Source of the DNA: Cytobacillus dafuensis
GTDB taxonomy: Bacteria; Bacillota; Bacilli; Bacillales; Cytobacillaceae
Length of the DNA: 64,000 nt
Direction: 5' to 3'
Assembly (NCBI RefSeq): GCF_007995155.1
Contig: NZ_CP042593.1
Span: 4,382,001-4,446,000 of the forward strand
The position numbers and the translations under genes were made by a program. The notes below the pieces were generated by a model that made no database searches, was not told the origin of the DNA, and saw nothing but the letters and a program-made list of their open reading frames with translations. Shown in pieces: positions 1 through 64,000 of this stretch (positions are counted from its first letter, which is position 1; every line of letters starts with the position of its first letter).

Positions 1-774
1 AATCTCTTGATCGCTTGTTTTACGACGTTTTGCCATTGTCATAGCGTCCCCAATTCCATGTAAAACCATGCTTGCAGATTTAATTAAACGAAGAACCTCG
101 TTAATTTCAGGCTCTTTTATAATAGATCTGTACATTTCATCGCTAACTTGATCAGGCACATAAAGAACTCTATGCTTTGAACCTGTACGATCTGCCATGG
201 TTGCACAAATGGTGTTTGCTTGATTTTTCACATCCTCGCCAATTCCGCCTCTAGCAGGAACAAACTGCAATTCATAATCCGCAAATTCAAGGGACAGCAT
301 ATTTGCCACAGCCGCCATTGTCGATCCACCAGTTACAGCAATAATATTTCCTCTATTTAAAGTTGATCTCATGAATTCAGCGGCAGCTCTTCCTAATTCA
401 CTTTTTACCCATGGAGACTCCTCGCTGTCACCTGAGACAACAATAATTTTCTGAATCCCTAGCTTTCTTTGCAGTTTAGTTTCTAATTCATTCAATCCTG
501 TTAATTCCCGCATCATATGCTCAAGTTTATCCAGCAGCTCCTTTCCATCAGAAGTAAGGCTCATTCCTTGGCTTGAAATCACGATTAGATTCTGGCTTTT
601 CAGAAACTCGACTTCTCCTCTTAAGACCCTTTCCGTCAGGTTTAGACTTACTGCAAGACTCCTTCTCCCTACCGGCTCCATTAAGCCGATATATTGAAGA
701 ATTTGATAGCGCTTTTGCATAACAACTAGCAATTCAGGCAATAATCTTTTTTGAATATCGATGAGTGAGTGCAT
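1..774 (-). CDS. cggR: Central glycolytic genes regulator CggR (C-terminus outside window)
   Basis: This is a SorC/DeoR-type repressor that in Bacillus controls the gapA glycolytic operon and responds to fructose-1,6-bisphosphate. The ATG at 774 opens 258 codons that run off the left edge, compared with about 340 in the family. The N-terminal ~80 residues form a winged helix (QKRYQILQYIGLMEPVGRRS, then LNLTERVLRGEVEFL). The sugar-phosphate binding domain begins with VSGDSEESPWVKSELGRAAA and TGGSTMAAVA. An AAGGAG-like ribosome site precedes the start. Immediately upstream lies a near-perfect CggR operator, which supports autoregulation. gapA would be expected beyond the left edge, but that is inference. 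Confidence 0.95.
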   Translation of the reverse strand, partial: MHSLIDIQKRLLPELLVVMQKRYQILQYIGLMEPVGRRSLAVSLNLTERVLRGEVEFLKSQNLIVISSQGMSLTSDGKELLDKLEHMMRELTGLNELETKLQRKLGIQKIIVVSGDSEESPWVKSELGRAAAEFMRSTLNRGNIIAVTGGSTMAAVANMLSLEFADYELQFVPARGGIGEDVKNQANTICATMADRTGSKHRVLYVPDQVSDEMYRSIIKEPEINEVLRLIKSASMVLHGIGDAMTMAKRRKTSDQEI

Positions 775-798
775 TTTCTTGCTCCTTTAAATAGATGT

Positions 799-834
799 GG
801 ACATTTTTTGTCCCTCATAGTCATATAATGTCCC
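799..834 (-). promoter_or_regulatory. CggR operator
   Basis: Read on the minus strand, two tandem half-sites occur: GGGAC-N6-TGAC, then GGGAC-N6-TGTC, with a 5-base gap. This is the known layout of the B. subtilis CggR operator upstream of cggR-gapA. It ends 25 bases before the cggR start, so it should autoregulate the operon. Confidence 0.85.
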
Positions 835-843
835 ACTTAGGAT

Positions 844-888
844 AAAAAAAATCACCCTTGCCTCAATTTCATTTTAACAGGAGTGATC
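844..888 (-). terminator. Probable terminator after the glutaredoxin-like gene
   Basis: On the minus strand a 7-bp stem (ATCACTC with GGGTGAT, one G-T pair) closes a long A/T-rich loop and is followed directly by seven T. It separates the rpoN/glutaredoxin unit from cggR. Confidence 0.6.
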
Positions 889-902
889 TGGAAGTTCAAC
901 TT

Positions 903-1157
903 TTAACTTTTTCTTTTTTCTGAAAACACTTCTATAATAGATTGCTTATCTATCTGGCCATATTGGACTTCTACACCATCAATTTCGACAACGGGAATCA
1001 TAAGTCCATATTTTTCAGTCAGTTCATCACTTTGATCAATATCTGCTTCAGTATAAAGAAAATCCCACTCTTCTTGTAATTCCAATAGTATGTTTTTGGC
1101 TTTATCACATAAAGGACAGCGGTTCCGCGTATAGAGCACAAGGGTACTTTGATTCAC
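903..1157 (-). CDS. Glutaredoxin-family thiol-disulfide protein
   Basis: An 84-residue glutaredoxin/thioredoxin-fold protein with a CPLC redox motif at the end of the first strand (LVLYTRNRCPLC). The cis-proline segment is MIPVVEIDG. The GTG at 1157 is preferred because AAAGGAG lies 7-8 bases upstream; an upstream in-frame TTG would overlap the rpoN stop and has no ribosome site. It follows rpoN by 14 bases and is probably cotranscribed with it. The substrate is unknown. A small glutaredoxin next to cggR and sigL is common in Bacillus relatives. Confidence 0.8.
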   Translation of the reverse strand: MNQSTLVLYTRNRCPLCDKAKNILLELQEEWDFLYTEADIDQSDELTEKYGLMIPVVEIDGVEVQYGQIDKQSIIEVFSEKRKS

Positions 1158-1171
1158 CGTTATTCTCCTTT

Positions 1172-2503
1172 TCAATCGTATCTTTTTCTTTTTGAAGATG
1201 ATGGGATGCCAAGCTGATCACGATACTTCGCAATCGTTCTCCTTGAAACAACCATCCCTTCCTTTTCTTTTAACAATTGTACAATCTCTTGATCTGATAA
1301 AGGTCTTTGCTTATTTTCTCCTTCAATCATTTTGCTTATGATCGTCTTGACTTGCTTTGATGAAGTATTCTCGTCAGAAGTGGTTTTAATCGTGCTTGAA
1401 AAGAAGGATCTCAATTCAAAAGTGCCAAAAGGGGTTTGAGCATATTTTTCCCGAACAGCCCTGCTCACCGTTGATTCATGAATTTCCAGCTCATCAGCAA
1501 TTTCCTTCATAGTCATCGGACTTATATAGGAAGGTCCCTTGATGAAAAATTCCTGCTGCTTTTCAACAATTTTCAAAGAAACCTTGGATAATGTTTCTTT
1601 TCTCTGCTCTATGCTTCTCATAATCCAATAATAATCTTGTTGGTTGTCCTGTAAAAAGCGTTTAACCTGTTTATCTTTATTGGAGGAAAATTGTTTGTAG
1701 TATTCATTATTAAAGCTTATCTTCGGTAAAGCTTCATCAAAAACACTGACAAAAAAAGAATTCCCATCCCAATCAATGACAACATCTGGAATGATATAGG
1801 CCGATTTTTCGTGCTGAAAAGAGGAGGCAGGTCTTGGATTTAATGTTTGAACATAGTCAAAAACCTCTTGAATATCCGTCATTTTAATCCCAAGAATTTT
1901 GGTAATGTCTTTCCACTTCTTCTCCGCGAAAGCACTGAAATGATTCTCTATTATTTCTTCCGCTAAGGGATTTCTCTTCTCTAGCCTCTTTAGCTGCAGA
2001 AGAATGCATTCATGCAAATTACGGGCACCAATTCCAGCTGGCTCCAATCCCTGTAATAGCTTAAGAGTTTGAAAGACTTCCTCTTCCGAAATATGAAAGC
2101 GAAGAGCGATTTCCTCCAGCTCTACTCGCAAGTAACCGTTTTCATCCAAACAATCAACAAGATAGTTGAATACCTTTTCTCCTTCAGCATTAAGAAGATT
2201 AAAATCAAGCTGAGCCTTTAAGTGCTCTTCTAGATATAGTTCATTCCTGCCGATTTGTTCGATCCAATTTTGTTTATCTTTTTCAATCTTTTTTTTCGCT
2301 GGTTTTGTACGATCAAAGCGGGGGTCCATTGCCTGAACATGATTGGATTCAATTTGCAATAAGGGATTTTCTAAAGCTTTATTTTCAAGGAATGCAGAAA
2401 GCTCCTGCGCATTATATTGCAGCAAGGCTATTGCCTGAGTCAGCTCCTGAGTCATCGTTAACTTTAATGTCTGCTGCTGCCATAACCCAGCCTGTAAATT
2501 CAT
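1172..2503 (-). CDS. rpoN: RNA polymerase sigma-54 factor
   Basis: Sigma-54 (SigL) directs transcription from -24/-12 promoters with bacterial enhancer-binding activators. The N-terminal glutamine-rich activator region (LWQQQTLKLTMTQELTQAI) is followed by a core-binding domain. A helix-turn-helix (MKEIADELEIHESTVSRAVR) precedes the C-terminal RpoN box (RRTIAKYRDQLGIPSSSKRK). Length is about 443 residues, normal for the family. ATG codons at 2506 and 2503 both follow the AAGGGGGG ribosome site; 2503 gives the better 7-base spacing. No activator gene or -24/-12 promoter was noticed in the window. Confidence 0.95.
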   Translation of the reverse strand: MNLQAGLWQQQTLKLTMTQELTQAIALLQYNAQELSAFLENKALENPLLQIESNHVQAMDPRFDRTKPAKKKIEKDKQNWIEQIGRNELYLEEHLKAQLDFNLLNAEGEKVFNYLVDCLDENGYLRVELEEIALRFHISEEEVFQTLKLLQGLEPAGIGARNLHECILLQLKRLEKRNPLAEEIIENHFSAFAEKKWKDITKILGIKMTDIQEVFDYVQTLNPRPASSFQHEKSAYIIPDVVIDWDGNSFFVSVFDEALPKISFNNEYYKQFSSNKDKQVKRFLQDNQQDYYWIMRSIEQRKETLSKVSLKIVEKQQEFFIKGPSYISPMTMKEIADELEIHESTVSRAVREKYAQTPFGTFELRSFFSSTIKTTSDENTSSKQVKTIISKMIEGENKQRPLSDQEIVQLLKEKEGMVVSRRTIAKYRDQLGIPSSSKRKRYD

Positions 2504-2673
2504 CATACATCCCCCCTTCACTCCATTTTACAATAAGGCGGAGCAATGTTGAATGGAAAGATATTGGCATTAAGGAAAGTGAGAGTGCCTTTGGTTATTA
2601 ATGGACAATATATTCTTTAATTTTATTATTTTTTTAATTTGATTGAGCATTTCTTCTTTTGTAAAAAGAAAGG

Positions 2674-2940
2674 CGGTCTTATGAGACCACTTTTTGGAGA
2701 TATCTTTGCTTTGGTGGTCTCATGAAACCCCTACGAGACCGCTTCTATGCGATTTTTTGGCTTTGGTGGTCTTATGAACCCTCCATGAGACCTCTTCTTA
2801 GCGATTTTTTGGCTTTAGTTGTCTTATGAACCCTCCATGAGACCTCTTCTTGGCGATTTTTTGGCTTCGGTGGTCTTATGAACCCTCCATGAGACCGCTT
2901 CTCGGCGTTTTATTTGCTTTAGTGGTCTCATGAACCGTCA
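2674..2940. repeat. Tandem array R1, 52-bp period
   Basis: Five GGTC landmarks at 2719, 2771, 2823, 2875 and 2927 are exactly 52 bp apart; a shortened 41-bp unit precedes them. Each unit contains a 25-bp inverted repeat (GGTCTTATG ... CATGAGACC) and a 27-bp linker rich in T (CTTCTTAGCGATTTTTTGG). The array fills the space between rpoN and the tRNA-Arg terminator. Ordinary promoter or gene signals were not seen within it. Confidence 0.9.
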
Positions 2941-2955
2941 GGCTATCTGAAATGA

Positions 2956-2995
2956 ATAAAAAAATACTATCACGTTTTAAAAACGCAATAGTATC
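2956..2995 (-). terminator. Terminator of tRNA-Arg
   Basis: On the minus strand an imperfect stem (ATACTAT...GCGTTTT with AAAACG...ATAGTAT) is followed by TTTTTTT. It lies just 3' of the tRNA. Confidence 0.8.
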
Positions 2996-3007
2996 AAGTA
3001 TAAGTAG

Positions 3008-3079
3008 CGCCCTCGGCAGGAATCGAACCCACATCTTAAGAACCGGAATCTCACGTGCTATCCGTTGCACCACGAGGGC
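3008..3079 (-). tRNA. tRNA-Arg (anticodon CCG)
   Basis: The full cloverleaf is readable. The 7-bp acceptor pairs GCCCTCG with CGAGGGC, and the discriminator base is G. The D-arm stem is GTGC/GCAC. The anticodon stem TGAGA/TCTTA holds the loop TTCCGGT, giving anticodon CCG, which reads CGG. The T-loop is TTCGATT. CCA is not encoded. B. subtilis also has a tRNA-Arg gene next to clpP. Confidence 0.95.
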
Positions 3080-3186
3080 ATATGAAGAAATGTTTTTTGA
3101 GCATTCTCTTTAAAAAAATCATGCTTTCTATAGTGTTACGATTATTAATTATAGGTTAATTTTTTGAACTTTGCAAGAAAACTTTT

Positions 3187-3211
3187 GTTTAAAAACTGAA
3201 GCAACGGGAAT
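3187..3211 (+). promoter_or_regulatory. Candidate sigma-B promoter of clpP
   Basis: GTTTAA-N13-GGGAAT matches the general-stress consensus GTTTAA-N12..15-GGGTAT at all but one position. clpP of B. subtilis has both sigma-A and sigma-B promoters, so the position is credible, but this is a motif match only. Confidence 0.5.
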
Positions 3212-3274
3212 GATGGGAACGGAGGAATAAGAAAAGTGTGTCGAACAAATTAGCTAATCTATCCAAGCGATTTG

Positions 3275-3304
3275 TTTGACCTTTATTGACCATCAGTGTA
3301 TCAT
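3275..3304 (+). promoter_or_regulatory. CtsR operator overlapping a sigma-A promoter of clpP
   Basis: On the minus strand GGTCAAT-AAA-GGTCAAA (3275-3291) matches the CtsR heptad repeat RGTCAAA-NAN-RGTCAAA with one change. It overlaps a -35 TTGACC (3276-3281), which has a 17-bp spacer to the -10 TATCAT (3299-3304). This predicts class III heat-shock control of clpP. Confidence 0.8.
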
Positions 3305-3380
3305 AATACTACATACAGCAAAAAATCGTTTACTTACATCTTTGTATGTTTATCTCATTTTTAAAGGAGGATTTTAGAAG

Positions 3381-3983
3381 ATGAACCTAATCCCTACAGT
3401 TATTGAACAAACAAACCGTGGAGAACGTGCATACGATATTTACTCTCGTCTTTTAAAAGATCGTATTATCATGCTTGGAAGTGCCATTGATGATAATGTA
3501 GCAAACTCCATTGTTGCACAATTATTATTCTTGGAAGCAGAAAACCCTGAGAAAGATATTACCTTATACATTAACAGCCCAGGCGGAAGTATTACTGCTG
3601 GAATGGCGATTTATGACACAATGCAGTATATTAAAGCAGATGTATCAACGATTTGTACAGGAATGGCTGCTTCTATGGGAGCTTTCCTGCTTGCAGCTGG
3701 TGAAAAAGGCAAGCGTTTCGTTTTACCAAACAGTGAAGTTATGATCCACCAGCCATTAGGCGGTGCACAAGGTCAGGCAACTGAAATTGAAATTGCTGCT
3801 AAGCGTATCCTATTCCTTCGCGACAAACTAAACACTATTCTATCAGAGCGCACAGGCCAGCCATTAGAAGTCATCGCAAGAGATACAGACCGTGACAACT
3901 TCATGACTGCTGAAAAGGCATTAGAATACGGTTTAGTAGACAAAATTATTTCACGCAATACAGCAGAAGAAAAAAAGAAATAA
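3381..3983 (+). CDS. clpP: ATP-dependent Clp protease proteolytic subunit
   Basis: A tetradecameric serine protease that degrades proteins unfolded by ClpX, ClpC or ClpE. The catalytic triad is visible: Ser98 (GMAASMGAF), His123 (MIHQPLGG) and Asp172 (TDRDNF). Length is 200 residues, typical of the family. AAAGGAGG lies 10 bases before the ATG. It is a single-gene unit: a CtsR-type promoter stands upstream and a strong bidirectional terminator follows directly. Confidence 0.98.
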
Positions 3984-3989
3984 GCTAAT

Positions 3990-4030
3990 AAAAAACAAAC
4001 TCGCATGCCTAATCATGCGAGTTGTTTTTT
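3990..4030. terminator. Bidirectional terminator between clpP and crh
   Basis: A perfect 9-bp stem, ACTCGCATG with CATGCGAGT, has A-rich and T-rich flanks on both sides. It serves the converging clpP and crh transcripts. Confidence 0.9.
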
Positions 4031-4031
4031 A

Positions 4032-4289
4032 CTAATTTTCCTGCTGAATAAATTCAGCTAATTCTTCAATTGCATCGACTTCATCTTTGCCATCTACAAT
4101 CAAAGTCACGACTGAACCTGAGCTAACAGCAAGGCTCATTAAACCCATGATGCTTTTCGCATTGACTTTCTTTCCATCCTTCTCAAGAAAAACATCTGAT
4201 GAAAATCTGTTTGCTTCTTGAACAAATAATGCCGCGGGTCTTGCCTGTAATCCTGTTTTCAGTTTCACTTCAACCTTTTTCTCTACCAT
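4032..4289 (-). CDS. crh: Catabolite repression HPr-like protein Crh
   Basis: An HPr paralogue that acts as a CcpA co-repressor. It has Gln at position 15 (KTGLQARPAA), where HPr carries the PTS-phosphorylated His, so it cannot take part in sugar uptake. Ser46 (KSIMGLMSL), the target of HPr kinase, is conserved; hprK lies at 22.4-23.4 kb in this window. The protein is 85 residues long. It is the last gene of the rapZ-glmR-whiA-crh series. Confidence 0.97.
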   Translation of the reverse strand: MVEKKVEVKLKTGLQARPAALFVQEANRFSSDVFLEKDGKKVNAKSIMGLMSLAVSSGSVVTLIVDGKDEVDAIEELAEFIQQEN

Positions 4290-4326
4290 TGCTCGCTTTC
4301 CTCCCCTAATAGAATCTGATTATTTT

Positions 4327-5268
4327 TCATAACGATTCTCCTGCTCTCAGTTTATCTGCAATCTCATCTATTTTTCTTAAGCGGTGATTAATCCCTGACT
4401 TACTTATTGTACCTCCAGAAACCATTTCACCAAGTTCCTTTAATGTAACATCCTGATAGGCAACTCGCAGTTCAGCAATTTCCTTCAGTTTATCTGGCAA
4501 TATATGAAGGCCGACTGTTTCATCAATAAATCGAATATTTTCTACTTGACGAAGGGCAGCACCAATTGTTTTGTTTAAGTTCGCTGTTTCACAATTTACG
4601 AGTCGATTTACCGAATTTCGCATATCACGAACAATTCGAATATCTTCAAATTTTAAAAGTGCATTATGCGCTCCTACCACACCTAAAAATTCTGTAATCT
4701 TTTCAGCTTCTTTTAAGTATGTAATAAACCCTTTTTTCCTTTCAAGTGTTTTACTATTCAGGCCAAAAGTATTCATTAATTCACTTAAAGAGTCGTTATG
4801 CTCCTTATATAGTGAAAAAATTTCAAGATGATAGGATGATGTTTCTGGATTATTAACCGATCCTCCAGCTAGAAAAGCACCACGTAAATAAGAACGCTTA
4901 CAACATTTCTTTTTAATCAAGGCTTCAGAAATATTATGTGTAAAAACAAAGCCATCGCTTAATATCTTCAAATCATCTAGAATCTCACTTGCCTTCTCCG
5001 ACAATCTGACAATATAAACATTATTCTTCTTTAGTCTCATCTTCTTTCTGACAAGGAGCTCTACCTGTGCTTGATAGTTCTTCTTTATAAGAATATAGAT
5101 TCTTCTTGCGATAGCTGCATTTTCAGTCTGTATATCGACAATTAGCTTTCTGTTGGAGAAAGATAGCGATCCGTTCATTCGAATAAGCGCAGACAACTCC
5201 GCTTTTCCGCAGCAATCCTTAACTTCCAGATTCGTTAATTCCTTTTTCGTTTCTGAAGCGAAAGACAT
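4327..5268 (-). CDS. whiA: DNA-binding protein WhiA
   Basis: WhiA combines a LAGLIDADG-like domain with a C-terminal helix-turn-helix. It is linked to cell division in Bacillus and to sporulation in Streptomyces. The ATG at 5268 ([16 protein letters not shown]) is chosen because GGTGAAGGAAT lies upstream; the reading frame stays open for 19 further codons only because a repeat (C1) sits just before the gene. Length is 313 residues. The C-terminal HTH is near [19 protein letters not shown]. Confidence 0.95.
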
Positions 5269-5286
5269 AATTCCTTCACCTCCTAG

Positions 5287-5510
5287 TAGAAAAGCGTAGG
5301 CGCCTTGATCACCCCCGACAAGCACAAGACGAGCCTTTCGGAAAGGTGTTCTTTACCTTTCTGGAAGGATTGGCTTGTGACCTCGAGGGGGTAGGCGCTG
5401 AAGCTAGACAATTGAAAAGCGTAAGGCGCCGGCTAGAAGGTTGCTTTTTAACCTTCTGGACGGAATGGCTTATCGGCGGCAAGCATAAGACGAGCCACTC
5501 AATGTTCTAT
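5287..5510 (-). repeat. Dispersed repeat family C, copy C1 (compound)
   Basis: On the minus strand the segment TCTAGCTTCAGCGCCTACCC ... CTCGAGGTCACAAGCC ... GTGCTTGTCGGGGGTGA ... AAGGCGCCTACGCTTTT matches copy C2 at 38493-38675. A partial second copy precedes it (GCTTATCGGCGGCAAGC region on the plus strand). It splits glmR from whiA, which are normally close together, and contains several hairpins such as AGAAGGTT...AACCTTCT. Confidence 0.85.
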
Positions 5511-5518
5511 ACCTTACT

Positions 5519-6502
5519 TTAATATTTATTCTGCATATTTATTTCATTCATTAGGAAAGAGTATAACATTTCTGCGACTTCTTTTGTATCGTGACGAATC
5601 TTTCCGCCATCATAATCAACAATTTTACCCGGAATGACTTCCAGACCTAATTCATGAAGTCGATCAATATCAAAAATAACCGGCATTGCCATTTCTTCAC
5701 TATACCGTTCTTGCACTAGTTTAGGAATATCTTCATTATTGACGAGAATCGTGTTAATAAAGGCACAGCTCATATGATCATAGATCGCTTTTATATGATC
5801 GCTTGCTGTATAATTATACGTTTCCCCAGCTTGCGTCATTAAATTACAAATATATACTTTTTTTGCCTTTGCACGGCAAACCTCTGAACCGAGTTTTGGT
5901 ACGAGAAGATTTGGCAAAATACTCGTATAAAGACTGCCTGGTCCAATAATAATGAGATCTGCTTTCCTAATCGCGGTAATGGTTTCAGGGAGAGGTTTTA
6001 TTTGCTTTGGTGTTAAAAATACTTTTTTAATCTTTTTTCCAGAATATGGAATTTTCGATTCTCCCGATACGATTGTGCCATCTTCCATCTCTGCATGCAA
6101 AATAACACTTTGATTAGCTGCTGGCAATACCTTCCCTCTTACATTTAAAACCTTACTCATTTCCTGGATGGCATGAACAAAATTCCCTGTAATAGAGGTC
6201 ATTGCGGCTAGAATTAAATTACCGAGCGAGTGACCCGACAATTCAGTCGATGTTGAAAAACGATGCTGAAACATCTCCTCAATCAAAGGCTCTACATCAG
6301 AAAGGGCTGCCAGTACATTGCGAATATCACCAGGAGGAGGAACATGCAAATCGTTTCTTAATCTTCCGGAACTGCCTCCGTCATCGGCTACTGTCACAAT
6401 TGCAGTAATATCAATAGGATATTGCTTTAATCCCCGTAATAAAACAGGTAATCCTGTACCTCCACCGATGATGACGACTCTAGGCTGTCTGTTCGTCTTC
6501 AT
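5519..6502 (-). CDS. glmR: Gluconeogenesis/UDP-GlcNAc regulatory protein GlmR (YvcK)
   Basis: A UPF0052/CofD-like Rossmann protein. In B. subtilis it binds UDP-GlcNAc and is needed for growth on gluconeogenic carbon sources and for normal cell envelope synthesis. Visible motifs are the N-terminal [13 protein letters not shown] loop, [14 protein letters not shown] and PPPGDIRN. Length is 327 residues, normal. The ATG at 6502 overlaps the rapZ stop by 4 bases, indicating translational coupling. The downstream partner whiA is now separated by repeat C1. Confidence 0.95.
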
Positions 6503-7392
6503 TTTCTTATTTCCCTTCTCCCTTGGATATCACGATGTGTAATTCGTGTATGGTAATCTTCCTTGAAATAATTACCAAGATATTCTGTTAAGGCAACTGA
6601 ACGATGCTGGCCACCTGTACACCCTATCGCAATCACAAGCTGGGCTTTGCCTTCTCTTTTGTAGTGTGGAAGCATGAAGCTTAACAGTTCAGTTACCTTC
6701 TCAAGGAATTTGCTCGTTTCCGTCCATTTGTGAACATAGTTGTATACTTCTTCATCAAGCCCCGTTTTCGGACGCATATGTTCAATATAGTGAGGGTTAG
6801 GCAGAAATCTCACATCAAAGACTAGATCAGCATCAATCGGGATTCCATGTTTAAACCCGAAGGACATGACATTAACAGTAAACATGGTTGTTTTATTAAT
6901 GGAAAATTCCGTAAGAATCTTTTCACGCAGTTCTCTAGGCTTTAATTGTGTTGTATTATAAATAATCTGTGCCCTTCCTTTTAGCTCCTCTAATAGGTCT
7001 CGTTCAAGCTTAATTCCTTCCAGAGGAAGACCAGAGGGCGCTAACGGGTGAAATCTTCTTGTTTCTTTATATCTACGCACTAAAGTCGAATCTTCTGCAT
7101 CTAAAAAAAGAATTTGCGGGGTCACCCATGAAGTTTCCGAAAGATCATCAAGCGCTTTAAACAAGTGATCAAAAAATTCACGGCCCCGTAAATCCATGAC
7201 TAACGCTACCTTATTCATTTTATTCCCAGAATCCTTCATGAGTTCTAGGAATTTAGGCAATAATGTTGGCGGCAGATTATCTACACAGAAAAACCCAAGA
7301 TCCTCAAAGCTTTGGATCGCAACCGTTTTACCTGCACCAGACATCCCTGTAATAATAACGATTTGAGTTTCATTAACAGCACCCGTGCTCAT
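6499..7392 (-). CDS. rapZ: RNase adapter / nucleotide-binding protein RapZ (YvcJ)
   Basis: A P-loop nucleotide-binding protein. The E. coli homologue guides RNase E to GlmZ sRNA; in B. subtilis YvcJ affects competence. Walker A is TGMSGAGKT at residues 15-23. The C-terminal domain has the conserved [11 protein letters not shown] segment. Length is 297 residues. GGGGGAGAAATC precedes the ATG. It lies between the Nudix gene and glmR in the conserved order. Confidence 0.95.
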
Positions 7393-7419
7393 GATTTCTC
7401 CCCCTGACAGTATCTAGAA

Positions 7420-7878
7420 TTAGCTTGGATCTAATCGGTAACTAATTAACTCAAAATTCGGTGTGTAGGTGAAAGTCCCGTAAATGATCCCTTTTCCATG
7501 TATCATATATTCTAAAATATGATAATCTCCAGCTGCCATTGGCAGATTTTTGATTTCCTCAAAGGGATGCCAAAGGATTTTCCCTTCCTCTGATTCATCT
7601 AAATTCAATCCATCAGCTTCCGTTGCCAAAAAGGTAAACATCATCCATTCCGACACAACCCGATCGCCTTCTTTCATAATAAAGGTAAAAATCCCCTTAA
7701 TATTCGGATTGCGCAAATAAATGCCCGTTTCCTCTCTGAACTCTCGTATGCAGGAGTCCCTAACCGATTCTCCCGGCTCCATCTTTCCACCTGGGGCTAC
7801 CCACCAGCCGCGTCGAGGCTTTTGTAAAAGCAAAACTTGATCACTCTTTATTAACACACAGTTGGTGACTCGCTGCAT
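7420..7878 (-). CDS. yvcI: Nudix hydrolase (YvcI-like)
   Basis: A 152-residue MutT/Nudix enzyme, expected to hydrolyse a nucleoside diphosphate linked to another group. The Nudix box reads GGKMEPGESVRDSCIREF followed by REETGI, fitting Gx5Ex7REUxEExGU. The substrate cannot be read from the sequence. It is the first gene of the yvcI-rapZ-glmR-whiA-crh series, 27 bases upstream of rapZ. A dispersed repeat and the trxB terminator lie upstream. Confidence 0.9.
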   Translation of the reverse strand: MQRVTNCVLIKSDQVLLLQKPRRGWWVAPGGKMEPGESVRDSCIREFREETGIYLRNPNIKGIFTFIMKEGDRVVSEWMMFTFLATEADGLNLDESEEGKILWHPFEEIKNLPMAAGDYHILEYMIHGKGIIYGTFTYTPNFELISYRLDPS

Positions 7879-7991
7879 CTTTAATTCACCCCATTATTTA
7901 CCGTTCTGGCTTTTTATTGAGTTCATTATACTATTTTTGTCAATCAGTAACAATGAAATGGGTATGTTTAAGATATGGAATAAAAAAACAT

Positions 7992-8183
7992 AAAGAAAAC
8001 TCGCCGATTGGCTTAGCCTTGGAAAGGCGAAGACAGAGGGGTAGTTGCACTTATCGCGCTCATACATGCCACGTCCTGTGGCATTCGCCCGACTAGGACA
8101 TCCTGTCCGTCGTACTTAATTCCTAAAATTGCCAACTGCGTCGAATCATCTTCTGTGCTGTCAATTTATACTTTATTAACGTG
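7992..8183. repeat. Dispersed repeat family B, copy B1 (no insert)
   Basis: About 190 bp, matching copy B2 at 37882-38126. It starts AAAGAAAACTCGCCGATTGG and ends near TTTATACTTTATTAACGTG. It holds the hairpins GCCAC-GTCCT-GTGGC (8068-8082) and GGACATCCTGTCC (8096-8108). B1 lacks the 60-bp insertion present in B2 and therefore shows the empty site. No open frame was seen in it. Confidence 0.85.
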
Positions 8184-8184
8184 C

Positions 8185-8214
8185 AAAAAAAAGAGCACAG
8201 AAGGATCTGTGCTT
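8185..8214 (-). terminator. Terminator downstream of trxB
   Basis: On the minus strand AGCACAGA pairs with TCTGTGCT and is followed by a C and eight T. It is about 180 bases after the trxB stop; the stretch between shows no gene. Confidence 0.85.
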
Positions 8215-8395
8215 AACAAAGGATTATATCTTTAAAAGGGGGTCAATTTCTATTTTTATATTACCCGAAATTTATTTCACCACTGTTACAGGAAAATTAA
8301 AACATAATGACTTTTTGTAAATTTTCCTAAAAAACCTATCATTAAAGCTGATTGATTCTTTATTCAGAAGCAATTTTAACTTTGGCTGAATAATA

Positions 8396-9340
<945 letters not shown>

Positions 9341-9465
9341 TCATCCTCCTATAGTAAACGGCCACATGTAGTAAGCCAATTTAATAATTATTAATAATAT
9401 GACCAACTACAATCATCCTATAAAAATAAAAGGATTTCGTCCAAATATATGCTTATGAAATATAG

Positions 9466-9656
9466 TGAAACTTCAATCAGTGGGGTGGCCATCTCCCACT
9501 GATTGTTAGTTGCGGCCCACAGGAAGTGGGTCACACAGACGTTGCCAAACGATGTGGCGCTTTTAGTCTGTGTTCATTTTACGGGCTGTTTATCACCGAG
9601 TAAAAAGTTTTTGTTCTTTCAACTTCTTAAAATAGGTGGTCTTACAGCCCGTTAAT
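9466..9656 (-). repeat. Dispersed repeat family A, copy A1 (diverged)
   Basis: This copy keeps both ends of family A, AGTTTCACTATA at the right end and TTAACGGGCTGTAAGACC at the left end as read on the minus strand. The left-arm partner of the GGTGGTCTTACAGCCCG palindrome is degraded. The TAA stop of the upstream TPR gene falls inside the left end. It holds CCCAC-AGGAA-GTGGG and other family hairpins. Confidence 0.75.
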
Positions 9657-11148
9657 CTGAGAGTAAGCTGTTCACTAATTTTATATATTTAGCTAGTGTT
9701 GAAGTAGCCATACCGTATTTGTCAGCGATTTGCTTCTGGGAAGCTTTTCCCCCTCTTAACTTAATCCAGACGGTTTCAATAGCAGCAGCCCATGCTTTAT
9801 GATTTTTAATGGATTGATTACTATTAGAAATTTCTACAAAAACAGTAAACCACATTAAAAATAAACCTGCTTCCACGGTTCCAATAGGATGATAAGATTC
9901 ATAAAGAAGCGCCGCGGTATCGTGTACCGGCATAGCCTTCCAGCCATTCCCTTTGCGTATGCAGGATAAATACTCTCGTTCCAAATGAGAAAATCTCCTG
10001 TTTTGGTTTATTTCTCTTGAAGAAAGTATCTCTTCCTTCTCATCTGACATAGCAGTTAAGAAAAGGGCAAAAAGACGCTCCTCAATATAATCACTGTCTA
10101 ATTTCTTGAGAATCGATGAAGGATGGTTCTCCAGTCCGTTATGGATCGTTTTCTCATCATTCCAAGGCTCAAATCCTTCTTTTTCAGGATTTAGTTCAAC
10201 AGATTTTTCCCAAGCAGATTTTGCAATTTTTTCTCTGCCTGTAAAATAGGCAGCATAGGAGAGCCAATAGTAAAAAGCACCATCTCCATCAAATCCTTTT
10301 TTCTGCAGCCTGCGAAGCCATAAAAAAGCAGCATCGTACTCGCCGATTAATGCAAAAGTTGCTCCAAGTTTAAACTGATGCTCAATGGACAAAGGATTGA
10401 TTTTTTTCAGAACCTCTTTTAGTGCTTTTACTTCTTTATAATCACGCTCATAAAAAGCGAAAACAAGCTTGTTGCATAAAGCATGTAAATTACCTGGATT
10501 CTCTTCAAACACCTTATCAAGTATATCTGCTGCTTTTTGAATTTCTCCTAGATAAAAATACGCAAGTGCCAGATTATTATAGGCTGACCAGTATTCAGGA
10601 TACTCATCAATGACAGAATTAAGAATCTCAACCGCCTTCGGAAAATGACCCGACTCAAGAAGCTCCCGTGCATGCTCCTGTTTTGTAATAAGATCATCCT
10701 GTTCGTAAGGCTCCTCATCCAATTCCTCCGCTTCCATTGTGAGCAGCTCAAGAAGATCAATAGTATCATCAGCAAACTCCCCATCCTCGTCCAATTCCAA
10801 ATATAAATTGGCATGATGGTAGGCATCCTTAAAGAACCCTAAATGTGCATAGTTATTGGCGAGAAAATAATGACATTCCACCATATCAGCATCAAGCTCT
10901 TCAATAATCCGATGCAAAAGACGGTTAGCTTGCTGGTATTCACCCATTTCCGAATGAACAACAGCTAATTGGCAGACAATCATGGATTCATCTGGTTCAA
11001 GTTGAATCGCTCTCTGTAAATATTTTCTTGCTTTATAAAGATCCCTTTTGTGGTAAGCCTTTAATCCTTTTGAAAAATAATACTCACCTGTAGGGTTAAA
11101 TATTAGTAATTTCCCATTCGTTTTCCTTGCTTTAGAGTCTTTACCCAT
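9652..11148 (-). CDS. yvcD: TPR-repeat protein with C-terminal HTH-like segment (YvcD-like)
   Basis: A 498-residue cytoplasmic protein built mostly of tetratricopeptide repeats, for example GEYYFSKGLKAYHKRDLYKA and AYNNLALAYFYLGEIQKA. The last ~30 residues (KQIADKYGMATSTLAKYIKL) resemble a helix-turn-helix. The ATG at 11148 has GGTGGAGGAT just upstream; an upstream in-frame GTG lies inside that ribosome site. Position between his and trxB matches yvcD of B. subtilis. Function is unknown; TPRs suggest protein binding. Its stop codon is provided by repeat A1. Confidence 0.85.
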   Translation of the reverse strand: MGKDSKARKTNGKLLIFNPTGEYYFSKGLKAYHKRDLYKARKYLQRAIQLEPDESMIVCQLAVVHSEMGEYQQANRLLHRIIEELDADMVECHYFLANNYAHLGFFKDAYHHANLYLELDEDGEFADDTIDLLELLTMEAEELDEEPYEQDDLITKQEHARELLESGHFPKAVEILNSVIDEYPEYWSAYNNLALAYFYLGEIQKAADILDKVFEENPGNLHALCNKLVFAFYERDYKEVKALKEVLKKINPLSIEHQFKLGATFALIGEYDAAFLWLRRLQKKGFDGDGAFYYWLSYAAYFTGREKIAKSAWEKSVELNPEKEGFEPWNDEKTIHNGLENHPSSILKKLDSDYIEERLFALFLTAMSDEKEEILSSREINQNRRFSHLEREYLSCIRKGNGWKAMPVHDTAALLYESYHPIGTVEAGLFLMWFTVFVEISNSNQSIKNHKAWAAAIETVWIKLRGGKASQKQIADKYGMATSTLAKYIKLVNSLLSD

Positions 11149-11516
11149 GAAATCCTCCACCTTCTTATTAACTCAAGTAGTATATCATAGAAGCAAGCTA
11201 TTGGAGAAGGGATTGGAGGATATTAGCACTAGAGTTCATATCACACGGTTAAAAGGGCTTTCGCAGGTGAAATTTAGAGAAAAGCATTTTTTTGAAAATT
11301 TTTCTGTCGGTATCAATTGGAGACAGAACGAAAGCAGCCTCTTAATCGGCGTTTGTGCCGTCAATATAAAAAGAAATCGCGGTGCTGTTCAAGAGAGTGA
11401 ATACTCTTTTTTCTATAATAAGCATCTGCCTATTAAGTCGCGACTGGTTTGGGATTTTTTGAAGCGTTTGATGGATAAGGTGGCAGAGCCGCAGGCGAGG
11501 AGGATGAAGTTTTAAG

Positions 11517-11566
11517 AAGAGTGTCTTTATTATCAGCGAATAAAGACACTCTTGACTCATTTTTTA
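11517..11566 (+). terminator. Strong hairpin, terminator-like on the plus strand
   Basis: A perfect 15-bp stem, AAGAGTGTCTTTATT with AATAAAGACACTCTT, has a 7-base loop; six T begin 6 bases after the stem. It stands alone between yvcD and array R2. An open frame (11147-11515, plus strand) ends right before it, but that frame has no ribosome site or recognisable product. Nothing else was seen in 11149-11516. Confidence 0.55.
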
Positions 11567-11620
11567 CTGTTTATGAAATCTCAATTAGCTACTAATCCAC
11601 GGAATTTATTTTCATAACAG

Positions 11621-12290
11621 ATTTTCTTTGAATAGTAGCTTGGGATGGTCTATTTTCTCAGGTATCTGACCACTTTTCTTGGAATGCTAGCTTTGGATGG
11701 TCCATTTAATCAGGTATCTGACCACTTTTCTTGGAATGCTAGCTTTGGATGGTCCATTTAATCAGGTATCTGACCACTTTTCTTGGAATAGTAGCTTTAG
11801 ATGGTCTATTTAATCGGGTATCTGACCACTTTTCTTAGAATAGTAGCTTTAGATGGTCTATTTAAACAGGTATCTGACCACTTTTCTTAGAATAGTAGCT
11901 TTAGATGGTCTATTTAATCAGGTATCTGACCACTTTTCTTAGAATAATAGCTTTGGATGGTCTATTTATTCAGGTATCTGACCATTTTTCTTGGAATAGT
12001 AGCTTTAGATGGTCTATTTAATCAGGTATCTGACCACTTTTCTTGGAATAATAGCTTTGGATGGTCTATTTAATCAGATATCTGACCACTTTTCTTAGAA
12101 TAATAGCTTTGGATGGTCTATTTATTCAGGTATCTGACCATTTTTCTTGGAATAGTAGCTTTAGATGGTCTATTTAATCAGGTATCTGACCACTTTTCTT
12201 GGAATAGTAGCTTCGGATGGTCTATTTACCCAGGTATCTGACCACTTTTCTTAGAAAAACTGCTTTGAATGGACCATTTAGCGAGTAATC
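11621..12290. repeat. Tandem array R2, 13 units of exactly 52 bp
   Basis: GGTC landmarks fall at 11650, 11702, 11754 and so on to 12222, then a decayed GGAC at 12274: twelve successive intervals of exactly 52 bp. Each unit has a 25-bp segment GGTC...N17...GACC and a 27-bp linker close to ACTTTTCTTAGAATAGTAGC plus TTTAGAT. The units starting near 11959 and 12115 are identical, suggesting duplication of a three-unit block. The array sits between the his operon and yvcD. Confidence 0.95.
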
Positions 12291-12314
12291 CATTTATGAA
12301 ACGCTACTTTTTAT

Positions 12315-12341
12315 GAACCCGGCCTCTATTCAGCCGGGTTC
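12315..12341 (-). terminator. GC-rich hairpin spanning the hisI stop codon
   Basis: AACCCGGC pairs with GCCGGGTT around an 8-9 base loop that contains the hisI TAG stop. It marks the end of the his operon. No T-tract follows on the minus strand, so it may stabilise or weakly end the transcript rather than act as a standard terminator. Confidence 0.5.
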
Positions 12342-12967
12342 CCTTCATGTCTTTTATCCAACACGCTTAATACTTCTTTAAACGGAAGATCTTGCTCTCT
12401 AAGCAAAACGAGTAAATGGTAAATCAAGTCGGCTGCTTCCCATTTAAGCTCTTCTTTGTCACGATTTTTGGCTGCGATGATGACTTCTGCAGCTTCTTCT
12501 CCGACCTTTTTCAAAATTTTGTCCACACCTTTTTCAAATAAATAGGTCGTGTATGCCCCTTCTGGTCGTTCTTCTTCCCGCTCCTTAATAATTTTCTCAA
12601 GGGACAAGAGTATGCTGTAGTCTGCTAGGCTAGCAGCCCCTTCCCCCGACTGAAAAAGGCTCGCATCAAAACAGCTCACTGTACCCTTATGGCAAGCTGG
12701 CCCCGCAGGCTTAACGAGTACAGCGATGGCGTCCTTGTCACAGTCGAATTTCATCTCCACAATTTTCTGCGTGTTCCCGCTCGTCGCCCCTTTATGCCAA
12801 AGCTCCTGCCTTGAGCGGCTGAAAAACCAAGTCTCACCTGTCTCAATTGATTTTTCAAGGGATTCCCGATTCATGTAAGCAAGTGTCAGTACTTCTCTTG
12901 TCGTCGCATCCTGAACGATTGCTGGGATGAGGCCTTTTTCATCAAATGTCAATTCTTCGAAATTCAT
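12326..12967 (-). CDS. hisI: Bifunctional phosphoribosyl-AMP cyclohydrolase / phosphoribosyl-ATP pyrophosphohydrolase
   Basis: A HisIE fusion that catalyses steps 2 and 3 of histidine synthesis. The N-terminal cyclohydrolase part carries metal-site motifs [12 protein letters not shown] and [12 protein letters not shown]. The C-terminal pyrophosphohydrolase part has [15 protein letters not shown]. It is 213 residues long. The start overlaps the hisF stop by 4 bases. It is the last gene of the his operon. Confidence 0.97.
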
Positions 12968-13722
12968 CGGACAGGCACTCCTTTTTCCTTTATATAAGCT
13001 TTTACCTCTGATACTGAAGTTTCTTTATAGTGAAAAATGGAAGCTGCTAAGGCTGCATCCGCTTTTCCATCAAGAAAGGCTTCTGCAAAATGCTCTGCAT
13101 TCCCTGCTCCACCCGACGCGATAACAGGAATCGATACCGACTCGCTGACGGCTTTTGTTAAGGCAAGGTCAAAACCCTTTTTTTCTCCATCTGAATCCAT
13201 GCTTGTTAGTAAAATCTCTCCGGCGCCAAGCTTTACTACTTCCTTCGCCCACGCGATGACTTCCCATTCGGATGGTTTGCGGCCACCATGCGTGTAAACA
13301 CGCCATGATCCAAGCTCTTCATCATACTTCGCATCAATGGCCACGACGATGCATTGTGAACCGAAAAATTTAGCTCCTTCTGTAATCAAATTCGGGTCAT
13401 TCACAGCGGCCGTATTAAGCGATACCTTATCTGCACCCGCTCGTAAAATCCTTTTCATATCCTCTAATGAGTTAATGCCCCCACCAACTGTAAACGGAAT
13501 CGCTAATTCAGACGCAACCGACTGAACGACTCCAACCATTGTTTTTCTACCTTCAACAGAAGCCGATATATCTAGAAAAACAAGCTCATCAGCACCTTGC
13601 TCATCATAAAAACGGGCTAGCTCAACAGGATCGCCTGCGTCACGCAGTTGCACAAATTGTATGCCTTTTACAACCCTGCCCTCTTTTACATCAAGGCAAG
13701 GGATAATCCGCTTTGTTAGCAT
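12964..13722 (-). CDS. hisF: Imidazole glycerol phosphate synthase subunit HisF
   Basis: The cyclase subunit, which joins PRFAR with ammonia from HisH to give imidazole glycerol phosphate and AICAR. This (beta/alpha)8 barrel has the catalytic Asp in [16 protein letters not shown] and the second in [16 protein letters not shown]. Length is 252 residues. It overlaps hisA by 7 bases and hisI by 4, so the three are translationally coupled. Confidence 0.97.
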
Positions 13723-14453
13723 GATGCCTTCACCTCTCCTAATGCTTCCTTAACTGTAAAGCGTCCTTCGTAAATCGCTTTTCCTACAATGGCTCCGGTA
13801 ACCCCATCTTCATAAAATTCTTTTAAACTAGTTAAATCAGCTAGCTTGCTGACTCCCCCAGATGCTATGATGCTTTTTCCCGTTTCCTTTGCGAGCAGCC
13901 TGACAGCCTCTACATTGGGGCCAGAAAGCATGCCATCTGTTGCAATATCTGTAAAAATAAAGGTTTCAGCCCCAGCATCAGCAAATCTTTTCCCAAGCTC
14001 AACTGCTTTTACCTCAGATATATTCAGCCAACCATGAGTGGCAACATACCCGTCCTTTGCATCAAGTCCAATGGCCATTTGGCTGCCATATTTCTTAATC
14101 ATTTCAATGGCAAAAGCCGGATTGGAAACGGCCACACTTCCAAGAATGACACGAGATACACCATTTTCAAGATAATGAACTATATCCATTTCTGTCCGTA
14201 TGCCGCCGCCGATTTGAATATTCGCCTTCAGATTTTTCGCGGCCTGAATGACAGAGACATCATTGACTCTTTTACCATCCTTTGCTCCGTCCAGATCCAC
14301 CATATGAATCCAGCAAGCCCCTTCGTCCGCAAACTTCCTTGCCATCTCAAAAGGAGAGTCCCCATATACCGTTTCTTGATTATAGTCCCCCTGCAGCAAG
14401 CGAACACAGTTGCCTCCTCTCATATCAATTGCTGGATAAATCGTAAAACTCAT
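13716..14453 (-). CDS. hisA: ProFAR isomerase HisA
   Basis: Converts ProFAR to PRFAR, the fourth step of the pathway. It is a (beta/alpha)8 barrel related to His[18 protein letters not shown] carries the N-terminal catalytic Asp, and the second half has [14 protein letters not shown]. The ATG at 14453 follows AAAGGATGAGAG; an earlier in-frame start would overlap hisH. Length is 245 residues. Confidence 0.96.
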
Positions 14454-14473
14454 GAGACTCTCATCCTTTCTTG

Positions 14474-15091
14474 TTAACAAAGCAAAGTAAAATTTCGCAA
14501 TAATTCCATGCCTAGAGCACTGCTTTTTTCAGGATGGAATTGCATTCCGTATATATTTCCACTCCCAACAATTGCAGGCACAGCTATATCGTAGCTGCTA
14601 TTGGCTATGACAACCTCTGTATGAGAGGTTTCAACATAGTAAGAGTGAACAAAGTATGCATAATCTTCTTTTATTCCTTGAAGAATCGGTGACGGCTGAA
14701 CTAAATTCAGTTGATTCCACCCCATATGCGGAACCTTATACGAAGAACCATCTTCCTTTACACCTAAAAATCTTCTTACCGTTCCAGGTAGTAATTGTAA
14801 TCCCTTCGTAAGTCCGTTCTCCTCACTCTCTTCAAACAATAGCTGCATACCTAAACAAATCCCCAGAAGCGGCTTCCCGAGCTGAACATATTCTTTCATC
14901 ATGCTCGTTAAACCTAATTTATCTAATTGCTCCATCGCGTCCTTAAAGGAGCCGACCCCAGGAAGGATGAGTCCATCAGCCTTCATTAGATCTTCACTGT
15001 TCTCCGAAATAAAGTAAGGAACTTCCATTCTTTCGAGCGCTTTGCTGACACTAAAAAGATTTCCCATTCCGTAATCAATAATGCCGATCAT
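14474..15091 (-). CDS. hisH: Imidazole glycerol phosphate synthase glutaminase subunit HisH
   Basis: A class I glutamine amidotransferase that supplies ammonia to HisF. Cys79 ([11 protein letters not shown]) and the His-x-Glu pair in MQFHPEKSS form the catalytic triad. Length is 205 residues. It begins directly after the hisB stop. Confidence 0.97.
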
Positions 15092-15679
15092 TTACAACAT
15101 CCCTTTCGTAGAAGGAACTCCTTTTATATTTGGATCAATCATCGTTGCTTCATTTAATGCCCTGCCAAGCGCTTTAAAAATAGCCTCAATTATATGGTGT
15201 GTATTTTGTCCGTAGTGTACAATAACATGCAAATTCATCCTTGCCTCAAGCGCCAGCTTCCATAGGAATTCGTGTACAAGCTCTGTATCAAAGGTTCCGA
15301 CCTTTTGGCTCGGAAACTCTGCTCTCATCTCTAAGTGAGGACGATTGCTTAAATCAATGACAACCTGGGCGAGTGCCTCATCCATTGGAACAAATGCATT
15401 TCCATAGCGCTTAATCCCTTTTTTATCACCGAGTGCTTCTCTTAATACTTGTCCTAGGCAAATGCCGATATCCTCTGTCGTATGGTGATCATCCACTTCA
15501 ATGTCACCCTTTGCATTTACCGTTAAATCGAATTGCCCATGTTTCGTAAAGAGGTCGAGCATATGAGTTAAAAAAGGAACCCCCGTTTCAAGCTTGCTCT
15601 TCCCTTGCCCATCAATGTTGAAACCTAAAAATATGTCCGTTTCATTCGTTTTCCTTTTGATCTCAGTTGCTCTAGCCAT
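15092..15679 (-). CDS. hisB: Imidazoleglycerol-phosphate dehydratase
   Basis: Manganese-dependent dehydratase giving imidazole acetol phosphate. The two metal-binding histidine clusters are DHHTTEDIGI and NTHHIIEAIFKAL. The ATG at 15679 has GGAGGGGAGAAA immediately upstream, so the seven extra N-terminal codons are not used. Length is 195 residues. This is the stand-alone form without a phosphatase domain; no histidinol phosphatase or aminotransferase gene is in the operon. Confidence 0.97.
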   Translation of the reverse strand: MARATEIKRKTNETDIFLGFNIDGQGKSKLETGVPFLTHMLDLFTKHGQFDLTVNAKGDIEVDDHHTTEDIGICLGQVLREALGDKKGIKRYGNAFVPMDEALAQVVIDLSNRPHLEMRAEFPSQKVGTFDTELVHEFLWKLALEARMNLHVIVHYGQNTHHIIEAIFKALGRALNEATMIDPNIKGVPSTKGML

Positions 15680-15700
15680 TTTCTCCCCTCCGAAATTCAC

Positions 15701-16972
15701 TTATTTCCTCAATCGTATTTCAATCGCTCTCGCATGGGCTTCAAGTCCTTCAAGCCTTGCAAATGCTGCAATCTTTTCTCCATTTTCTTTCAATGCCTTC
15801 TCACTGTAAAAAACAATACTGGATTTCTTTTGAAAGTCCTCTACATTGAGCGGACTAGAGAAACGCGCCGTTCCATTCGTAGGCAGCACATGGTTCGGTC
15901 CTGCAAAGTAGTCTCCGACAGGTTCAGGACTATTGCGGCCAATAAAAATGGCGCCTGCATGTCTGATTTTTCCTAAAAGCTCCATCGGATTGTCCGTTAC
16001 AATTTCTAAATGTTCAGGAGCTAGTCTATTAATCGTGTCAATCGCTTCCTCCATCGTATCCGTCACATAAATAGCACCAAAGTTCTCAATGGATTGTGAA
16101 GCAATATTTTGACGAGGAAGTGTTAATAATTGCTTCTCTACCTCAGCTGCAACAGCCTTTGCCAATGCTTCGGATGGAGTCACTAGGACACTGCAGGCAA
16201 AAATATCATGCTCAGCTTGCGATAATAGATCAGCTGCAACTTCATCCGGTCTTGCCGTATCATCAGCAAGAACCGCAATTTCACTTGGACCTGCAATCAT
16301 ATCAATATCCACATCTCCAAAAACCTCTCGCTTCGCCAGTGCGACAAAAATATTACCAGGACCTGTAATTTTATCAACTGGAGCAATCGTTTCCGTCCCA
16401 TAGGCTAATGCTGCGATTGCTTGTGCACCGCCAACTTTATAAATTTCCTCAGCCCCTGCTTCCTGAGCGGCAACTAGAACGGCTGCCGGAAGCTTTCCTG
16501 TTTTTTTATCAGGAGGGGAAGTAATGACTATGCGTTCGACCCCAGCAACCTTTGCAGGCAGAACATTCATCAGCACAGAAGATGGATAAGCAGCCGTTCC
16601 GCCTGGCACATATAAACCAACTGAATCAAGCGGGGTTACCTTTTGGCCAAGAATCGTCCCATTTTCATCCGTTGTCATCCAGGACGGGTGCAATTGTTTT
16701 TCATGAAAGGAGCGAATATTTGACGCTGCCTCTTGAATAATAGCAAGGAGATCATCATCTATTTCTTTATAAGCTTCCCTTTTTTCTTCCTCCGTAACAG
16801 CGATATTAACTAAAGAAATCCCGTCAAATTTTTCTGTGAAGGCTTTTAACGCTTCATCTCCATCCTGACGAACGCGCTCAATAATACTTTTAACAACGAC
16901 TCGCTGCTCTTCTGTCCCATTATCAACCGACCTCTTAATGGAAATTTCCTCATTTATTTTTAAAATCTTCAT
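15701..16972 (-). CDS. hisD: Histidinol dehydrogenase
   Basis: Zinc-dependent NAD enzyme for the last two oxidations of histidinol to histidine. The family signature is visible in [14 protein letters not shown], and zinc/catalytic positions in [16 protein letters not shown] and [11 protein letters not shown]. Length is 423 residues, typical. It lies 13 bases after hisG and 21 before hisB. Confidence 0.97.
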
Positions 16973-16985
16973 TTCGTCACGCTCC

Positions 16986-17627
16986 TTAGAGGCCTTCGTT
17001 GCTCTGCAATTTTTTTACTAGCCGCTCGACAAGCTCATTAACCCTTTCTTCCTTTAATCGAAAGCTGGCTGGATTTACAATCAGCCTTGATGTTATATCA
17101 ACAATTCGTTCATATTCGACTAGCCCGTTCTCCTTTAATGTCCGCCCCGTGGAAACAATATCGACAATTCGATCAGCAAGACCAATCATTGGTGCAAGCT
17201 CGATGGATCCGTTCAGCTTAATGATTTCGACCTGCTCCCCTTGTTCACGGAAATATGCTTCTGCAACATTCGGATATTTTGTTGCAATCTTTGGTGCTAT
17301 GTTATTCATTTTTGTATTCGGTAAACCTGCCACAGCGAGGTAGCATGCACTTATTTTTAAATCAAGCAGTTCATATACAACGCGCTCTTCCTCAAGCATG
17401 ACATCCTTGCCTGCGATCCCAAGGTCTGCAACTCCATGTTCAACATAGGTAGGAACATCCATTGGCTTTGCTAAAATAAACCGGAAGCTTTCTTCAGGAA
17501 CATCAATGATTAGTTTTCTTGAATCATCGAACTCTGGCGGCAATTGGAAGCCAGCCTCACGAAGCAAATCAGCAGCATCTTCGAATATTCTGCCTTTTGG
17601 CATCGCTATGGTTAAAACGTCTTTCAT
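16986..17627 (-). CDS. hisG: ATP phosphoribosyltransferase, short form
   Basis: Catalyses the first committed step, ATP plus PRPP to phosphoribosyl-ATP. At 213 residues it is the short form without the C-terminal regulatory domain, so it needs HisZ, encoded just upstream with a 4-base overlap. Motifs are [12 protein letters not shown] and the PRPP-loop region [14 protein letters not shown]. Confidence 0.96.
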
Positions 17628-18808
17628 ATCTCGGTTTCCCTCCCAGCATTGCCAACTAAAAAGGTGATGTCTTCATATTGGTTCGTACAATTATCAATAT
17701 CCTTAACGCCATTAATATCCTGTAGCACTACCTTTTTCCCTGACCTTCTCAGTTCCTGTGCATGTTGAAAGGCTTCCTTCCTTCGTTCTGGACTAAATAA
17801 AATACAGGAAACAGCTGAGCTCTCTATGTCATCCCCAAGCGCCTCAAGAAGTCGGTCTATCCGGATGGCAAAGCCTGTTGCCCCAGCCTGCTTGCCGAAT
17901 TTTTGAAGCAATTGGTCGTACCTGCCTCCACTCGCAATTGGAAAACCAACCTTCCCTGCATATACCTCGAATAAAATGCCTGTATAGTAGCTCATATGGC
18001 TCACGAGCGTTAAATCGAATTTCACTTTTTCCTCCAGTCCATAATCACCCATCATTTCAAATAGCTGATGGAGCTGAAGAATATCCTCTTTTCCTTCTTC
18101 ATTTTCAAGCAGGCTAACGGCCAATTCTATAATTTCTATTCCTCCCCTTAGCTTTAAAAAATCCAACAGACGCTGCTTGTCAATAGAAGAAAGGGCCAAC
18201 CCTTTTACATGCTCCCTGTATCCTACATAATTTTTCTCAAATAAAAATCTTGTTAAAGCTTCCACTCTTTCTTCCGTTCCTAATATTTTCAGGAAAAATT
18301 TATGGGCAAAGCCGATATGTCCAACTGAGAGCTTAAAATCTTCTAAACCAGCTTCTTGTAAGGAGCTGATGATTAATGCAATCACTTCCGCATCCGCGCT
18401 AATGGTATAATCGCCGATGCATTCCACTCCAATCTGTTCAAACTCTGCTGGACTCCCACCCTCCTTCTGCTGAGCGCGGAAAACATTAGCTGCATAAGCT
18501 AAGCGAATAGGCATATCCTTTTTTAACAATCTAGAAGCCGCAATCCGCGCAATGGGAGTCGTCATATCTGGACGCAAAACAAGTGTATGCCCTTGCTGAT
18601 CAAGCAGCTTAAATAACTGCTGGTCAAGTATTGCCGAAGCGGAACCAACCGTTTCATAGTATTCTAGAGTCGGAGTCTCAATGAACCGGTAGCCCCAACG
18701 CTCCATCTCCTTTTCAATCGAAGCCCTTACCACCCGCTTTCGATCAAATAATTCTGGTAATGTATCTCTCATCCCTAAGGGTTTTTCAAACATAAATAAG
18801 CGACTCAT
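17624..18808 (-). CDS. hisZ: ATP phosphoribosyltransferase regulatory subunit HisZ
   Basis: A histidyl-tRNA synthetase paralogue without tRNA-charging function that forms the HisG-HisZ complex and mediates histidine feedback. Class II motifs remain (motif 2 region [20 protein letters not shown]). The ATG at 18808 ([15 protein letters not shown]) follows GAGGTGA with a 5-base gap. Length is 394 residues. It is the first gene of the his operon, about 60 bases after the promoter. Confidence 0.95.
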
Positions 18809-18866
18809 CTCATTCACCTCAAAACGCTTTAGTTCGCTAATATGGTAGTAAAATAAAGTTATCTGT

Positions 18867-18895
18867 ATTTTAACTCCACGGACAACATCCGTCAA
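18867..18895 (-). promoter_or_regulatory. Sigma-A-type promoter of the his operon
   Basis: On the minus strand TTGACG (18890-18895), a 17-bp spacer and TAAAAT (18867-18872) precede hisZ. No T-box or other riboswitch was recognised in the short leader. Confidence 0.75.
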
Positions 18896-18974
18896 TAACT
18901 AAAAATTTGCTTAATACACTTTAAATAGTGTTTGTTAAAGTAGCTATTGTTAGACATGTACACGATTAATGTTA

Positions 18975-19004
18975 GAAAAACTTGGCGTTCGCCAAGTCTT
19001 TTTT
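18975..19004. terminator. Bidirectional terminator upstream of the his operon
   Basis: ACTTGGCG-TTC-GCCAAGT is a tight 8-bp hairpin with CTTTTTT on the plus side and TTTTT on the minus side. It isolates the his operon from the yvoF transcript read on the same strand. Confidence 0.75.
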
Positions 19005-19080
19005 GGCGAATGCCTTAGTTTTACTTATGCGATCTTAATAGCAGATATTAATTGAAAACACACTTCACTTTAGTACGTTA

Positions 19081-19357
19081 ATAAAGTGAAACTTCCATCA
19101 GTGGGGGTTTTTCGACGCACAGGACGTGCTAGTGCCGACGTTGCCACAGGACGTGGCGTTCTTAGTCGGCTTTCATCCCCCACTGATGGTTAGTTGCGGC
19201 CCACAGGAAGTGGGTCACGCAGACGTTGCCACACGATGTGGCGCTTTTAGTCTGTGTTCATTTTACGGGCTTTTATGGGCAGTTGTCCCCCACCTATCTT
19301 CCTCGCTTCTCTCTCAATCTTGAGGTGGGGGTCTTACTGCTCGTTAATGCGGGATAA
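19081..19357 (-). repeat. Dispersed repeat family A, copy A2 (long form)
   Basis: About 277 bp. Read on the minus strand it starts at TTTATCCCGCATTAACGGGC and ends GAAGTTTCACTTTAT. The left-end palindrome is ACGRGCAGTAAGACCCCCAC paired with GTGGGGGACAACTGCCC. The right-end palindrome is CCATCAGTGGGGG paired with CCCCCACTGATGG. In this copy the right-end hairpin is capped by two extra AGGAC-loop hairpins (19117-19129, 19143-19157). Confidence 0.9.
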
Positions 19358-19389
19358 ACTTAAACTTTCCTATTAGCCAAAAAAAGCCA

Positions 19390-19428
19390 AAATAAAAAGC
19401 CCTGCTTGCTATTGCAAACAGAGCTTTA
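19390..19428 (-). terminator. Terminator of the hprK-yvoF operon
   Basis: On the minus strand AAAGCTCTGTTTGC pairs with GCAAGCAGGGCTTT (two G-T pairs) and is followed by TTATTTT. It overlaps the yvoF stop. Confidence 0.8.
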
Positions 19429-19962
19429 AGCCTTTTCTTCTCCATATATCGGGTCATCCGCCCAGCGTTTTGCCATCTCTTCCTTCGTGTAGATCACCCG
19501 CATTGGATTTCCGCCGACAAAGGAGCCAGGAGGGACATCCTTATGCACTAAAGTACCTGCGGATACAATCGCACCATCCCCGATTGATACGCCAGGCAAA
19601 ATCGTCGTGTTGGCGCCGATCATGACTTCACTGCCAATCTCTACATTCCCTAATCGATATTCCTTAATTAAATACTCATGAGCAAGGATCGTTGTATTAT
19701 AGCCGATCACTGTATTACGGCCAACACTAATCTTTTCAGGAAACATCACATCCAGCATCACCATCAGAGCAAATGATGTCTCATCTCCAACCTTCATTCG
19801 TAAAAAAGTTCGATATAGCCAGTTTTTCATGCCTAAAAAAGGGGTATACCTTGCGAGCTGGATCACGACGAAGTTTTTTACAACCTTCCAAAAAGGAACC
19901 GTTTTATACACATGCCATAGTGAATTGGCACCTTCGACTGGATAGCGATCCGTTCTCCTCAT
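19426..19962 (-). CDS. yvoF: Left-handed beta-helix acyltransferase (YvoF-like)
   Basis: A 178-residue hexapeptide-repeat acyltransferase. The repeats are plain in [20 protein letters not shown] and [19 protein letters not shown], ending [10 protein letters not shown], as in the xenobiotic/maltose acetyltransferase group. The acceptor is unknown. It overlaps ppaX by 4 bases and is last in the hprK-lgt-yvoD-ppaX-yvoF operon. Confidence 0.9.
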
Positions 19963-20612
19963 CCCTTATTTACCTTTAAAATATCAAGCAGATCAGCCAT
20001 TGTATCAAGAATATAATCTGGCTCGAAGCCCATTAAATGCTCTTTTCCTTTTGCACTCCAGGCAACGCCAGCAGTTTTCGTGCCTGCATTCTTTCCGCCA
20101 AGAATATCATGAGAATTATCGCCGACCATTATCGCCTCTTCTGGCTTTGAACCTAGCAGATCTAATGCTTTTATAATCGGTTCAGGATCAGGCTTAGCAT
20201 TTTGAACATGGTCTAATGCAATAACGACATCAAAAAATTGATCAAGCTTTGTGAGCTTAAGACCTTTTTCAATATTTTTATGAATCTTTGTTGATACAAT
20301 TGCTATTTTATAGCCCGATTCTTTCAATGTACGAACGGTTTCAAAAACAGTCGGAAATTCTTTTACAAGTAAGTCATGATTACTTAAATTGAATTCCCTG
20401 TACATAGCGATCATATCGTCCACTTTTTCCGGATTAATCGATGTGAAGGTTTCCGTTAGGGTCGGCCCCATAAAAGGCAGAACATCCTCTCGCTTGTATT
20501 TATCTGGATAATAGCTACCTAACGTATGCAAAAATGAAGAAATAATTAATTCATTCGTATCAATTAACGTCCCGTCTAAGTCAAATAATACGGTATTAAC
20601 TTGTGTGCTCAT
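19959..20612 (-). CDS. ppaX: Pyrophosphatase PpaX
   Basis: A HAD-superfamily hydrolase that removes the pyrophosphate made when HPr kinase/phosphorylase dephosphorylates HPr-Ser-P. HAD motif I is [10 protein letters not shown] (Asp11, Asp13), motif II Thr/Ser is in [12 protein letters not shown], and motif IV is MVGDNSHDI. Length is 217 residues. Being in one operon with hprK fits this role. Confidence 0.95.
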
Positions 20613-21549
20613 AAGCTGTTTCCTTCCTTTTATTCATTTCAGTGCGTTTCCAAATAAATGCGATAATTAATGTTAATAATATAGCAACACTCAATCGAAT
20701 GAGCAGTAATGGCAGAACCGGAATACCTAGTGGGACAAATAACAATGTATCCTCCACAACAGCATGACAGGCAACAAGGAAAATAAACGCGAGCGTAACA
20801 TCCTTTTTACTGACCCCATCATCTTGAACTGCTTGAATCATCACTCCCGCACCAAAAGCAAGGCCGAATAATAATCCAGCTGCAAGAGTCGTTGAGGCAT
20901 TTTCCTTCATCCCTAACGCTCTCGTTATCGGTGACATCCATTTTGAAAAAACGGCGAGCCAATTTAAATCTTTTAAAAATTGAATAACGACCATAAGCGG
21001 AATCACAATCATGGCTAGCTGTAATATACCCAGCCCCGCTTTTTGAAAGGCATCTAACAAAATAGACGCCCAGCCAGTAAGCTCATCCTCTTTGGCAGGA
21101 ATGATCCCATATTTCGCTATTTCTGACCCGTCATGCCAAACAAGATTAATCACAAATGCGGATAGGAGCGCTAAGCCAAGCCTAACCGCAACAACAATCC
21201 AAAGCTTGACTCCAACTTTAAGGGCAACACTTGATTCAATCAGCATATTATGTGAGAACGAAAGCATGACGGCAATAATAAAGACTTCCTTCACCGTTAA
21301 ATCCAGTGTTAATATAGCCCCAATTCCAGCATATAAGTTCAGGAAATTCCCTAAAACAATTGGAATGGCTGCATCCCCTGACAGGCCAATAACATTCATA
21401 AGGGGAGTAATTAGCTTTATGACCCATGGAAGCACGGGTGTATGCTGCAGGATAGCAACAATCACTGTAACAGGAAAAATAATCTTCCCCAATGTCCATG
21501 TCGTTTTTAATCCAACCATGATTCCCCTTTTGAATGATTCAACCAGCAT
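20596..21549 (-). CDS. yvoD: Nucleoside-recognition domain membrane protein (YvoD-like)
   Basis: A 317-residue integral membrane protein with about eight hydrophobic segments and the Gate (nucleoside recognition) type motif [18 protein letters not shown]. Related proteins occur beside spore maturation proteins SpmA/SpmB, but the substrate is unknown. The ATG at 21549 follows GGGAGAACTGAC; upstream codons have no ribosome site. It overlaps ppaX by 17 bases. Confidence 0.88.
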
Positions 21550-21574
21550 GTCAGTTCTCCCTTTTTCTACTTTT

Positions 21575-22393
21575 CTATACACTCTTATCTAAATAACGTA
21601 CATCCGAATAGCCCTTCATCCTTCTGACCACAAGCAAAATAACTGCAACGATTACAAGGATGATCGAAATCGTTTGTGCGGCTCTTAAATACTCCGTCAG
21701 CATTAAACTGTCTGTTCTCAAGCCTTCAACGAAATAGCGTCCAACCGAATACCACATCACATAGGTTAGGAACATCTCGCCTTGACGCATATTTACTTTT
21801 CTTAAGAGGATAAGGATGACAAATCCGATGATATCCCAGATGGATTCATATAAAAAAGTAGGATGATAATAAGCACCATTAATATACATTTGATTAATAA
21901 TGAAATCAGGTAGATGCAAGTTTTCCAAGAATGCACGGCTAACTTCTCCTCCATGCGCTTCCTGGTTCATAAAGTTTCCCCAGCGGCCGATTGCTTGACC
22001 TAAAATAATACTAGGTGCTGCAATATCAGCAATCTTCCAGAAAGAAACATTCCTCTTTTTTGCAAAAATATATGCGGTAATGACGGACCCGATTAAAGCT
22101 CCATGAATAGCAATGCCGCCCTCCCATATTTTGATAATATCACTAGGATTTTGGCTATAATAGTCCCATTGGAAAATGACATAATAAATTCTTGCTGAAA
22201 TAATCGCAATCGGAATTGCCCAAAGCATTAAATCTGGGAATATCTCTTTTGACAATCCCCTTCTTTCTGATTCACGTATAGCAAGTATTAATCCTAAAGC
22301 GATGCCGAAGCCTATAATAATCCCATACCAATAGACTTCAATAGGCCCGATAGAAAAAGCAATCGGATTAAGCGGCTGTATCGTTGATTCCAT
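21575..22393 (-). CDS. lgt: Prolipoprotein diacylglyceryl transferase
   Basis: The membrane enzyme that adds diacylglycerol to the lipobox cysteine of prolipoproteins. Seven hydrophobic segments are visible. The Lgt signature [14 protein letters not shown] and the essential His region [13 protein letters not shown] are present. The ATG at 22393 has GGAG 8 bases upstream; a GTG two codons earlier would be too close. Length is 272 residues. Confidence 0.97.
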
Positions 22394-22434
22394 AATCACT
22401 GCTCCTTTTATTCCTAAATATTAGTTCGAATTAC

Positions 22435-23364
22435 TTAAGCCCTCTCACCATCTTCAATAACGTCTGCTAGGCGATTGGAAAATTGTTCAGCTGCGTTGAC
22501 GCCCATTCGTTTAAGCCGGAAATTCATGGCTGCTACTTCGATTATAACCGCCAAGTTCCGTCCAGGGCGAACGGGAATCGTTAGCTTCGGCAATTCCATA
22601 TCGATAATTTTCATCTTTTCCTCTTCAAGCCCAAGGCGATCATATTGCTTGTTCTGATCCCAAAGCTCTAAATCCATAACGATCGTAATACGTTTAAAGC
22701 TGCGAACAGCTCCTGCACCGAACAACGTCATCACATTTATGATCCCTAGACCGCGAATCTCTAATAAATGCTCAATTAGTTCCGGTGATGTGCCAACAAG
22801 TGTATTTTCATCTTCCTGTCTGATCTCCACACAATCATCTGCTACTAACCTATGTCCACGTTTTACTAGTTCTAAAGCAGTTTCACTTTTACCGACGCCG
22901 CTTTTCCCCGTAATGAGCACTCCGACCCCATAAACATCAACAAGAACCCCGTGAACAGCCGTTGTCGGAGCAAGTTTGCTCTCAAGATAATTCGTTAACA
23001 AACTTGAAAAACGCGTTGTTTTTAACTTTGTTCTTAATAGTGGTACTGCTTCTCGTTCAGCTGCCTCAATTAATTCCTCTGGGATTTCCAAGCTTCTTGA
23101 AATAATAATACCAGGTGTAATGTCCGTACAAAGGCGATCAAATCGAGCCTGCCGATCAATCTCATTTAATTTTCCTGTGAAGGTGAGCTCCGTTTTTCCT
23201 ATCAGCTGTATTCTCTCTGCCGGGTAAAATTCGAAATATCCTGCCACTTCTATTCCTGGCCTGGAAATATCACTTGTGGTAATCGATCGGTATATCCCCT
23301 CTTCACCACTAATCAGCTCAAGATCAAATTTATCTATAATGTCTTTCGTGCATACTTTAGCCAA
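22435..23364 (-). CDS. hprK: HPr kinase/phosphorylase
   Basis: Phosphorylates and dephosphorylates Ser46 of HPr and Crh, the central signal of carbon catabolite control. The P-loop GKSGVGKS is at residues 153-160, as in B. subtilis. The family signature is [19 protein letters not shown]. The start codon is TTG at 23364, with GGAGG 8 bases upstream. Length is 309 residues. It heads the lgt-yvoD-ppaX-yvoF operon; its target Crh is encoded at 4.0-4.3 kb. Confidence 0.97.
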
Positions 23365-23700
23365 TTTGATTACCTCCGTTTTTGAATAGGAACGGCATTT
23401 AATAAATCACTCTATCCGTTTTGTTTCGGGTGAGGGACTGCCTTTTTATGACTTTATCCATTTATTTTAGCACTTTTTTCCGAAGAACCAAATGAATGAA
23501 TCCGAATCGTTCGAAAAATATTATAAAGTTCCTCATTGTAAAAAATATAATACATAATCAAATAGACATTATCATATAAAAGACCCTATAATTAAAGTGA
23601 ATATTGACCAAAGCTGGTAAATATGGGTTTAAGAGAAATCAACTACACAAAAATTCCATTGTATGTAAGGCCAGCTTAATCATTAATAGAGAAGGCTGTG

Positions 23701-23937
23701 TTAAAGCTCAGTTTTGAAAATGCAATTTTGTTGTTGATTGGAGTGGAAGGCGCGAGCTCCTCGAAAATGCTAACGCATTTTCTTCGTGCGGTGATTATTC
23801 TAGGAAGCTTATTCAATGTCCTGCGGGAAAAGCGAGTCAAAGGGAGACCCCGCAGGAGCGATAGCGACGAGGAGGCTTCCGGACCGCCCGCGATCGCTAA
23901 GTGCCTGCAGCGGAAATCAACAGGGAAGTTTAACATA
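23701..23937. repeat. Dispersed repeat family D, copy D1
   Basis: About 237 bp with short inverted ends TGTTGATT...AATCAACA. It has a GC-rich interior (CTCCTGCGGG-type palindrome, then GGGAGACCCCGCAGGAGCG). The flanking TTAAAGCT and GAAGTTTAACATA are shared with the small copy D2 at 40247-40316. A 61-bp insert (23762-23822) interrupts it. Related GC-rich repeats are common in Bacillus genomes. The rest of 23365-23700 shows only A/T-rich upstream sequence of hprK. Confidence 0.85.
23762..23822 (+). mobile_element. Mini-element E inserted in repeat D1
   Basis: A 61-bp insert starting CGAAAATGCTAACGCATTTT and ending ...CAATGTCCT, bracketed by TCCT on both sides (23758-23761 and 23819-23822). 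Removing it restores the expected CTCCTGCGGG of the host palindrome. Its subterminal hairpin is GAAAATGC-TAAC-GCATTTTC, then TTCGTGCGGTG. Compare 37994-38053 and 50649-50681. Confidence 0.7.
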
Positions 23938-23976
23938 GCCATAGAGAAATAACAGCTGATTTTTGAGGAGGAAATA

Positions 23977-24702
23977 ATGAAAATCATACGAACAGCCAAC
24001 TACGAAGAAATGAGTACAAAGGCAGCACAGTTCATGCTGGATCGAATCCAGACGAATCCTGAGTTAAAGCTCGGTTTAGCAACTGGAGGCACACCAAAGG
24101 GCGTTTATAAAAAGCTTATCGAAGATCATAAACAAAACAATACGACATATAAAAACATCATAACGCTTAATCTTGATGAATACATCGGCATCGATTCTAG
24201 TAATCTGAATAGCTATCATTATTTTATGAAGGAACAGTTATTTGACCATATTGACATTCCTTCAACACAAACCCATCTTCCAAACGGGACAGCGAAAGAT
24301 TTACTTGAGGAATGCTCACGCTATGAGTCTTTATTGAAAAAAGTCGGAGGAATTGACCTGCAATTACTTGGCATCGGAGAAAATGGTCATATTGGCTTTA
24401 ATGAGCCAGGAACACCTTTCGACAGCACCACACACCTCATTGAACTTGAGGAAAACACGAGGCAGGCAAATGCGAGATTTTTCGATACCATTGAAGAAGT
24501 ACCGACTCACGCGATTACGATGGGCATCGCTTCCATAATGGCTAGTAAGGAAATTTTGCTGCTTGCTTCAGGCGAGGCAAAAGCTGAAGCGATCCATAAA
24601 CTTATCAATGGTGCAATCGATGAATCATTTCCTGCATCCGCACTAAAGCGCCATGAAAATGTTACGATTATCGCTGATGAAGAAGCATTAAAACTTTTAT
24701 AG
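23977..24702 (+). CDS. nagB: Glucosamine-6-phosphate deaminase
   Basis: Converts glucosamine-6-phosphate to fructose-6-phosphate and ammonia. Motifs are GLATGGTPKGVYKKL, TLNLDEYIG and LGIGENGHIGFNEPG. Length is 241 residues, the short Bacillus form. GAGGAGGAAATA precedes the ATG. In B. subtilis nagB lies with nagA and nagR next to hprK; here nagB stands alone, with repeat D1 upstream and a terminator downstream. Confidence 0.96.
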   Translation: MKIIRTANYEEMSTKAAQFMLDRIQTNPELKLGLATGGTPKGVYKKLIEDHKQNNTTYKNIITLNLDEYIGIDSSNLNSYHYFMKEQLFDHIDIPSTQTHLPNGTAKDLLEECSRYESLLKKVGGIDLQLLGIGENGHIGFNEPGTPFDSTTHLIELEENTRQANARFFDTIEEVPTHAITMGIASIMASKEILLLASGEAKAEAIHKLINGAIDESFPASALKRHENVTIIADEEALKLL

Positions 24703-24707
24703 AAAGC

Positions 24708-24740
24708 AAAAGAGATGGCTAATAAAGCTGTCTCTTTTTT
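24708..24740 (+). terminator. Terminator of nagB
   Basis: AAGAGATGGCT pairs with AGCTGTCTCTT (G-T pairs) and is followed by six T, directly after the nagB stop. The remaining 230 bases before the next gene show no clear signal. Confidence 0.85.
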
Positions 24741-24975
24741 GTGTGTAAAAATGAAATTGTCTACGGATTCGTTGAGCAAGCCTTGATGTACGAAGTGATC
24801 ACCTGCCCAGCGAAATTAAACCGACGACATTTTACATACAAGGTTGAGAGTGGATACTTAGGATTATTTTTCGTTTAAATACCATGTCCTATATTAAAAT
24901 CGATTTATATGATAAAGGTGAGTAAGCTACTAATAATCGATTGTAATAAGTTAATCATTTGAAAGGAGTGGTAGT

Positions 24976-25683
24976 ATGAAAATTATGCTTGATGCCGGCC
25001 ATGGTTATCATACAGCTGGAAAACGATCTCCTGATGGTCTGAGCGAATATGATTTTAATAGAGCAGTCACTGATTATGCCAAGAGGTCTCTAGAAAACTA
25101 TGAAAATGTAATAGTTTATTTTGCGCATTCAGACGAACGAGACATTCCCCTTAAGGAACGAACGAATAAAGCCAATCAGCTTAAGGTCGATTCCTATGTG
25201 GCCATCCATGCAAATTCCTTCGGGTCAACCTGGAATAACGCAAACGGTATCGAGACCTATATACACCCCAATAAACCAAAGGAAGCCTATGAGCTCGCTC
25301 AGAAAATCCAGCATAATCTTGTTATTTCAACAGGATTAAATAATCGAGGTGTTAAAACAGCTGATTTTCATGTCCTTCGCGAAACGAATATGACAGCCGT
25401 ATTAGTTGAATGTGGATTTATGACAAACCGTAATGAAGCGGAACTATTACGCTCGGACACGTACCGCAAGACATGTGCTGAAGCCATTGTAAAAGCTCTT
25501 GTTGATCAATATAAGCTAAAGAGAAAAACTAATTCCAAAATGCCACCCGCTTCAACAATAATCCCTGCCAAAACTAGTCTATATAAAGTCCAAGTCGGTG
25601 CCTATAAAGATAAGAAAAATGCAGATGAGCTGGCAGAAGCCTTGCAAAAGCTTGGATATTCATCCTATGTCTATTATGAATAG
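24976..25683 (+). CDS. N-acetylmuramoyl-L-alanine amidase with SPOR domain (CwlC-like)
   Basis: A 235-residue zinc amidase (Amidase_3) that cuts the bond between MurNAc and L-alanine of peptidoglycan. Zinc ligands are His9 (LDAGHG), Glu24 (LSEYDFN) and His78 (AIHANS); the catalytic Glu is Glu145 (VECGFMTN). A SPOR-type segment (YKVQVGAYKDKKNADELAEA) ends the protein. There is no signal peptide, as in CwlC, the mother-cell lytic amidase; CwlC has two SPOR-type repeats, this protein one. AAAGGAGTG precedes the ATG. A sporulation role is inference. Confidence 0.85.
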   Translation: MKIMLDAGHGYHTAGKRSPDGLSEYDFNRAVTDYAKRSLENYENVIVYFAHSDERDIPLKERTNKANQLKVDSYVAIHANSFGSTWNNANGIETYIHPNKPKEAYELAQKIQHNLVISTGLNNRGVKTADFHVLRETNMTAVLVECGFMTNRNEAELLRSDTYRKTCAEAIVKALVDQYKLKRKTNSKMPPASTIIPAKTSLYKVQVGAYKDKKNADELAEALQKLGYSSYVYYE

Positions 25684-25748
25684 GCTTTAGTTTATAATGA
25701 TTAATGCTTAATCATTATCTAAAACAGAAAAAGGAGAATTACCGGGGA

Positions 25749-25913
25749 CATTGATTACCTCTTTTTGTTACCGTGTATTCGATATTTGAAAGATTTCGGG
25801 CTCATTGATTGCTTCTTTGTTACCGTTTTTCCCAATATTGAAGGATTATGGGTTCATTGATTATCTCATCATTACCGTGTATCCGATAAATGAAAAACTT
25901 CGGGTATATTGAA
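25749..25913. repeat. Degenerate tandem array R3, 52-54 bp period
   Basis: Three units start CATTGATT(A/G) at 25749, 25803 and 25855 (spacing 54 and 52). Each has the order CATTGATT, CTC/TTC, TTACCG, TGAA and GGG. The first unit is longer only by two T. Copies are about 60-70 percent alike by eye. It sits between the amidase gene and the converging yvlD. Confidence 0.7.
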
Positions 25914-25990
25914 GAACTAAATTCTCCTCCTTTCACGCCTAGCAATAAACACACTTTAATAACAAGATTCTCTAAAATAGCTTATCAATA

Positions 25991-26027
25991 AGAAGAGGTC
26001 AGCACGTAAATTGTGCTGACCTCTTCT
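25991..26027. terminator. Hairpin between converging genes, downstream of yvlD
   Basis: AGAAGAGGTCAGCAC pairs with GTGCTGACCTCTTCT, a perfect 15-bp stem, four bases from the yvlD stop. No good T-tract follows on either strand, so it may be a weak terminator. Confidence 0.55.
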
Positions 26028-26031
26028 CCAG

Positions 26032-26391
26032 TTACTTCTCCTTAGATCGTTCAAAAATAGCTTTTTGAATAATAAGATTGGCAACAGACATGATGAACGC
26101 CACTAGAATAGTGATTCCAAAGCTTGAAATTTCAAAAGATTTCCCCATAATATCATCGGTAATGCGCAATGTAAAAGCATTGACGACAAACAGGAATAGC
26201 CCCAATGTTAGGAACGTGATAGGCAATGTTAAAATAATCAGTATCGGGCGAACAAGGATGTTTAAGATCGAGAGGATGGCGCTTGCTCCAATCGCTGCTC
26301 CGAAACTCGATACGTAAAATGATTCATCTAAAAACCCAGCTATTGCTATGAAAAGAATAGCATTTATTAATATTCCAACGATCCATCTCAT
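26032..26391 (-). CDS. yvlD: Phage holin family 4 / YvlD-like membrane protein
   Basis: A 119-residue protein with four hydrophobic segments, typical of the YvlD (DUF360) family: GILINAILFIAIAGF, ILNILVRPILIILTLPITF and LGLFLFVVNAFTLRI. In B. subtilis yvlABCD forms an envelope-stress-associated operon. Here yvlC (PspC-like) is absent between yvlB and yvlD. The ribosome site GAGGTG, 8 bases before the ATG, lies in a hairpin (next entry). Confidence 0.85.
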   Translation of the reverse strand: MRWIVGILINAILFIAIAGFLDESFYVSSFGAAIGASAILSILNILVRPILIILTLPITFLTLGLFLFVVNAFTLRITDDIMGKSFEISSFGITILVAFIMSVANLIIQKAIFERSKEK

Positions 26392-26399
26392 GATAAGAG

Positions 26400-26468
26400 C
26401 ACCTCTATTTTCGGAGGTGGGAAGTTAGACGCGGGATTCTATTTCCCTTTGTTTCTAACTCGAATCCC
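26400..26468 (-). promoter_or_regulatory. Structured yvlD leader: SD-masking hairpin and possible pseudoknot
   Basis: On the minus strand the ribosome site GAGGTG (26400-26405) pairs with CACCTC (26414-26419) across an 8-base loop. Further upstream, GGGATTC (26462-26468) matches GAATCCC (26433-26439), and GTTAGA (26454-26459) matches TCTAAC (26424-26429). The two stems interleave in the order A-B-A'-B', the plan of an H-type pseudoknot. No function is established. Confidence 0.45.
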
Positions 26469-26509
26469 ACTTTGAAGATTAACTATTATTATATACTATT
26501 CGCTTCTAA

Positions 26510-27625
26510 TTATAATTCAACTGATTTTGATTTATTAATCTGAATGGACCCTGTTTTTGTGTCTGCAACCAGCCTTAAGGAATGATTAGACTCCTTCACT
26601 GATTTAAAGCGAAGAACCTTTTGGATCACATCACTTTTATCCTCAATAATCTGAATCCCATCCAGGTTCACATTTAGACTTCCGATATTTGTCTTTAATT
26701 CCCCGTTAACTCCAACATGATTTGGCACCTGTAATTCGATTTTTCCAGTTACTGCTTTTGCCTCGATAAAATCGCAGTTCTCCTCGTTAACCGTACAGAA
26801 AATATCACCATTAAAGGACTGAAGATCTACTTTTCGATAGTCCCCATCGATATGAATGGCACCATTAAGCGTCTCCGCATCAATATGTTCAATACTACTC
26901 TTTTGAATAGAAATTTGACCATTAGCCGTTTCAGCTTCTGTATACTTACTTTTAATATCTTGAAAAGTAATCTTTCCATTCGCTGTTTTTGCTTTATAGC
27001 TTTCTACATGTAAATGATTGCTCTCAATAGCCCCATTAAAAAGACGAATTTTAATTTGATCATATTCTGTTTGTGGAATATACATGACGGAGTCAACCTT
27101 CATCCATTTTTGAGTTGTCCCAAAGCGCATCTTTTCACCAACAATTGTGAAATTGACATCATTCAAAAAGTTTCTTCTTGCCTCTTCCTGAGTTTCCACG
27201 CGGTAAACCTTCGCCTTGCATTCAATGCGGACATCCTTTTGGCCCCAAGGGATCACTTCAACCTTTCCATTTGCTACGTCAATGTCGATATCTTTAAAGG
27301 AAACATCCCCTTGTTGGAAAATATGTGTGATCTCCACAGACTGACCAAAATTAAAATCCAAATCTAAATCCTTTATTTTTTTGAATGCAGTATCAACAAA
27401 GTCAAAAATTTTATCCTTTGCCGATTGAAATTTATAATTGAATGGATCTTCTTTTTTCGCTTCTTCAAATTTTACTGTCGTTGATAACTCCTGAAAAAGC
27501 TCTTCCTTCTTAACCTCGGCTGTTTTACTTGTTTTTTCGAGCTCCTCCAACAAAAAGAGAGCTTCATCCACTGATAACTTTCCATCTTCAACCATTTTAA
27601 GTATTCGTTTACGTTCTCCCTGCAT
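26510..27625 (-). CDS. yvlB: DUF4097 beta-strand repeat protein (YvlB-like)
   Basis: A 371-residue protein. The N-terminal segment (RKRILKMVEDGKLSVDEALFLLEELEK) is a SHOCT-like short helical motif. The rest is a chain of beta-strand repeats, for example ANGKITFQDI and ANGQISIQK, typical of DUF4097 adhesin-like solenoids. No signal peptide or anchor is visible. It lies upstream of yvlD on the same strand, 118 bases apart. Its biochemical role is unknown. Confidence 0.85.
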   Translation of the reverse strand: MQGERKRILKMVEDGKLSVDEALFLLEELEKTSKTAEVKKEELFQELSTTVKFEEAKKEDPFNYKFQSAKDKIFDFVDTAFKKIKDLDLDFNFGQSVEITHIFQQGDVSFKDIDIDVANGKVEVIPWGQKDVRIECKAKVYRVETQEEARRNFLNDVNFTIVGEKMRFGTTQKWMKVDSVMYIPQTEYDQIKIRLFNGAIESNHLHVESYKAKTANGKITFQDIKSKYTEAETANGQISIQKSSIEHIDAETLNGAIHIDGDYRKVDLQSFNGDIFCTVNEENCDFIEAKAVTGKIELQVPNHVGVNGELKTNIGSLNVNLDGIQIIEDKSDVIQKVLRFKSVKESNHSLRLVADTKTGSIQINKSKSVEL

Positions 27626-27708
27626 GATAATCCCTCCATATAAAATTTATATTGATTACTAATTACAATAATGCATTCCCTAATACTTCATTTACGAATT
27701 CGTCATAC

Positions 27709-28035
27709 TTAATATGATTCATTTGTAAAAATCTTGATCCCCTTCACGATATTCCAAACCGCAACAATAAGGCATAAGAGTATGGTAATGATGACGCTGC
27801 TTATAAACAGCATCGGCACCTCTGTTTGGTTCATCACGATCTGAGTAATGGCTGAATAAACGACAACAGGAAATGGTACTAGCATAATAAGTTGTGAAAG
27901 GAGTGCCTTTTTTGCATGGTACTTCGTCTTTTTATCTTCTGTTACAAGGAATACGACTAACGGAAACAGAATCCCTGCAAACAATACACTTAAATAGCTT
28001 AAACTCGAAAGTACCCTATTCGTTTCCACTTTCAT
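27709..28035 (-). CDS. Small membrane protein, DUF4870-like (possible YvlA counterpart)
   Basis: About 108 residues with three to four hydrophobic segments and a polar KKTKYHAKKALLSQ loop, the pattern of DUF4870 proteins. Two starts are possible: the ATG at 28035, 3 bases after GGAG, or a GTG 6 bases later with better spacing. Its place upstream of yvlB suggests the yvlA position, which is inference. Function unknown. Confidence 0.6.
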   Translation of the reverse strand: MKVETNRVLSSLSYLSVLFAGILFPLVVFLVTEDKKTKYHAKKALLSQLIMLVPFPVVVYSAITQIVMNQTEVPMLFISSVIITILLCLIVAVWNIVKGIKIFTNESY

Positions 28036-28083
28036 CAGCTCCTTACCCAATCATTACGAAAAATGGAATAGAAAGGTTTCATA

Positions 28084-28116
28084 TAAAAAACAAAAAACCG
28101 TCTTTTTTGACGGCTT
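28084..28116 (-). terminator. Terminator after the coiled-coil gene
   Basis: On the minus strand AAGCCGTC-AAAAAA-GACGGTT is followed by TTTTGTTTTTT. It separates the 28129-28503 gene from the yvl genes. Confidence 0.85.
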
Positions 28117-28128
28117 CAATGGGTAAGC

Positions 28129-28503
28129 TTATCTATAGGCAGCTGCCAAATCAATATTTGGCGCTTCCTTTCTTTTTACTTCATCAATTTTATTGACAAA
28201 CATTTGAAATACTTTTCTTTTTTCATCCAGATCTTTTATGTACTCTTTCAGCTCGTTAAATTTCTCTTCAAAGGGCTTATGGTAATTTTCACGAATCGTT
28301 TCGATTATTTCTTCGTTCACAGTTGATTGAATCACTTGCTTAGTAATACCATACTTATATTTATAAACCTTCAATTCTCTCATTACATCTTCATACTCAT
28401 GAGTAATCTGTTCAAGAACCTTTGAAATATCCTCTCTCCACTCGTCTAAAGATTTTTCCAAATACGCTTCCAATTTAACCCTCCTCAAAATGTTTTCCAC
28501 CAA
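28129..28503 (-). CDS. Hypothetical coiled-coil protein
   Basis: A 124-residue, highly charged protein, largely alpha-helical by eye, with heptad-like stretches (LEQITHEYEDVMRELKVYKY and FNELKEYIKDLDEKRKVFQ). It has no membrane segment or catalytic motif and was not recognised. Its own terminator follows. It starts about 145 bases before the uvrA terminator read on the same strand. Confidence 0.6.
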   Translation of the reverse strand: MVENILRRVKLEAYLEKSLDEWREDISKVLEQITHEYEDVMRELKVYKYKYGITKQVIQSTVNEEIIETIRENYHKPFEEKFNELKEYIKDLDEKRKVFQMFVNKIDEVKRKEAPNIDLAAAYR

Positions 28504-28602
28504 TCGCTATAGTTCTCCTTAGCGAGATTATAACTTAATTGATTTACACCAACATTTCTATTAGATTACATTGCGTTATCATCGGGATTCTCTTTTTCAC
28601 AC

Positions 28603-28638
28603 AGAAAAAGCAGCTCCGAACAATGACGGGGCTGCTTA
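28603..28638 (-). terminator. Terminator of uvrBA
   Basis: On the minus strand AAGCAGC pairs with GCTGCTT followed by TTTC, about 10 bases after the uvrA stop. Confidence 0.8.
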
Positions 28639-28647
28639 CTAAAATAT

Positions 28648-31527
28648 CTATACATTCGTTACAGTAGCTTCTTTTTCTTCAATTTCCTTTTTCATTCTTA
28701 AGCGATCTCGCTCTAAAATTGGTTTTAAATATTTTCCAGTATAGGATTCAGGGGTTTCTGCCACTTTTTCAGGTGTTCCAGTAGCGACAATTGTTCCACC
28801 TTTATCTCCACCTTCTGGTCCGAGATCAATGATATAGTCGGCAGCTTTAATGACATCCAAGTTATGCTCAATCACTAAAACGGTATCCCCGTTTTCAACG
28901 AGTCGCTGAAGGACAATGAGCAATCTTGAAATATCGTCTACGTGCAAACCAGTTGTCGGCTCATCAAGAATATAAAGCGAGCGTCCAGTTGAGCGGCGAT
29001 GTAATTCTGAAGCGAGCTTAACGCGTTGGGCTTCACCACCGGAAAGCGTTGTAGCAGGCTGACCTAGCTTCACATAGCCAAGGCCGACATCATCAATGGT
29101 CTGGAGCTTACGGCTTATTTTTGGAATGTTCTCGAAAAATACCACCGCATCTTCTACAGTCATATCTAGAATTTCAGATATATTTTTGCCTTTATACTTA
29201 ACCTCAAGTGTCTCTCGGTTATAGCGCTTTCCATGGCACACTTCACATGGAACATAGACGTCAGGCAAGAAATGCATTTCAATTTTTATAATTCCATCTC
29301 CACGGCAGGCTTCACAACGGCCACCTTTCACATTAAAACTGAAACGGCCCTTTTTATATCCTCTAACCTTTGCTTCATTCGTCGTTGCAAAGACATCACG
29401 AATATCATCAAACACGCCTGTATACGTAGCTGGATTTGAACGAGGAGTTCTTCCAATTGGTGATTGGTCAATATCAATGACTTTATCCAAATGCTCAATT
29501 CCTTTAATTTCTTTATGCTCACCAGGCTTTGTTTTCGCTCTATTCAGCCTTTGCGCTAAGGCTTTATGAAGGATTTCATTTATTAATGTACTTTTCCCAG
29601 AGCCGGAAACACCTGTGACAGCCGTGAAGGTTCCTAATGGAAATTTAACGCTGACATTTTTCAGATTGTTTTCCTTTGCCCCTTTAATTTCGATAAACCG
29701 CCCATCATTTTTACGGCGTTCAACCGGAAGTGGGATGAATTTTTTTCCAGATAAATACTGGCCTGTTAAAGAATTAGGATCATCCATTACCTCTTGTGGA
29801 GTTCCAGCAGAAACAATTTCTCCGCCGTGGACTCCCGCACCCGGACCAATATCGATTAAGTAATCTGCTGCAAACATCGTATCCTCGTCATGCTCAACGA
29901 CAATAAGCGTATTTCCAATATCACGCATATTCTTCATTGTATCGATTAAGCGATCATTGTCCCGTTGATGAAGACCAATTGAGGGCTCATCCAATATATA
30001 TAGCACACCTGTTAATCGAGAGCCGATCTGAGTAGCGAGTCGAATCCGCTGCGCCTCTCCGCCTGAGAGAGTTCCTGCTGCACGGCTTAATGTTAAATAA
30101 TCAAGCCCGACATTCACTAAAAACCCTAAACGCTCTTTGATCTCACGGAAAATAAGATTCGCGATTTTCATTTCTTTTTCTGATAAATTTAGTTGATCAA
30201 AAAATTTGAAGGCTTCTTCTATCGATAGCTCAGTCACCTTTCCAATGTGCTGGCCAGAAATGAGAACAGCAAGTGTTTCCTCTTTTAAGCGATAGCCTTT
30301 ACACCCCGGACATGGCTGCTGGGCCATATACTTCTCCATTTGCTCTCGGATATAGTCCGAGCTTGTCTCCTTATAGCGGCGCTCCACATTACGGATGACG
30401 CCCTCGAATTCTACCATTGTCTCTCTTACTTGTCCGAAATCATTCTCGTAATGGAAGAAGATTTTTTCTCCATTCGAGCCATATAGAATTTTATCCAAAA
30501 GATTCTCTGGAATATCCTTAACAGGAATATCCATGTCAATTCCATAGTGGGTACAGATCGCCCCAAGAAGCTGCGGATAGTATTGTGAAGTCGTTGACTC
30601 CCATGGAGCAATGGCATACTGATTTAATGTTAATTCTTGATTAGGTATCACTAAATCTACATCGACTTCAAGCTTTGAACCAAGCCCGTCACAGTGGGAA
30701 CATGCTCCGAATGGGCTGTTAAATGAAAACATCCGCGGCTCAAGCTCGCCGATAGAAAAACCGCAATGCGGACAAGCGTGATTTTCGCTAAATAATAGCT
30801 CTTCTTCTCCGATTACATCAATGAGAACCTTGCCATTTCCAAGCTTCAAAGCCGTTTCAATCGAATCGGCGAGACGCGAGCTAACGCCATCTTTTACAAC
30901 AATCCGGTCTATAACAACTTCAATGGAATGCTTTTTATTCTTTTCCAGCTCAATTTCTTCGCCAAGGTCATGCATGTCCCCATCAATGCGGACGCGGACA
31001 AAGCCTTGCTTCTTGACTTCCTCTAAAATTTTTACATGTGTTCCTTTTCTTCCAGATACGAGTGGTGCGAGGACTTGAAGCTTTGTTCGTTCCGGGTATT
31101 CAAGAATACGGTCCACCATCTGTTCTATCGTTTGTGAAGAGATTTCAATATTGTGATTCGGACAGGTTGGTCGCCCAACTCGCGCGTACAATAATCTTAG
31201 ATAATCATATATTTCTGTTACAGTTCCAACGGTCGAGCGCGGATTCCGACTCGTCGTTTTTTGGTCGATCGAAATAGCTGGTGATAATCCTTCGATCGCA
31301 TCCACATCCGGCTTATCCATTTGACCAAGGAACTGCCTTGCATACGCAGATAAAGATTCAACATATCTGCGCTGTCCTTCCGCATAGATTGTGTCAAAAG
31401 CGAGCGAGGACTTTCCTGAACCGGAAAGCCCCGTCAGCACAACTAGCTTATCTCGCGGAATGGTGACATCAATATTTTTCAAATTATGTGCTCTGGCGCC
31501 TTTTACTATTAATTTATCCATCGCCAT
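28648..31527 (-). CDS. uvrA: Excinuclease ABC subunit A
   Basis: The damage-recognition ATPase of nucleotide excision repair. It has two ABC modules with Walker [10 protein letters not shown] and GVSGSGKST, and two LSGGEAQR signatures. Zinc-finger CxxC pairs occur in [15 protein letters not shown] and CEACRG/CEVCHG. Length is 959 residues, normal. It follows uvrB by 7 bases and shares its SOS promoter. Confidence 0.98.
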
Positions 31528-31534
31528 GTCTACG

Positions 31535-33514
31535 TCATCCTTCCGCTTTCAACTCTAGAATTAAATCACGAAGCTCAGCTGCACGTTCGAAATTGAGTGC
31601 TTTGGCTGCTTCCTTCATTTCTTTTTCCATATCTGTAATAAGCTTCTCGCGCTCTTTCTTATTTAGCTTGCTCATTTTCGCTGAAGCATTGTATTCTGTC
31701 TGATCTTCCGCTGCATGTGTAGCACGGATAACATCTCTGATTTCCTTTTGAATCGTTTGTGGTGTAATGCCGTGCTTTTGATTATATTCTTCTTGAATAG
31801 AGCGGCGGCGTTTCGTTTCGCTAATCGCTAACTCCATTGAATTTGTGATTTTATCTGCGTACATAATGACATGCCCGCTTGCATTACGGGCAGCACGACC
31901 AATTGTCTGAATAAGCGAACGCTCAGAACGCAGAAAACCTTCCTTATCCGCATCTAGTATAGTCACAAGTGAAACCTCTGGAATATCAAGCCCTTCCCTT
32001 AATAGGTTAATCCCTACTAGAACATCGTATGTTCCAAGACGCAGCTCACGAATGATTTCAATCCGCTCCAAAGTTTTTACCTCAGAATGCAAATAATTCA
32101 CTTTAATGCCGATTTCCTTTAAATAATCCGTCAAGTCTTCAGACATTTTTTTCGTCAAGGTCGTTACAAGGACACGTTCATTTCGTTTGATTCGTTCTTG
32201 AATTTCATCAATTAGATCATCAATTTGACCTTCAATTGGACGAACATCAATGGTTGGATCAAGCAGACCTGTTGGACGGATGATTTGTTGAATCATTTCA
32301 GGGGTGTGCTCAATTTCGTATGGCCCAGGGGTTGCAGATACATAGACAATTTGATTTATATGCTCTTCGAATTCATTGAACATTAATGGACGATTATCTA
32401 ATGCAGACGGAAGACGGAAGCCATGCTCGACGAGTACAGATTTTCGTGCCTGGTCGCCATTGTACATTCCTCGGATTTGCGGCAATGTAACATGGGACTC
32501 ATCAATGACAATAAGGAGATCTTCAGGAAAAAAGTCCAGCAGCGTATATGGAGTCGAGCCTCCAGGTCTTAAAGTCAAATGCCTTGAGTAGTTCTCGATT
32601 CCTGAACAAAAGCCCATTTCTCTCATCATTTCCAGATCATAGCGGGTTCTCTGCTCGAGACGCTGAGCCTCGAGCAATTTGTCCTGCGATCTTAGATCCG
32701 TAAGCCGCTCTTCCAATTCCTTCTCAATGTTTTCAATGGCTACCCGCAGCTTTTCTTCACGGGTTACGAAGTGTGATCTTGGAAAAATAGCCACATGATC
32801 GCGATCTCCTAGAATCTCACCTGTTAAAGCATCCACTTCACGAATACGGTCAATTTCATCGCCGAAAAACTCCACGCGAATACAGTGCTCATCCTTGGAA
32901 GCAGGAATAATTTCAACAACATCTCCTCGTACTCTGAACGTACCGCGCTGAAAGGCAATATCATTTCTCTCATATTGAATATCTACCAGTCTGTGAAGAA
33001 GCTGATTTCTTTCCATCTCCATCCCTGTTCTAATAGATAATACAAGTTCCCGATATTCTTCTGGAGATCCTAAACCATAAATGCAAGAAACACTGGCAAT
33101 AATGACAACATCTTTACGTTCAAACAATGAGGATGTCGCCGAGTGCCGAAGCTTATCAATCTCATCATTAATACTTGCATCTTTTTCAATAAATGTATCA
33201 GTCTGCGGTACATATGCCTCCGGTTGATAATAATCGTAATAGCTGACGAAATATTCAACCGCATTGTCAGGAAAAAAATCTTTAAACTCACTATATAGCT
33301 GTCCAGCTAGCGTTTTATTATGAGCAATGACAAGTGTTGGCCGATTGACCTCTTTGATGACGTTAGAGATTGTGAACGTCTTCCCGGTTCCTGTCGCTCC
33401 TAATAAAGTCTGATGCTTCTTGCCTGAGTTTAACCCTTCTACAATTTTTCGAATGGCTTCCGGCTGATCTCCTTGAGGTGAATACTTTGAGACTAGTTTA
33501 AATTGGTCCTTCAT
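31535..33514 (-). CDS. uvrB: Excinuclease ABC subunit B
   Basis: The DNA-loading helicase-like subunit of UvrABC. Walker A is [12 protein letters not shown], the beta-hairpin region is [20 protein letters not shown], and helicase motif VI is QTIGRAARN. The C-terminal UVR domain ([20 protein letters not shown]) binds UvrC. Length is 659 residues. A LexA-type operator is 190 bases upstream. In B. subtilis csbA lies just upstream; here it is about 3.5 kb away. Confidence 0.98.
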
Positions 33515-33587
33515 TAAAAAGCCTCCCGATTAATTTTCTCTATGGCTCAGTTCATTACTATTATTTAACAAAGCGTTCTCTATAAAA

Positions 33588-33637
33588 ACAAATCAGCCTC
33601 TACTTGCAATATCAGGACCTGATGTATACTGATTTGT
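33588..33637 (-). promoter_or_regulatory. Hairpin in the uvrB leader, terminator-like
   Basis: ACAAATCAG (33588-33596) pairs with CTGATTTGT (33629-33637), and an inner ATCAG/CTGAT hairpin lies in the loop. On the minus strand TTTTTAT follows, so it could act as an attenuator between the SOS promoter and uvrB. On the plus strand CATTTTTT follows. Confidence 0.5.
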
Positions 33638-33702
33638 CATTTTTTAACTAAAACTCATACAAACATTCTACCACAAAGACAGGAAAACAAACCACTAATA
33701 TA

Positions 33703-33716
33703 CGAACGAATATTCG
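33703..33716. promoter_or_regulatory. LexA (SOS) box of uvrBA
   Basis: CGAACGAATATTCG matches the Bacillus SOS consensus CGAAC-RNRY-GTTCG except for one base. Its place upstream of uvrB agrees with known SOS control of uvrBA. Confidence 0.8.
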
Positions 33717-33805
33717 TTTTTTTTAAAATTACCCAGACTTCCCCTAAAAAATAGGTTAATTCCTTTTGTTAGTAAGTGAAAATTATTTCTTGAATGAAAA
33801 AAGTT

Positions 33806-34099
33806 AATCAAACGATTGATTGATAGGAATCGAATAGATACTAATCAAACGATTGATTAATTTATGGATAGGATAGATGTTAATCAAACGATTGATTGAT
33901 TTAGGAATCGAATAGATACTAATCAAACGATTGATTAATTTAAGGATAGGATAGATGTTAATCAAACGATTGATTGATTTAGGAATCGAATAGATACTAA
34001 TCAAACGATTGATTAATTTAAGGATAGGATAGATGTTAATCAAACGATTGATTGATTAATTTAGGAGTCGGATAAATGTTAATCAAACGTTTGATTAAC
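33806..34099. repeat. Tandem array R4, 39-bp period, alternating units
   Basis: Eight copies of AATCAAACGATTGATT (last one AATCAAACGTTTGATT, a perfect palindrome). Spacings are 37, 39, 39, 39, 39, 39 and 43 bp. Linkers alternate between GATTTAGGAATCGAATAGA and AATTTAAGGATAGGATAGA types, giving a 78-bp higher-order unit. The array lies upstream of uvrB. Short open frames through it are repeat artefacts. Confidence 0.93.
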
Positions 34100-34123
34100 T
34101 CCCCAATTTCATATATAAGTAAC

Positions 34124-34156
34124 AAAAAACCTGTCGATGCATTAATTTCGACAGGT
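34124..34156 (-). terminator. Terminator after the GntR gene
   Basis: On the minus strand ACCTGTCGAA and TTCGACAGGT-type arms (about 9 bp) are followed by TTTTTTG. Repeat A3 lies between it and the GntR stop. Confidence 0.8.
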
Positions 34157-34162
34157 TCTTTG

Positions 34163-34437
34163 TTATCGCAGATTAACGGGCAGTAAGACCCCCACTTCAA
34201 GTTTGTGAGAGAATCAAAGAAACCTAAGTGGGGGATCAACTGCCCGTAAAGGCCCGACGACGGACACGATGTCCTAGTCAGGCGAAAGCCACAGGACGTG
34301 GCGTTTTGAGCGTGATTGGTTCAACTAACCATCAGTGGGGGATGAAAGCCGACTAAGAACGCCACGTCCTGTGGCAACGTCGGCACTAGCACGTCCTGTG
34401 CGTCGAAAAACCCTCACTGATGGAAGTTTCACTTTAT
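34163..34437 (+). repeat. Dispersed repeat family A, copy A3 (long form, inverted)
   Basis: About 275 bp in the opposite orientation to A2. It begins TTATCGCAGATTAACGGGCA and ends GAAGTTTCACTTTAT. It carries both end palindromes and at least four AGGAC/ACGAT-loop hairpins (34262-34274, 34288-34302, 34361-34375, 34389-34401). Part of its centre matches the complement of family B around 8068-8110. Confidence 0.9.
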
Positions 34438-35111
34438 TCTACTTCGTTGTTTTTTCCTTGTTTTGCATAGTAAATATCAATTGCATTAATCACATTCGAT
34501 TTGGCAATGCGGGCTGCTTCTTCTTTATTATTCTCTTCAAATGCCCTTAAAATAGCTTCATGCTCATCAATAGAGTGTGGAGTAAGAAAAATCGAGTTAT
34601 GAAAGTATAGGCGTCGAACATGTGATTGAAGGGTTGACACAGTACTGGCAATATAAGAATTCTCAGTCACATTCACAATATTTTGATGAAACTCCTCATC
34701 TAGCTTCAAGGCAGTATAAGAATCACCCGTTTCTACTGCCCGAGCAAACATCGTGTTAATTTCACGCAGCTTACGAATGGTTTCTTGACTAATAATAGGT
34801 GCTGCAAGTTCAGTAGCTAAAGCCTGCAGTACTCCTAATGGGGGTAAAATTTTTGAAATATCCTCTTTGTTTACTTCCGTAACTTGAGTCCCCACTCCCG
34901 GATACATTTCGACAAACCCTTGAAAGCTAAGTAACTGCAAAGCTTCTCTAATCGGTGTACGGCTGACACCTAAAGCTTGTGCAAGATCCGCATCATTCAG
35001 CTTTTCTTTTGGATGCAATGTCCCGTCAATAATCCATTCTAGTATTTGTGAAAAGGCACGTTTTTTTGCTGACATTCGAGTTGGAGTAGAGTAATTAGTA
35101 GGTATCGGCAT
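34434..35111 (-). CDS. GntR-family (FadR/FCD subfamily) transcriptional regulator
   Basis: A 225-residue regulator. The N-terminal winged helix is DADLAQALGVSRTPIREALQ; the FCD ligand/metal domain includes KLDEEFHQNIVN and SIDEHEAILRAFEENNKEEA with conserved His/Asp positions. It is followed by repeat A3, whose end supplies the TAA stop. The divergent neighbour is brnQ, so control of brnQ is possible but not shown. The effector is unknown. Confidence 0.85.
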   Translation of the reverse strand: MPIPTNYSTPTRMSAKKRAFSQILEWIIDGTLHPKEKLNDADLAQALGVSRTPIREALQLLSFQGFVEMYPGVGTQVTEVNKEDISKILPPLGVLQALATELAAPIISQETIRKLREINTMFARAVETGDSYTALKLDEEFHQNIVNVTENSYIASTVSTLQSHVRRLYFHNSIFLTPHSIDEHEAILRAFEENNKEEAARIAKSNVINAIDIYYAKQGKNNEVE

Positions 35112-35250
35112 GCTAAGACCCCCTTGTACAAAAACTACTTAAATAATGATTTTATTATATTGAACTAATAATACAAATACAATATATTACATAAAAACAC
35201 AATCCAGGGGTTTCAACTCTCTCGATTATATTAATATTTTTATATAATTT

Positions 35251-35295
35251 TATTTTCAGAAATATATTGCATAAGTATAGTTACTGTGTTATATT
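35251..35295 (+). promoter_or_regulatory. brnQ promoter with CodY-like box
   Basis: TATTTTCAGAAATAT (35251-35265) matches the CodY box AATTTTCWGAAAATT at 12 of 15 positions. A sigma-A-like promoter follows: TTGCAT (35267-35272), 17 bp, TATATT (35290-35295). CodY represses brnQ in B. subtilis, so the site is plausible. The ~210-base leader has an 8-bp inverted repeat, TTAACTGC...GCAGTTAA (about 35435-35477), and no T-box. Confidence 0.5.
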
Positions 35296-35508
35296 TTGCA
35301 CATCAAAGGTTTATATTTAGGAGGTTCAAAAATAATTGAATAATAAATTCCTATGAATTTTTTTGCACAAAGATATTTTTTTATTCGGATTATTCTAGTA
35401 GTAGAATAACTTAAATATTTTGATAACTTAGAATATTAACTGCATTATAGGAACTCTCTTATCAGAATCGCAGTTAATCACTTATTAAAATTATTGGAGG
35501 TATTTTTT

Positions 35509-36861
35509 ATGTCATCAAGAGGGTCATTTTCATTTCTTATTGCGGTTGGCTTTATGCTATTTGCTTTGTTTTTCGGAGCGGGTAACTTAATTTTCCCAGT
35601 TATGCTCGGGCAAATGGCTGGAGAAAATGTTTGGGCTGCTAATGCTGGATTTATCGTAACTGGTGTTGGTTTGCCATTACTTGCTATTCTAGCTTTAGGT
35701 TTTTCAGGCAAAAGTGATTTACAATCATTAGCAAGTCGCGTACATCCAATTTACGGAATTTTCTTTACATGTGCTCTTTATTTATCCATTGGACCACTAT
35801 TCGCAATTCCTAGAACAGGTACAGTTTCTTTTGAAATCGGAATTAAACCATTCCTAGGTGAGAACGCTGGTATCATGCCAATGATCATCTTTACCATTAT
35901 CTTTTTCGGAGTAACATTATTCTTTTCATTAAAATCTTCTAAGCTTGTTGATATTGTAGGAAAAATTTTAACGCCATTATTGCTTATTTTTATCGGAATT
36001 CTTATTGTAACAGCATTTGTTAACCCAATTGGAGAAATTCAAGCACCTACTGAAGCTTATATGTCAAATGCATTTTTTAAAGGCTTCAAAGAGGGTTACT
36101 TGACGATGGATGTTCTAGCTGCCTTTGTGTTTGGCATCATTATTATCAATACGATGAAGGAAAATGGCGCAGCGACGAAGAAGCAAATCATGACTTCTAC
36201 TATGAAGGTAGGTTTCATTGCAGCAGGACTTCTAGCTATTATTTATACATCACTTGCTTATATGGGCGCAACGAGTGTTGAGGGAATTGGACAATTGGAA
36301 AATGGCGGCGCAGTGCTTGCTGCTGTATCTAGTCATTATTTCGGATCTTTCGGCAAAGTCATACTTTCTGTCATCGTTATCGCAGCTTGCTTAACGACAA
36401 GTATCGGTCTTATCACTTCATGTGCGTCTTATTTCAATAAAATAGTACCAAGCATTTCTTATACTAAGTGGGCTGTCATCTTCTCTGTATTTAGCACAGT
36501 CATTGCAAATGCTGGTTTATCAAAATTAATTGCATTTTCGGTTCCAGTTTTAGTAGCATTATACCCATTAGCTATTTGTTTATTAGTCTTAACCTTCCTG
36601 CACCCTCTTTTCAAGGGAAAATCAGGTGTTTATAAAGGAAGTATTCTATTCACTGCAGTTGTCAGCATTTTCGACGGATTAAATGCAGCTGGCATTCAAA
36701 TTCAGGCAATCAATGAATTATTTACGAACATCCTTCCTTTATATTCAGTGGGAGTTGGCTGGCTCGTTCCAGCAATTGTCGGCGGATTGATTGGCTATGT
36801 ATTTAGCTCGGTTAAGAAAGGAAGCTTTCAGGCTTCACAGGTTAATGAAAAATTAAATTAA
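35509..36861 (+). CDS. brnQ: Branched-chain amino acid transporter BrnQ
   Basis: A sodium- or proton-coupled LIVCS-family permease for leucine, isoleucine and valine. It has about twelve hydrophobic segments and the family opening FALFFGAGNLIFPVMLGQ. The ATG at 35509 follows TTGGAGGT; an in-frame TTG inside that site was not used. Length is 451 residues. It is monocistronic, with its own promoter and terminator, and diverges from a GntR regulator. Confidence 0.95.
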   Translation: MSSRGSFSFLIAVGFMLFALFFGAGNLIFPVMLGQMAGENVWAANAGFIVTGVGLPLLAILALGFSGKSDLQSLASRVHPIYGIFFTCALYLSIGPLFAIPRTGTVSFEIGIKPFLGENAGIMPMIIFTIIFFGVTLFFSLKSSKLVDIVGKILTPLLLIFIGILIVTAFVNPIGEIQAPTEAYMSNAFFKGFKEGYLTMDVLAAFVFGIIIINTMKENGAATKKQIMTSTMKVGFIAAGLLAIIYTSLAYMGATSVEGIGQLENGGAVLAAVSSHYFGSFGKVILSVIVIAACLTTSIGLITSCASYFNKIVPSISYTKWAVIFSVFSTVIANAGLSKLIAFSVPVLVALYPLAICLLVLTFLHPLFKGKSGVYKGSILFTAVVSIFDGLNAAGIQIQAINELFTNILPLYSVGVGWLVPAIVGGLIGYVFSSVKKGSFQASQVNEKLN

Positions 36862-36885
36862 TATGATACTCCAAATTAAATATGA

Positions 36886-36924
36886 AAAGGCGTTTCTTCT
36901 TTAGCATGAAGAAACGCCTTTTTT
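36886..36924 (+). terminator. Terminator of brnQ
   Basis: AAAGGCGTTTCTTC pairs with GAAGAAACGCCTTT across an 8-base loop and ends in TTTTTT. Confidence 0.95.
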
Positions 36925-36981
36925 ATTTCTCCTCGTTTGAGGACTATTCTTTTCCTTTTGACAGTCAATTATCTGGTTTTA

Positions 36982-37215
36982 TTAAGATTTTTGTCTGGCA
37001 TTCTGCTTCATCCGATTCGAATACCAGAAACCAACGGTTAATGAAAATGCATCTACAACTATGAGCCATATTGAATCTGTGTAGCCTTTATAAACAGAAG
37101 CTGCAATTAATGCTACCGTCAAAACAAGTCCAATCACCTGATTATATGCTACTCTCGTAAAAAATACGACTAACAAACCCGGAAGCAGCAAGGCTGATAA
37201 GAATTTTAATAACAA
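36982..37215 (-). CDS. csbA: CsbA-like small membrane protein
   Basis: A 77-residue DUF2198 protein with two to three membrane segments (LLPGLLVVFFTRVAYN, then ALIAASVYKGYTDS), closely resembling B. subtilis CsbA, a sigma-B controlled protein of unknown function. In B. subtilis csbA directly precedes uvrB on the same strand. Here the strand is conserved but brnQ, the GntR gene and repeats lie between. No convincing sigma-B promoter was seen. Confidence 0.85.
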   Translation of the reverse strand: MLLKFLSALLLPGLLVVFFTRVAYNQVIGLVLTVALIAASVYKGYTDSIWLIVVDAFSLTVGFWYSNRMKQNARQKS

Positions 37216-37331
37216 TGATTACACCTTCTTTTTTCATAAATTAGCATGTATTTTGCTTCCCATAATGCATAACACTAGAATATCCGTAAACAATGGCTTG
37301 CACAAGTATTTTCTAACACATTACCACTTGG

Positions 37332-37549
37332 ATAAAGTGAAACTTCCATCAGTGGGGGTTTTTTGATCCCCCACTGATGGTTAGTTGCGGCACACAGGAA
37401 GTGGGGTCACGCAGACGTTGCCACACGATGTGGCGCTTTTAGTCTGTGTTCATTTTACGGGCTTTTACGGGCAGTTGTCCCCCACCTATCTTCCTCGCTT
37501 CTCTCTCAATCTTGAGGTGGGGGTCTTACTGCCCGTTAATGCGGGATAA
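37332..37549 (-). repeat. Dispersed repeat family A, copy A4 (short form)
   Basis: About 218 bp; nearly the same as A5 (42144-42362). Read on the minus strand it runs from TTTATCCCGCATTAACGGGC to GAAGTTTCACTTTAT. The right-end hairpin CCATCAGTGGGGG/CCCCCACTGATGG has only a short loop, unlike A2 and A3. Confidence 0.92.
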
Positions 37550-37607
37550 AATTTTTAATTCTTCACACACTAATTCTATATATCATTTTCATGGAGGCTA
37601 AAAAAAT

Positions 37608-37883
37608 ATGGCAAGAAGAAAACGCCGTCCACTTGTTCCTGATTCGAGAGGTGCCCTAGATCAATTTAAAAATCAAGTCATGGCTAATGAAGGATATCAT
37701 ATAGACAAAGAAAACCCAGACAATGTGAAATTTGAGGTAGCGAATGAAGTCGGCGTCCCCCTTCAAAAAGGCTATAACGGAAGATTAACCTCCAAGGAGG
37801 CTGGAAAAGTCGGCGGCAAAATTGGAGGCAGTATGGTTAAAGAGCTTGTCCGCATGGCACAGGAACGAATGAAGAACAAATAA
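37608..37883 (+). CDS. Alpha/beta-type small acid-soluble spore protein
   Basis: A 91-residue SASP. The core matches the DNA-binding family: ALDQFKNQVMANE, then KFEVANEVGV (the region cut by the spore protease GPR), then GGKIGGSMVKELVRMAQERM. The N-terminus is lysine/arginine rich (MARRKRRPLVPDSRGALDQ), and a central insert makes it longer than the usual 60-72 residues. ATGGAGGC lies upstream. Such proteins coat spore DNA. The TAA stop overlaps the first bases of repeat B2. Confidence 0.88.
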   Translation: MARRKRRPLVPDSRGALDQFKNQVMANEGYHIDKENPDNVKFEVANEVGVPLQKGYNGRLTSKEAGKVGGKIGGSMVKELVRMAQERMKNK

Positions 37884-38126
37884 AGAAAACTCGCCGATTG
37901 GCAAGCCTTGGAAAGGCGAAGACAGAGGCGTAGTTGCACTTATCGCGCTCATACTTGCCACGTCCTGTGGCATTCGCCCGACTTGGACATCCTCGTAAAA
38001 GCTATCGCTTTTCCTTCGTGCGATGTGAATGCTATCGAAGCCCTCCTTGTCCTGTCCGTCGTACTTAATTCCTAAAATTGTAAACTGCGTCGGGTCATCT
38101 TCTCCGCGGGCAATTTATTCTTTCTT
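37882..38126. repeat. Dispersed repeat family B, copy B2 (with insert)
   Basis: Starts AAAGAAAACTCGCCGATTGG at the SASP stop and ends near TTTATTCTTTCTTAATGTG. It matches B1 except for a 60-bp insertion at 37994-38053. Hairpin GCCAC-GTCCT-GTGGC is at 37957-37971. Confidence 0.88.
37994..38053 (+). mobile_element. Mini-element E inserted in repeat B2
   Basis: 60 bp, CGTAAAAGCTATCGCTTTTC at the left and ...CTTGTCCT at the right, bracketed by TCCT (37990-37993 and 38050-38053). B1 has the uninterrupted GGACATCCTGTCC at the same place. The subterminal hairpin is AAAAGC-TATC-GCTTTT followed by CTTCGTGCGATGT. Confidence 0.75.
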
Positions 38127-38214
38127 AATGTGTAATAAGAGATTGGAAATCTTTAACCATTGCCAAATAACAAATAATTGATTATACTTCCGATATAATT
38201 CAATATTCCCATTC

Positions 38215-38395
38215 GCCGATGGGATAGAGGCTGCTGCTTATAAAAGTAGAACAGACGAGATTCAATGACATCGTTGACTCTGTTTAAAAGGATAAGCTGC
38301 CGAAGTTTGGATTTTTCATTGAATGTCCATGCTGGGGATGTTTTCGAATAGGAACATCACTGTCACGTAATTTTTACGTGGAGAACTATCTTCGG
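38215..38395 (+). ncRNA. Lysine riboswitch (L-box)
   Basis: Conserved L-box blocks are readable in order: GATAGAGG near the 5' end, GCCGAAG in the middle, TGCTGGGG, CTGTC and GTGGAGAACTATC. P1 is GATAG paired with CTATC (38386-38390). An intrinsic terminator follows at 38418-38452, so lysine binding should stop transcription before lysP. The downstream gene, a close LysP relative, agrees with this. Confidence 0.9.
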
Positions 38396-38417
38396 AAGGA
38401 TTAAACGGACTTATTCA

Positions 38418-38452
38418 AACAGCCGTCGATCTTTTTCGACTGCTGTTTTTTT
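38418..38452 (+). terminator. Riboswitch expression-platform terminator
   Basis: AACAGC-C-GTCG pairs with CGAC-T-GCTGTT and is followed by TTTTTTT, directly after the L-box. Confidence 0.88.
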
Positions 38453-38492
38453 GTTTTAAGAAAAGGTATAAATTTTCTCTAGTTAGAGAAAT

Positions 38493-38675
38493 GTCTAGCT
38501 CCAGCGCCTACCCCTGACGTACAGGACGTACTAGTGTCGACAATGCGACAGGACGTCGCGTTTTTGTCGACCTCGAGGTCATAAGCCAGTCCGCCAAGAA
38601 GGTTAAAGAACAACCTTCTCATCGGCCTGTCTTATGCTTGTCGGGGGTGAGCAAGGCGCTTGCGCTTTTCTTATA
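38493..38675 (+). repeat. Dispersed repeat family C, copy C2
   Basis: Begins TCTAGCTCCAGCGCCTACCC and ends GCAAGGCGCTTGCGCTTTT; matches C1 at 5287-5510 in opposite orientation. It carries GTAC-AGGAC-GTAC (38519-38531) and GCGAC-AGGAC-GTCGC (38545-38559), which C1 lacks. It lies between the riboswitch terminator and the lysP ribosome site, so it is part of the lysP leader. Confidence 0.88.
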
Positions 38676-38712
38676 GCCATTTAACCCTCCAATTAAAAAG
38701 GAGTGTACAACA

Positions 38713-40161
38713 TTGACAAGCACAACAGCATCAACTGATTCAACTCAATTAAAAAGATCGCTTAAAGCACGCCATCTTACCATGATTTCTCTCGGGGGAT
38801 CCATTGGTACAGGCATATTCTTGGCAAGCGGTGGAGCTATTGCTACTGCCGGACCTGGCGGAGCCTTACTTGCTTATGCTGCAATCGGGATTATGGTTTA
38901 CTTCTTAATGACAAGTCTTGCTGAGATGGCAGCCTATATGCCTGTAGCGGGTTCATTCAAAGTGTATGCAACAAAATTCGTTGATCCGGCATTTGGTTTT
39001 GCTATCGGCTGGAATTACTGGTATAACTGGGCGATTACGATTGCCGCCGAACTTGCTGCAGTTGTATTAATTATGAAGTTTTGGTTTCCTGATAGCCCTT
39101 CGTTTATCTGGAGCGGAATTGCTCTTGTCATTATGTTCGGATTGAATTACTTGTCTGTCAGAGGATTTGGAGAAGCCGAATACTGGTTTTCACTTATTAA
39201 AGTAGTGACAGTCATCATCTTCATCATTACGGGTACCTTGATGATTTTTGGAATTATGGGTGGAGAAGCAATTGGATTTTCAAACTTCACCATTGGGGAT
39301 GCACCATTTAACGGCGGGTTCTTTGCGATCCTTGGTGTTTTTATGGCTGCAGGCTTTTCATTCCAAGGGACTGAATTGCTTGGAGTAGCTGCCGGAGAAA
39401 GTGAAAATCCGGAAAAGACCATCCCAAAAGCGATCAACTCCGTATTTTGGCGAATCCTGCTATTTTACATTTTAGCGATTTTCGTCATCGGAATGATTCT
39501 TCCCTATACAGATGAACGCTTATTAAGCAGCGATATTTCCGTAAGCCCGTTTACACTTGTATTTGAACGAGCAGGATTTGCTTTTGCAGCATCTGTCATG
39601 AATGCAATCATCTTAACAGCCGTATTATCTGCCGGCAACTCTGGTATGTACGCAGCTACTCGTATGCTTTGGGATTTAGCTCGCGATGGAAAAGCACCGA
39701 AATTCTTAGGGAAATTAGATCGAAGAGGTGTGCCAGTTAATGCTTTACTCGTTACAACTTTAGTTGGCTCCCTTGCATTCTTAACTACTTTTTTCGGAGA
39801 TGGCGTCGTATATATTTGGCTTCTAAATGCTTCTGGTATGGCTGGCTTTGTCACATGGTTAGGAATCGCTATAAGCCATTACCGATTCCGTAGAGCGTAC
39901 GTTGTCCAAGGTGGAGATTTAAACGCACTTCCTTACCGAGCAAAATGGTTTCCAATCGGTCCATTATTAGCATTGATTCTATGTACTTTCATCATTTTAG
40001 GCCAAAACATTCCCGCTTTCATTGGCGGTACCATTGATTGGAATGGCGTATTCGTTTCCTATATTGGTTTACCTCTGTTCTTAATCGTTTGGCTTGTCTA
40101 TAAAATAAAGTACAAAACAAAGTTAATTCCATTAGAAGAATGTGATTTAGGGAAAGAATAG
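38713..40161 (+). CDS. lysP: Lysine-specific permease
   Basis: An APC-family lysine:H+ symporter with twelve membrane segments and 482 residues. It matches E. coli LysP over long blocks, e.g. LKARHLTMISLGGSIGTG, GWNYWYNWAITIAAEL, SVRGFGEAEYWFSLIK and FSFQGTELLGVAAGESENPE. The start is TTG at 38713, with AAGGAG 9 bases upstream. A lysine riboswitch precedes it, supporting lysine as substrate. It is monocistronic. Confidence 0.95.
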   Translation: MTSTTASTDSTQLKRSLKARHLTMISLGGSIGTGIFLASGGAIATAGPGGALLAYAAIGIMVYFLMTSLAEMAAYMPVAGSFKVYATKFVDPAFGFAIGWNYWYNWAITIAAELAAVVLIMKFWFPDSPSFIWSGIALVIMFGLNYLSVRGFGEAEYWFSLIKVVTVIIFIITGTLMIFGIMGGEAIGFSNFTIGDAPFNGGFFAILGVFMAAGFSFQGTELLGVAAGESENPEKTIPKAINSVFWRILLFYILAIFVIGMILPYTDERLLSSDISVSPFTLVFERAGFAFAASVMNAIILTAVLSAGNSGMYAATRMLWDLARDGKAPKFLGKLDRRGVPVNALLVTTLVGSLAFLTTFFGDGVVYIWLLNASGMAGFVTWLGIAISHYRFRRAYVVQGGDLNALPYRAKWFPIGPLLALILCTFIILGQNIPAFIGGTIDWNGVFVSYIGLPLFLIVWLVYKIKYKTKLIPLEECDLGKE

Positions 40162-40197
40162 TATCATTCTATTCCATTATCCCGTTTCGCTATATGA

Positions 40198-40236
40198 TAA
40201 AAAGCATTGGAAATTGTTAAATCCAATGCTTTTTAT
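40198..40236 (+). terminator. Terminator of lysP
   Basis: AAAAAGCATTGG pairs with CCAATGCTTTTT across a 12-base loop; A-rich on one side and T-rich on the other. Confidence 0.9.
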
Positions 40237-40246
40237 ATTGGTTGTA

Positions 40247-40316
40247 TTAAAGCTTATTGTTAATCATACTATTTTGTTGTTGATTGGAGCAGAATCAACA
40301 GTGAAGTTTAACATAC
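40247..40316. repeat. Repeat family D, copy D2 (ends only)
   Basis: About 70 bp that keep the outer parts of D1: TTAAAGCTTATTGTTAA, then TTGTTGATTGGAGCAGAA joined directly to ATCAACAGTGAAGTTTAACA. The GC-rich interior is absent. The short inverted ends TGTTGATT/AATCAACA remain. Confidence 0.8.
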
Positions 40317-40392
40317 AAAACATTTAGTTTAACAATTTTGCAATGTTCTGTATGATATAAAAGAAAGATAACTTAATAGGATGTGATCAACA

Positions 40393-40959
40393 ATGAAAAA
40401 GCTAGCTGTATTTTGTGGTTCAAGCAACGGAGCATCTAATGTCTATATAGAGGCTGCGAAAAAAATGGGTAGAGAGCTTGCTAAACGGAACATTGCGCTT
40501 GTATATGGCGGGGCAAGTGTAGGAATTATGGGCGCAGTTGCAGATTCCGTTTTGGAAGAAGGCGGACAAGTCATTGGGGTAATGCCCCGTTTCCTAGATG
40601 AAAGAGAAATATCCCACAAGAACTTAACAGAGCTAATTGTTGTGGATTCCATGCACGAGAGGAAAGCGAAAATGGCAGATTTGGCAGATGGATTTATAGC
40701 TTTGCCAGGTGGACCAGGAACTTTAGAAGAGTTCTTTGAGATTTTTACTTGGGCTCAGATAGGGCTTCATCAAAAACCTATTGGACTCTTAAATATCAAT
40801 CATTATTATGATCCTCTTGTTGCTTTATTCAATCATATGACTAGTGAACAGTTCATGCATGATAAATATCGTACGATGGCAATAGTAGATGCCGAACCAA
40901 ATGGACTGCTTGATCAATTTAATAAATATGTACCACCAACTATAAAAACTTATAACTGA
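40393..40959 (+). CDS. yvdD: LOG-family protein (YvdD-like, probable cytokinin riboside 5'-monophosphate phosphoribohydrolase)
   Basis: A 188-residue Rossmann-fold protein of the TIGR00730/LOG family, which hydrolyses nucleotide 5'-monophosphates to base and ribose-5-phosphate. The signature PGGPGTLEEFFE and the N-terminal CGSSNGASNVY are present, as is the HERKAKM segment. GGATGTGATCAACA precedes the ATG. It stands alone and converges on a hydrolase gene. The physiological substrate in Bacillus is not established. Confidence 0.9.
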   Translation: MKKLAVFCGSSNGASNVYIEAAKKMGRELAKRNIALVYGGASVGIMGAVADSVLEEGGQVIGVMPRFLDEREISHKNLTELIVVDSMHERKAKMADLADGFIALPGGPGTLEEFFEIFTWAQIGLHQKPIGLLNINHYYDPLVALFNHMTSEQFMHDKYRTMAIVDAEPNGLLDQFNKYVPPTIKTYN

Positions 40960-40986
40960 AAAATAGATCTGATAGACCAAAAATAG

Positions 40987-41016
40987 CAGGCCAAGGTTAT
41001 AGTAGACCTTGGCCTG
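40987..41016. terminator. Hairpin between converging genes
   Basis: CAGGCCAAGGT pairs perfectly with ACCTTGGCCTG across an 8-base loop. Only CGCTTT follows on the plus strand; ATTTTT follows on the minus strand. It probably ends both transcripts. Confidence 0.7.
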
Positions 41017-41087
41017 TCGCTTTAATCTCTAAGCCTGTAGTTTTATAATTTTAGTATGATCAAAACTGACCAATCTGCTTGAAATCT

Positions 41088-41939
41088 CTACTTGCTTTCA
41101 TTGATCCATTCGGCCAATTTTTTATCAAAAGAATTAGGTTCTTCAAACATAGGATTATGTCCACTATGCTCAAAAATCACTTTCTTCACGTTCTCATATG
41201 TGTTATCAATAGGATCCCAAAGCGAAACAGGTGCGACCAAATAATCATATCTCCCTAAGCCAATAAATACTGGTTTATTGAAATTAGCCAATGATTGTAT
41301 CAGATTAAGTTCTCCGAATGCTTCTCCCCATAGATAATCAATAATTGGCATATTCGTATATACACCATCCCACATATAAGCTGCATTAAATGTATAATCG
41401 TAAAAACTATGGGCTCCCATACGAATACACATGTGAACAAATCGTCTTTCAGGATCTTTCTTAATATCATTTTCTAATAAGACAATCTCTTTTTCAAAAT
41501 GCCTCTGTCTCTCTGAACTTGCTGTCTCATTAAAAAATGAAAAACTTTGCCGCTGTCTTTCTTCGCTATTTGTAGGTGCTGAATTTAATAAGACAACTTT
41601 CTGAACATGTCTAGGGTATTTTCTAGCATATTCCAAAGCCATAAAGGCATGTCCAGAATGCCCGAGTATGATAAAGTTCTCAAGATTAAGGGATTGCCTT
41701 GCCACTTCTATATCATCTAATACTTTATCTAAAGTATAGTCTTCTGGTTGTAATGCTCGAGCCGGCTTTACAAATCCTCTATGATCCAAGAAAATGAACT
41801 GGAACTTTTCGTATAAATTTTCCGAGAACAAACGAGGATAATATACACTGCTTCCCACCACTAATATTGGATTTCCATGCCCTTTTATACAGTAATTCAA
41901 CTTAAATCCATCACTAATTACACTTTGATATTTATTCAT
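41088..41939 (-). CDS. Alpha/beta hydrolase (proline iminopeptidase-like, S33)
   Basis: A 283-residue alpha/beta hydrolase. The nucleophile elbow is LGHSGHAF, the oxyanion-side motif is FLDHRGF, the acid is in GLGRYDYLVAP and the base is His in FEHSGHNPMFEEP. The ATG at 41939 follows AGAGGACTATTAAA; 15 upstream codons lack a ribosome site. The family covers peptidases, lactonases and esterases, so the substrate cannot be assigned. Upstream 41940-42143 shows no other gene. Confidence 0.8.
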   Translation of the reverse strand: MNKYQSVISDGFKLNYCIKGHGNPILVVGSSVYYPRLFSENLYEKFQFIFLDHRGFVKPARALQPEDYTLDKVLDDIEVARQSLNLENFIILGHSGHAFMALEYARKYPRHVQKVVLLNSAPTNSEERQRQSFSFFNETASSERQRHFEKEIVLLENDIKKDPERRFVHMCIRMGAHSFYDYTFNAAYMWDGVYTNMPIIDYLWGEAFGELNLIQSLANFNKPVFIGLGRYDYLVAPVSLWDPIDNTYENVKKVIFEHSGHNPMFEEPNSFDKKLAEWINESK

Positions 41940-42143
41940 TTTAATAGTCCTCTTTTCATTTTTAGTAAGAAGAGCTATATGCAAAATGAAGCTCTTCCTT
42001 AAATCACTCCCTTTCCTTCTTCTAATCCCCTTGTATTCTCCATTGAACGTTCTAACACTTTAACTCACCCCTTTTCGGTCTTTTTTAATAATATATTTAA
42101 AGAAACTTAAATATGTGTTCTTCCAAAACCAAGCTAGCAATAT

Positions 42144-42362
42144 ATAAAGTGAAACTTCCATCAGTGGGGGTTTTTTTCATCCCCCACTGATGGTTAGTTG
42201 CGGCCCACAGGAAGTGGGTCACGCAGACGTTGCCACACGATGTGGCGCTTTTAGTCTGTGTTCATTTTACGGGCTTTTACGGGCAGTTGTCCCCCACCTA
42301 TCTTCCTCGCTTCTCTCTCAATCTTGAGGTGGGGGTCTTACTGCCCGTTAATGCGGGATAAA
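42144..42362 (-). repeat. Dispersed repeat family A, copy A5 (short form)
   Basis: About 219 bp, nearly identical to A4. Flanks are ...TATATAAAGTGAAAC on one side and GCGGGATAAATTTATTAAC on the other. It lies between the DUF3784 gene and the hydrolase. Confidence 0.92.
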
Positions 42363-42393
42363 TTTATTAACTCAACTTTTGAACAAATTTAAG

Positions 42394-42672
42394 TTATTCA
42401 ACCATTTTTGTATTTACATAGCCAAGTAAGATGACATAACCAATTATCAAAATTGGAATTAACACTTGGGTATCTGGATGGTCTATAAAAGCACCTCCTA
42501 GAATAACAATCGCCATTACAAAATTGTATGAACCTACCAATTTCGCCAGTTTATCTTGATCTTTAACACGTTTTTGATTAAATCCCGATAAAAGCCAAGT
42601 TTGCTTTTTAACTCCTACAAGATACGCTAAAATAAAGAGAATGAGTGATATGATTATGAAATGTTGATTCAT
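42394..42672 (-). CDS. DUF3784-like small membrane protein
   Basis: A 92-residue protein with three membrane segments (IIISLILFILAYLVG, FVMAIVILGGAF, VLIPILIIGYVILLGY). The polar loop KKQTWLLSGFNQKRVKDQDK is typical of DUF3784. It is the last gene of a three-gene minus-strand unit with an HTH regulator and another small membrane protein; such sets are common in Firmicutes. Function unknown. Confidence 0.7.
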   Translation of the reverse strand: MNQHFIIISLILFILAYLVGVKKQTWLLSGFNQKRVKDQDKLAKLVGSYNFVMAIVILGGAFIDHPDTQVLIPILIIGYVILLGYVNTKMVE

Positions 42673-42737
42673 GGTAATGCCTCCCTCAGTAAGATTTACT
42701 TCATCATTTCGGAATCTATATAAATATTAATTTCCTT

Positions 42738-43109
42738 CTATCTCTTCCTAACAATTATCGGAATGATATAGAAAGCAATAAGGAAAGTGATGCTTATATA
42801 AATAATCAGGTAGCTCGCCTTAACCAAGGATTCGTTCAGAATTTGGTCTGAGATTAACAAATAAATTAAAAGTAACAAGTTAGAAATAGAAAAAGTCTGA
42901 AATGAAACTTGTTTAATATTGTTATTGACTCTTTCATCGTACTCAATTTCATCACTAGCTTTTTGTTTTTCTAGCCTTATCCATTTAGCACCGCCAACTC
43001 CAATAAGAAGTCCTGCAATTATTCCCCAATGAATTTGTCCCGTTAGAGTACTTACAATAGCAAAGCTAGCAATTGCGCCTATAATAATCGTCATAAAATT
43101 TACTTGCAT
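42738..43109 (-). CDS. DUF2178-like membrane protein
   Basis: A 123-residue protein with four hydrophobic segments. The cytoplasmic linker EKQKASDEIEYDERVNNNIK resembles DUF2178/DUF3796 proteins usually encoded beside a small XRE regulator. GGAGATGATAAAACG precedes the ATG. It lies 23 bases after the regulator. Function unknown. Confidence 0.7.
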   Translation of the reverse strand: MQVNFMTIIIGAIASFAIVSTLTGQIHWGIIAGLLIGVGGAKWIRLEKQKASDEIEYDERVNNNIKQVSFQTFSISNLLLLIYLLISDQILNESLVKASYLIIYISITFLIAFYIIPIIVRKR

Positions 43110-43132
43110 CGTTTTATCATCTCCTAAATAAA

Positions 43133-43330
43133 TTAGTCATCTATCCAAAATAATTCATCTAATGGTCGCTCTAAATACTTACTAATTAGCAAGCATACTC
43201 GAATTGTGGGGTTATATTTTTGTGCTTCAATTAAATTCATTGTCTGTCGTGTTACTCCAACCAATTTCGCAAGATCACCTTGATTTAAACCGCCTTTCTC
43301 AATTCGGGCGACCTTAACCTTATTTTTCAC
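43133..43330 (-). CDS. Small XRE-family HTH regulator
   Basis: A 65-residue Cro/CI-type DNA-binding protein; nearly all of it is the HTH (NQGDLAKLVGVTRQTMNLIE), followed by PLDELFWIDD, the typical ending of this group. The GTG at 43330 has AAGGAT 6 bases upstream and gives the normal length; an upstream GTG at 43357 would add nine residues. It is first in the operon and probably controls it. Confidence 0.8.
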   Translation of the reverse strand: MKNKVKVARIEKGGLNQGDLAKLVGVTRQTMNLIEAQKYNPTIRVCLLISKYLERPLDELFWIDD

Positions 43331-43518
43331 TGTAAAATCCTTCAATTCTAAACTCACCTCTACTATGCTTATGTTTAAATTGTAACATATACTTTACTTT
43401 TTACAAATATATATTACAAAATTAATACCATATAAGGAGTTATTAGCCTTCTTCCACAATCAAGCCCGAGACATGAAAAAGGCGCGTTTCTAAATAAACG
43501 CGCCCTCTCGTATTATAA

Positions 43519-43554
43519 GGTCAGCCAGAAAATATTTCTGGTTGACCATTTTTT
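43519..43554 (+). terminator. Hairpin with T-tract upstream of the IS110 leader
   Basis: GGTCAGCCAGAAA pairs with TTTCTGGTTGACC (one G-T pair) and is followed by ATTTTTTAT. A second hairpin, GGCGCGTTT/AACGCGCC, lies at 43481-43504. Together they would block read-through into the transposase. Whether they belong to the element is unclear. Confidence 0.75.
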
Positions 43555-43569
43555 ATATCGATATATGAT

Positions 43570-43735
43570 AACGGTAGCCAGGGTAGAACGTTCGCGCCCG
43601 TGGGGCTAAGACCCCGTCCGCAAAACAGTTCGCCCCCTACTTGTAGAAACATGTTTGAGGCTGGTTGGGACAATGATCTCGTATAACAAGCGAAGCTATG
43701 ACACTATGAGGAGGATTTAGGGGTTACCGGCTATT
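43570..43735 (+). ncRNA. Candidate bridge RNA of the IS110 element
   Basis: The non-coding segment between the left end and the transposase has GGTAGCC (43573-43579), partly complementary to GGCTA (43729-43733), a GGGG/CCCC hairpin at 43602-43615, and further loops. IS110-family members express a ~170-180 base bridge RNA here, which pairs with target and donor DNA. The length of ~166 fits. Guide loops were not assigned. Confidence 0.5.
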
Positions 43736-43758
43736 ATATTTTTGAAGGAGGAATTTTA

Positions 43759-44994
43759 ATGAATCCAGTCGTTGGTCTGGATGTGGCAAAAGGTGAAAGT
43801 CAGATTCAAGCATACTTGGAAAGAAAGAAGCCCTACAGGAAAAGTTTCAAAGTAAAACATGATCTTGATGGGTTAGCTAGTTTATTAGATTTTATTAAAG
43901 AAATAGAAGATATTTCAGGAGAACGTCCCCCTCTTGTAATGGAATCAACGGGTCATTATCACACACCGGTTGTTCAATATTTTGAGGAAAAAGGCTATTT
44001 AATCATTATCGTAAATCCACTAATCTCTTATAAAGCAAAAAGTTCTAGTTTGCGAAAGGTAAAAACAGATATCATTGATGCCAATCACCTCTGCGAGCTG
44101 TATTATAAAGAGGATTTAGAACCTTATAAAAAGCGCGGTATCCAACTTATGAACTTACGTCATCTTACGAGACAGCACGATAATATTACAGGCATGTTTG
44201 TACAAACCAAACTACAATTTCAGGCAGTATTGGATCAAGTTTTTCCTGAATATAGTAAGGTTTTTGGAGACTTATATTCGGATGTTTCTTTAAAAACATT
44301 ACAAGCATTTCCTACTTCAGAAGATGTCTTGAAAGGTGATACTGAAAGATTAACAACTAAAATAAAAGAATTCTGTAATACTCGTTCACTACAATGGGCA
44401 AACAAACAGGCTGAAAAGCTAATGACTGCCGCAGCTCAAAACCCTTTTCAGAAGGCTTTATACTCTAGTCTTGCCCTTAGCTTAGATATGTATATTAATA
44501 TGCTCTTTGAATACAAAAAACATCTATCCATGCTTGAAAATGAGATAGATGCTTTAGCAAAAAGTATTGAAGAATCTAAGATTATCCGATCAATTCCCGG
44601 TATCGGTGAAAAAATCGCAGCCACGATTATTTCTGAAATTGGGGAAATTGAAAGGTTTAATCACCCTAAGAAACTAGTCGCATTTGCTGGTCTTGATCCA
44701 AGTGTCTTTGAATCTGGCACATTCAAAGGTACTTACAATCGAATTACCAAAAGAGGCTCTAGCAGACTACGTCAAGCTTTGTATATGGCTGTTAAATGTG
44801 CTATTCGTGACTGTCGCAAACAGAAAACAACGGATGAGATCCTTCCTCGTAATAAGAAATTACGAGCGTTTTATGATAAAAAACGGGAAGAAGGAAAACC
44901 TTTTAGAGTAGCTGTGATAGCTTGTTCAAACAAACTCTTACATTGGATTTATGCACTTTTAAAAAACAAAACATCTTTCCTAGATTTAGCTTGA
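43759..44994 (+). CDS. IS110-family transposase/recombinase
   Basis: A 411-residue DEDD recombinase that is guided by a bridge RNA. The N-terminal RuvC-like domain has VVGLDVAKGE (first Asp), VMESTGHY (Glu) and VKTDIIDANHL (Asp pair). The C-terminal Transposase_20 domain has IRSIPGIGEKIAATIISEIG and AFAGLDPSVFESG, with the catalytic Ser region TKRGSSRLRQAL. GAAGGAGGAATTTTA precedes the ATG. The frame is intact, so it may be active. Confidence 0.95.
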   Translation: MNPVVGLDVAKGESQIQAYLERKKPYRKSFKVKHDLDGLASLLDFIKEIEDISGERPPLVMESTGHYHTPVVQYFEEKGYLIIIVNPLISYKAKSSSLRKVKTDIIDANHLCELYYKEDLEPYKKRGIQLMNLRHLTRQHDNITGMFVQTKLQFQAVLDQVFPEYSKVFGDLYSDVSLKTLQAFPTSEDVLKGDTERLTTKIKEFCNTRSLQWANKQAEKLMTAAAQNPFQKALYSSLALSLDMYINMLFEYKKHLSMLENEIDALAKSIEESKIIRSIPGIGEKIAATIISEIGEIERFNHPKKLVAFAGLDPSVFESGTFKGTYNRITKRGSSRLRQALYMAVKCAIRDCRKQKTTDEILPRNKKLRAFYDKKREEGKPFRVAVIACSNKLLHWIYALLKNKTSFLDLA

Positions 44995-45109
44995 TTTAAC
45001 AATTTAACCAAGTAGTCCAGAACCTTCCAAATATAGTGTTTGGACGGTTATTTGGTATGCACAAATTTAGTATAACATGATATTTTTTATATTTTTATTG
45101 AAAAATGTT

Positions 45110-45230
45110 GACAACTATTGGCTGGTTTTGTTGAAGATTAAGATAATTTTTATGATTGCTGCCTTTAGCTTGTATGCCTTGCTATTATTGGCTGAAATGA
45201 AAGACAACTATTAGCTGGTTTTGTTGAAGA
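45110..45230. repeat. Direct repeat pair, 93 bp apart
   Basis: GACAACTATTGGCTGGTTTT followed by GTTGAAGA at about 45110 recurs with one change at about 45203. A third, weaker match (TATTATTGGCTG) lies at 45184. It is placed between the IS110 element and the EamA gene; the rest of 44995-45375 shows no gene. Confidence 0.7.
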
Positions 45231-45375
45231 AGAAAAAGTCCTTTATCCTCATCAACTCAATAATAAAAGTTTTACATTAGCCGAAAGGTACATAGTATAT
45301 TCTCTCTGATTTGAACCATTTTTTTAGATGTTTCTACTTGAAAAACTTGATTTTCAACAGCAACTCCACTTAATA

Positions 45376-46251
45376 TTAACCCTTTTCTTCCTTTAGTTTA
45401 TTTTTTGACCGAAACAATTCCCCGTATGCTGCACCACCTAATATCAACACAGCCCCAACTATTTGTACAAGATCTAACTTTTCCCCTAAAATGGCAACTG
45501 AAAAAATCAATGCCGAGAGAGGTTCCAAATATCCCAGAGTGGACACAGACTGAACGGGTAGACTATCAATGGAAGAAAAATAGAAATAGCACCCAATACC
45601 AGTGTTGACAATGCCTATTATCAGGATGGGTATTATATTTCCATCAAGATCAACGAAGAATCCTTGCTTTAAGCCCATAAAAATGGCAACTGTTAAAAAG
45701 CTAATCACTAACTGACCCGTAGCATTTTCAAGCCCTATAATACTTTTAGCCTTTTTATTAAAAATCACCATAACAGCATACATGATTGCTGCTAATATAC
45801 CGAAAACTAGTCCTAAAGTGATTTGTCCCTGTAAAATAGCTTTCCCATTTACACAGAGCATACCAATGATGACTGCAAGAAAACTGAAAAATTTAGCACT
45901 TGTCATCTTTTCCTTAAAGATAAACGGTGAGAGAATCATAACAATCACTGGGCCACAATAGTAGGCTAGCGTGGCAATACTTACACCGATTTGTGCATAT
46001 GCCTCAAATAAAAATATCCAGCTTGCCCCCATCGCCACACCAGAAATCACTAAATACAGAAAGTGCGATTTATTTTTCCAAAACCCTAGTTTTTGCTTCG
46101 ACAGCGCAAATACAAATATCAGAAAAAGGCTACCAATTAACGTCCTAAAATAAACGATTTCGTAGCTATTTAATAGAATGTAGCTTGCAATAATTCCATT
46201 AGAGCCAAATAAGAGTAATGCGATGACATATTTAAGATAGGCATTTTTCAT
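45376..46251 (-). CDS. EamA-family (DMT superfamily) transporter
   Basis: A 291-residue permease with ten hydrophobic segments in two EamA halves, e.g. VISGVAMGASWIFLFEAYAQ and STLGYLEPLSALIFSVAILG. This group exports metabolites or drugs; the substrate is unknown. It diverges from a LysR regulator, the usual pairing for regulator and target. About 400 bases, including a decayed gene, lie between the two. Confidence 0.88.
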   Translation of the reverse strand: MKNAYLKYVIALLLFGSNGIIASYILLNSYEIVYFRTLIGSLFLIFVFALSKQKLGFWKNKSHFLYLVISGVAMGASWIFLFEAYAQIGVSIATLAYYCGPVIVMILSPFIFKEKMTSAKFFSFLAVIIGMLCVNGKAILQGQITLGLVFGILAAIMYAVMVIFNKKAKSIIGLENATGQLVISFLTVAIFMGLKQGFFVDLDGNIIPILIIGIVNTGIGCYFYFSSIDSLPVQSVSTLGYLEPLSALIFSVAILGEKLDLVQIVGAVLILGGAAYGELFRSKNKLKEEKG

Positions 46252-46367
46252 TTTTTATCACCTTACTTACTTTAAATTAATATTTGGATAAAAATTTGCG
46301 TGTAGTTTGTCAAAGATAGAAATATATGAAGATTTGTTCTGCTTTGAGCATTTTCATATCCAATTTT

Positions 46368-46524
46368 TTATTTATTTCTACATTCCTCCATTGTAATGAC
46401 TTCATCCGTCTCCACTCACTCAAATGAAATATCTAGCTTCGGTAATATTTCATTGACCAATTTTTTGCAGAGGGGCCTTATAACTGTCAGGCGCTTTTCC
46501 CATAATATTGCTCATATAAAACAT
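46368..46524 (-). pseudogene. Decayed short gene of unknown family
   Basis: After GGGGAGGGGTACAGAG, an ATG at 46524 opens MFYMSNIMGKAPDSYKAPLQ. The reading then needs a +/-1 shift to continue as LVNEILPKLDISFE, meets a TGA, and continues in frame as VETDEVITMEECRNK before TAA at 46368. The composition looks protein-like across both lesions. I do not recognise the family. Confidence 0.45.
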
Positions 46525-46650
46525 CTCTGTACCCCTCCCCTTTCCAACTTGATTTTCCAATAGTAGTAGCATAGCATATTAATATATATTACAAATTCGA
46601 ATGTTTCTCATGTTATATATGACAATATCACATGTATAGGAGAGAGCAAT

Positions 46651-47520
46651 ATGAATATCCAAAAATATATGGCCTTTGTCAAAGCAGTTGAATATGGAAG
46701 TTTTACAAGAGCTGCTGAGGCATTAAACTATACACAGTCTGGCATTAGCCGTATGATAAACGATTTAGAATCGGAATGGGGAGTTTTACTTTTTGAAAGA
46801 GGACGTGCCGGTATCACTTTAACATCTGATGGCTTAAAGTTATTGCCCCAGTTAAAACGAGTCTGTAATGAGCAGGCTATGTTAATGATGCAGGTTGAGG
46901 ACTTACACGATATGAAATCCGGAATAATTCGTATCGGAACATTTTCAAGCGTGGCAACCCATTGGTTGCCTAATATGATTAAAATCTTTAAGAAAGACTA
47001 TCCAAATATTGATTTTGAATTGCTTTTAGGCGATTATCTAGAAATTGAAAACTGGATTATCGAAGGACGTGTCGACTTTGGATTTTTACGGCTACCAACA
47101 AAAGCTGAAATTGAAACAATCTTTGTGGAGCAAGACCGTTTGTTGGTAGTAATTCCTGAAGATCATCCGCTTGTTAATTGCGACAAGTTTCCAATCAACG
47201 AGTTATTGAATAGTCCATTTATGCTATTGGAAAAGGGAGCAAAAGCTGAAATCTCAGAAATTTTTGAGCAGTACCAAATCTCACCACAAGTTCATTTTAC
47301 GACATGGGATGACTATGCGATTATGTCTATGGTGGAAAACGGACTAGGAATCAGTATATTACCTGAACTAATTTTGCAACGCATTCCTTACCAAATTATT
47401 GCGAAAGAACTTGAAGTTCCTGCTTTTCGAAATATTGGTATTGCTATGAGAGAGCAAAAATCACTTACACTAGCGGCCAAGAGATTTTTAGAATATTTAT
47501 CATATAGAAAGAGAGAGTGA
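46651..47520 (+). CDS. LysR-family transcriptional regulator
   Basis: A 289-residue LysR activator. The N-terminal HTH is SFTRAAEALNYTQSGISRMI; the co-inducer domain begins at GIIRIGTFSSVATHWLP and ends SILPELILQRIPY. AGGAGAGAGCA precedes the ATG. It diverges from the EamA transporter, its likely target. The ligand is unknown. Confidence 0.9.
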   Translation: MNIQKYMAFVKAVEYGSFTRAAEALNYTQSGISRMINDLESEWGVLLFERGRAGITLTSDGLKLLPQLKRVCNEQAMLMMQVEDLHDMKSGIIRIGTFSSVATHWLPNMIKIFKKDYPNIDFELLLGDYLEIENWIIEGRVDFGFLRLPTKAEIETIFVEQDRLLVVIPEDHPLVNCDKFPINELLNSPFMLLEKGAKAEISEIFEQYQISPQVHFTTWDDYAIMSMVENGLGISILPELILQRIPYQIIAKELEVPAFRNIGIAMREQKSLTLAAKRFLEYLSYRKRE

Positions 47521-47822
47521 AAAAGCGACTATTCTTATTGAATAATCGCGCCCTTTAATGGAAGATCGATCGTACAACAATGTTTCGGACGTGTTGAACT
47601 CTTTGACCACCTAATGAATTAGGGAATGGAGTACGAATCCACTAAACTTCAGGATTAGACTTTAATAATTTGTAAGTCTCCCGAACATCTTCAACAACAA
47701 TCTTAGTTTCAGCAAAATTCAATTTGGGGTTATTCTTACATACTCCTTGTTAACTATTCTCAAATGGATTATACCAAACGATGTTTATGATATAAATTGA
47801 ATTGGACGGACTTTTGATAATC
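47521..47822. other. Intergenic debris between LysR and tatC
   Basis: A hairpin GCGACTATTC...GAATAATCGC follows the LysR stop and may terminate it. On the minus strand a 30-codon open stretch (NNPKLNFAETKIVVEDVRET, ending LLKSNPEV before a TAG at 47642) looks protein-like but has no start or ribosome site, so it may be a gene remnant. CCCTTT-ATGGAAGATC at ~47557 recurs near 59590. Confidence 0.35.
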
Positions 47823-47862
47823 ATTAAAATAAGCCAGCCTTGCCCTTCGGCAAAACTGACTT
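47823..47862 (-). terminator. Terminator of the metallophosphatase-tatA-tatC operon
   Basis: On the minus strand TAAGTCAGTTTTGCC pairs with GGCAAGGCTGGCTTA (G-T pairs tolerated) over a GAAG loop and is followed by TTTT. The opposite strand would have C-A mismatches, so the hairpin is built for the minus transcript. Confidence 0.85.
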
Positions 47863-47945
47863 ATAATTATCCCCCGCATTCGCTTGCAGCTATGAGTTGT
47901 AAATACCGCTGACATTATTGAAATACCAGCTGTCTTTTTGATTGT

Positions 47946-48698
47946 TTATGATGTTTTTTTGAGCGGAATAATATTATTATCTGATTGTTGTTTTTTGATT
48001 TTTTTTCGATATACGATTTTAGACAATGTTACACTAAATTCATATAAAACGAATAGTGGTACGATAACCAATATATCCGACATAATATCAGGTGGAGTTA
48101 TGAAAATAGCTAAAAGGGTTAGTAAAAAGTAAGACATTTTTCTAGCTTTAGATAGAAGAATTGGATTAATGACACCAATTGAGGTAAGGAACATGGCAAT
48201 GAGCGGTATTTCAAATAATAATCCAAACGGCAGTGTTAAGTTTATCATAAATTTAAAATACTTTTCGGCTGTAAACATGGTTTCAAACGTGCCTTTAGAT
48301 AAGGATAATAAAAAGTTAAGAACAATTGGATATACGACAAAATAACCGAATGAAAGCCCTGTTACAAACAAAGTAAACAATCCAGGAATGTAGGCTAATG
48401 TTATTTTTCGTTCTTTTTTCGTTAGTCCTGGTTTTACAAATAACCACGTTTGATGTGCAGCAATTGGGATGGTAAGTGCGAACGCACTCACTCCTGAAAT
48501 CATAAAATAAACCCATAGAATTTCAGATGGTCCTAATACTGCTAAATCACGATTAAGATCACGGATAAGCCACTCATAAATTTCCTGCACAAACATGAAT
48601 GATCCAAATAAAAAAACGATAAAAGCAAGTAATGTAATGATTAATCGCTTCCTTAATTCCCCAAGGTGATTCACAAACGTTAACTCTTGATTTTTCAT
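47946..48698 (-). CDS. tatC: Sec-independent protein translocase TatC
   Basis: A polytopic receptor of the twin-arginine pathway that recognises RR signal peptides. Six membrane segments are visible. The N-terminal NHLGELRKRL and the periplasmic-side FVKPGLTKKERK motif are typical. Length is 250 residues. It follows tatA and a Tat-signal metallophosphatase on the same strand, the same arrangement as phoD-tatAd-tatCd of B. subtilis. Confidence 0.95.
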   Translation of the reverse strand: MKNQELTFVNHLGELRKRLIITLLAFIVFLFGSFMFVQEIYEWLIRDLNRDLAVLGPSEILWVYFMISGVSAFALTIPIAAHQTWLFVKPGLTKKERKITLAYIPGLFTLFVTGLSFGYFVVYPIVLNFLLSLSKGTFETMFTAEKYFKFMINLTLPFGLLFEIPLIAMFLTSIGVINPILLSKARKMSYFLLTLLAIFITPPDIMSDILVIVPLFVLYEFSVTLSKIVYRKKIKKQQSDNNIIPLKKTS

Positions 48699-48733
48699 AT
48701 AAGGCTTTTCCTTCTTCCTTTTAGAAATAAGAG

Positions 48734-48762
48734 GAAGATGTAAGCTTTGAACTTACATCTTC
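48734..48762 (-). other. Intercistronic hairpin between tatA and tatC
   Basis: GAAGATGTAAG pairs perfectly with CTTACATCTTC across a 7-base loop. There is no T-tract, so partial termination or transcript stabilisation, setting the TatA/TatC ratio, is possible. Confidence 0.55.
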
Positions 48763-48769
48763 GATACGC

Positions 48770-48946
48770 TTACTTAGAATGACCACTATCTTTTTCCTCT
48801 GACATTAAATCCTTTGCTGAGCTTTTAAATTCTCTTAATGTATTACCAAATGCACGCCCAATTTCAGGTAACTTAGATGGCCCAAATATAATGAGTGCAA
48901 TAATTAAAATTAATATTAGACCTGGCACTCCTATGTTTTGTAACAT
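48770..48946 (-). CDS. tatA: Sec-independent protein translocase TatA
   Basis: A 58-residue protein, easily missed by length cut-offs. It has one membrane helix ([20 protein letters not shown]), the [14 protein letters not shown] hinge and an amphipathic helix ([14 protein letters not shown]), all hallmarks of TatA/E. It forms the protein-conducting pore with TatC. It lies between the metallophosphatase and tatC. Confidence 0.93.
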
Positions 48947-49027
48947 GCTGTTGCCTCCATTAAAAATATTTTTAAACGATTGAGACGAACAAGATGAACT
49001 ACATTTATCCTTTTACCGCTTTTTTCT

Positions 49028-50221
49028 TCACTCTCTGTCATTTAATGGTAAAGGGTCCATGCTTTGATCGTTGTTTGTTAAATCAATTCCATAGTCCTTA
49101 GCGAAAACCATATGGGTTTCAACAAGAACACCTTCTTTATTTTCATCTAAATTGAATACTCTTGCTCCACGTAGTCTGTTGTTATCCGCACCACCAAGAC
49201 CGTACGTTCCAAAACCTGTGTTACCAGCATACCCAAGCAAAATTCCATAATAGTTGCCACAATAGGTGTTTATATGATCATGTCCGCAGAAAACTCCTTT
49301 AACGTCTCCTCTATCTAACATGGCTGAAAACAAGCCGCTGTTAACCGGTCCTGGACATTCATCTTCATTTCTTTCTCCTACTATTTCATGCCTTGCCATT
49401 GCAAGCTCATGGCTTGCTTGTGTTCTTACGTCTACGCCTCCATGCCACATAAAACGATGCTCCCATAAAGGTATATGAATGAATACGAGTGAAGGAACTT
49501 TATAACCGTATTGCTTCTCAAGTTTTTTAGATTGCTCATAGTACCAGTTCACCTGATTGAAACGGAGCCAGTCCCAAGTTGGGTATCCTTTAAAATCTTG
49601 CCCGGCTATTTGTGCTGGTGCATATCTTCCGCTATCAAGAAGCCATAGATTGAATGCGGCTTTATTGCCTTTTGAATTTCTTATTAAGAGGTTCATGTTT
49701 CCTGTTCCAGAAAGGCCCTTTTCTCCAGGTTCATTCATATTATATTTGTACTTACTATAGAACTTCAGCATGTCATTCTCATACATTCCAGTCTTTGCTG
49801 AACAATCTTCATCATGATTTCCAAATGTAACTGCCCATTTAATCCCTCTTTTTTCCATTGGTTGAGCTACATTATTTAGGGCTTGTTTCATCTCTAATTC
49901 CGTATCAATGCCTGATTCAATATTGTCACCGTTAAGAACAACAAAATCCGGCTTCTCTGAGTCAAGAACTTTCTCCATAAGTTCAATTGTTCTGCGATCA
50001 ATTCGTTCATCATCTTGAGTATCGTTAAATTGTACAACTTTAAACTTGCCATCTGAGTTAAATTGAAGCTTAGCATTTTCTGATTGTTCAGCATGTGCTT
50101 TAGTAGTCAACAAATCTCCCGGCAAACCAGTAGAAGCAAGTGTTAACGCAAGCGTACTCATTCCTCCTATTTTTATAAAATCCCTTCTGTCCAACCCTTT
50201 GTTTAGATCCTGATTACTCAT
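49028..50221 (-). CDS. Tat-exported metallophosphoesterase
   Basis: A 397-residue secreted calcineurin-like phosphoesterase. The twin-arginine signal is DRRDFIKIGGMSTLALTLAS, with a cut near AHA-EQ. Metal-site motifs are VQFNDTQDD, LNGDNIES, FGNHDED, FIHIPLWEH and CGHDH. The ATG at 50221 follows TTGGAGGTAATTTTT. It resembles Dcr2/Siz1-type phosphatases rather than PhoD itself. The operon with tatA-tatC suggests a dedicated export system. A TATAAT -10 lies at 50292-50297; no Pho box was recognised. Confidence 0.9.
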   Translation of the reverse strand: MSNQDLNKGLDRRDFIKIGGMSTLALTLASTGLPGDLLTTKAHAEQSENAKLQFNSDGKFKVVQFNDTQDDERIDRRTIELMEKVLDSEKPDFVVLNGDNIESGIDTELEMKQALNNVAQPMEKRGIKWAVTFGNHDEDCSAKTGMYENDMLKFYSKYKYNMNEPGEKGLSGTGNMNLLIRNSKGNKAAFNLWLLDSGRYAPAQIAGQDFKGYPTWDWLRFNQVNWYYEQSKKLEKQYGYKVPSLVFIHIPLWEHRFMWHGGVDVRTQASHELAMARHEIVGERNEDECPGPVNSGLFSAMLDRGDVKGVFCGHDHINTYCGNYYGILLGYAGNTGFGTYGLGGADNNRLRGARVFNLDENKEGVLVETHMVFAKDYGIDLTNNDQSMDPLPLNDRE

Positions 50222-50494
50222 AAAAATTACCTCCAAATTTTTAAGAATTAATAGAGCCCAGCAATCGAAAGAGTAAAAATAGGGGAAAAGCATTATACAG
50301 TTTCAAGTATAAGCAATCATAATTTAAGAACTGCCGCCATTATCCCCGTAATCTACCTTTACATCATAGAATAAAAATATTGATAGATTATTAATCATGC
50401 TAGATAGGTAAGTAAAAAAAACAAAGAAAAAACAGAAAACAAATAAACCAAAGAAAACGACACAAAAATCCTTTCTAAGAAAACATTTAGATTA

Positions 50495-50738
50495 TTTATC
50501 GAGATTAACGGGAAGTAAAACCCTTAACGAAAAGACTTAGAGGGATCGATGAGGATAAGTGAGGGTTAACTACCCGTAATGGCACGATTAAAGGAACAAA
50601 GACTAAGACCGCCACGTCCTGTGGCAACGTCTGTTTAACCCACATCCTCGTAAAAGCTACCGCTTTTCCTTCGTGCGATGTATAAGCACTCAGTAGTAAG
50701 GATGAAGAAAACCCCCACTGAGTGAAACTTCACTTTAT
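50495..50738 (+). repeat. Dispersed repeat family A, copy A6 (diverged, with E fragment)
   Basis: Begins TTTATCGAGATTAACGGGAA and ends GAAACTTCACTTTAT. The left arm pairs AAGTAAAACCCTTA-type with GAGGGTTAACTACCCG. GCCAC-GTCCT-GTGGC is at 50611-50625. A fragment of mini-element E starts at 50649. The remaining 50222-50494 and 50739-50901 hold only promoter-like A/T-rich DNA. Confidence 0.8.
50649..50681 (+). mobile_element. Mini-element E, left part only, inside A6
   Basis: CGTAAAAGCTACCGCTTTTC then CTTCGTGCGATGT follow TCCT (50645-50648). In other A copies this place is the TTCCT loop of the CCCAC/GTGGG hairpin. The right half of E and the host's GTGGG arm are missing. Confidence 0.65.
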
Positions 50739-50901
50739 AGTAGATAAGATAGATAAAAGAGATACTTTTTGATTTTGTTTTACTTTCCATTTTTGAATAA
50801 TTTACAAAACTTAATTTTTTCTTAGTCATATTTTTATTTTCATTTCTTATAATTTGTGAAAACAAAACAAATCAAAATGATGGAGGCCATGGGAAGATTA
50901 T

Positions 50902-51693
50902 ATGGATAAGTATTTAATTACAGAAAGGTATAGAGTAATAATTAGAGAACTTGAGCTAAAAAATAAAATTAATGTAGTAGATTTAGCAATAAAATTAAAC
51001 GTAACACCAGAAACGATTCGAAAAGATTTGAGCGCGCTTGAGGAGAAAAAGAAATTACGCAGAATTCACGGCGGGGCTATTCAATATTTTGGTTTGATTA
51101 GAGAACCTCATTTTAATAAAAAAATCGGCATCTCTCATCATCAAAAAAAAATGATAGGGGAAGCTGCCGCAACTTTCATTATGGATGGAGAAACAGTTGC
51201 ACTAGATGTTGGATCAACAACCTTACATATTGCGAGTTCAATTAAAAATGTAAAAAATATCACGATTGTGACCAACTCATTAGCAGCAGCCGAAATCTTA
51301 AATAATCGATTAGAAAACCAACTATTTGATGGCAAAGTAATCGTACTTGGAGGAACAACTAATCCACTGCAACGTTCAATCAGTGGACCATTAACCAATC
51401 ATTTATTAGAACACTTTTATTTTGATAAAGCGTTTATTTCATGTGGAGGAATAAGCAAAGATGGAATATGTGATTTCGGTATTGATGACGCAACTGCATC
51501 TACTATTATGATGAAAAGATCAAGAAGTGTTTATGTTGTAACGGATTCTTCCAAAATAAATCAGAAGGCTCTTTTTCATATAGGGTCATTCTCATCAATT
51601 GATTGTGTTATTACAGATCAAGAAATGCCCGCGGATTGGTCTAAAGATGCTATGGTTAGAAATCTAAAATGGATAAAAGTAGGTAATATGTAG
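50902..51693 (+). CDS. DeoR/GlpR-family transcriptional regulator
   Basis: A 263-residue sugar-type repressor. The N-terminal HTH is VVDLAIKLNVTPETIRKDLS with the RRIHGGAI hinge. The sugar-phosphate sensor domain has VALDVGSTTLHIA, TIVTNSLAAAE and ISCGGISKDG. No sugar operon is adjacent, so the target is unknown. The upstream ribosome site is GATGGAGG. Confidence 0.88.
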   Translation: MDKYLITERYRVIIRELELKNKINVVDLAIKLNVTPETIRKDLSALEEKKKLRRIHGGAIQYFGLIREPHFNKKIGISHHQKKMIGEAAATFIMDGETVALDVGSTTLHIASSIKNVKNITIVTNSLAAAEILNNRLENQLFDGKVIVLGGTTNPLQRSISGPLTNHLLEHFYFDKAFISCGGISKDGICDFGIDDATASTIMMKRSRSVYVVTDSSKINQKALFHIGSFSSIDCVITDQEMPADWSKDAMVRNLKWIKVGNM

Positions 51694-52096
51694 GAAAATT
51701 GATTACCATGTTCATCTTGAAGATGATTAAACTTTTCTATAAAAGTATGATTCTTTTTTAATATTTTAAAAGCATGTTTTGACCAAATTTTTTTCATGAA
51801 AACAATGGGTACATAAACAACTGTGTATCAAGCTCTGAGCATGGTGGAGTCAGTTGGTATAGCATGAGTAAAGAATTGCGGTGAATTTTAAGGACTAAGC
51901 TGTTTAAATTAACTCTATAGACTTTGATATAAGTGCAAATAGAAAAAGCGTGTGACCCTCCAACGGATTGGATCATATTGGCATTAAGGAAATGAGGATC
52001 CTTTGCTTAACTTTGATGTAAGGAATATCCTGAAGTAAATCGTCGCGACCATAATGAGCAAAATAATGACTAGTAAAGACACTACATTCTGAACTT
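51694..52096. other. Gene-free stretch after the DeoR regulator
   Basis: No convincing coding frame. ATATTGGCATTAAGGAAA at 51975-51992 recurs at 2561-2578, upstream of rpoN, so it is another short dispersed repeat. The stretch ends at a strong terminator. Confidence 0.5.
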
Positions 52097-52142
52097 TACT
52101 CCGAGTAAAGGACACCAAAATCCCTTACTCGGAGTTTTTTTG
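52097..52142 (+). terminator. Strong plus-strand terminator
   Basis: ACTCCGAGTAA pairs with TTACTCGGAGT and is followed by TTTTTTT. The nearest upstream plus-strand gene is the DeoR regulator, 400 bases away. The interval to 52492 holds no clear gene. Confidence 0.85.
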
Positions 52143-52492
52143 GGTCTCGCTGCATTAGTCAGAATAGCCATGCATTTTTTTGATATTCTTCTTCAAGAAT
52201 CTGGCCCTATACCAAAAGAAAAGGCACAATTCATATTAGAGAATTGCCCCCGATTGCTTAAATAATATACTTAACTAGGGATATTTTATTTCATCATCTC
52301 ATTATAAATATATAGACTATATAATGCAGGTATCAACAAACCAAGAGCAAGGCAAAAAATAGAGGTTTTACACGGTCTAGGTCTTCTCCGATTGCAGGCG
52401 GGTGTTCATTACAGGCTGCGGACCGTTGCGTGCTGAGTTTAACAAATTGTATATTTTAACTACCAACAACTTACAGGAGAGGATGAATCACT

Positions 52493-53305
52493 TTGCATAC
52501 ACACCCAAGATGGAAGCCCGGACTAGTGGTTATCATTCTATTCTATTACCTCATCACCTCAATAGCATCACTAATATTGGGGATGATCCAGCCCATACTG
52601 GGCATACCTGGCGTCGTTATTCAAGTGACGCAATTCGGTCCTGCGCTAGGCGTATTGGCGATTTTGCTTTTATGGCCTCGGGTGATAAGACCCTTTCTCA
52701 CACCCGACATTCGGTTCTGGCGGCTTCAGCCGCACAAGATAATTGTCGCGGGTACTGTACTCATCGTCACGTTCGCTGCCGCCTGGTTATGGTATTCTAT
52801 TACCGGACATTCCGTGACGTATACGTCGCCCTCTTCCCTATCGCACCCGTTCTGGCTCATCATTATAGCTCAATTCGTTGGGGCGGCCGGAGAAGAGATT
52901 GGATGGCGTTGCTTCCTGCAACCGGCGCTTCAGAGTCGGATCGGTGTCTTACCAGCCTCCGTCATTGTCGGGATTCTGTGGGGTATCTGGCATGTCGGTG
53001 TTTTCGCAGAAGGTTGGGGCTATGCTTTGCTTTTCATACTCTTCGCGGTCTTTCTTTCCATCATTCTCGGGGAACTTCTCAGTGATGCCAGGGGTGGGAG
53101 GCTTCTATTGGCCGCATCTTATCATGCGCTGATGAACCTCGGCTTGCTTCTCTGGTTCAATGAGGAGGATGGCAGTCTGTTGGCGATTGGCACGTTAGCT
53201 ACGTCGTGTGCGATTGCCGCTGTTATGGTCATGGTGCATGGGAGAATGAAATCGGTCACGCAACACGCTACCATCGAGGCAAGGGCACGGTCGAAAAATA
53301 GCTGA
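52493..53305 (+). CDS. CPBP-family intramembrane metalloprotease
   Basis: A 270-residue membrane protein of the CAAX/ABI (CPBP) family with about eight hydrophobic segments. The conserved motifs are AAGEEIGWRCFL, WGIWHVGVFAEGW and ASYHALMNLG. The start is TTG at 52493, with GGAGAGG 10 bases upstream; an ATG in another frame shares this site. Codon use is visibly richer in G/C than in flanking genes, suggesting recent transfer. Family members have roles from prenyl-protein processing to bacteriocin immunity. Confidence 0.8.
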   Translation: MHTHPRWKPGLVVIILFYYLITSIASLILGMIQPILGIPGVVIQVTQFGPALGVLAILLLWPRVIRPFLTPDIRFWRLQPHKIIVAGTVLIVTFAAAWLWYSITGHSVTYTSPSSLSHPFWLIIIAQFVGAAGEEIGWRCFLQPALQSRIGVLPASVIVGILWGIWHVGVFAEGWGYALLFILFAVFLSIILGELLSDARGGRLLLAASYHALMNLGLLLWFNEEDGSLLAIGTLATSCAIAAVMVMVHGRMKSVTQHATIEARARSKNS

Positions 53306-53324
53306 TGAAGGTTCTATTATCCTA

Positions 53325-53365
53325 ACAAAGGCGGAGCAGGGATCACGCCCTGACTCCGCCTTTGT
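53325..53365. terminator. Long hairpin between the CPBP gene and the TetR remnant
   Basis: ACAAAGGCGGAG pairs with CTCCGCCTTTGT, and CAGGG/CCCTG extends it inside. Both strands converge here. No long T-tract follows. Confidence 0.65.
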
Positions 53366-53369
53366 GTGC

Positions 53370-53788
53370 TTATGTTTTGACGCCTGTAGCCAATATCTTC
53401 ATCGTTTTCTTTAACCAATCTTCAGTCGAAAGCTTCTCCGGCGTGAACGTGAGATAATAGAAGTACGCGCCGCTGACGAGATCGATAAGAATGTCCTCGT
53501 CCGCGTCATCCTGGATCTGTCCTCGTGCTTTGCCACGCCGAATGATCTCAGCATAAGCATGTCACCTTAGTTCAATGAAATTCTTTTCGTATCTCTCGCG
53601 AATGGGTTCGATATCGATCACCGCTGCAATGAAGCGATTGGCTGATGTCGGTTCGTTAGCAAACTGTTTGGTTAACGAATCGAGCATCCGACCGAAAAGC
53701 GTCTGAATATCGAGCCAAGCGTCGCCCGTATCGGGAATTTCCGATTGCTCCATCAACACCGCTGCTGTAATATCAGAGGAGACAATTG
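53370..53788 (-). pseudogene. TetR/AcrR regulator remnant (C-terminal domain, in-frame stop)
   Basis: One frame reads IPPIVSSDITAAVLMEQSEI through FIELR, then a TGA (53562-53564), then HAYAEIIRRGKARGQIQDDA to KILATGVKT and TAA. This is the ligand domain of a TetR regulator; an Arg codon CGA changed to TGA would explain the break. The N-terminal HTH is missing. Further upstream (to ~53900) another open stretch (GFYRVTSLGISLLARRDLRE) looks like debris of a different gene. Confidence 0.7.
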
Positions 53789-54169
53789 GCGGGATTCAGG
53801 GTGGCCTGATTCTCAGTAGGGCACTTAACGATGAGACCCTTTTCGACGTACTCTCTTAGGTCTCGCCGAGCGAGTAACGAAATTCCTAACGAAGTGACCC
53901 GATAAAAGCCTCCTGATGATCACTGCGGAACCGGGTCGCCTAGCCGCGCTATGCCCGAAGTTTCCTATCACCTGTCAAACTTGAGAGACCATTTCAATTC
54001 TTTTCTTCTCCCCAAAGAATTTGCGTCATTTGTGGTACGGTTCACCGCAACGCATCAAAATGAGGTTCTCTTGGATTTCAAAAAGAATGCTAAAATTAAA
54101 TCGCCTAAAACCCGTTCATCTCACTTCCTTTTAAATAAGAATTCTTTTCCTTAATTAAGTAAAGTAAAA

Positions 54170-54208
54170 TAAAGGGAGATTTTCCGATTATGCAAAGAAA
54201 ATCCCCCA
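54170..54208 (-). terminator. Terminator of the glutamate-synthase-like gene
   Basis: On the minus strand GGGGGATTTTC pairs with GAAAATCTCCC and TTTATTTTAC follows. The stretch from 54209 to the gene end shows nothing else. Confidence 0.7.
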
Positions 54209-54381
54209 TTTTCACGTTTTTCGAGCCAATAGGCGGAATCTATCCGTCTATTTAAGCGATTTTTGACTATTTACCTGATCGGGTACTTAACATGATCCCC
54301 CAACCGATAAGAGCGGATACTCTTAACCCCAGATGCAGGAATCAACATCTCAAAATTCGGGGAGGACAGGCACGGACAGTT

Positions 54382-55983
54382 TTACCCAGCATCCACTTGT
54401 TCCTGGATTTCTATTAAAATTCTTTCAAGTGATGTCACGACGCCTTTTTCGTCTTTGTAGCTGATATGTTGCGGTCGGAAATGAATGGGAGAGTCGATGC
54501 CCGCCGCTGCTGAAATTCGAAACAATCCCTGTCTTAGGGTAACGAGGTAATTCACTACCCGAAATTTCTTTTCATCAATGACAAGTGCCTTTTGGAGATT
54601 AGGGTCTGTTGTCGCAACACCGACTGGACAGGCGTTTGAATTACATTTTAGGGTTTGGATACATCCAACCGTGATCATAAATCCACGCGCAATGTTGACC
54701 AGGTCAGCTCCCATGGCCAATGCGATGGCTATTCGGTCAGGGGTGAACAGCTTTCCAGAGGCAATGATTTTGACCCGGTCACGGACCCCATATTTTTGTA
54801 GAGTCGCGACTAAAATGGGCAGGGCTGATTTAATAGGCAAGCCCACCGTGTCTATTAATTCCTGATAGGATGCCCCCGTACCTCCTTCACCGCCGTCAAC
54901 CGTTATAAAATCAGGTCCTTTTCCGGTATCGCGCATATATTTGGCTAATTCTTCGACGCTGTCATTCCCTCCAACCACAATCTTCATTCCTACAGGCTTG
55001 CCGGTATGTTCACGTATTTTTTCAATAAATTCGCACAGTGAACCCACATCGCTAAATTGGTGAAAGCGGTTTGGACTATCTACGGATTTCCATGCCTCTA
55101 CCTTGCGAATCTCCGCAATTTCCGGAGTTACTTTTTCACCGTCAATATGGCCGCCACGCGTTTTGGCTCCTTGAGCAAGTTTAAGTTCAAAGGCTTTTAC
55201 TTGGGGGATTTCACTTTTCCTCTTCAACTCGTCCCATTCAACCTCGCCATTTTTGTCTCGAATCCCAAATAGGCCAGGGCCAATCTGCATGATGATATCG
55301 ACCCCTCCTTCTAAATGATAAGGGGATAATCCACCTTCACCGGTATTCATCCATGCGCCTTTTGCCAATGCCAATCCTTTTGATAAGGCAGTAATGGCAC
55401 TTTTCCCAAGTGCTCCATAACTCATTGCCGACATGCCGATAAGGCCTTTCAGAACAAATGGAAATTTGGTGTTCGGGCCAATGACCACTGCATCATCATC
55501 ATGCAATAACTGGGCGAGTGATTCCTCGTTCTCCCATTTTTCCTCACGTTGGGAAAAAAGCGGGTCCTTTATTAGAATGTATCGTTTCGTATACACTTTT
55601 GTTTCACGGTCCATTTTTATTTCTTCCGCTAGCTTTGGGAACATCGCGTTGCGGATATAGAGACCTTCCTCATCAAAATCCCGTTTTGATCCAAATGCCA
55701 CGATATCCCTTTTGTATTTAGCACTTTTAACAATATGCTCATATTCGTCGCGTGAAAACGGCTTCCCTTCCGTATCGCTATTGAACCAATATTGGCGAAA
55801 TTCCGGACCTATTTTTTCTAAAAAATAACGCATCCTGCCAAGCCCGGGATAGTTGCGTAAAATCGAGTGGGCTTTTTGATTACGGTCAAATATGTATAAG
55901 TAAACAAGAAAAAAAATAAACCCGAGAAGAATAAGCGCTCCTAATCCAATCACGATTACCATCAAAATATCAACGATATTCAT
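54382..55983 (-). CDS. FMN-binding glutamate synthase family protein (YerD-like)
   Basis: A 533-residue membrane-anchored protein. The first ~33 residues form one membrane helix (ILMVIVIGLGALILLGFIFF). The rest is the FMN-binding synthase domain of glutamate synthase, with MSYGALGKSAITALSKG, NTGEGGLSPYHLEGG, VDGGEGGTGAS and the cysteine segment LKCNSNACPVGVATTDP. The glutaminase domain is absent, so ammonia- or other-substrate chemistry is likely; B. subtilis YerD has the same plan. Its role is not established. Confidence 0.88.
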   Translation of the reverse strand: MNIVDILMVIVIGLGALILLGFIFFLVYLYIFDRNQKAHSILRNYPGLGRMRYFLEKIGPEFRQYWFNSDTEGKPFSRDEYEHIVKSAKYKRDIVAFGSKRDFDEEGLYIRNAMFPKLAEEIKMDRETKVYTKRYILIKDPLFSQREEKWENEESLAQLLHDDDAVVIGPNTKFPFVLKGLIGMSAMSYGALGKSAITALSKGLALAKGAWMNTGEGGLSPYHLEGGVDIIMQIGPGLFGIRDKNGEVEWDELKRKSEIPQVKAFELKLAQGAKTRGGHIDGEKVTPEIAEIRKVEAWKSVDSPNRFHQFSDVGSLCEFIEKIREHTGKPVGMKIVVGGNDSVEELAKYMRDTGKGPDFITVDGGEGGTGASYQELIDTVGLPIKSALPILVATLQKYGVRDRVKIIASGKLFTPDRIAIALAMGADLVNIARGFMITVGCIQTLKCNSNACPVGVATTDPNLQKALVIDEKKFRVVNYLVTLRQGLFRISAAAGIDSPIHFRPQHISYKDEKGVVTSLERILIEIQEQVDAG

Positions 55984-56116
55984 CTGAATCCAGCCCCTTA
56001 AAAAGACATATGAGCTTAATTTATACGGATTTTAAAAGTTTATACATATCTACATATTTTTTCCACCGCGAGGGAAAATAAGCAAACGAAAAAAAATAGG
56101 AAATGGGGGCGATGAA

Positions 56117-57751
56117 TTGAAAGCTTCGGATTTATTTGTGAAATGTTTAGAGAATGAAGGGGTTAAATACATATTTGGGATCCCCGGCGAGGAGAACACT
56201 GACTTCGTTGATTCTCTGATTGAGTCAGATATTGAACTAATCCTGGTTCATCATGAACAGGCGGCCGCATTTATGGCTGATGTTTATGGCCGCTTAACCG
56301 GTAAACCCGGTGTTTGCTTAGCCACACTTGGGCCGGGTGCAACCAATTTACTAACTGGAATCGGGGATGCCTTTCTTGACCATGCACCGCTTGTCGCCAT
56401 CACAGGCCAAGCGAGTTTGGAGAGAATCCATAAAGAATCCCATCAATATGTAGATATTGTCGATGTTTTTGATAAAATCACCAAATGGAATCAACAAATC
56501 CGGGTAGCCCACACGATTCCGGAAATCGTCCGTAAAGCATTTAAACAAGCCGTACTGGAGAAACCTGGCGCTGTTCATATTGAGCTTCCTGAGGATATCG
56601 CCATGCAAGAAACAGAAGGAAAGCCACTTCCAGTATCGCAAAAGCCATCTTCCAGTCCTTCAAGAAGTTCTTTGAACAAAGCAGCCGAGGTAATAAACCG
56701 TTCGAAAAAGCCAATTATTTTAGCAGGAAACGGCGTGATTCGCGATGAGGCTGCCGTAGAGTTAAGACAGTTTGCCGAAGCAAAAAATATTCCGGTCGTA
56801 AACACCTTTATGGCGAAAGGCGTTCTGCCAGCCAATCATCCTTTAACACTATATACAGTAGGAATGCAAGCCAAAGACTATGTTCTTTGCGGATTTGATC
56901 AAGCGGATTTAATTATTACAGTTGGCTATGATTTTGTAGAATACTTACCAAAATATTGGAATGACGAAGCGGGGAACAGAATTGTTCATATTGACAGCCT
57001 TCCAGCGGAGGTCGATGCCTACTATCCACTTGAAGCTGAATTAGTTGGAAATGTGAAGGAAGCACTAGAGGCGTTAAGCCCTTTGGTTGAAAAGAAAGAA
57101 CTGTGGCCTGCAGTTGTGAAGTTAAAGGAGCAGCTGGTGGAAAAATTGCATGCTTCCGATGAGTTGTCAGGAAGCCCTGTGAAACCACAGCGAATCATTG
57201 CTGATATAAAAAAAGCAGAGAAAGGCGAAGCCATTATTATTTCAGATGTTGGGGCCCATAAATTGTGGATTGCCCGCTTGTATCAGCCTGAAAAGCCAAA
57301 TCATACGATTATCTCAAATGGCTGGGCAACGATGGGTATTGCCGTACCTGGAGCCATTGCCGCGAAACTTGCCCATCCGGAAAAACCAGTAATTGCGGTA
57401 ACGGGTGATGGTGGTTTCCTCATGAATGGGGTCGAGCTTGCAACAGCCAAACGGCTAGGACTAGCGTTTGTGGTCATTATTTTTCATGATTCGAAATTTG
57501 GCTTAATCGAATGGAAACAGCTGAATAAATTTAATCGGTCAGCGGATATTGAATTTACAGATCCAAACTTTTTAGATTTTGCCAAAAGCTTTGGGGTAAA
57601 AGGGATGAAAGTGACTCATTCTGATGAATTGCTTCCAATGCTTGAAAAAGCACTATCGAGTAACGAAATTGTGCTGATTGATGTGGATGTTGATTATTCG
57701 GAGAATGTCAAGTTATCAAAAACACTTGGTGATTATATTTGTAAATTATAG
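56117..57751 (+). CDS. ThDP-dependent acetolactate synthase large subunit-like enzyme
   Basis: A 544-residue ThDP enzyme. The PYR domain carries the activating Glu in VHHEQAAAFMADVYGRL; the central domain has VTVGYDFVEYLPKYW; the PP domain has VTGDGGFLMNG and DVDVDYSENVKL. It is nearest to catabolic AlsS, but no alsD is adjacent. The start is TTG at 56117 behind GGGGGC; the ATG just upstream meets a stop at once. An aldehyde dehydrogenase follows after 12 bases, suggesting that a ThDP-made aldehyde or keto acid is handled together. Confidence 0.85.
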   Translation: MKASDLFVKCLENEGVKYIFGIPGEENTDFVDSLIESDIELILVHHEQAAAFMADVYGRLTGKPGVCLATLGPGATNLLTGIGDAFLDHAPLVAITGQASLERIHKESHQYVDIVDVFDKITKWNQQIRVAHTIPEIVRKAFKQAVLEKPGAVHIELPEDIAMQETEGKPLPVSQKPSSSPSRSSLNKAAEVINRSKKPIILAGNGVIRDEAAVELRQFAEAKNIPVVNTFMAKGVLPANHPLTLYTVGMQAKDYVLCGFDQADLIITVGYDFVEYLPKYWNDEAGNRIVHIDSLPAEVDAYYPLEAELVGNVKEALEALSPLVEKKELWPAVVKLKEQLVEKLHASDELSGSPVKPQRIIADIKKAEKGEAIIISDVGAHKLWIARLYQPEKPNHTIISNGWATMGIAVPGAIAAKLAHPEKPVIAVTGDGGFLMNGVELATAKRLGLAFVVIIFHDSKFGLIEWKQLNKFNRSADIEFTDPNFLDFAKSFGVKGMKVTHSDELLPMLEKALSSNEIVLIDVDVDYSENVKLSKTLGDYICKL

Positions 57752-57763
57752 GAGGTTTATCAG

Positions 57764-59200
57764 GTGAAAAAGAAATGGCAATTGTGGATCGGCGGAAAAT
57801 GGCGAGAAGCAAAAACGTATGAACCTTTATATAGTCCCCATACAAATGAGTTTCTTTCAGATATTGGACAGGCAGAGCCAGCAGATGCCATAGAGGCGAT
57901 TGTCGAGGCAAATGCGGCTTTTCAAAAATTTAGGAACTATCCGGCGCATGCCCGTGCCAAAATTTTAGCAAAAGTCGCCGACATCCTGGAGGAACGAAGC
58001 TTGGAATGTGCAGAAATCATGGCGTTAGAGGGCGCCAAATCGATCCGTAATGCACGAGAGGAAATCAATCGCACGGTGCAAACCTATCGTTTCGCAGCGG
58101 AAGCCGCCAAGAGTAATTACGGGGAACAAATTCCGATGGATGCGGCTGAAGGCGGGGAAAACCGCTTTGGATTTACGATTCGCACGCCAATTGGGGTGGT
58201 GACGGCCATTACCCCGTTCAATTTTCCGTTTAATCTTGTTGCCCACAAGGTCGGGCCGGCCATTGCTGCAGGGAATGCGATCGTGTTGAAACCAGCCGAA
58301 CAAACGCCGATTTCTTCTTTATTTTTAGCAGAGGCTTTTAAAGAAGCGGGACTGCCGGACGGAGTGCTAAACATTATTCCGGGAAAGGGGGATGTTTTAA
58401 GTGAGGCATTAACCACACATCCCTATGTAAAAAAGGTGACCTTTACGGGGAGTGTGGAAGTCGGTCATATCATTCAGCAGCAGGCCGGGTTTCGCAAACT
58501 CACACTTGAACTTGGGTCTAATTCACCCTTTATCATCGACGAAGGTGTCGATATTGACCAATTGATCGAGCGATCGGTCATGGGGGCTTTTTCCTATAAT
58601 GGCCAAGTATGTATTTCAATTCAGAGGATTTATGTCCATCAATCCTTATACGGCGAATTTTTGGAGCGATTCGTCAGCAGAACGAAGCAACTGGTGATTG
58701 GTTCACCACTGGATGAAAAAACGAATATCACCTCGGTTATTTCGAAAAAGTCTTTAGATCGTCTGCAGAGTTGGATCAATGAGGCCGTTCAGGAAGGTGC
58801 GAAAATCGAATGCGGTGGAACGGTGGTAGGCAATGTTTTGGTACCAACGGTTCTAACCAATGTGAACCGCGATTCAAAAGTGTCTCGTTTTGAAGTTTTC
58901 GGACCAGTCGTTTGTATTGCACCGTTTGATACCCTGGACAATGCAATTGCCGAAGCAAACGATTCCCGCTACGGGTTGAATTCCGGAATCATCACGCCAA
59001 GCATTGAACGTGCCTTCTATGCGGCCACCCGCTTGGAAACAGGCGGTGTCATTGTGAACGACATTCCCACCTACAGAATCGACAATATGCCCTATGGCGG
59101 CTGGAAAGACAGCGGCGTAGGCAGAGAAGGCGTTAAATACGCCATGCGCGAAATGATGGAAGAAAAATTCATCAGCTTAAAATTCAGCGACAACAATTAA
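57764..59200 (+). CDS. NAD(P)-dependent aldehyde dehydrogenase
   Basis: A 478-residue ALDH. The catalytic Cys is in NGQVCISIQRIYVH, and the general base Glu is in KLTLELGSNSPF. The Rossmann motif is FTGSVEVGHIIQQQ, and the substrate-channel Asn is in PFNFPFNL. The CISIQRIYV signature is shared by lactaldehyde/sulfoacetaldehyde-type ALDHs. The start is GTG at 57764 with AGGAGG upstream. It is cotranscribed with the ThDP enzyme. The substrate is not known. Confidence 0.9.
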   Translation: MKKKWQLWIGGKWREAKTYEPLYSPHTNEFLSDIGQAEPADAIEAIVEANAAFQKFRNYPAHARAKILAKVADILEERSLECAEIMALEGAKSIRNAREEINRTVQTYRFAAEAAKSNYGEQIPMDAAEGGENRFGFTIRTPIGVVTAITPFNFPFNLVAHKVGPAIAAGNAIVLKPAEQTPISSLFLAEAFKEAGLPDGVLNIIPGKGDVLSEALTTHPYVKKVTFTGSVEVGHIIQQQAGFRKLTLELGSNSPFIIDEGVDIDQLIERSVMGAFSYNGQVCISIQRIYVHQSLYGEFLERFVSRTKQLVIGSPLDEKTNITSVISKKSLDRLQSWINEAVQEGAKIECGGTVVGNVLVPTVLTNVNRDSKVSRFEVFGPVVCIAPFDTLDNAIAEANDSRYGLNSGIITPSIERAFYAATRLETGGVIVNDIPTYRIDNMPYGGWKDSGVGREGVKYAMREMMEEKFISLKFSDNN

Positions 59201-59201
59201 A

Positions 59202-59248
59202 CCGGGGAAGGTTCGAAACAAGCTATAACCTTTCTTCCTGGGCTTTTC
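59202..59248 (+). terminator. Hairpin after the aldehyde dehydrogenase
   Basis: CCGGGGAAGGTT pairs imperfectly with AACCTTTCTTCCTGG and GCTTTTC follows. It begins right after the TAA stop. Confidence 0.6.
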
Positions 59249-59447
59249 TAAAAACATATTAAAAAATTCAGGCTAACACTCCGCATGACTTTTTCTATAT
59301 ATATACCAACATGTAGCTTAATCAAACTTTCAAGCACTCTTCAACCATGGTGCATTTCAGCATTAAGGGTTCCGTTTTGAGGTGCTTTTCTTAAAATACG
59401 TGCCGAAATAGCAGTCGTATTGGCATCGTTATTGGTATATAAAAAGT

Positions 59448-59477
59448 AAAACTCGCCAAGCATGGCGAGTTTCTTTA
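59448..59477 (+). terminator. Isolated terminator hairpin
   Basis: AAACTCGCC pairs with GGCGAGTTT over a 6-base loop and ends in CTTTATT. No gene of its own was seen in 59249-59447 or 59478-59799. CCCTTTTATGGAAGATC near 59590 recurs near 47557. Confidence 0.75.
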
Positions 59478-59799
59478 TTAGGAATAAAAAAACCTTATTT
59501 ATATAAAACCTTACTTATGATACGGTTCACCACCATTAATCTTAAACTAATTTACCTTCTGTAAAATCGGCAACTCTTCCTCAACAATCTGGCCCTTTTA
59601 TGGAAGATCATTACTCAACTTTATTGAAGATATCTACTATGAAAAATGAACTTATATTAGATTTTATTTCAAATAATTACTAATACCAACTGTATCTTTA
59701 TCAAGTTATTTATGCTCCATTGAGGAGGTAATACCAATCAACAAAAGGCGTTGGAGCTGGACATATTTAAAAGTCGAAATCTATACTTTCTTATCTCTC

Positions 59800-59842
59800 A
59801 AAAAAAGAAGGATTAGTCATGAAGCCTAATCCTCCTTTTTTT
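59800..59842. terminator. Bidirectional terminator, end of the S15 peptidase gene
   Basis: AAGAAGGATTAG pairs with CCTAATCCTCCTT (one unpaired base), with A-rich and T-rich flanks on both strands. Confidence 0.85.
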
Positions 59843-59846
59843 GATC

Positions 59847-61754
59847 CTATTGATTAAACGCGTTACGCCCGCCGACAATTGGCAATGTAATTTCACTGCG
59901 AGTTGGAATTACATTAATTTTTGTACCGGCTTTAGGACGAATGGTGTAGTCGTAATCGCTAGCGATAAGGACAATCCCGATCCGATGCCCGGCCTTAAAT
60001 ACATAATCTTTAGGCTGCATTTCCCATTCAAAAGTGTAATCTCTGCCAGGAACTAGTGATTCGGAACGATCTGCGGCATGGAGATTTTGTGGATCCACCC
60101 AGCCACGCGATACAATTACTGGACTTGCACTACTGTAATCAACGAGCAATGCTGTTAAATTGGCAACGGGACGGTCAATACTTGCACGGATGCTGACTTT
60201 AGGCGTCCCGCTCAACCGGACCAAATCAGTTAATTCCGGAGTCACATAAGCCAACCGGTTTGAAGAATTCAACTCTGGATTGGCAATGAGAGTATTTGCC
60301 TTTTTCATTGGATCATCAATGATTGTTTGCGTGTTATGCGGCTGGTTCGGAACAGGATTTAGATGTAACGCCCCTAAATCATTTCCCGTGCCTGTTAAAT
60401 GAAGTCTTGTCGAAACTGTGCCAGGTGCGGGCCAGCTTGTTTCCTTACTCCAAGTTCTGTCCTCACGCTGAATATCAACAGCTGGCTCATTCATAACCCC
60501 ATTTTCAATCCCATACAGATAATAGTCAAACCATCTATTTTGTAATTGTGGCCAGTTATTGCCTGATGGACTTGAATGGGCACCCTGATGGAGCCACAAT
60601 CTACGAGGGACATTATTTTCTCCTAAAGCTTCCCACCACTGTGCAAATTGTTTTGTCTTAACATTCCAATCATTCAGCCCGTGAACAACGAGAACACTAG
60701 CCTTTAAATTCTTGACATCCTTTACATAATCACGGTGTGCCCAGAATTCACTGTAGTCCCCTGTTTCTCTGTCTTGTGCAGCTTTTAACTCTGCAATGAC
60801 ATCTTTACATACTTGTGGATTTTTACGAGTTAGGACTGCTTCAGCCATATTGTCTGTATCTTCACCTTGGTAGCCTCCAGGAGCTATAACTGCTCCGTTA
60901 GCACGATAATAGTCATACCAGCTGCTAATTGCTGCAACTGGGATAATAGTTTTTAGTCCATCCACACCTGTTGCAGCAACTGCATTTGGTAAGGTCCCAT
61001 TGTAGGAAGTACCTGTCATCCCAACGTTACCAGTGGACCAATCAGCTGATACCTCTCTCCCATCTCCTGTATAAGCTTTCGCCCGTCCGTTTAACCAATC
61101 AATAACGGATTTTGTACCAAGAATTTCTCGTTCATCGCCCGTTGTTGGACACCCATCCGATTTGCCTGTCCCAATACTCTCCGCAAGAATAACACCATAA
61201 CCACGAGGGACATAGTAATTCCCTAAGGAACCAAGATTGGCAGCTTGTCCTTCCACAAGCGCGAATGGTTTTCCTCCTCGTCCATTCCCGTTACCAGGAT
61301 GTTTAACAGGATTTAAATCTACATCGACATTAAAGACAGGAACATTTAGAATTCCGGAGCGATAGGGACTCATCTCATAAATGACTGGTACTTTAACACC
61401 TGGTTCCGTTTTTGGACGGTACACTTTAATAGAGACGCGGTCACGTTTCCCATCACTGTCGCTGTCTATCTCTGTCTCAACGAATAAGTCTTCAATTATC
61501 GCCTCGTCAGTAGAATAGATTGGTTTTGTCATTCCATTTTCTAGTTCAATTCTGGTTGCGTCTGATGCGGTTTCCGGGATCAGTCCATTTAGTGGCATCC
61601 CTTTCCACTCGAGAACCTTTCCCTTGGCTGTTGCTTCTAATGTAGTGGGTAGATTTTGCTCGTTTGTTGCTTTTACTGTCCAGGAATCTACTCCCGCTAG
61701 GAATGTAAGAGATAGAACAGAACATAAACTGATCGACAAAACTTTTTTCCTCAA
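59847..61754 (-). CDS. Secreted S15-family X-Pro dipeptidyl-peptidase-like hydrolase
   Basis: A 635-residue exported enzyme. The signal peptide is residues 1-~29 (KKVLSISLCSVLSLTFLAG, cut after VKA). The alpha/beta-hydrolase triad is Ser in GMTGTSYNGTLP, Asp in VVHGLNDWNVK and His in HQGAHSSPSGN. A C-terminal jelly-roll domain (PepX_C) follows. It resembles PepX/CocE enzymes that release X-Pro dipeptides or act as esterases. It is monocistronic, with a terminator directly after it. Confidence 0.88.
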   Translation of the reverse strand: MRKKVLSISLCSVLSLTFLAGVDSWTVKATNEQNLPTTLEATAKGKVLEWKGMPLNGLIPETASDATRIELENGMTKPIYSTDEAIIEDLFVETEIDSDSDGKRDRVSIKVYRPKTEPGVKVPVIYEMSPYRSGILNVPVFNVDVDLNPVKHPGNGNGRGGKPFALVEGQAANLGSLGNYYVPRGYGVILAESIGTGKSDGCPTTGDEREILGTKSVIDWLNGRAKAYTGDGREVSADWSTGNVGMTGTSYNGTLPNAVAATGVDGLKTIIPVAAISSWYDYYRANGAVIAPGGYQGEDTDNMAEAVLTRKNPQVCKDVIAELKAAQDRETGDYSEFWAHRDYVKDVKNLKASVLVVHGLNDWNVKTKQFAQWWEALGENNVPRRLWLHQGAHSSPSGNNWPQLQNRWFDYYLYGIENGVMNEPAVDIQREDRTWSKETSWPAPGTVSTRLHLTGTGNDLGALHLNPVPNQPHNTQTIIDDPMKKANTLIANPELNSSNRLAYVTPELTDLVRLSGTPKVSIRASIDRPVANLTALLVDYSSASPVIVSRGWVDPQNLHAADRSESLVPGRDYTFEWEMQPKDYVFKAGHRIGIVLIASDYDYTIRPKAGTKINVIPTRSEITLPIVGGRNAFNQ

Positions 61755-61871
61755 ATTTTTTCCCCCTCATATTATCGAAATTTCGGCAATTTCCACCAAA
61801 ATCAATAATATCACTGAATGTTTATAATTTTTGTATTATTCTGTCAAACATTCAAAAACAGGAGAATAGTA

Positions 61872-61938
61872 ATGGACAGAACCAATGATTTATAGTACAA
61901 AACCCCTGTTTTGGTTACAGAAAAGCAGGGCTTTTTAC
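61872..61938 (+). other. Seven-codon ORF followed by a terminator hairpin
   Basis: ACAGGAGAA, 7 bases, then ATG GAC AGA ACC AAT GAT TTA TAG (61872-61895). A hairpin CCCTGTTTT/AAAAGCAGGG with a CTTTTT tail follows at 61903-61936. It could be a leader-peptide attenuator or chance. No gene was recognised in 61939-62370. Confidence 0.3.
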
Positions 61939-62370
61939 GAGTTGTTCCATAAGACAAAAATAGTGTACTTGATTAAGAGATTTATAGTTAAATTAATTGC
62001 AGAAATCGCATATGCAGACAGGTTTTGCAAATTCCTTTTTGAACGCCCCATGAGGACAATTTTCAATCAATATTTTATATGTCCTTATTTCATCTTTACC
62101 ATCAACTAAATCCCCCTATAGTTTAAGTACAATCTTTCACAAATACCACACTAGCATTACCATATATATTCAAATTTTCTTGGGTTTCTTCCTCCATTAA
62201 ATGGCCCGATTACTGAATAAGAGAAAATTCGGTATTCATGTGATGATATTCTGACAGTTTAAGAAACGCACTAAGATTCAGAGAGTAGTAGTTGACTTAT
62301 GAAAGAAGAATCTTTAAACTAAAATTATTAATTTAATACTACATCCTTTTAAAGGGGAGTAGCTTTTACA

Positions 62371-62433
62371 ATGAAGTCGTCATTTCGGAGATTCCCAATC
62401 TCTCGGCTTTGTTGGCAGCGAAATCGTTGTTAG
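62371..62433 (+). CDS. Possible 20-residue leader peptide
   Basis: GGGGAG, 11 bases, then an ATG opens MKSSFRRFPISRLCWQRNRC and stops at TAG 62431-62433, directly against the first of two tandem terminator hairpins. The place between a ribosome site and terminators resembles an attenuator leader. The peptide is Arg- and Cys-containing but not a clear run of one residue, so this stays tentative. Confidence 0.3.
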   Translation: MKSSFRRFPISRLCWQRNRC

Positions 62434-62511
62434 CAAGACCTTTGCCTATTGGTAAAGGTCTTTTATTGTTAAGAAAACCTTTGCCGGCTCTGGTAAAGGT
62501 TTTTATTTTTT
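62434..62511 (+). terminator. Two tandem terminators upstream of the Spo0M-like gene
   Basis: AAGACCTTTGCC/GGTAAAGGTCTT with TTTT, then AAAACCTTTGCC/GGTAAAGGTTTT with TATTTTTT. The two stems are related in sequence (ACCTTTGCC and GGTAAAGGT in both), as if duplicated. Confidence 0.85.
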
Positions 62512-62546
62512 CAAGATTAAAGGCAAATGAAAACAGGAGGATATTC

Positions 62547-62939
62547 ATGATACTAAGAAAATATATGGCATTATTAGGAATAGGTTCAGCAAAGATCGAT
62601 CTCATACTTGAAAAGGAAACATATAAACCTGGTGAGCTTGTAAAAGGATATTTCTTGATTAAGGGGGGCACTATTTTACAAGAGCTAAAAAGGATAGATT
62701 GTGATTTGGTCATCAATGATGGGGCAGAAGAAAACGAAAAAATTGTGGAATCAATCACTATTTTAACAACGAAGAGCATTCAGTCAGAAGCTATCAATAA
62801 AATTCCTTTCACTTTCCCCCTGCCGAACTCTGCACAAGTATCGACAGGCACATTATCTTATCGATTTAAAACAAGATTAGCCTTCAAAAAAGGAGTGGAA
62901 AGTTACGATCAGGACGCCATTCGGATTCTTGTGGATTAA
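62547..62939 (+). CDS. Short Spo0M-like (arrestin-fold) protein
   Basis: A 130-residue protein matching only the N-terminal arrestin-like half of Spo0M (about 258 residues). Shared features are GIGSAKIDLILEKETYKPGE, VKGYFLIKGG and PFTFPLPNSAQVSTGTLSYR. The frame ends cleanly at TAA, so it is a half-length form rather than a frameshift. The ATG at 62547 follows AACAGGAGGATATTC; the longer frame upstream runs through the terminators. Spo0M affects sporulation control. Confidence 0.75.
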   Translation: MILRKYMALLGIGSAKIDLILEKETYKPGELVKGYFLIKGGTILQELKRIDCDLVINDGAEENEKIVESITILTTKSIQSEAINKIPFTFPLPNSAQVSTGTLSYRFKTRLAFKKGVESYDQDAIRILVD

Positions 62940-63041
62940 CAGAAATGACAATGCTAGTAAAATCCATGGAAGTTTTCTAGCCAATTGGTAAGACTATGAT
63001 TAACCAAAATTTGAAAGTGGAATATTTTTTTGGAGGATCAT

Positions 63042-64000
63042 ATGAAAGCGACCGATGTTCTTATTCGATGTTTAGAAAATGAAGGTGTGGACTATATTTT
63101 CGGCATAGTGGGAAAAGAGACACTTGATCTTGTTGATTCTATATCTAAATCAAAACAGATTCAGTTTGTGAATACGAGGCATGAGCAAGGAGCTGCCTTT
63201 ATGGCGGATGTGTATGCAAGGCTGTCCAAAAAGGCGGGTGTTTGCACGTCCACCTTGGGTCCTGGGGCAACCAATCTATTAACCGGAATCGCAAGCGCAA
63301 CGCTGGATCATTCACCTGTTATCGCGCTAGTTGGGCAGGCAGGACTTGATAAACAGCATAAAGAATCCCATCAATATTTGGACATTGCAGGAATATTTGA
63401 ACCTGCGACGAAGTGGAGCATCCAAATCAAGGATTCACAAACGATTGCCGAAGTAATACATAAAGCGTTTCGGACGGCAAAAATGGAAAAGCCAGGCGCG
63501 GTCATTATTGAAATACCGGAAAACTTAACATCACAAATGATTCCTGAAAATGCAATGACTGTCACACCGCTTCCAATCTATAGGCCTGAAAGTGAAGCGA
63601 TTCAAGAGGCCATTCAGCGTATCAGCAACAGTCAAAAGCCATTTATTATCATCGGAAACGGGGTTGTAAGAGGAGAAGCCACCCAGGAGGTGCAAGCATT
63701 CATTGACCGCCTCCAAGCACCTGTAACTCATAGCATGAAAGCAAAAGGAATTTTGCCTAAAAGCCATCCGCTCAATTATTTTACATTTGGTTTCAATGAG
63801 CAGGATAAGGTTTTACGTGGGATTGAGGAATCCGATTTACTGATTGTAATTGGATTTGATTTTGCAGAACATCTGCCGAAAGAATGGAATAAAAAGAAAG
63901 TGCCGATTATCCATATTGATGCGGTTCCTGCAGAATCGGATGAATATTATCCTCTTCAAAGCGAACTAGTTGGGGATGTGAAACGGACTTTGCAAGCCAT
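63042..64000 (+). CDS. Second acetolactate-synthase-like ThDP enzyme (C-terminus outside window)
   Basis: A paralogue of the 56117 gene, 319 codons to the right edge. The activating Glu is in TRHEQGAAFMADVYARL; STLGPGATNLLTGI, KESHQYLDIAGIF and VIGFDFAEHLPKEW follow the same order as in the first copy. TGGAGGATC precedes the ATG. The ThDP pyrophosphate motif would lie beyond the edge. The two copies differ clearly, so this is an old duplication or separate acquisition. Confidence 0.85.
   Translation, partial: MKATDVLIRCLENEGVDYIFGIVGKETLDLVDSISKSKQIQFVNTRHEQGAAFMADVYARLSKKAGVCTSTLGPGATNLLTGIASATLDHSPVIALVGQAGLDKQHKESHQYLDIAGIFEPATKWSIQIKDSQTIAEVIHKAFRTAKMEKPGAVIIEIPENLTSQMIPENAMTVTPLPIYRPESEAIQEAIQRISNSQKPFIIIGNGVVRGEATQEVQAFIDRLQAPVTHSMKAKGILPKSHPLNYFTFGFNEQDKVLRGIEESDLLIVIGFDFAEHLPKEWNKKKVPIIHIDAVPAESDEYYPLQSELVGDVKRTLQA

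Follow-up and report, generated by a model that had tools for sequence, protein, structure and literature searches.

A 60-bp structured cassette in the hairpin loops of Cytobacillus repeats: a candidate for a very small mobile DNA unit

The window, by which we mean the whole 64,000-nt stretch analyzed here (G000:C1:4382001-4446000, within the single-contig, 4.9-Mb genome of Cytobacillus dafuensis), holds two copies of one repeat, B1 and B2, that differ by some 60 bp in the loop of a hairpin. Is this segment, hereafter E, a unit that enters such loops, or is it a piece of the repeat that other copies have lost?

Element E and the repeats that hold it

E interrupts the B2 loop GGACATCCT^GTCC directly after TCCT (37990..37993, + strand), and the inserted 60 bp (37994..38053, + strand) themselves end in TCCT, as an earlier note on this DNA had described. 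Its reading of B1 and B2 as empty and filled forms of one site also held, given that B1 carries GGACATCCTGTCC at window positions 8096-8108 and B2 the same hairpin, split. This pattern is not due to chance, because a 76-bp stretch recurs, with 8 other full or near-full matches at 93–100% identity in the same genome, and because sister loci hold the exact empty loops, with the empty loop 2, GGACATCCTGTCC, found letter for letter in 14 of 39 loci and GCCACGTCCTGTGGC in 15 of 39. The search for further genomic copies proposed in the note revealed that E is multi-copy and also occurs outside the B family, in several host repeats. Assignment of the window copy to what we call class I rested on its sequence, on these 8 near-full-length matches and on a model search.

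E was about 57–65 bp long, with near-constant ends of its own, TCCTC and CCTTG. At a second class of site (class II, below), TCCT represents the first four bases of E itself; therefore, both classes are accommodated by the register 37990-38049 (TCCT...CCTTG), which is the originally noted unit shifted by 4 and in which E includes the TCCT to the left of the split. Our first end finder partly fixed the ends, requiring near-TCCT on the left and T after the right end. When repeated without end conditions on a larger set of all loci collected, using internal motifs only, the search gave TCCT at the left end of 154 of 161 copies, and the 132 copies with a parsable right end were followed by T in 128 cases, as TCCT in 74 and as TGGA in 47. 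E is thus a discrete unit also by a finder free of end conditions, and neither freely differing ends nor empty sites of random length, both named beforehand as signs against such a unit, were encountered, with the exception of a small number of degenerate or recombinant copies.

The host of the window copy is a repeat that we designate R1. B2 (37881..38135, + strand, ends approximate) contains a nested module, M1, with E inside it (37943..38061, + strand), flanked by CACTTA and TACTTA in the loop of the R1 hairpin, and has no counterpart at the orthologous place in the related genome G149. B1 (7991..8183, + strand, right end approximate) contains M1 with both loops empty. M1 is 59 bp long when empty, a two-hairpin module resembling the Bacillaceae-1 RNA of Rfam (RF01690), against which the M1 of one locus (L053) scored 21.3 bits, under the cut-off of 35. 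Its hairpin 1 (37957..37971, + strand, GCCACGTCCTGTGGC) is an empty class I site in B2 and is filled in other copies. The nested series, comprising the window copy and 39 loci of the same genome, included 8 copies without M1, 13 with M1 but no E, 6 with E in M1 loop 1 only, 3 with E in loop 2 only, among them the window copy, and 4 with both loops filled; the remainder were three E hybrids (L047-L049), one R4/R1 chimera (L043), one remnant (L077), and one locus with M1 and E inside another host repeat (L050). The two R1 loops were occupied by different E subfamilies. Permissive Rfam scans for a known RNA identity of R1 and E yielded nothing convincing. A lysine riboswitch (window 38217-38396) lies between the E-bearing R1 and a permease-like gene.

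Beyond R1, E was hosted by the loop of a repeat R2, by one end of R2, by a repeat R4 and by hairpin loops of Bacillaceae-1 RNA copies. The R2 copy in the window (38490..38620, − strand, partial span) is empty at both its class II site (38502/38503) and its class I loop (38545-38559), and both are filled in G149. R4 (23694..23940, + strand) is a MITE-like repeat with inverted ends and an 8-bp flanking duplication, ATAGAGAA at 23686-23693 and 23941-23948, that is, the terminal inverted repeats and target duplication of a DDE-type MITE; it contains a diverged E of R4 type (23758..23822, + strand). Of 9 R4-like loci read from two further families of the order, 6 carried full-length E, so E may be old in R4. 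A 3′-truncated E (50642..50697, + strand) sits in hairpin 2 of the Bacillaceae-1 copy at 50587-50654, and other copies of this RNA, such as L079 and L080, also contained E. E itself had no match to RF01690 at the gathering or the E-value ≤0.1 level.

Bacillaceae-1 RNA had at least 150 matches in the genome, occurring singly, paired or within the loops of other hairpins, with window copies at 9516-9582, 19116-19266, 34337-34402, 37391-37458, 42204-42270 and 50587-50654. The repeat at window 9461-9657, which holds one of these copies, is cleanly missing from G149. Bacillaceae-1 RNA looks like a nested, mobile module.

A covariance model built from 13 E copies returned 37 strong matches (E-value ≤1e-7) and 53 weaker ones in the genome; 50 of the latter were called R4-type, about 17 upon reading and the others by score and length, and 3 were degenerate or truncated E. 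The family survey placed E in 71 genomes out of 151, belonging to 12 of the 25 genera, and a sample of the order that included this family yielded 28 E-bearing genomes out of 199, from 15 of the 98 genera; per-genome counts of 36 in the former and 27 in the latter stand for at least 36 and at least 27. Among the matches listed, E-bearing records were titled mainly Cytobacillus, Neobacillus, Bacillus and Caldibacillus, with one record titled Paenibacillus and one Pseudomonas, which may be misnamed.

Two classes of insertion site and a conserved fold

We collected 229 E-like stretches from the genome itself, the family-survey loci and a contig scan that contributed at least 120 stretches, and parsed 179 of them, leaving out 31 without a clear right end and 19 of R4 type. 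The parsed copies were followed by TCCT in 109 cases (class I), by TGGA in 55 (class II) and by scattered variants in 15. Class I sites read TCCT^G and lay mostly in NTCCT pentaloops of unrelated palindromes, and class II sites, found in three distinct repeats, mostly read C^TGGAGC. A constant TCCT on the left, as the earlier note expected, therefore fails at class II, where copies without TCCT flanks, which the note had named as evidence against its view, do occur, as shown by TGGA after 55 of the 179 copies.

The preference for hairpin loops, on the other hand, was strong, with E favoring TCCT in palindrome tips. The 109 class I copies reduced to 69 distinct flanks, 63 of which had at least 3 of 4 pairs around NTCCT in one register with a five-base loop. 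In this register, 4.33 of 6 positions were paired, compared to a shuffled mean of 2.97 and maximum of 3.35, and the other offsets tested had 1.3–2.0 pairs of 6 versus 4.3. R4 is the exception within class I, with its TCCTG located at a stem.

E folds into two short hairpins. The subterminal hairpin AAAAGC-TATC-GCTTTT that had been noted is present at 37997..38012 (+ strand), and its structure is conserved, with two foot pairs covarying across copies. Counted by pattern in the 164 of 173 sequences that could be parsed, standard pairing was present in 154 sequences for one foot pair and in 121 for the other, involving several pair types, compared to means of 77.8 and 54.4 in shuffles, in which relatedness remains; a 47-row alignment was excluded from the pair counts because one column was misplaced between E subtypes. 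Five single copies folded at z −0.9 to −4.7 versus shuffles, the window copy being the weakest and folding little better than shuffles (z −1.6 as DNA, −0.9 as RNA).

Spread between hosts and turnover between relatives

Across genera, the similarity of E copies is not predicted by host. This comparison covered 107 distinct E from Cytobacillus and Neobacillus at five host sites common to both, leaving out other genera and unassigned hosts. In 69 of 71 cases, the closest match to an E came from a different host repeat within its own genus, and in none from the matching host in the other genus, with 2 ties; with equal pools, the averages were 56.6 and 11.4 of 71, respectively. Between genera, mean identity was 0.774 when the host was shared and 0.778 when it was not; inside a genus, the corresponding values were 0.893 and 0.816. 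Given that same-host copies are more alike inside a genus, much of the copying occurs together with the host repeat. Because E is short, identities are weak evidence. In the three best pairs from unrelated hosts of one genome, E was 95–97% identical with 1–6 identical flank bases per side, and in C. dafuensis, E of R1 hairpin 1 and E of the R2 loop were 95% identical with 3 identical flank bases on the left and 6 on the right, TCCT included.

Genome G149 is 94% identical in a neighboring gene and largely collinear with C. dafuensis over some 330 kb, with 25 E copies in the two collinear stretches (9 in one, 16 in the other). For 18 copies, the left and right flanks both had a counterpart in the other genome, and in none of the 18 was E found at the same site; alignments or breaks were read for a dozen of the 18 places. 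In three cases, the corresponding gap of the other genome does contain an E, though one carried by another repeat (R1 in the window versus R2 copies in G149). Three of the 18 sit in host copies common to both genomes, all filled in G149 and empty in C. dafuensis, namely the class II and class I sites of R2 at 38490-38620 and an R4 at about 4,381,640 of G000, so that E is indeed present or absent at shared host repeats. About 55 bp are also missing from another part of the R2 copy in G149, which could therefore have been converted by a different R2 copy. G149 further lacks entire host repeats, among them the E-bearing R1 copy B2 and the R4 at 23694..23940; the latter site has a single TAGAGAA in G149 and two ATAGAGAA in the window, indicating that R4 was gained in C. 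dafuensis. Most unshared E lie where the genomes differ by more than E alone. An alternating array of AATCAAACGATTGATTGAT-type units at window 33800-34240 is also missing from G149, which has a different repeat array there.

The placement of E has changed since the two close relatives split. However, presence and absence do not prove gain, since the TCCT repeats flanking class I copies allow exact loss by slippage, and since repeats that differ in E differ elsewhere too, conversion between repeats could carry E. With near-constant ends, unrelated hosts and presence that differs between close species, E looks like a very small mobile DNA unit.

How E may move, and its place among known systems

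We favor, at a probability of roughly 0.55, the explanation that E is a mobile cassette, structured, site-specific and non-autonomous, which some enzyme supplied in trans moves and which is also multiplied with its hosts. Such a cassette would enter pre-existing palindromic repeats at TCCT^G, usually at the loop tip, or at C^TGGAGC, and would thereby nest inside modules themselves nested in larger repeats. The enzyme, acting in trans, would recognize the folded ends of E, as favored by near-constant ends at two unlike targets, and copies would be further multiplied along with host repeats and altered by recombination, either from one E copy to another or at TCCTG tips held in common. E would then be a miniature non-autonomous element, and there is a fair chance that it is of a more distinct kind. 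A bolder version is a tentative possibility: E could be the first described of minimal structure-targeted cassettes of about 60 nt with fixed ends, inserted into single-stranded palindrome tips by a non-Y1 recombinase and building R1 > M1 > E matryoshka repeats that grow at hairpin tips.

The main rival, which we regard as doubtful, is exchange at palindrome tips without a dedicated enzyme, in which hairpin tips are broken or arrest replication, and the DNA lying between two TCCTs is carried along by template switching or gene conversion among TCCTG-sharing palindromes. The chimera L043 speaks for it, joining the left part of R4 to the right part of R1 exactly at CGTCCT|G, and the G149 ortholog of the R1 of B1 likewise begins exactly at CCTGTCC. 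The three E hybrids of the R1 series, E-to-E joints between host sites (L212, L237, L247, L254) and the way E follows its host inside a genus are also in its favor. However, class II sites share a single T with the E junction and yet have exact boundaries, and the ends of E are identical in both site classes.

The earlier note had been reminded of IS200/IS605 single-strand transposition, with a HUH enzyme acting in trans; the mover would then be a Y1 enzyme of IS200/IS605 or RAYT type. TCCT at both class I junctions and the covarying subterminal hairpin are consistent with this proposal, as are the Y1 homologs in 109 of 151 family genomes. The search for a Y1/HUH transposase that the note had called for did find one RAYT-like Y1 gene in the genome (L088), with a stop-ridden relative in G149:C11 at about 390,400, but no link to E: within about 1.3 kb on either side of the gene, there was no E, R1, R2 or R4 motif, with one loose 2-error match to the loop motif nearby. 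Co-occurrence was patchy, given that 6 of the 12 genomes of the genus with 27 or more E had no PF01797 match (G017, G037, G050, G071, G086 and G141, one of them assembled in a single contig and another in two), while 2 of the 4 E-free genomes of the genus did have a Y1 match. This weakens RAYT as the mover, and class II targets differ, with no direct fit to an IS608-like fixed target. The likeness to IS200/IS605 thus stands with regard to the conserved subterminal hairpin, and not with regard to one fixed 5′ tetranucleotide flank or to Y1 in E-rich genomes. The mover of E is probably not Y1, although a past Y1 or another HUH enzyme may have served, and the HUH proposal as worded is, to us, unlikely.

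Orientation relative to replication, with the origin placed by dnaA at base 1 and GC skew, gave no further support to single-strand transposition. Strong E copies were head-on to the fork in 27 of 36 cases (36 of 37 strong matches entered), which might be taken as a lagging-strand bias. However, R4-type copies were co-oriented with the fork in 41 of 50, and among the R1 copies L039-L076, those with M1 and no E were head-on in 13 of 13, compared to 4 of 8 for bare R1. Given that these orientations differ, the orientation of E belongs to its host repeat. Among the best 64 Bacillaceae-1 matches, 53 point with the fork.

Among the 229 E-like stretches, all found via E itself, no longer element with the same ends was noticed. 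As a possible mover, IS110 was present in 33 of 36 genomes of the genus and did not clearly track E, with 0 copies in G122 (18 E) and 13 in the E-free G139, and its ends were unlike E in both of the own-genome copies compared, out of 8. The IS110-family element of the window (43496-45143) has its left end within a terminator-like hairpin and is 99.6% identical to another copy at about 4.35 Mb.

That E is an old part of the repeats, with empty sites made by exact deletion between flanking TCCT and apparent spread reflecting concerted evolution of whole repeats, is very improbable: TCCT direct repeats flank class I copies, host repeats turn over wholesale and R4-like repeats of two other families hold full-length E, but exact empty sites also occur at class II sites without such repeats, the two R1 loops hold different E subfamilies, and identity across genera is almost the same with or without a shared host (0.774 versus 0.778).

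A cassette of this kind would rank close to the minimum size for mobile DNA, and E bears on the origin of REP-like palindromes and of modular Bacillaceae repeats. Given a countable, boundary-exact unit, empty and filled sites, relatives that differ and NTCCT pentaloops that can be assayed, repeat growth becomes directly testable. Our results also suggest that the Rfam Bacillaceae-1 family includes a mobile module hosting further insertions. No description of E was found in the titles and abstract openings of the open-licence literature searched.

IS200/IS605 elements and their derivatives (PATEs) have a target tetranucleotide, a subterminal hairpin and no inverted terminal repeats. E is like them in its tetranucleotide-like TCCT, its subterminal hairpin and its lack of inverted terminal repeats, and unlike them in its length of about 60 bp and its two different targets, with no enzyme or parent element found. 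REP/REPIN sequences with RAYT (TnpA-REP; PMC8266576, PMC6006769) are short, structured, non-coding and multi-copy, with a HUH enzyme as their presumed mover in trans. E is also short, structured, non-coding and present in many copies, but it has no GTAG-type tag at the hairpin foot (47-sequence alignment, by inspection) and has fixed insertion points inside other repeats, half of the E-rich genomes of the genus have no Y1 match, and the RAYT-like gene of C. dafuensis is not flanked by copies within about 1.3 kb.

Insertion within palindromic repeats is shared with IS621 and IS1397, which are full-size insertion sequences with a transposase that target REP palindromes (PMC1525189), but E is not a full-size IS, and the IS110 copy of the window has other ends. 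E is small, non-coding and interspersed like MITEs such as bcr1 (named in PMC3733652), and its host R4 fits the MITE kind; unlike MITEs, E has ends, TCCTC and CCTTG, that are not inverted repeats, and it has no variable target duplication, the site sequence being fixed. Finally, Bacillaceae-1 RNA (RF01690; PMC2864571) provides in its TCCT loops a main class I host and has, by eye, the same architecture as M1; E is an insertion into copies of this RNA rather than part of the family.
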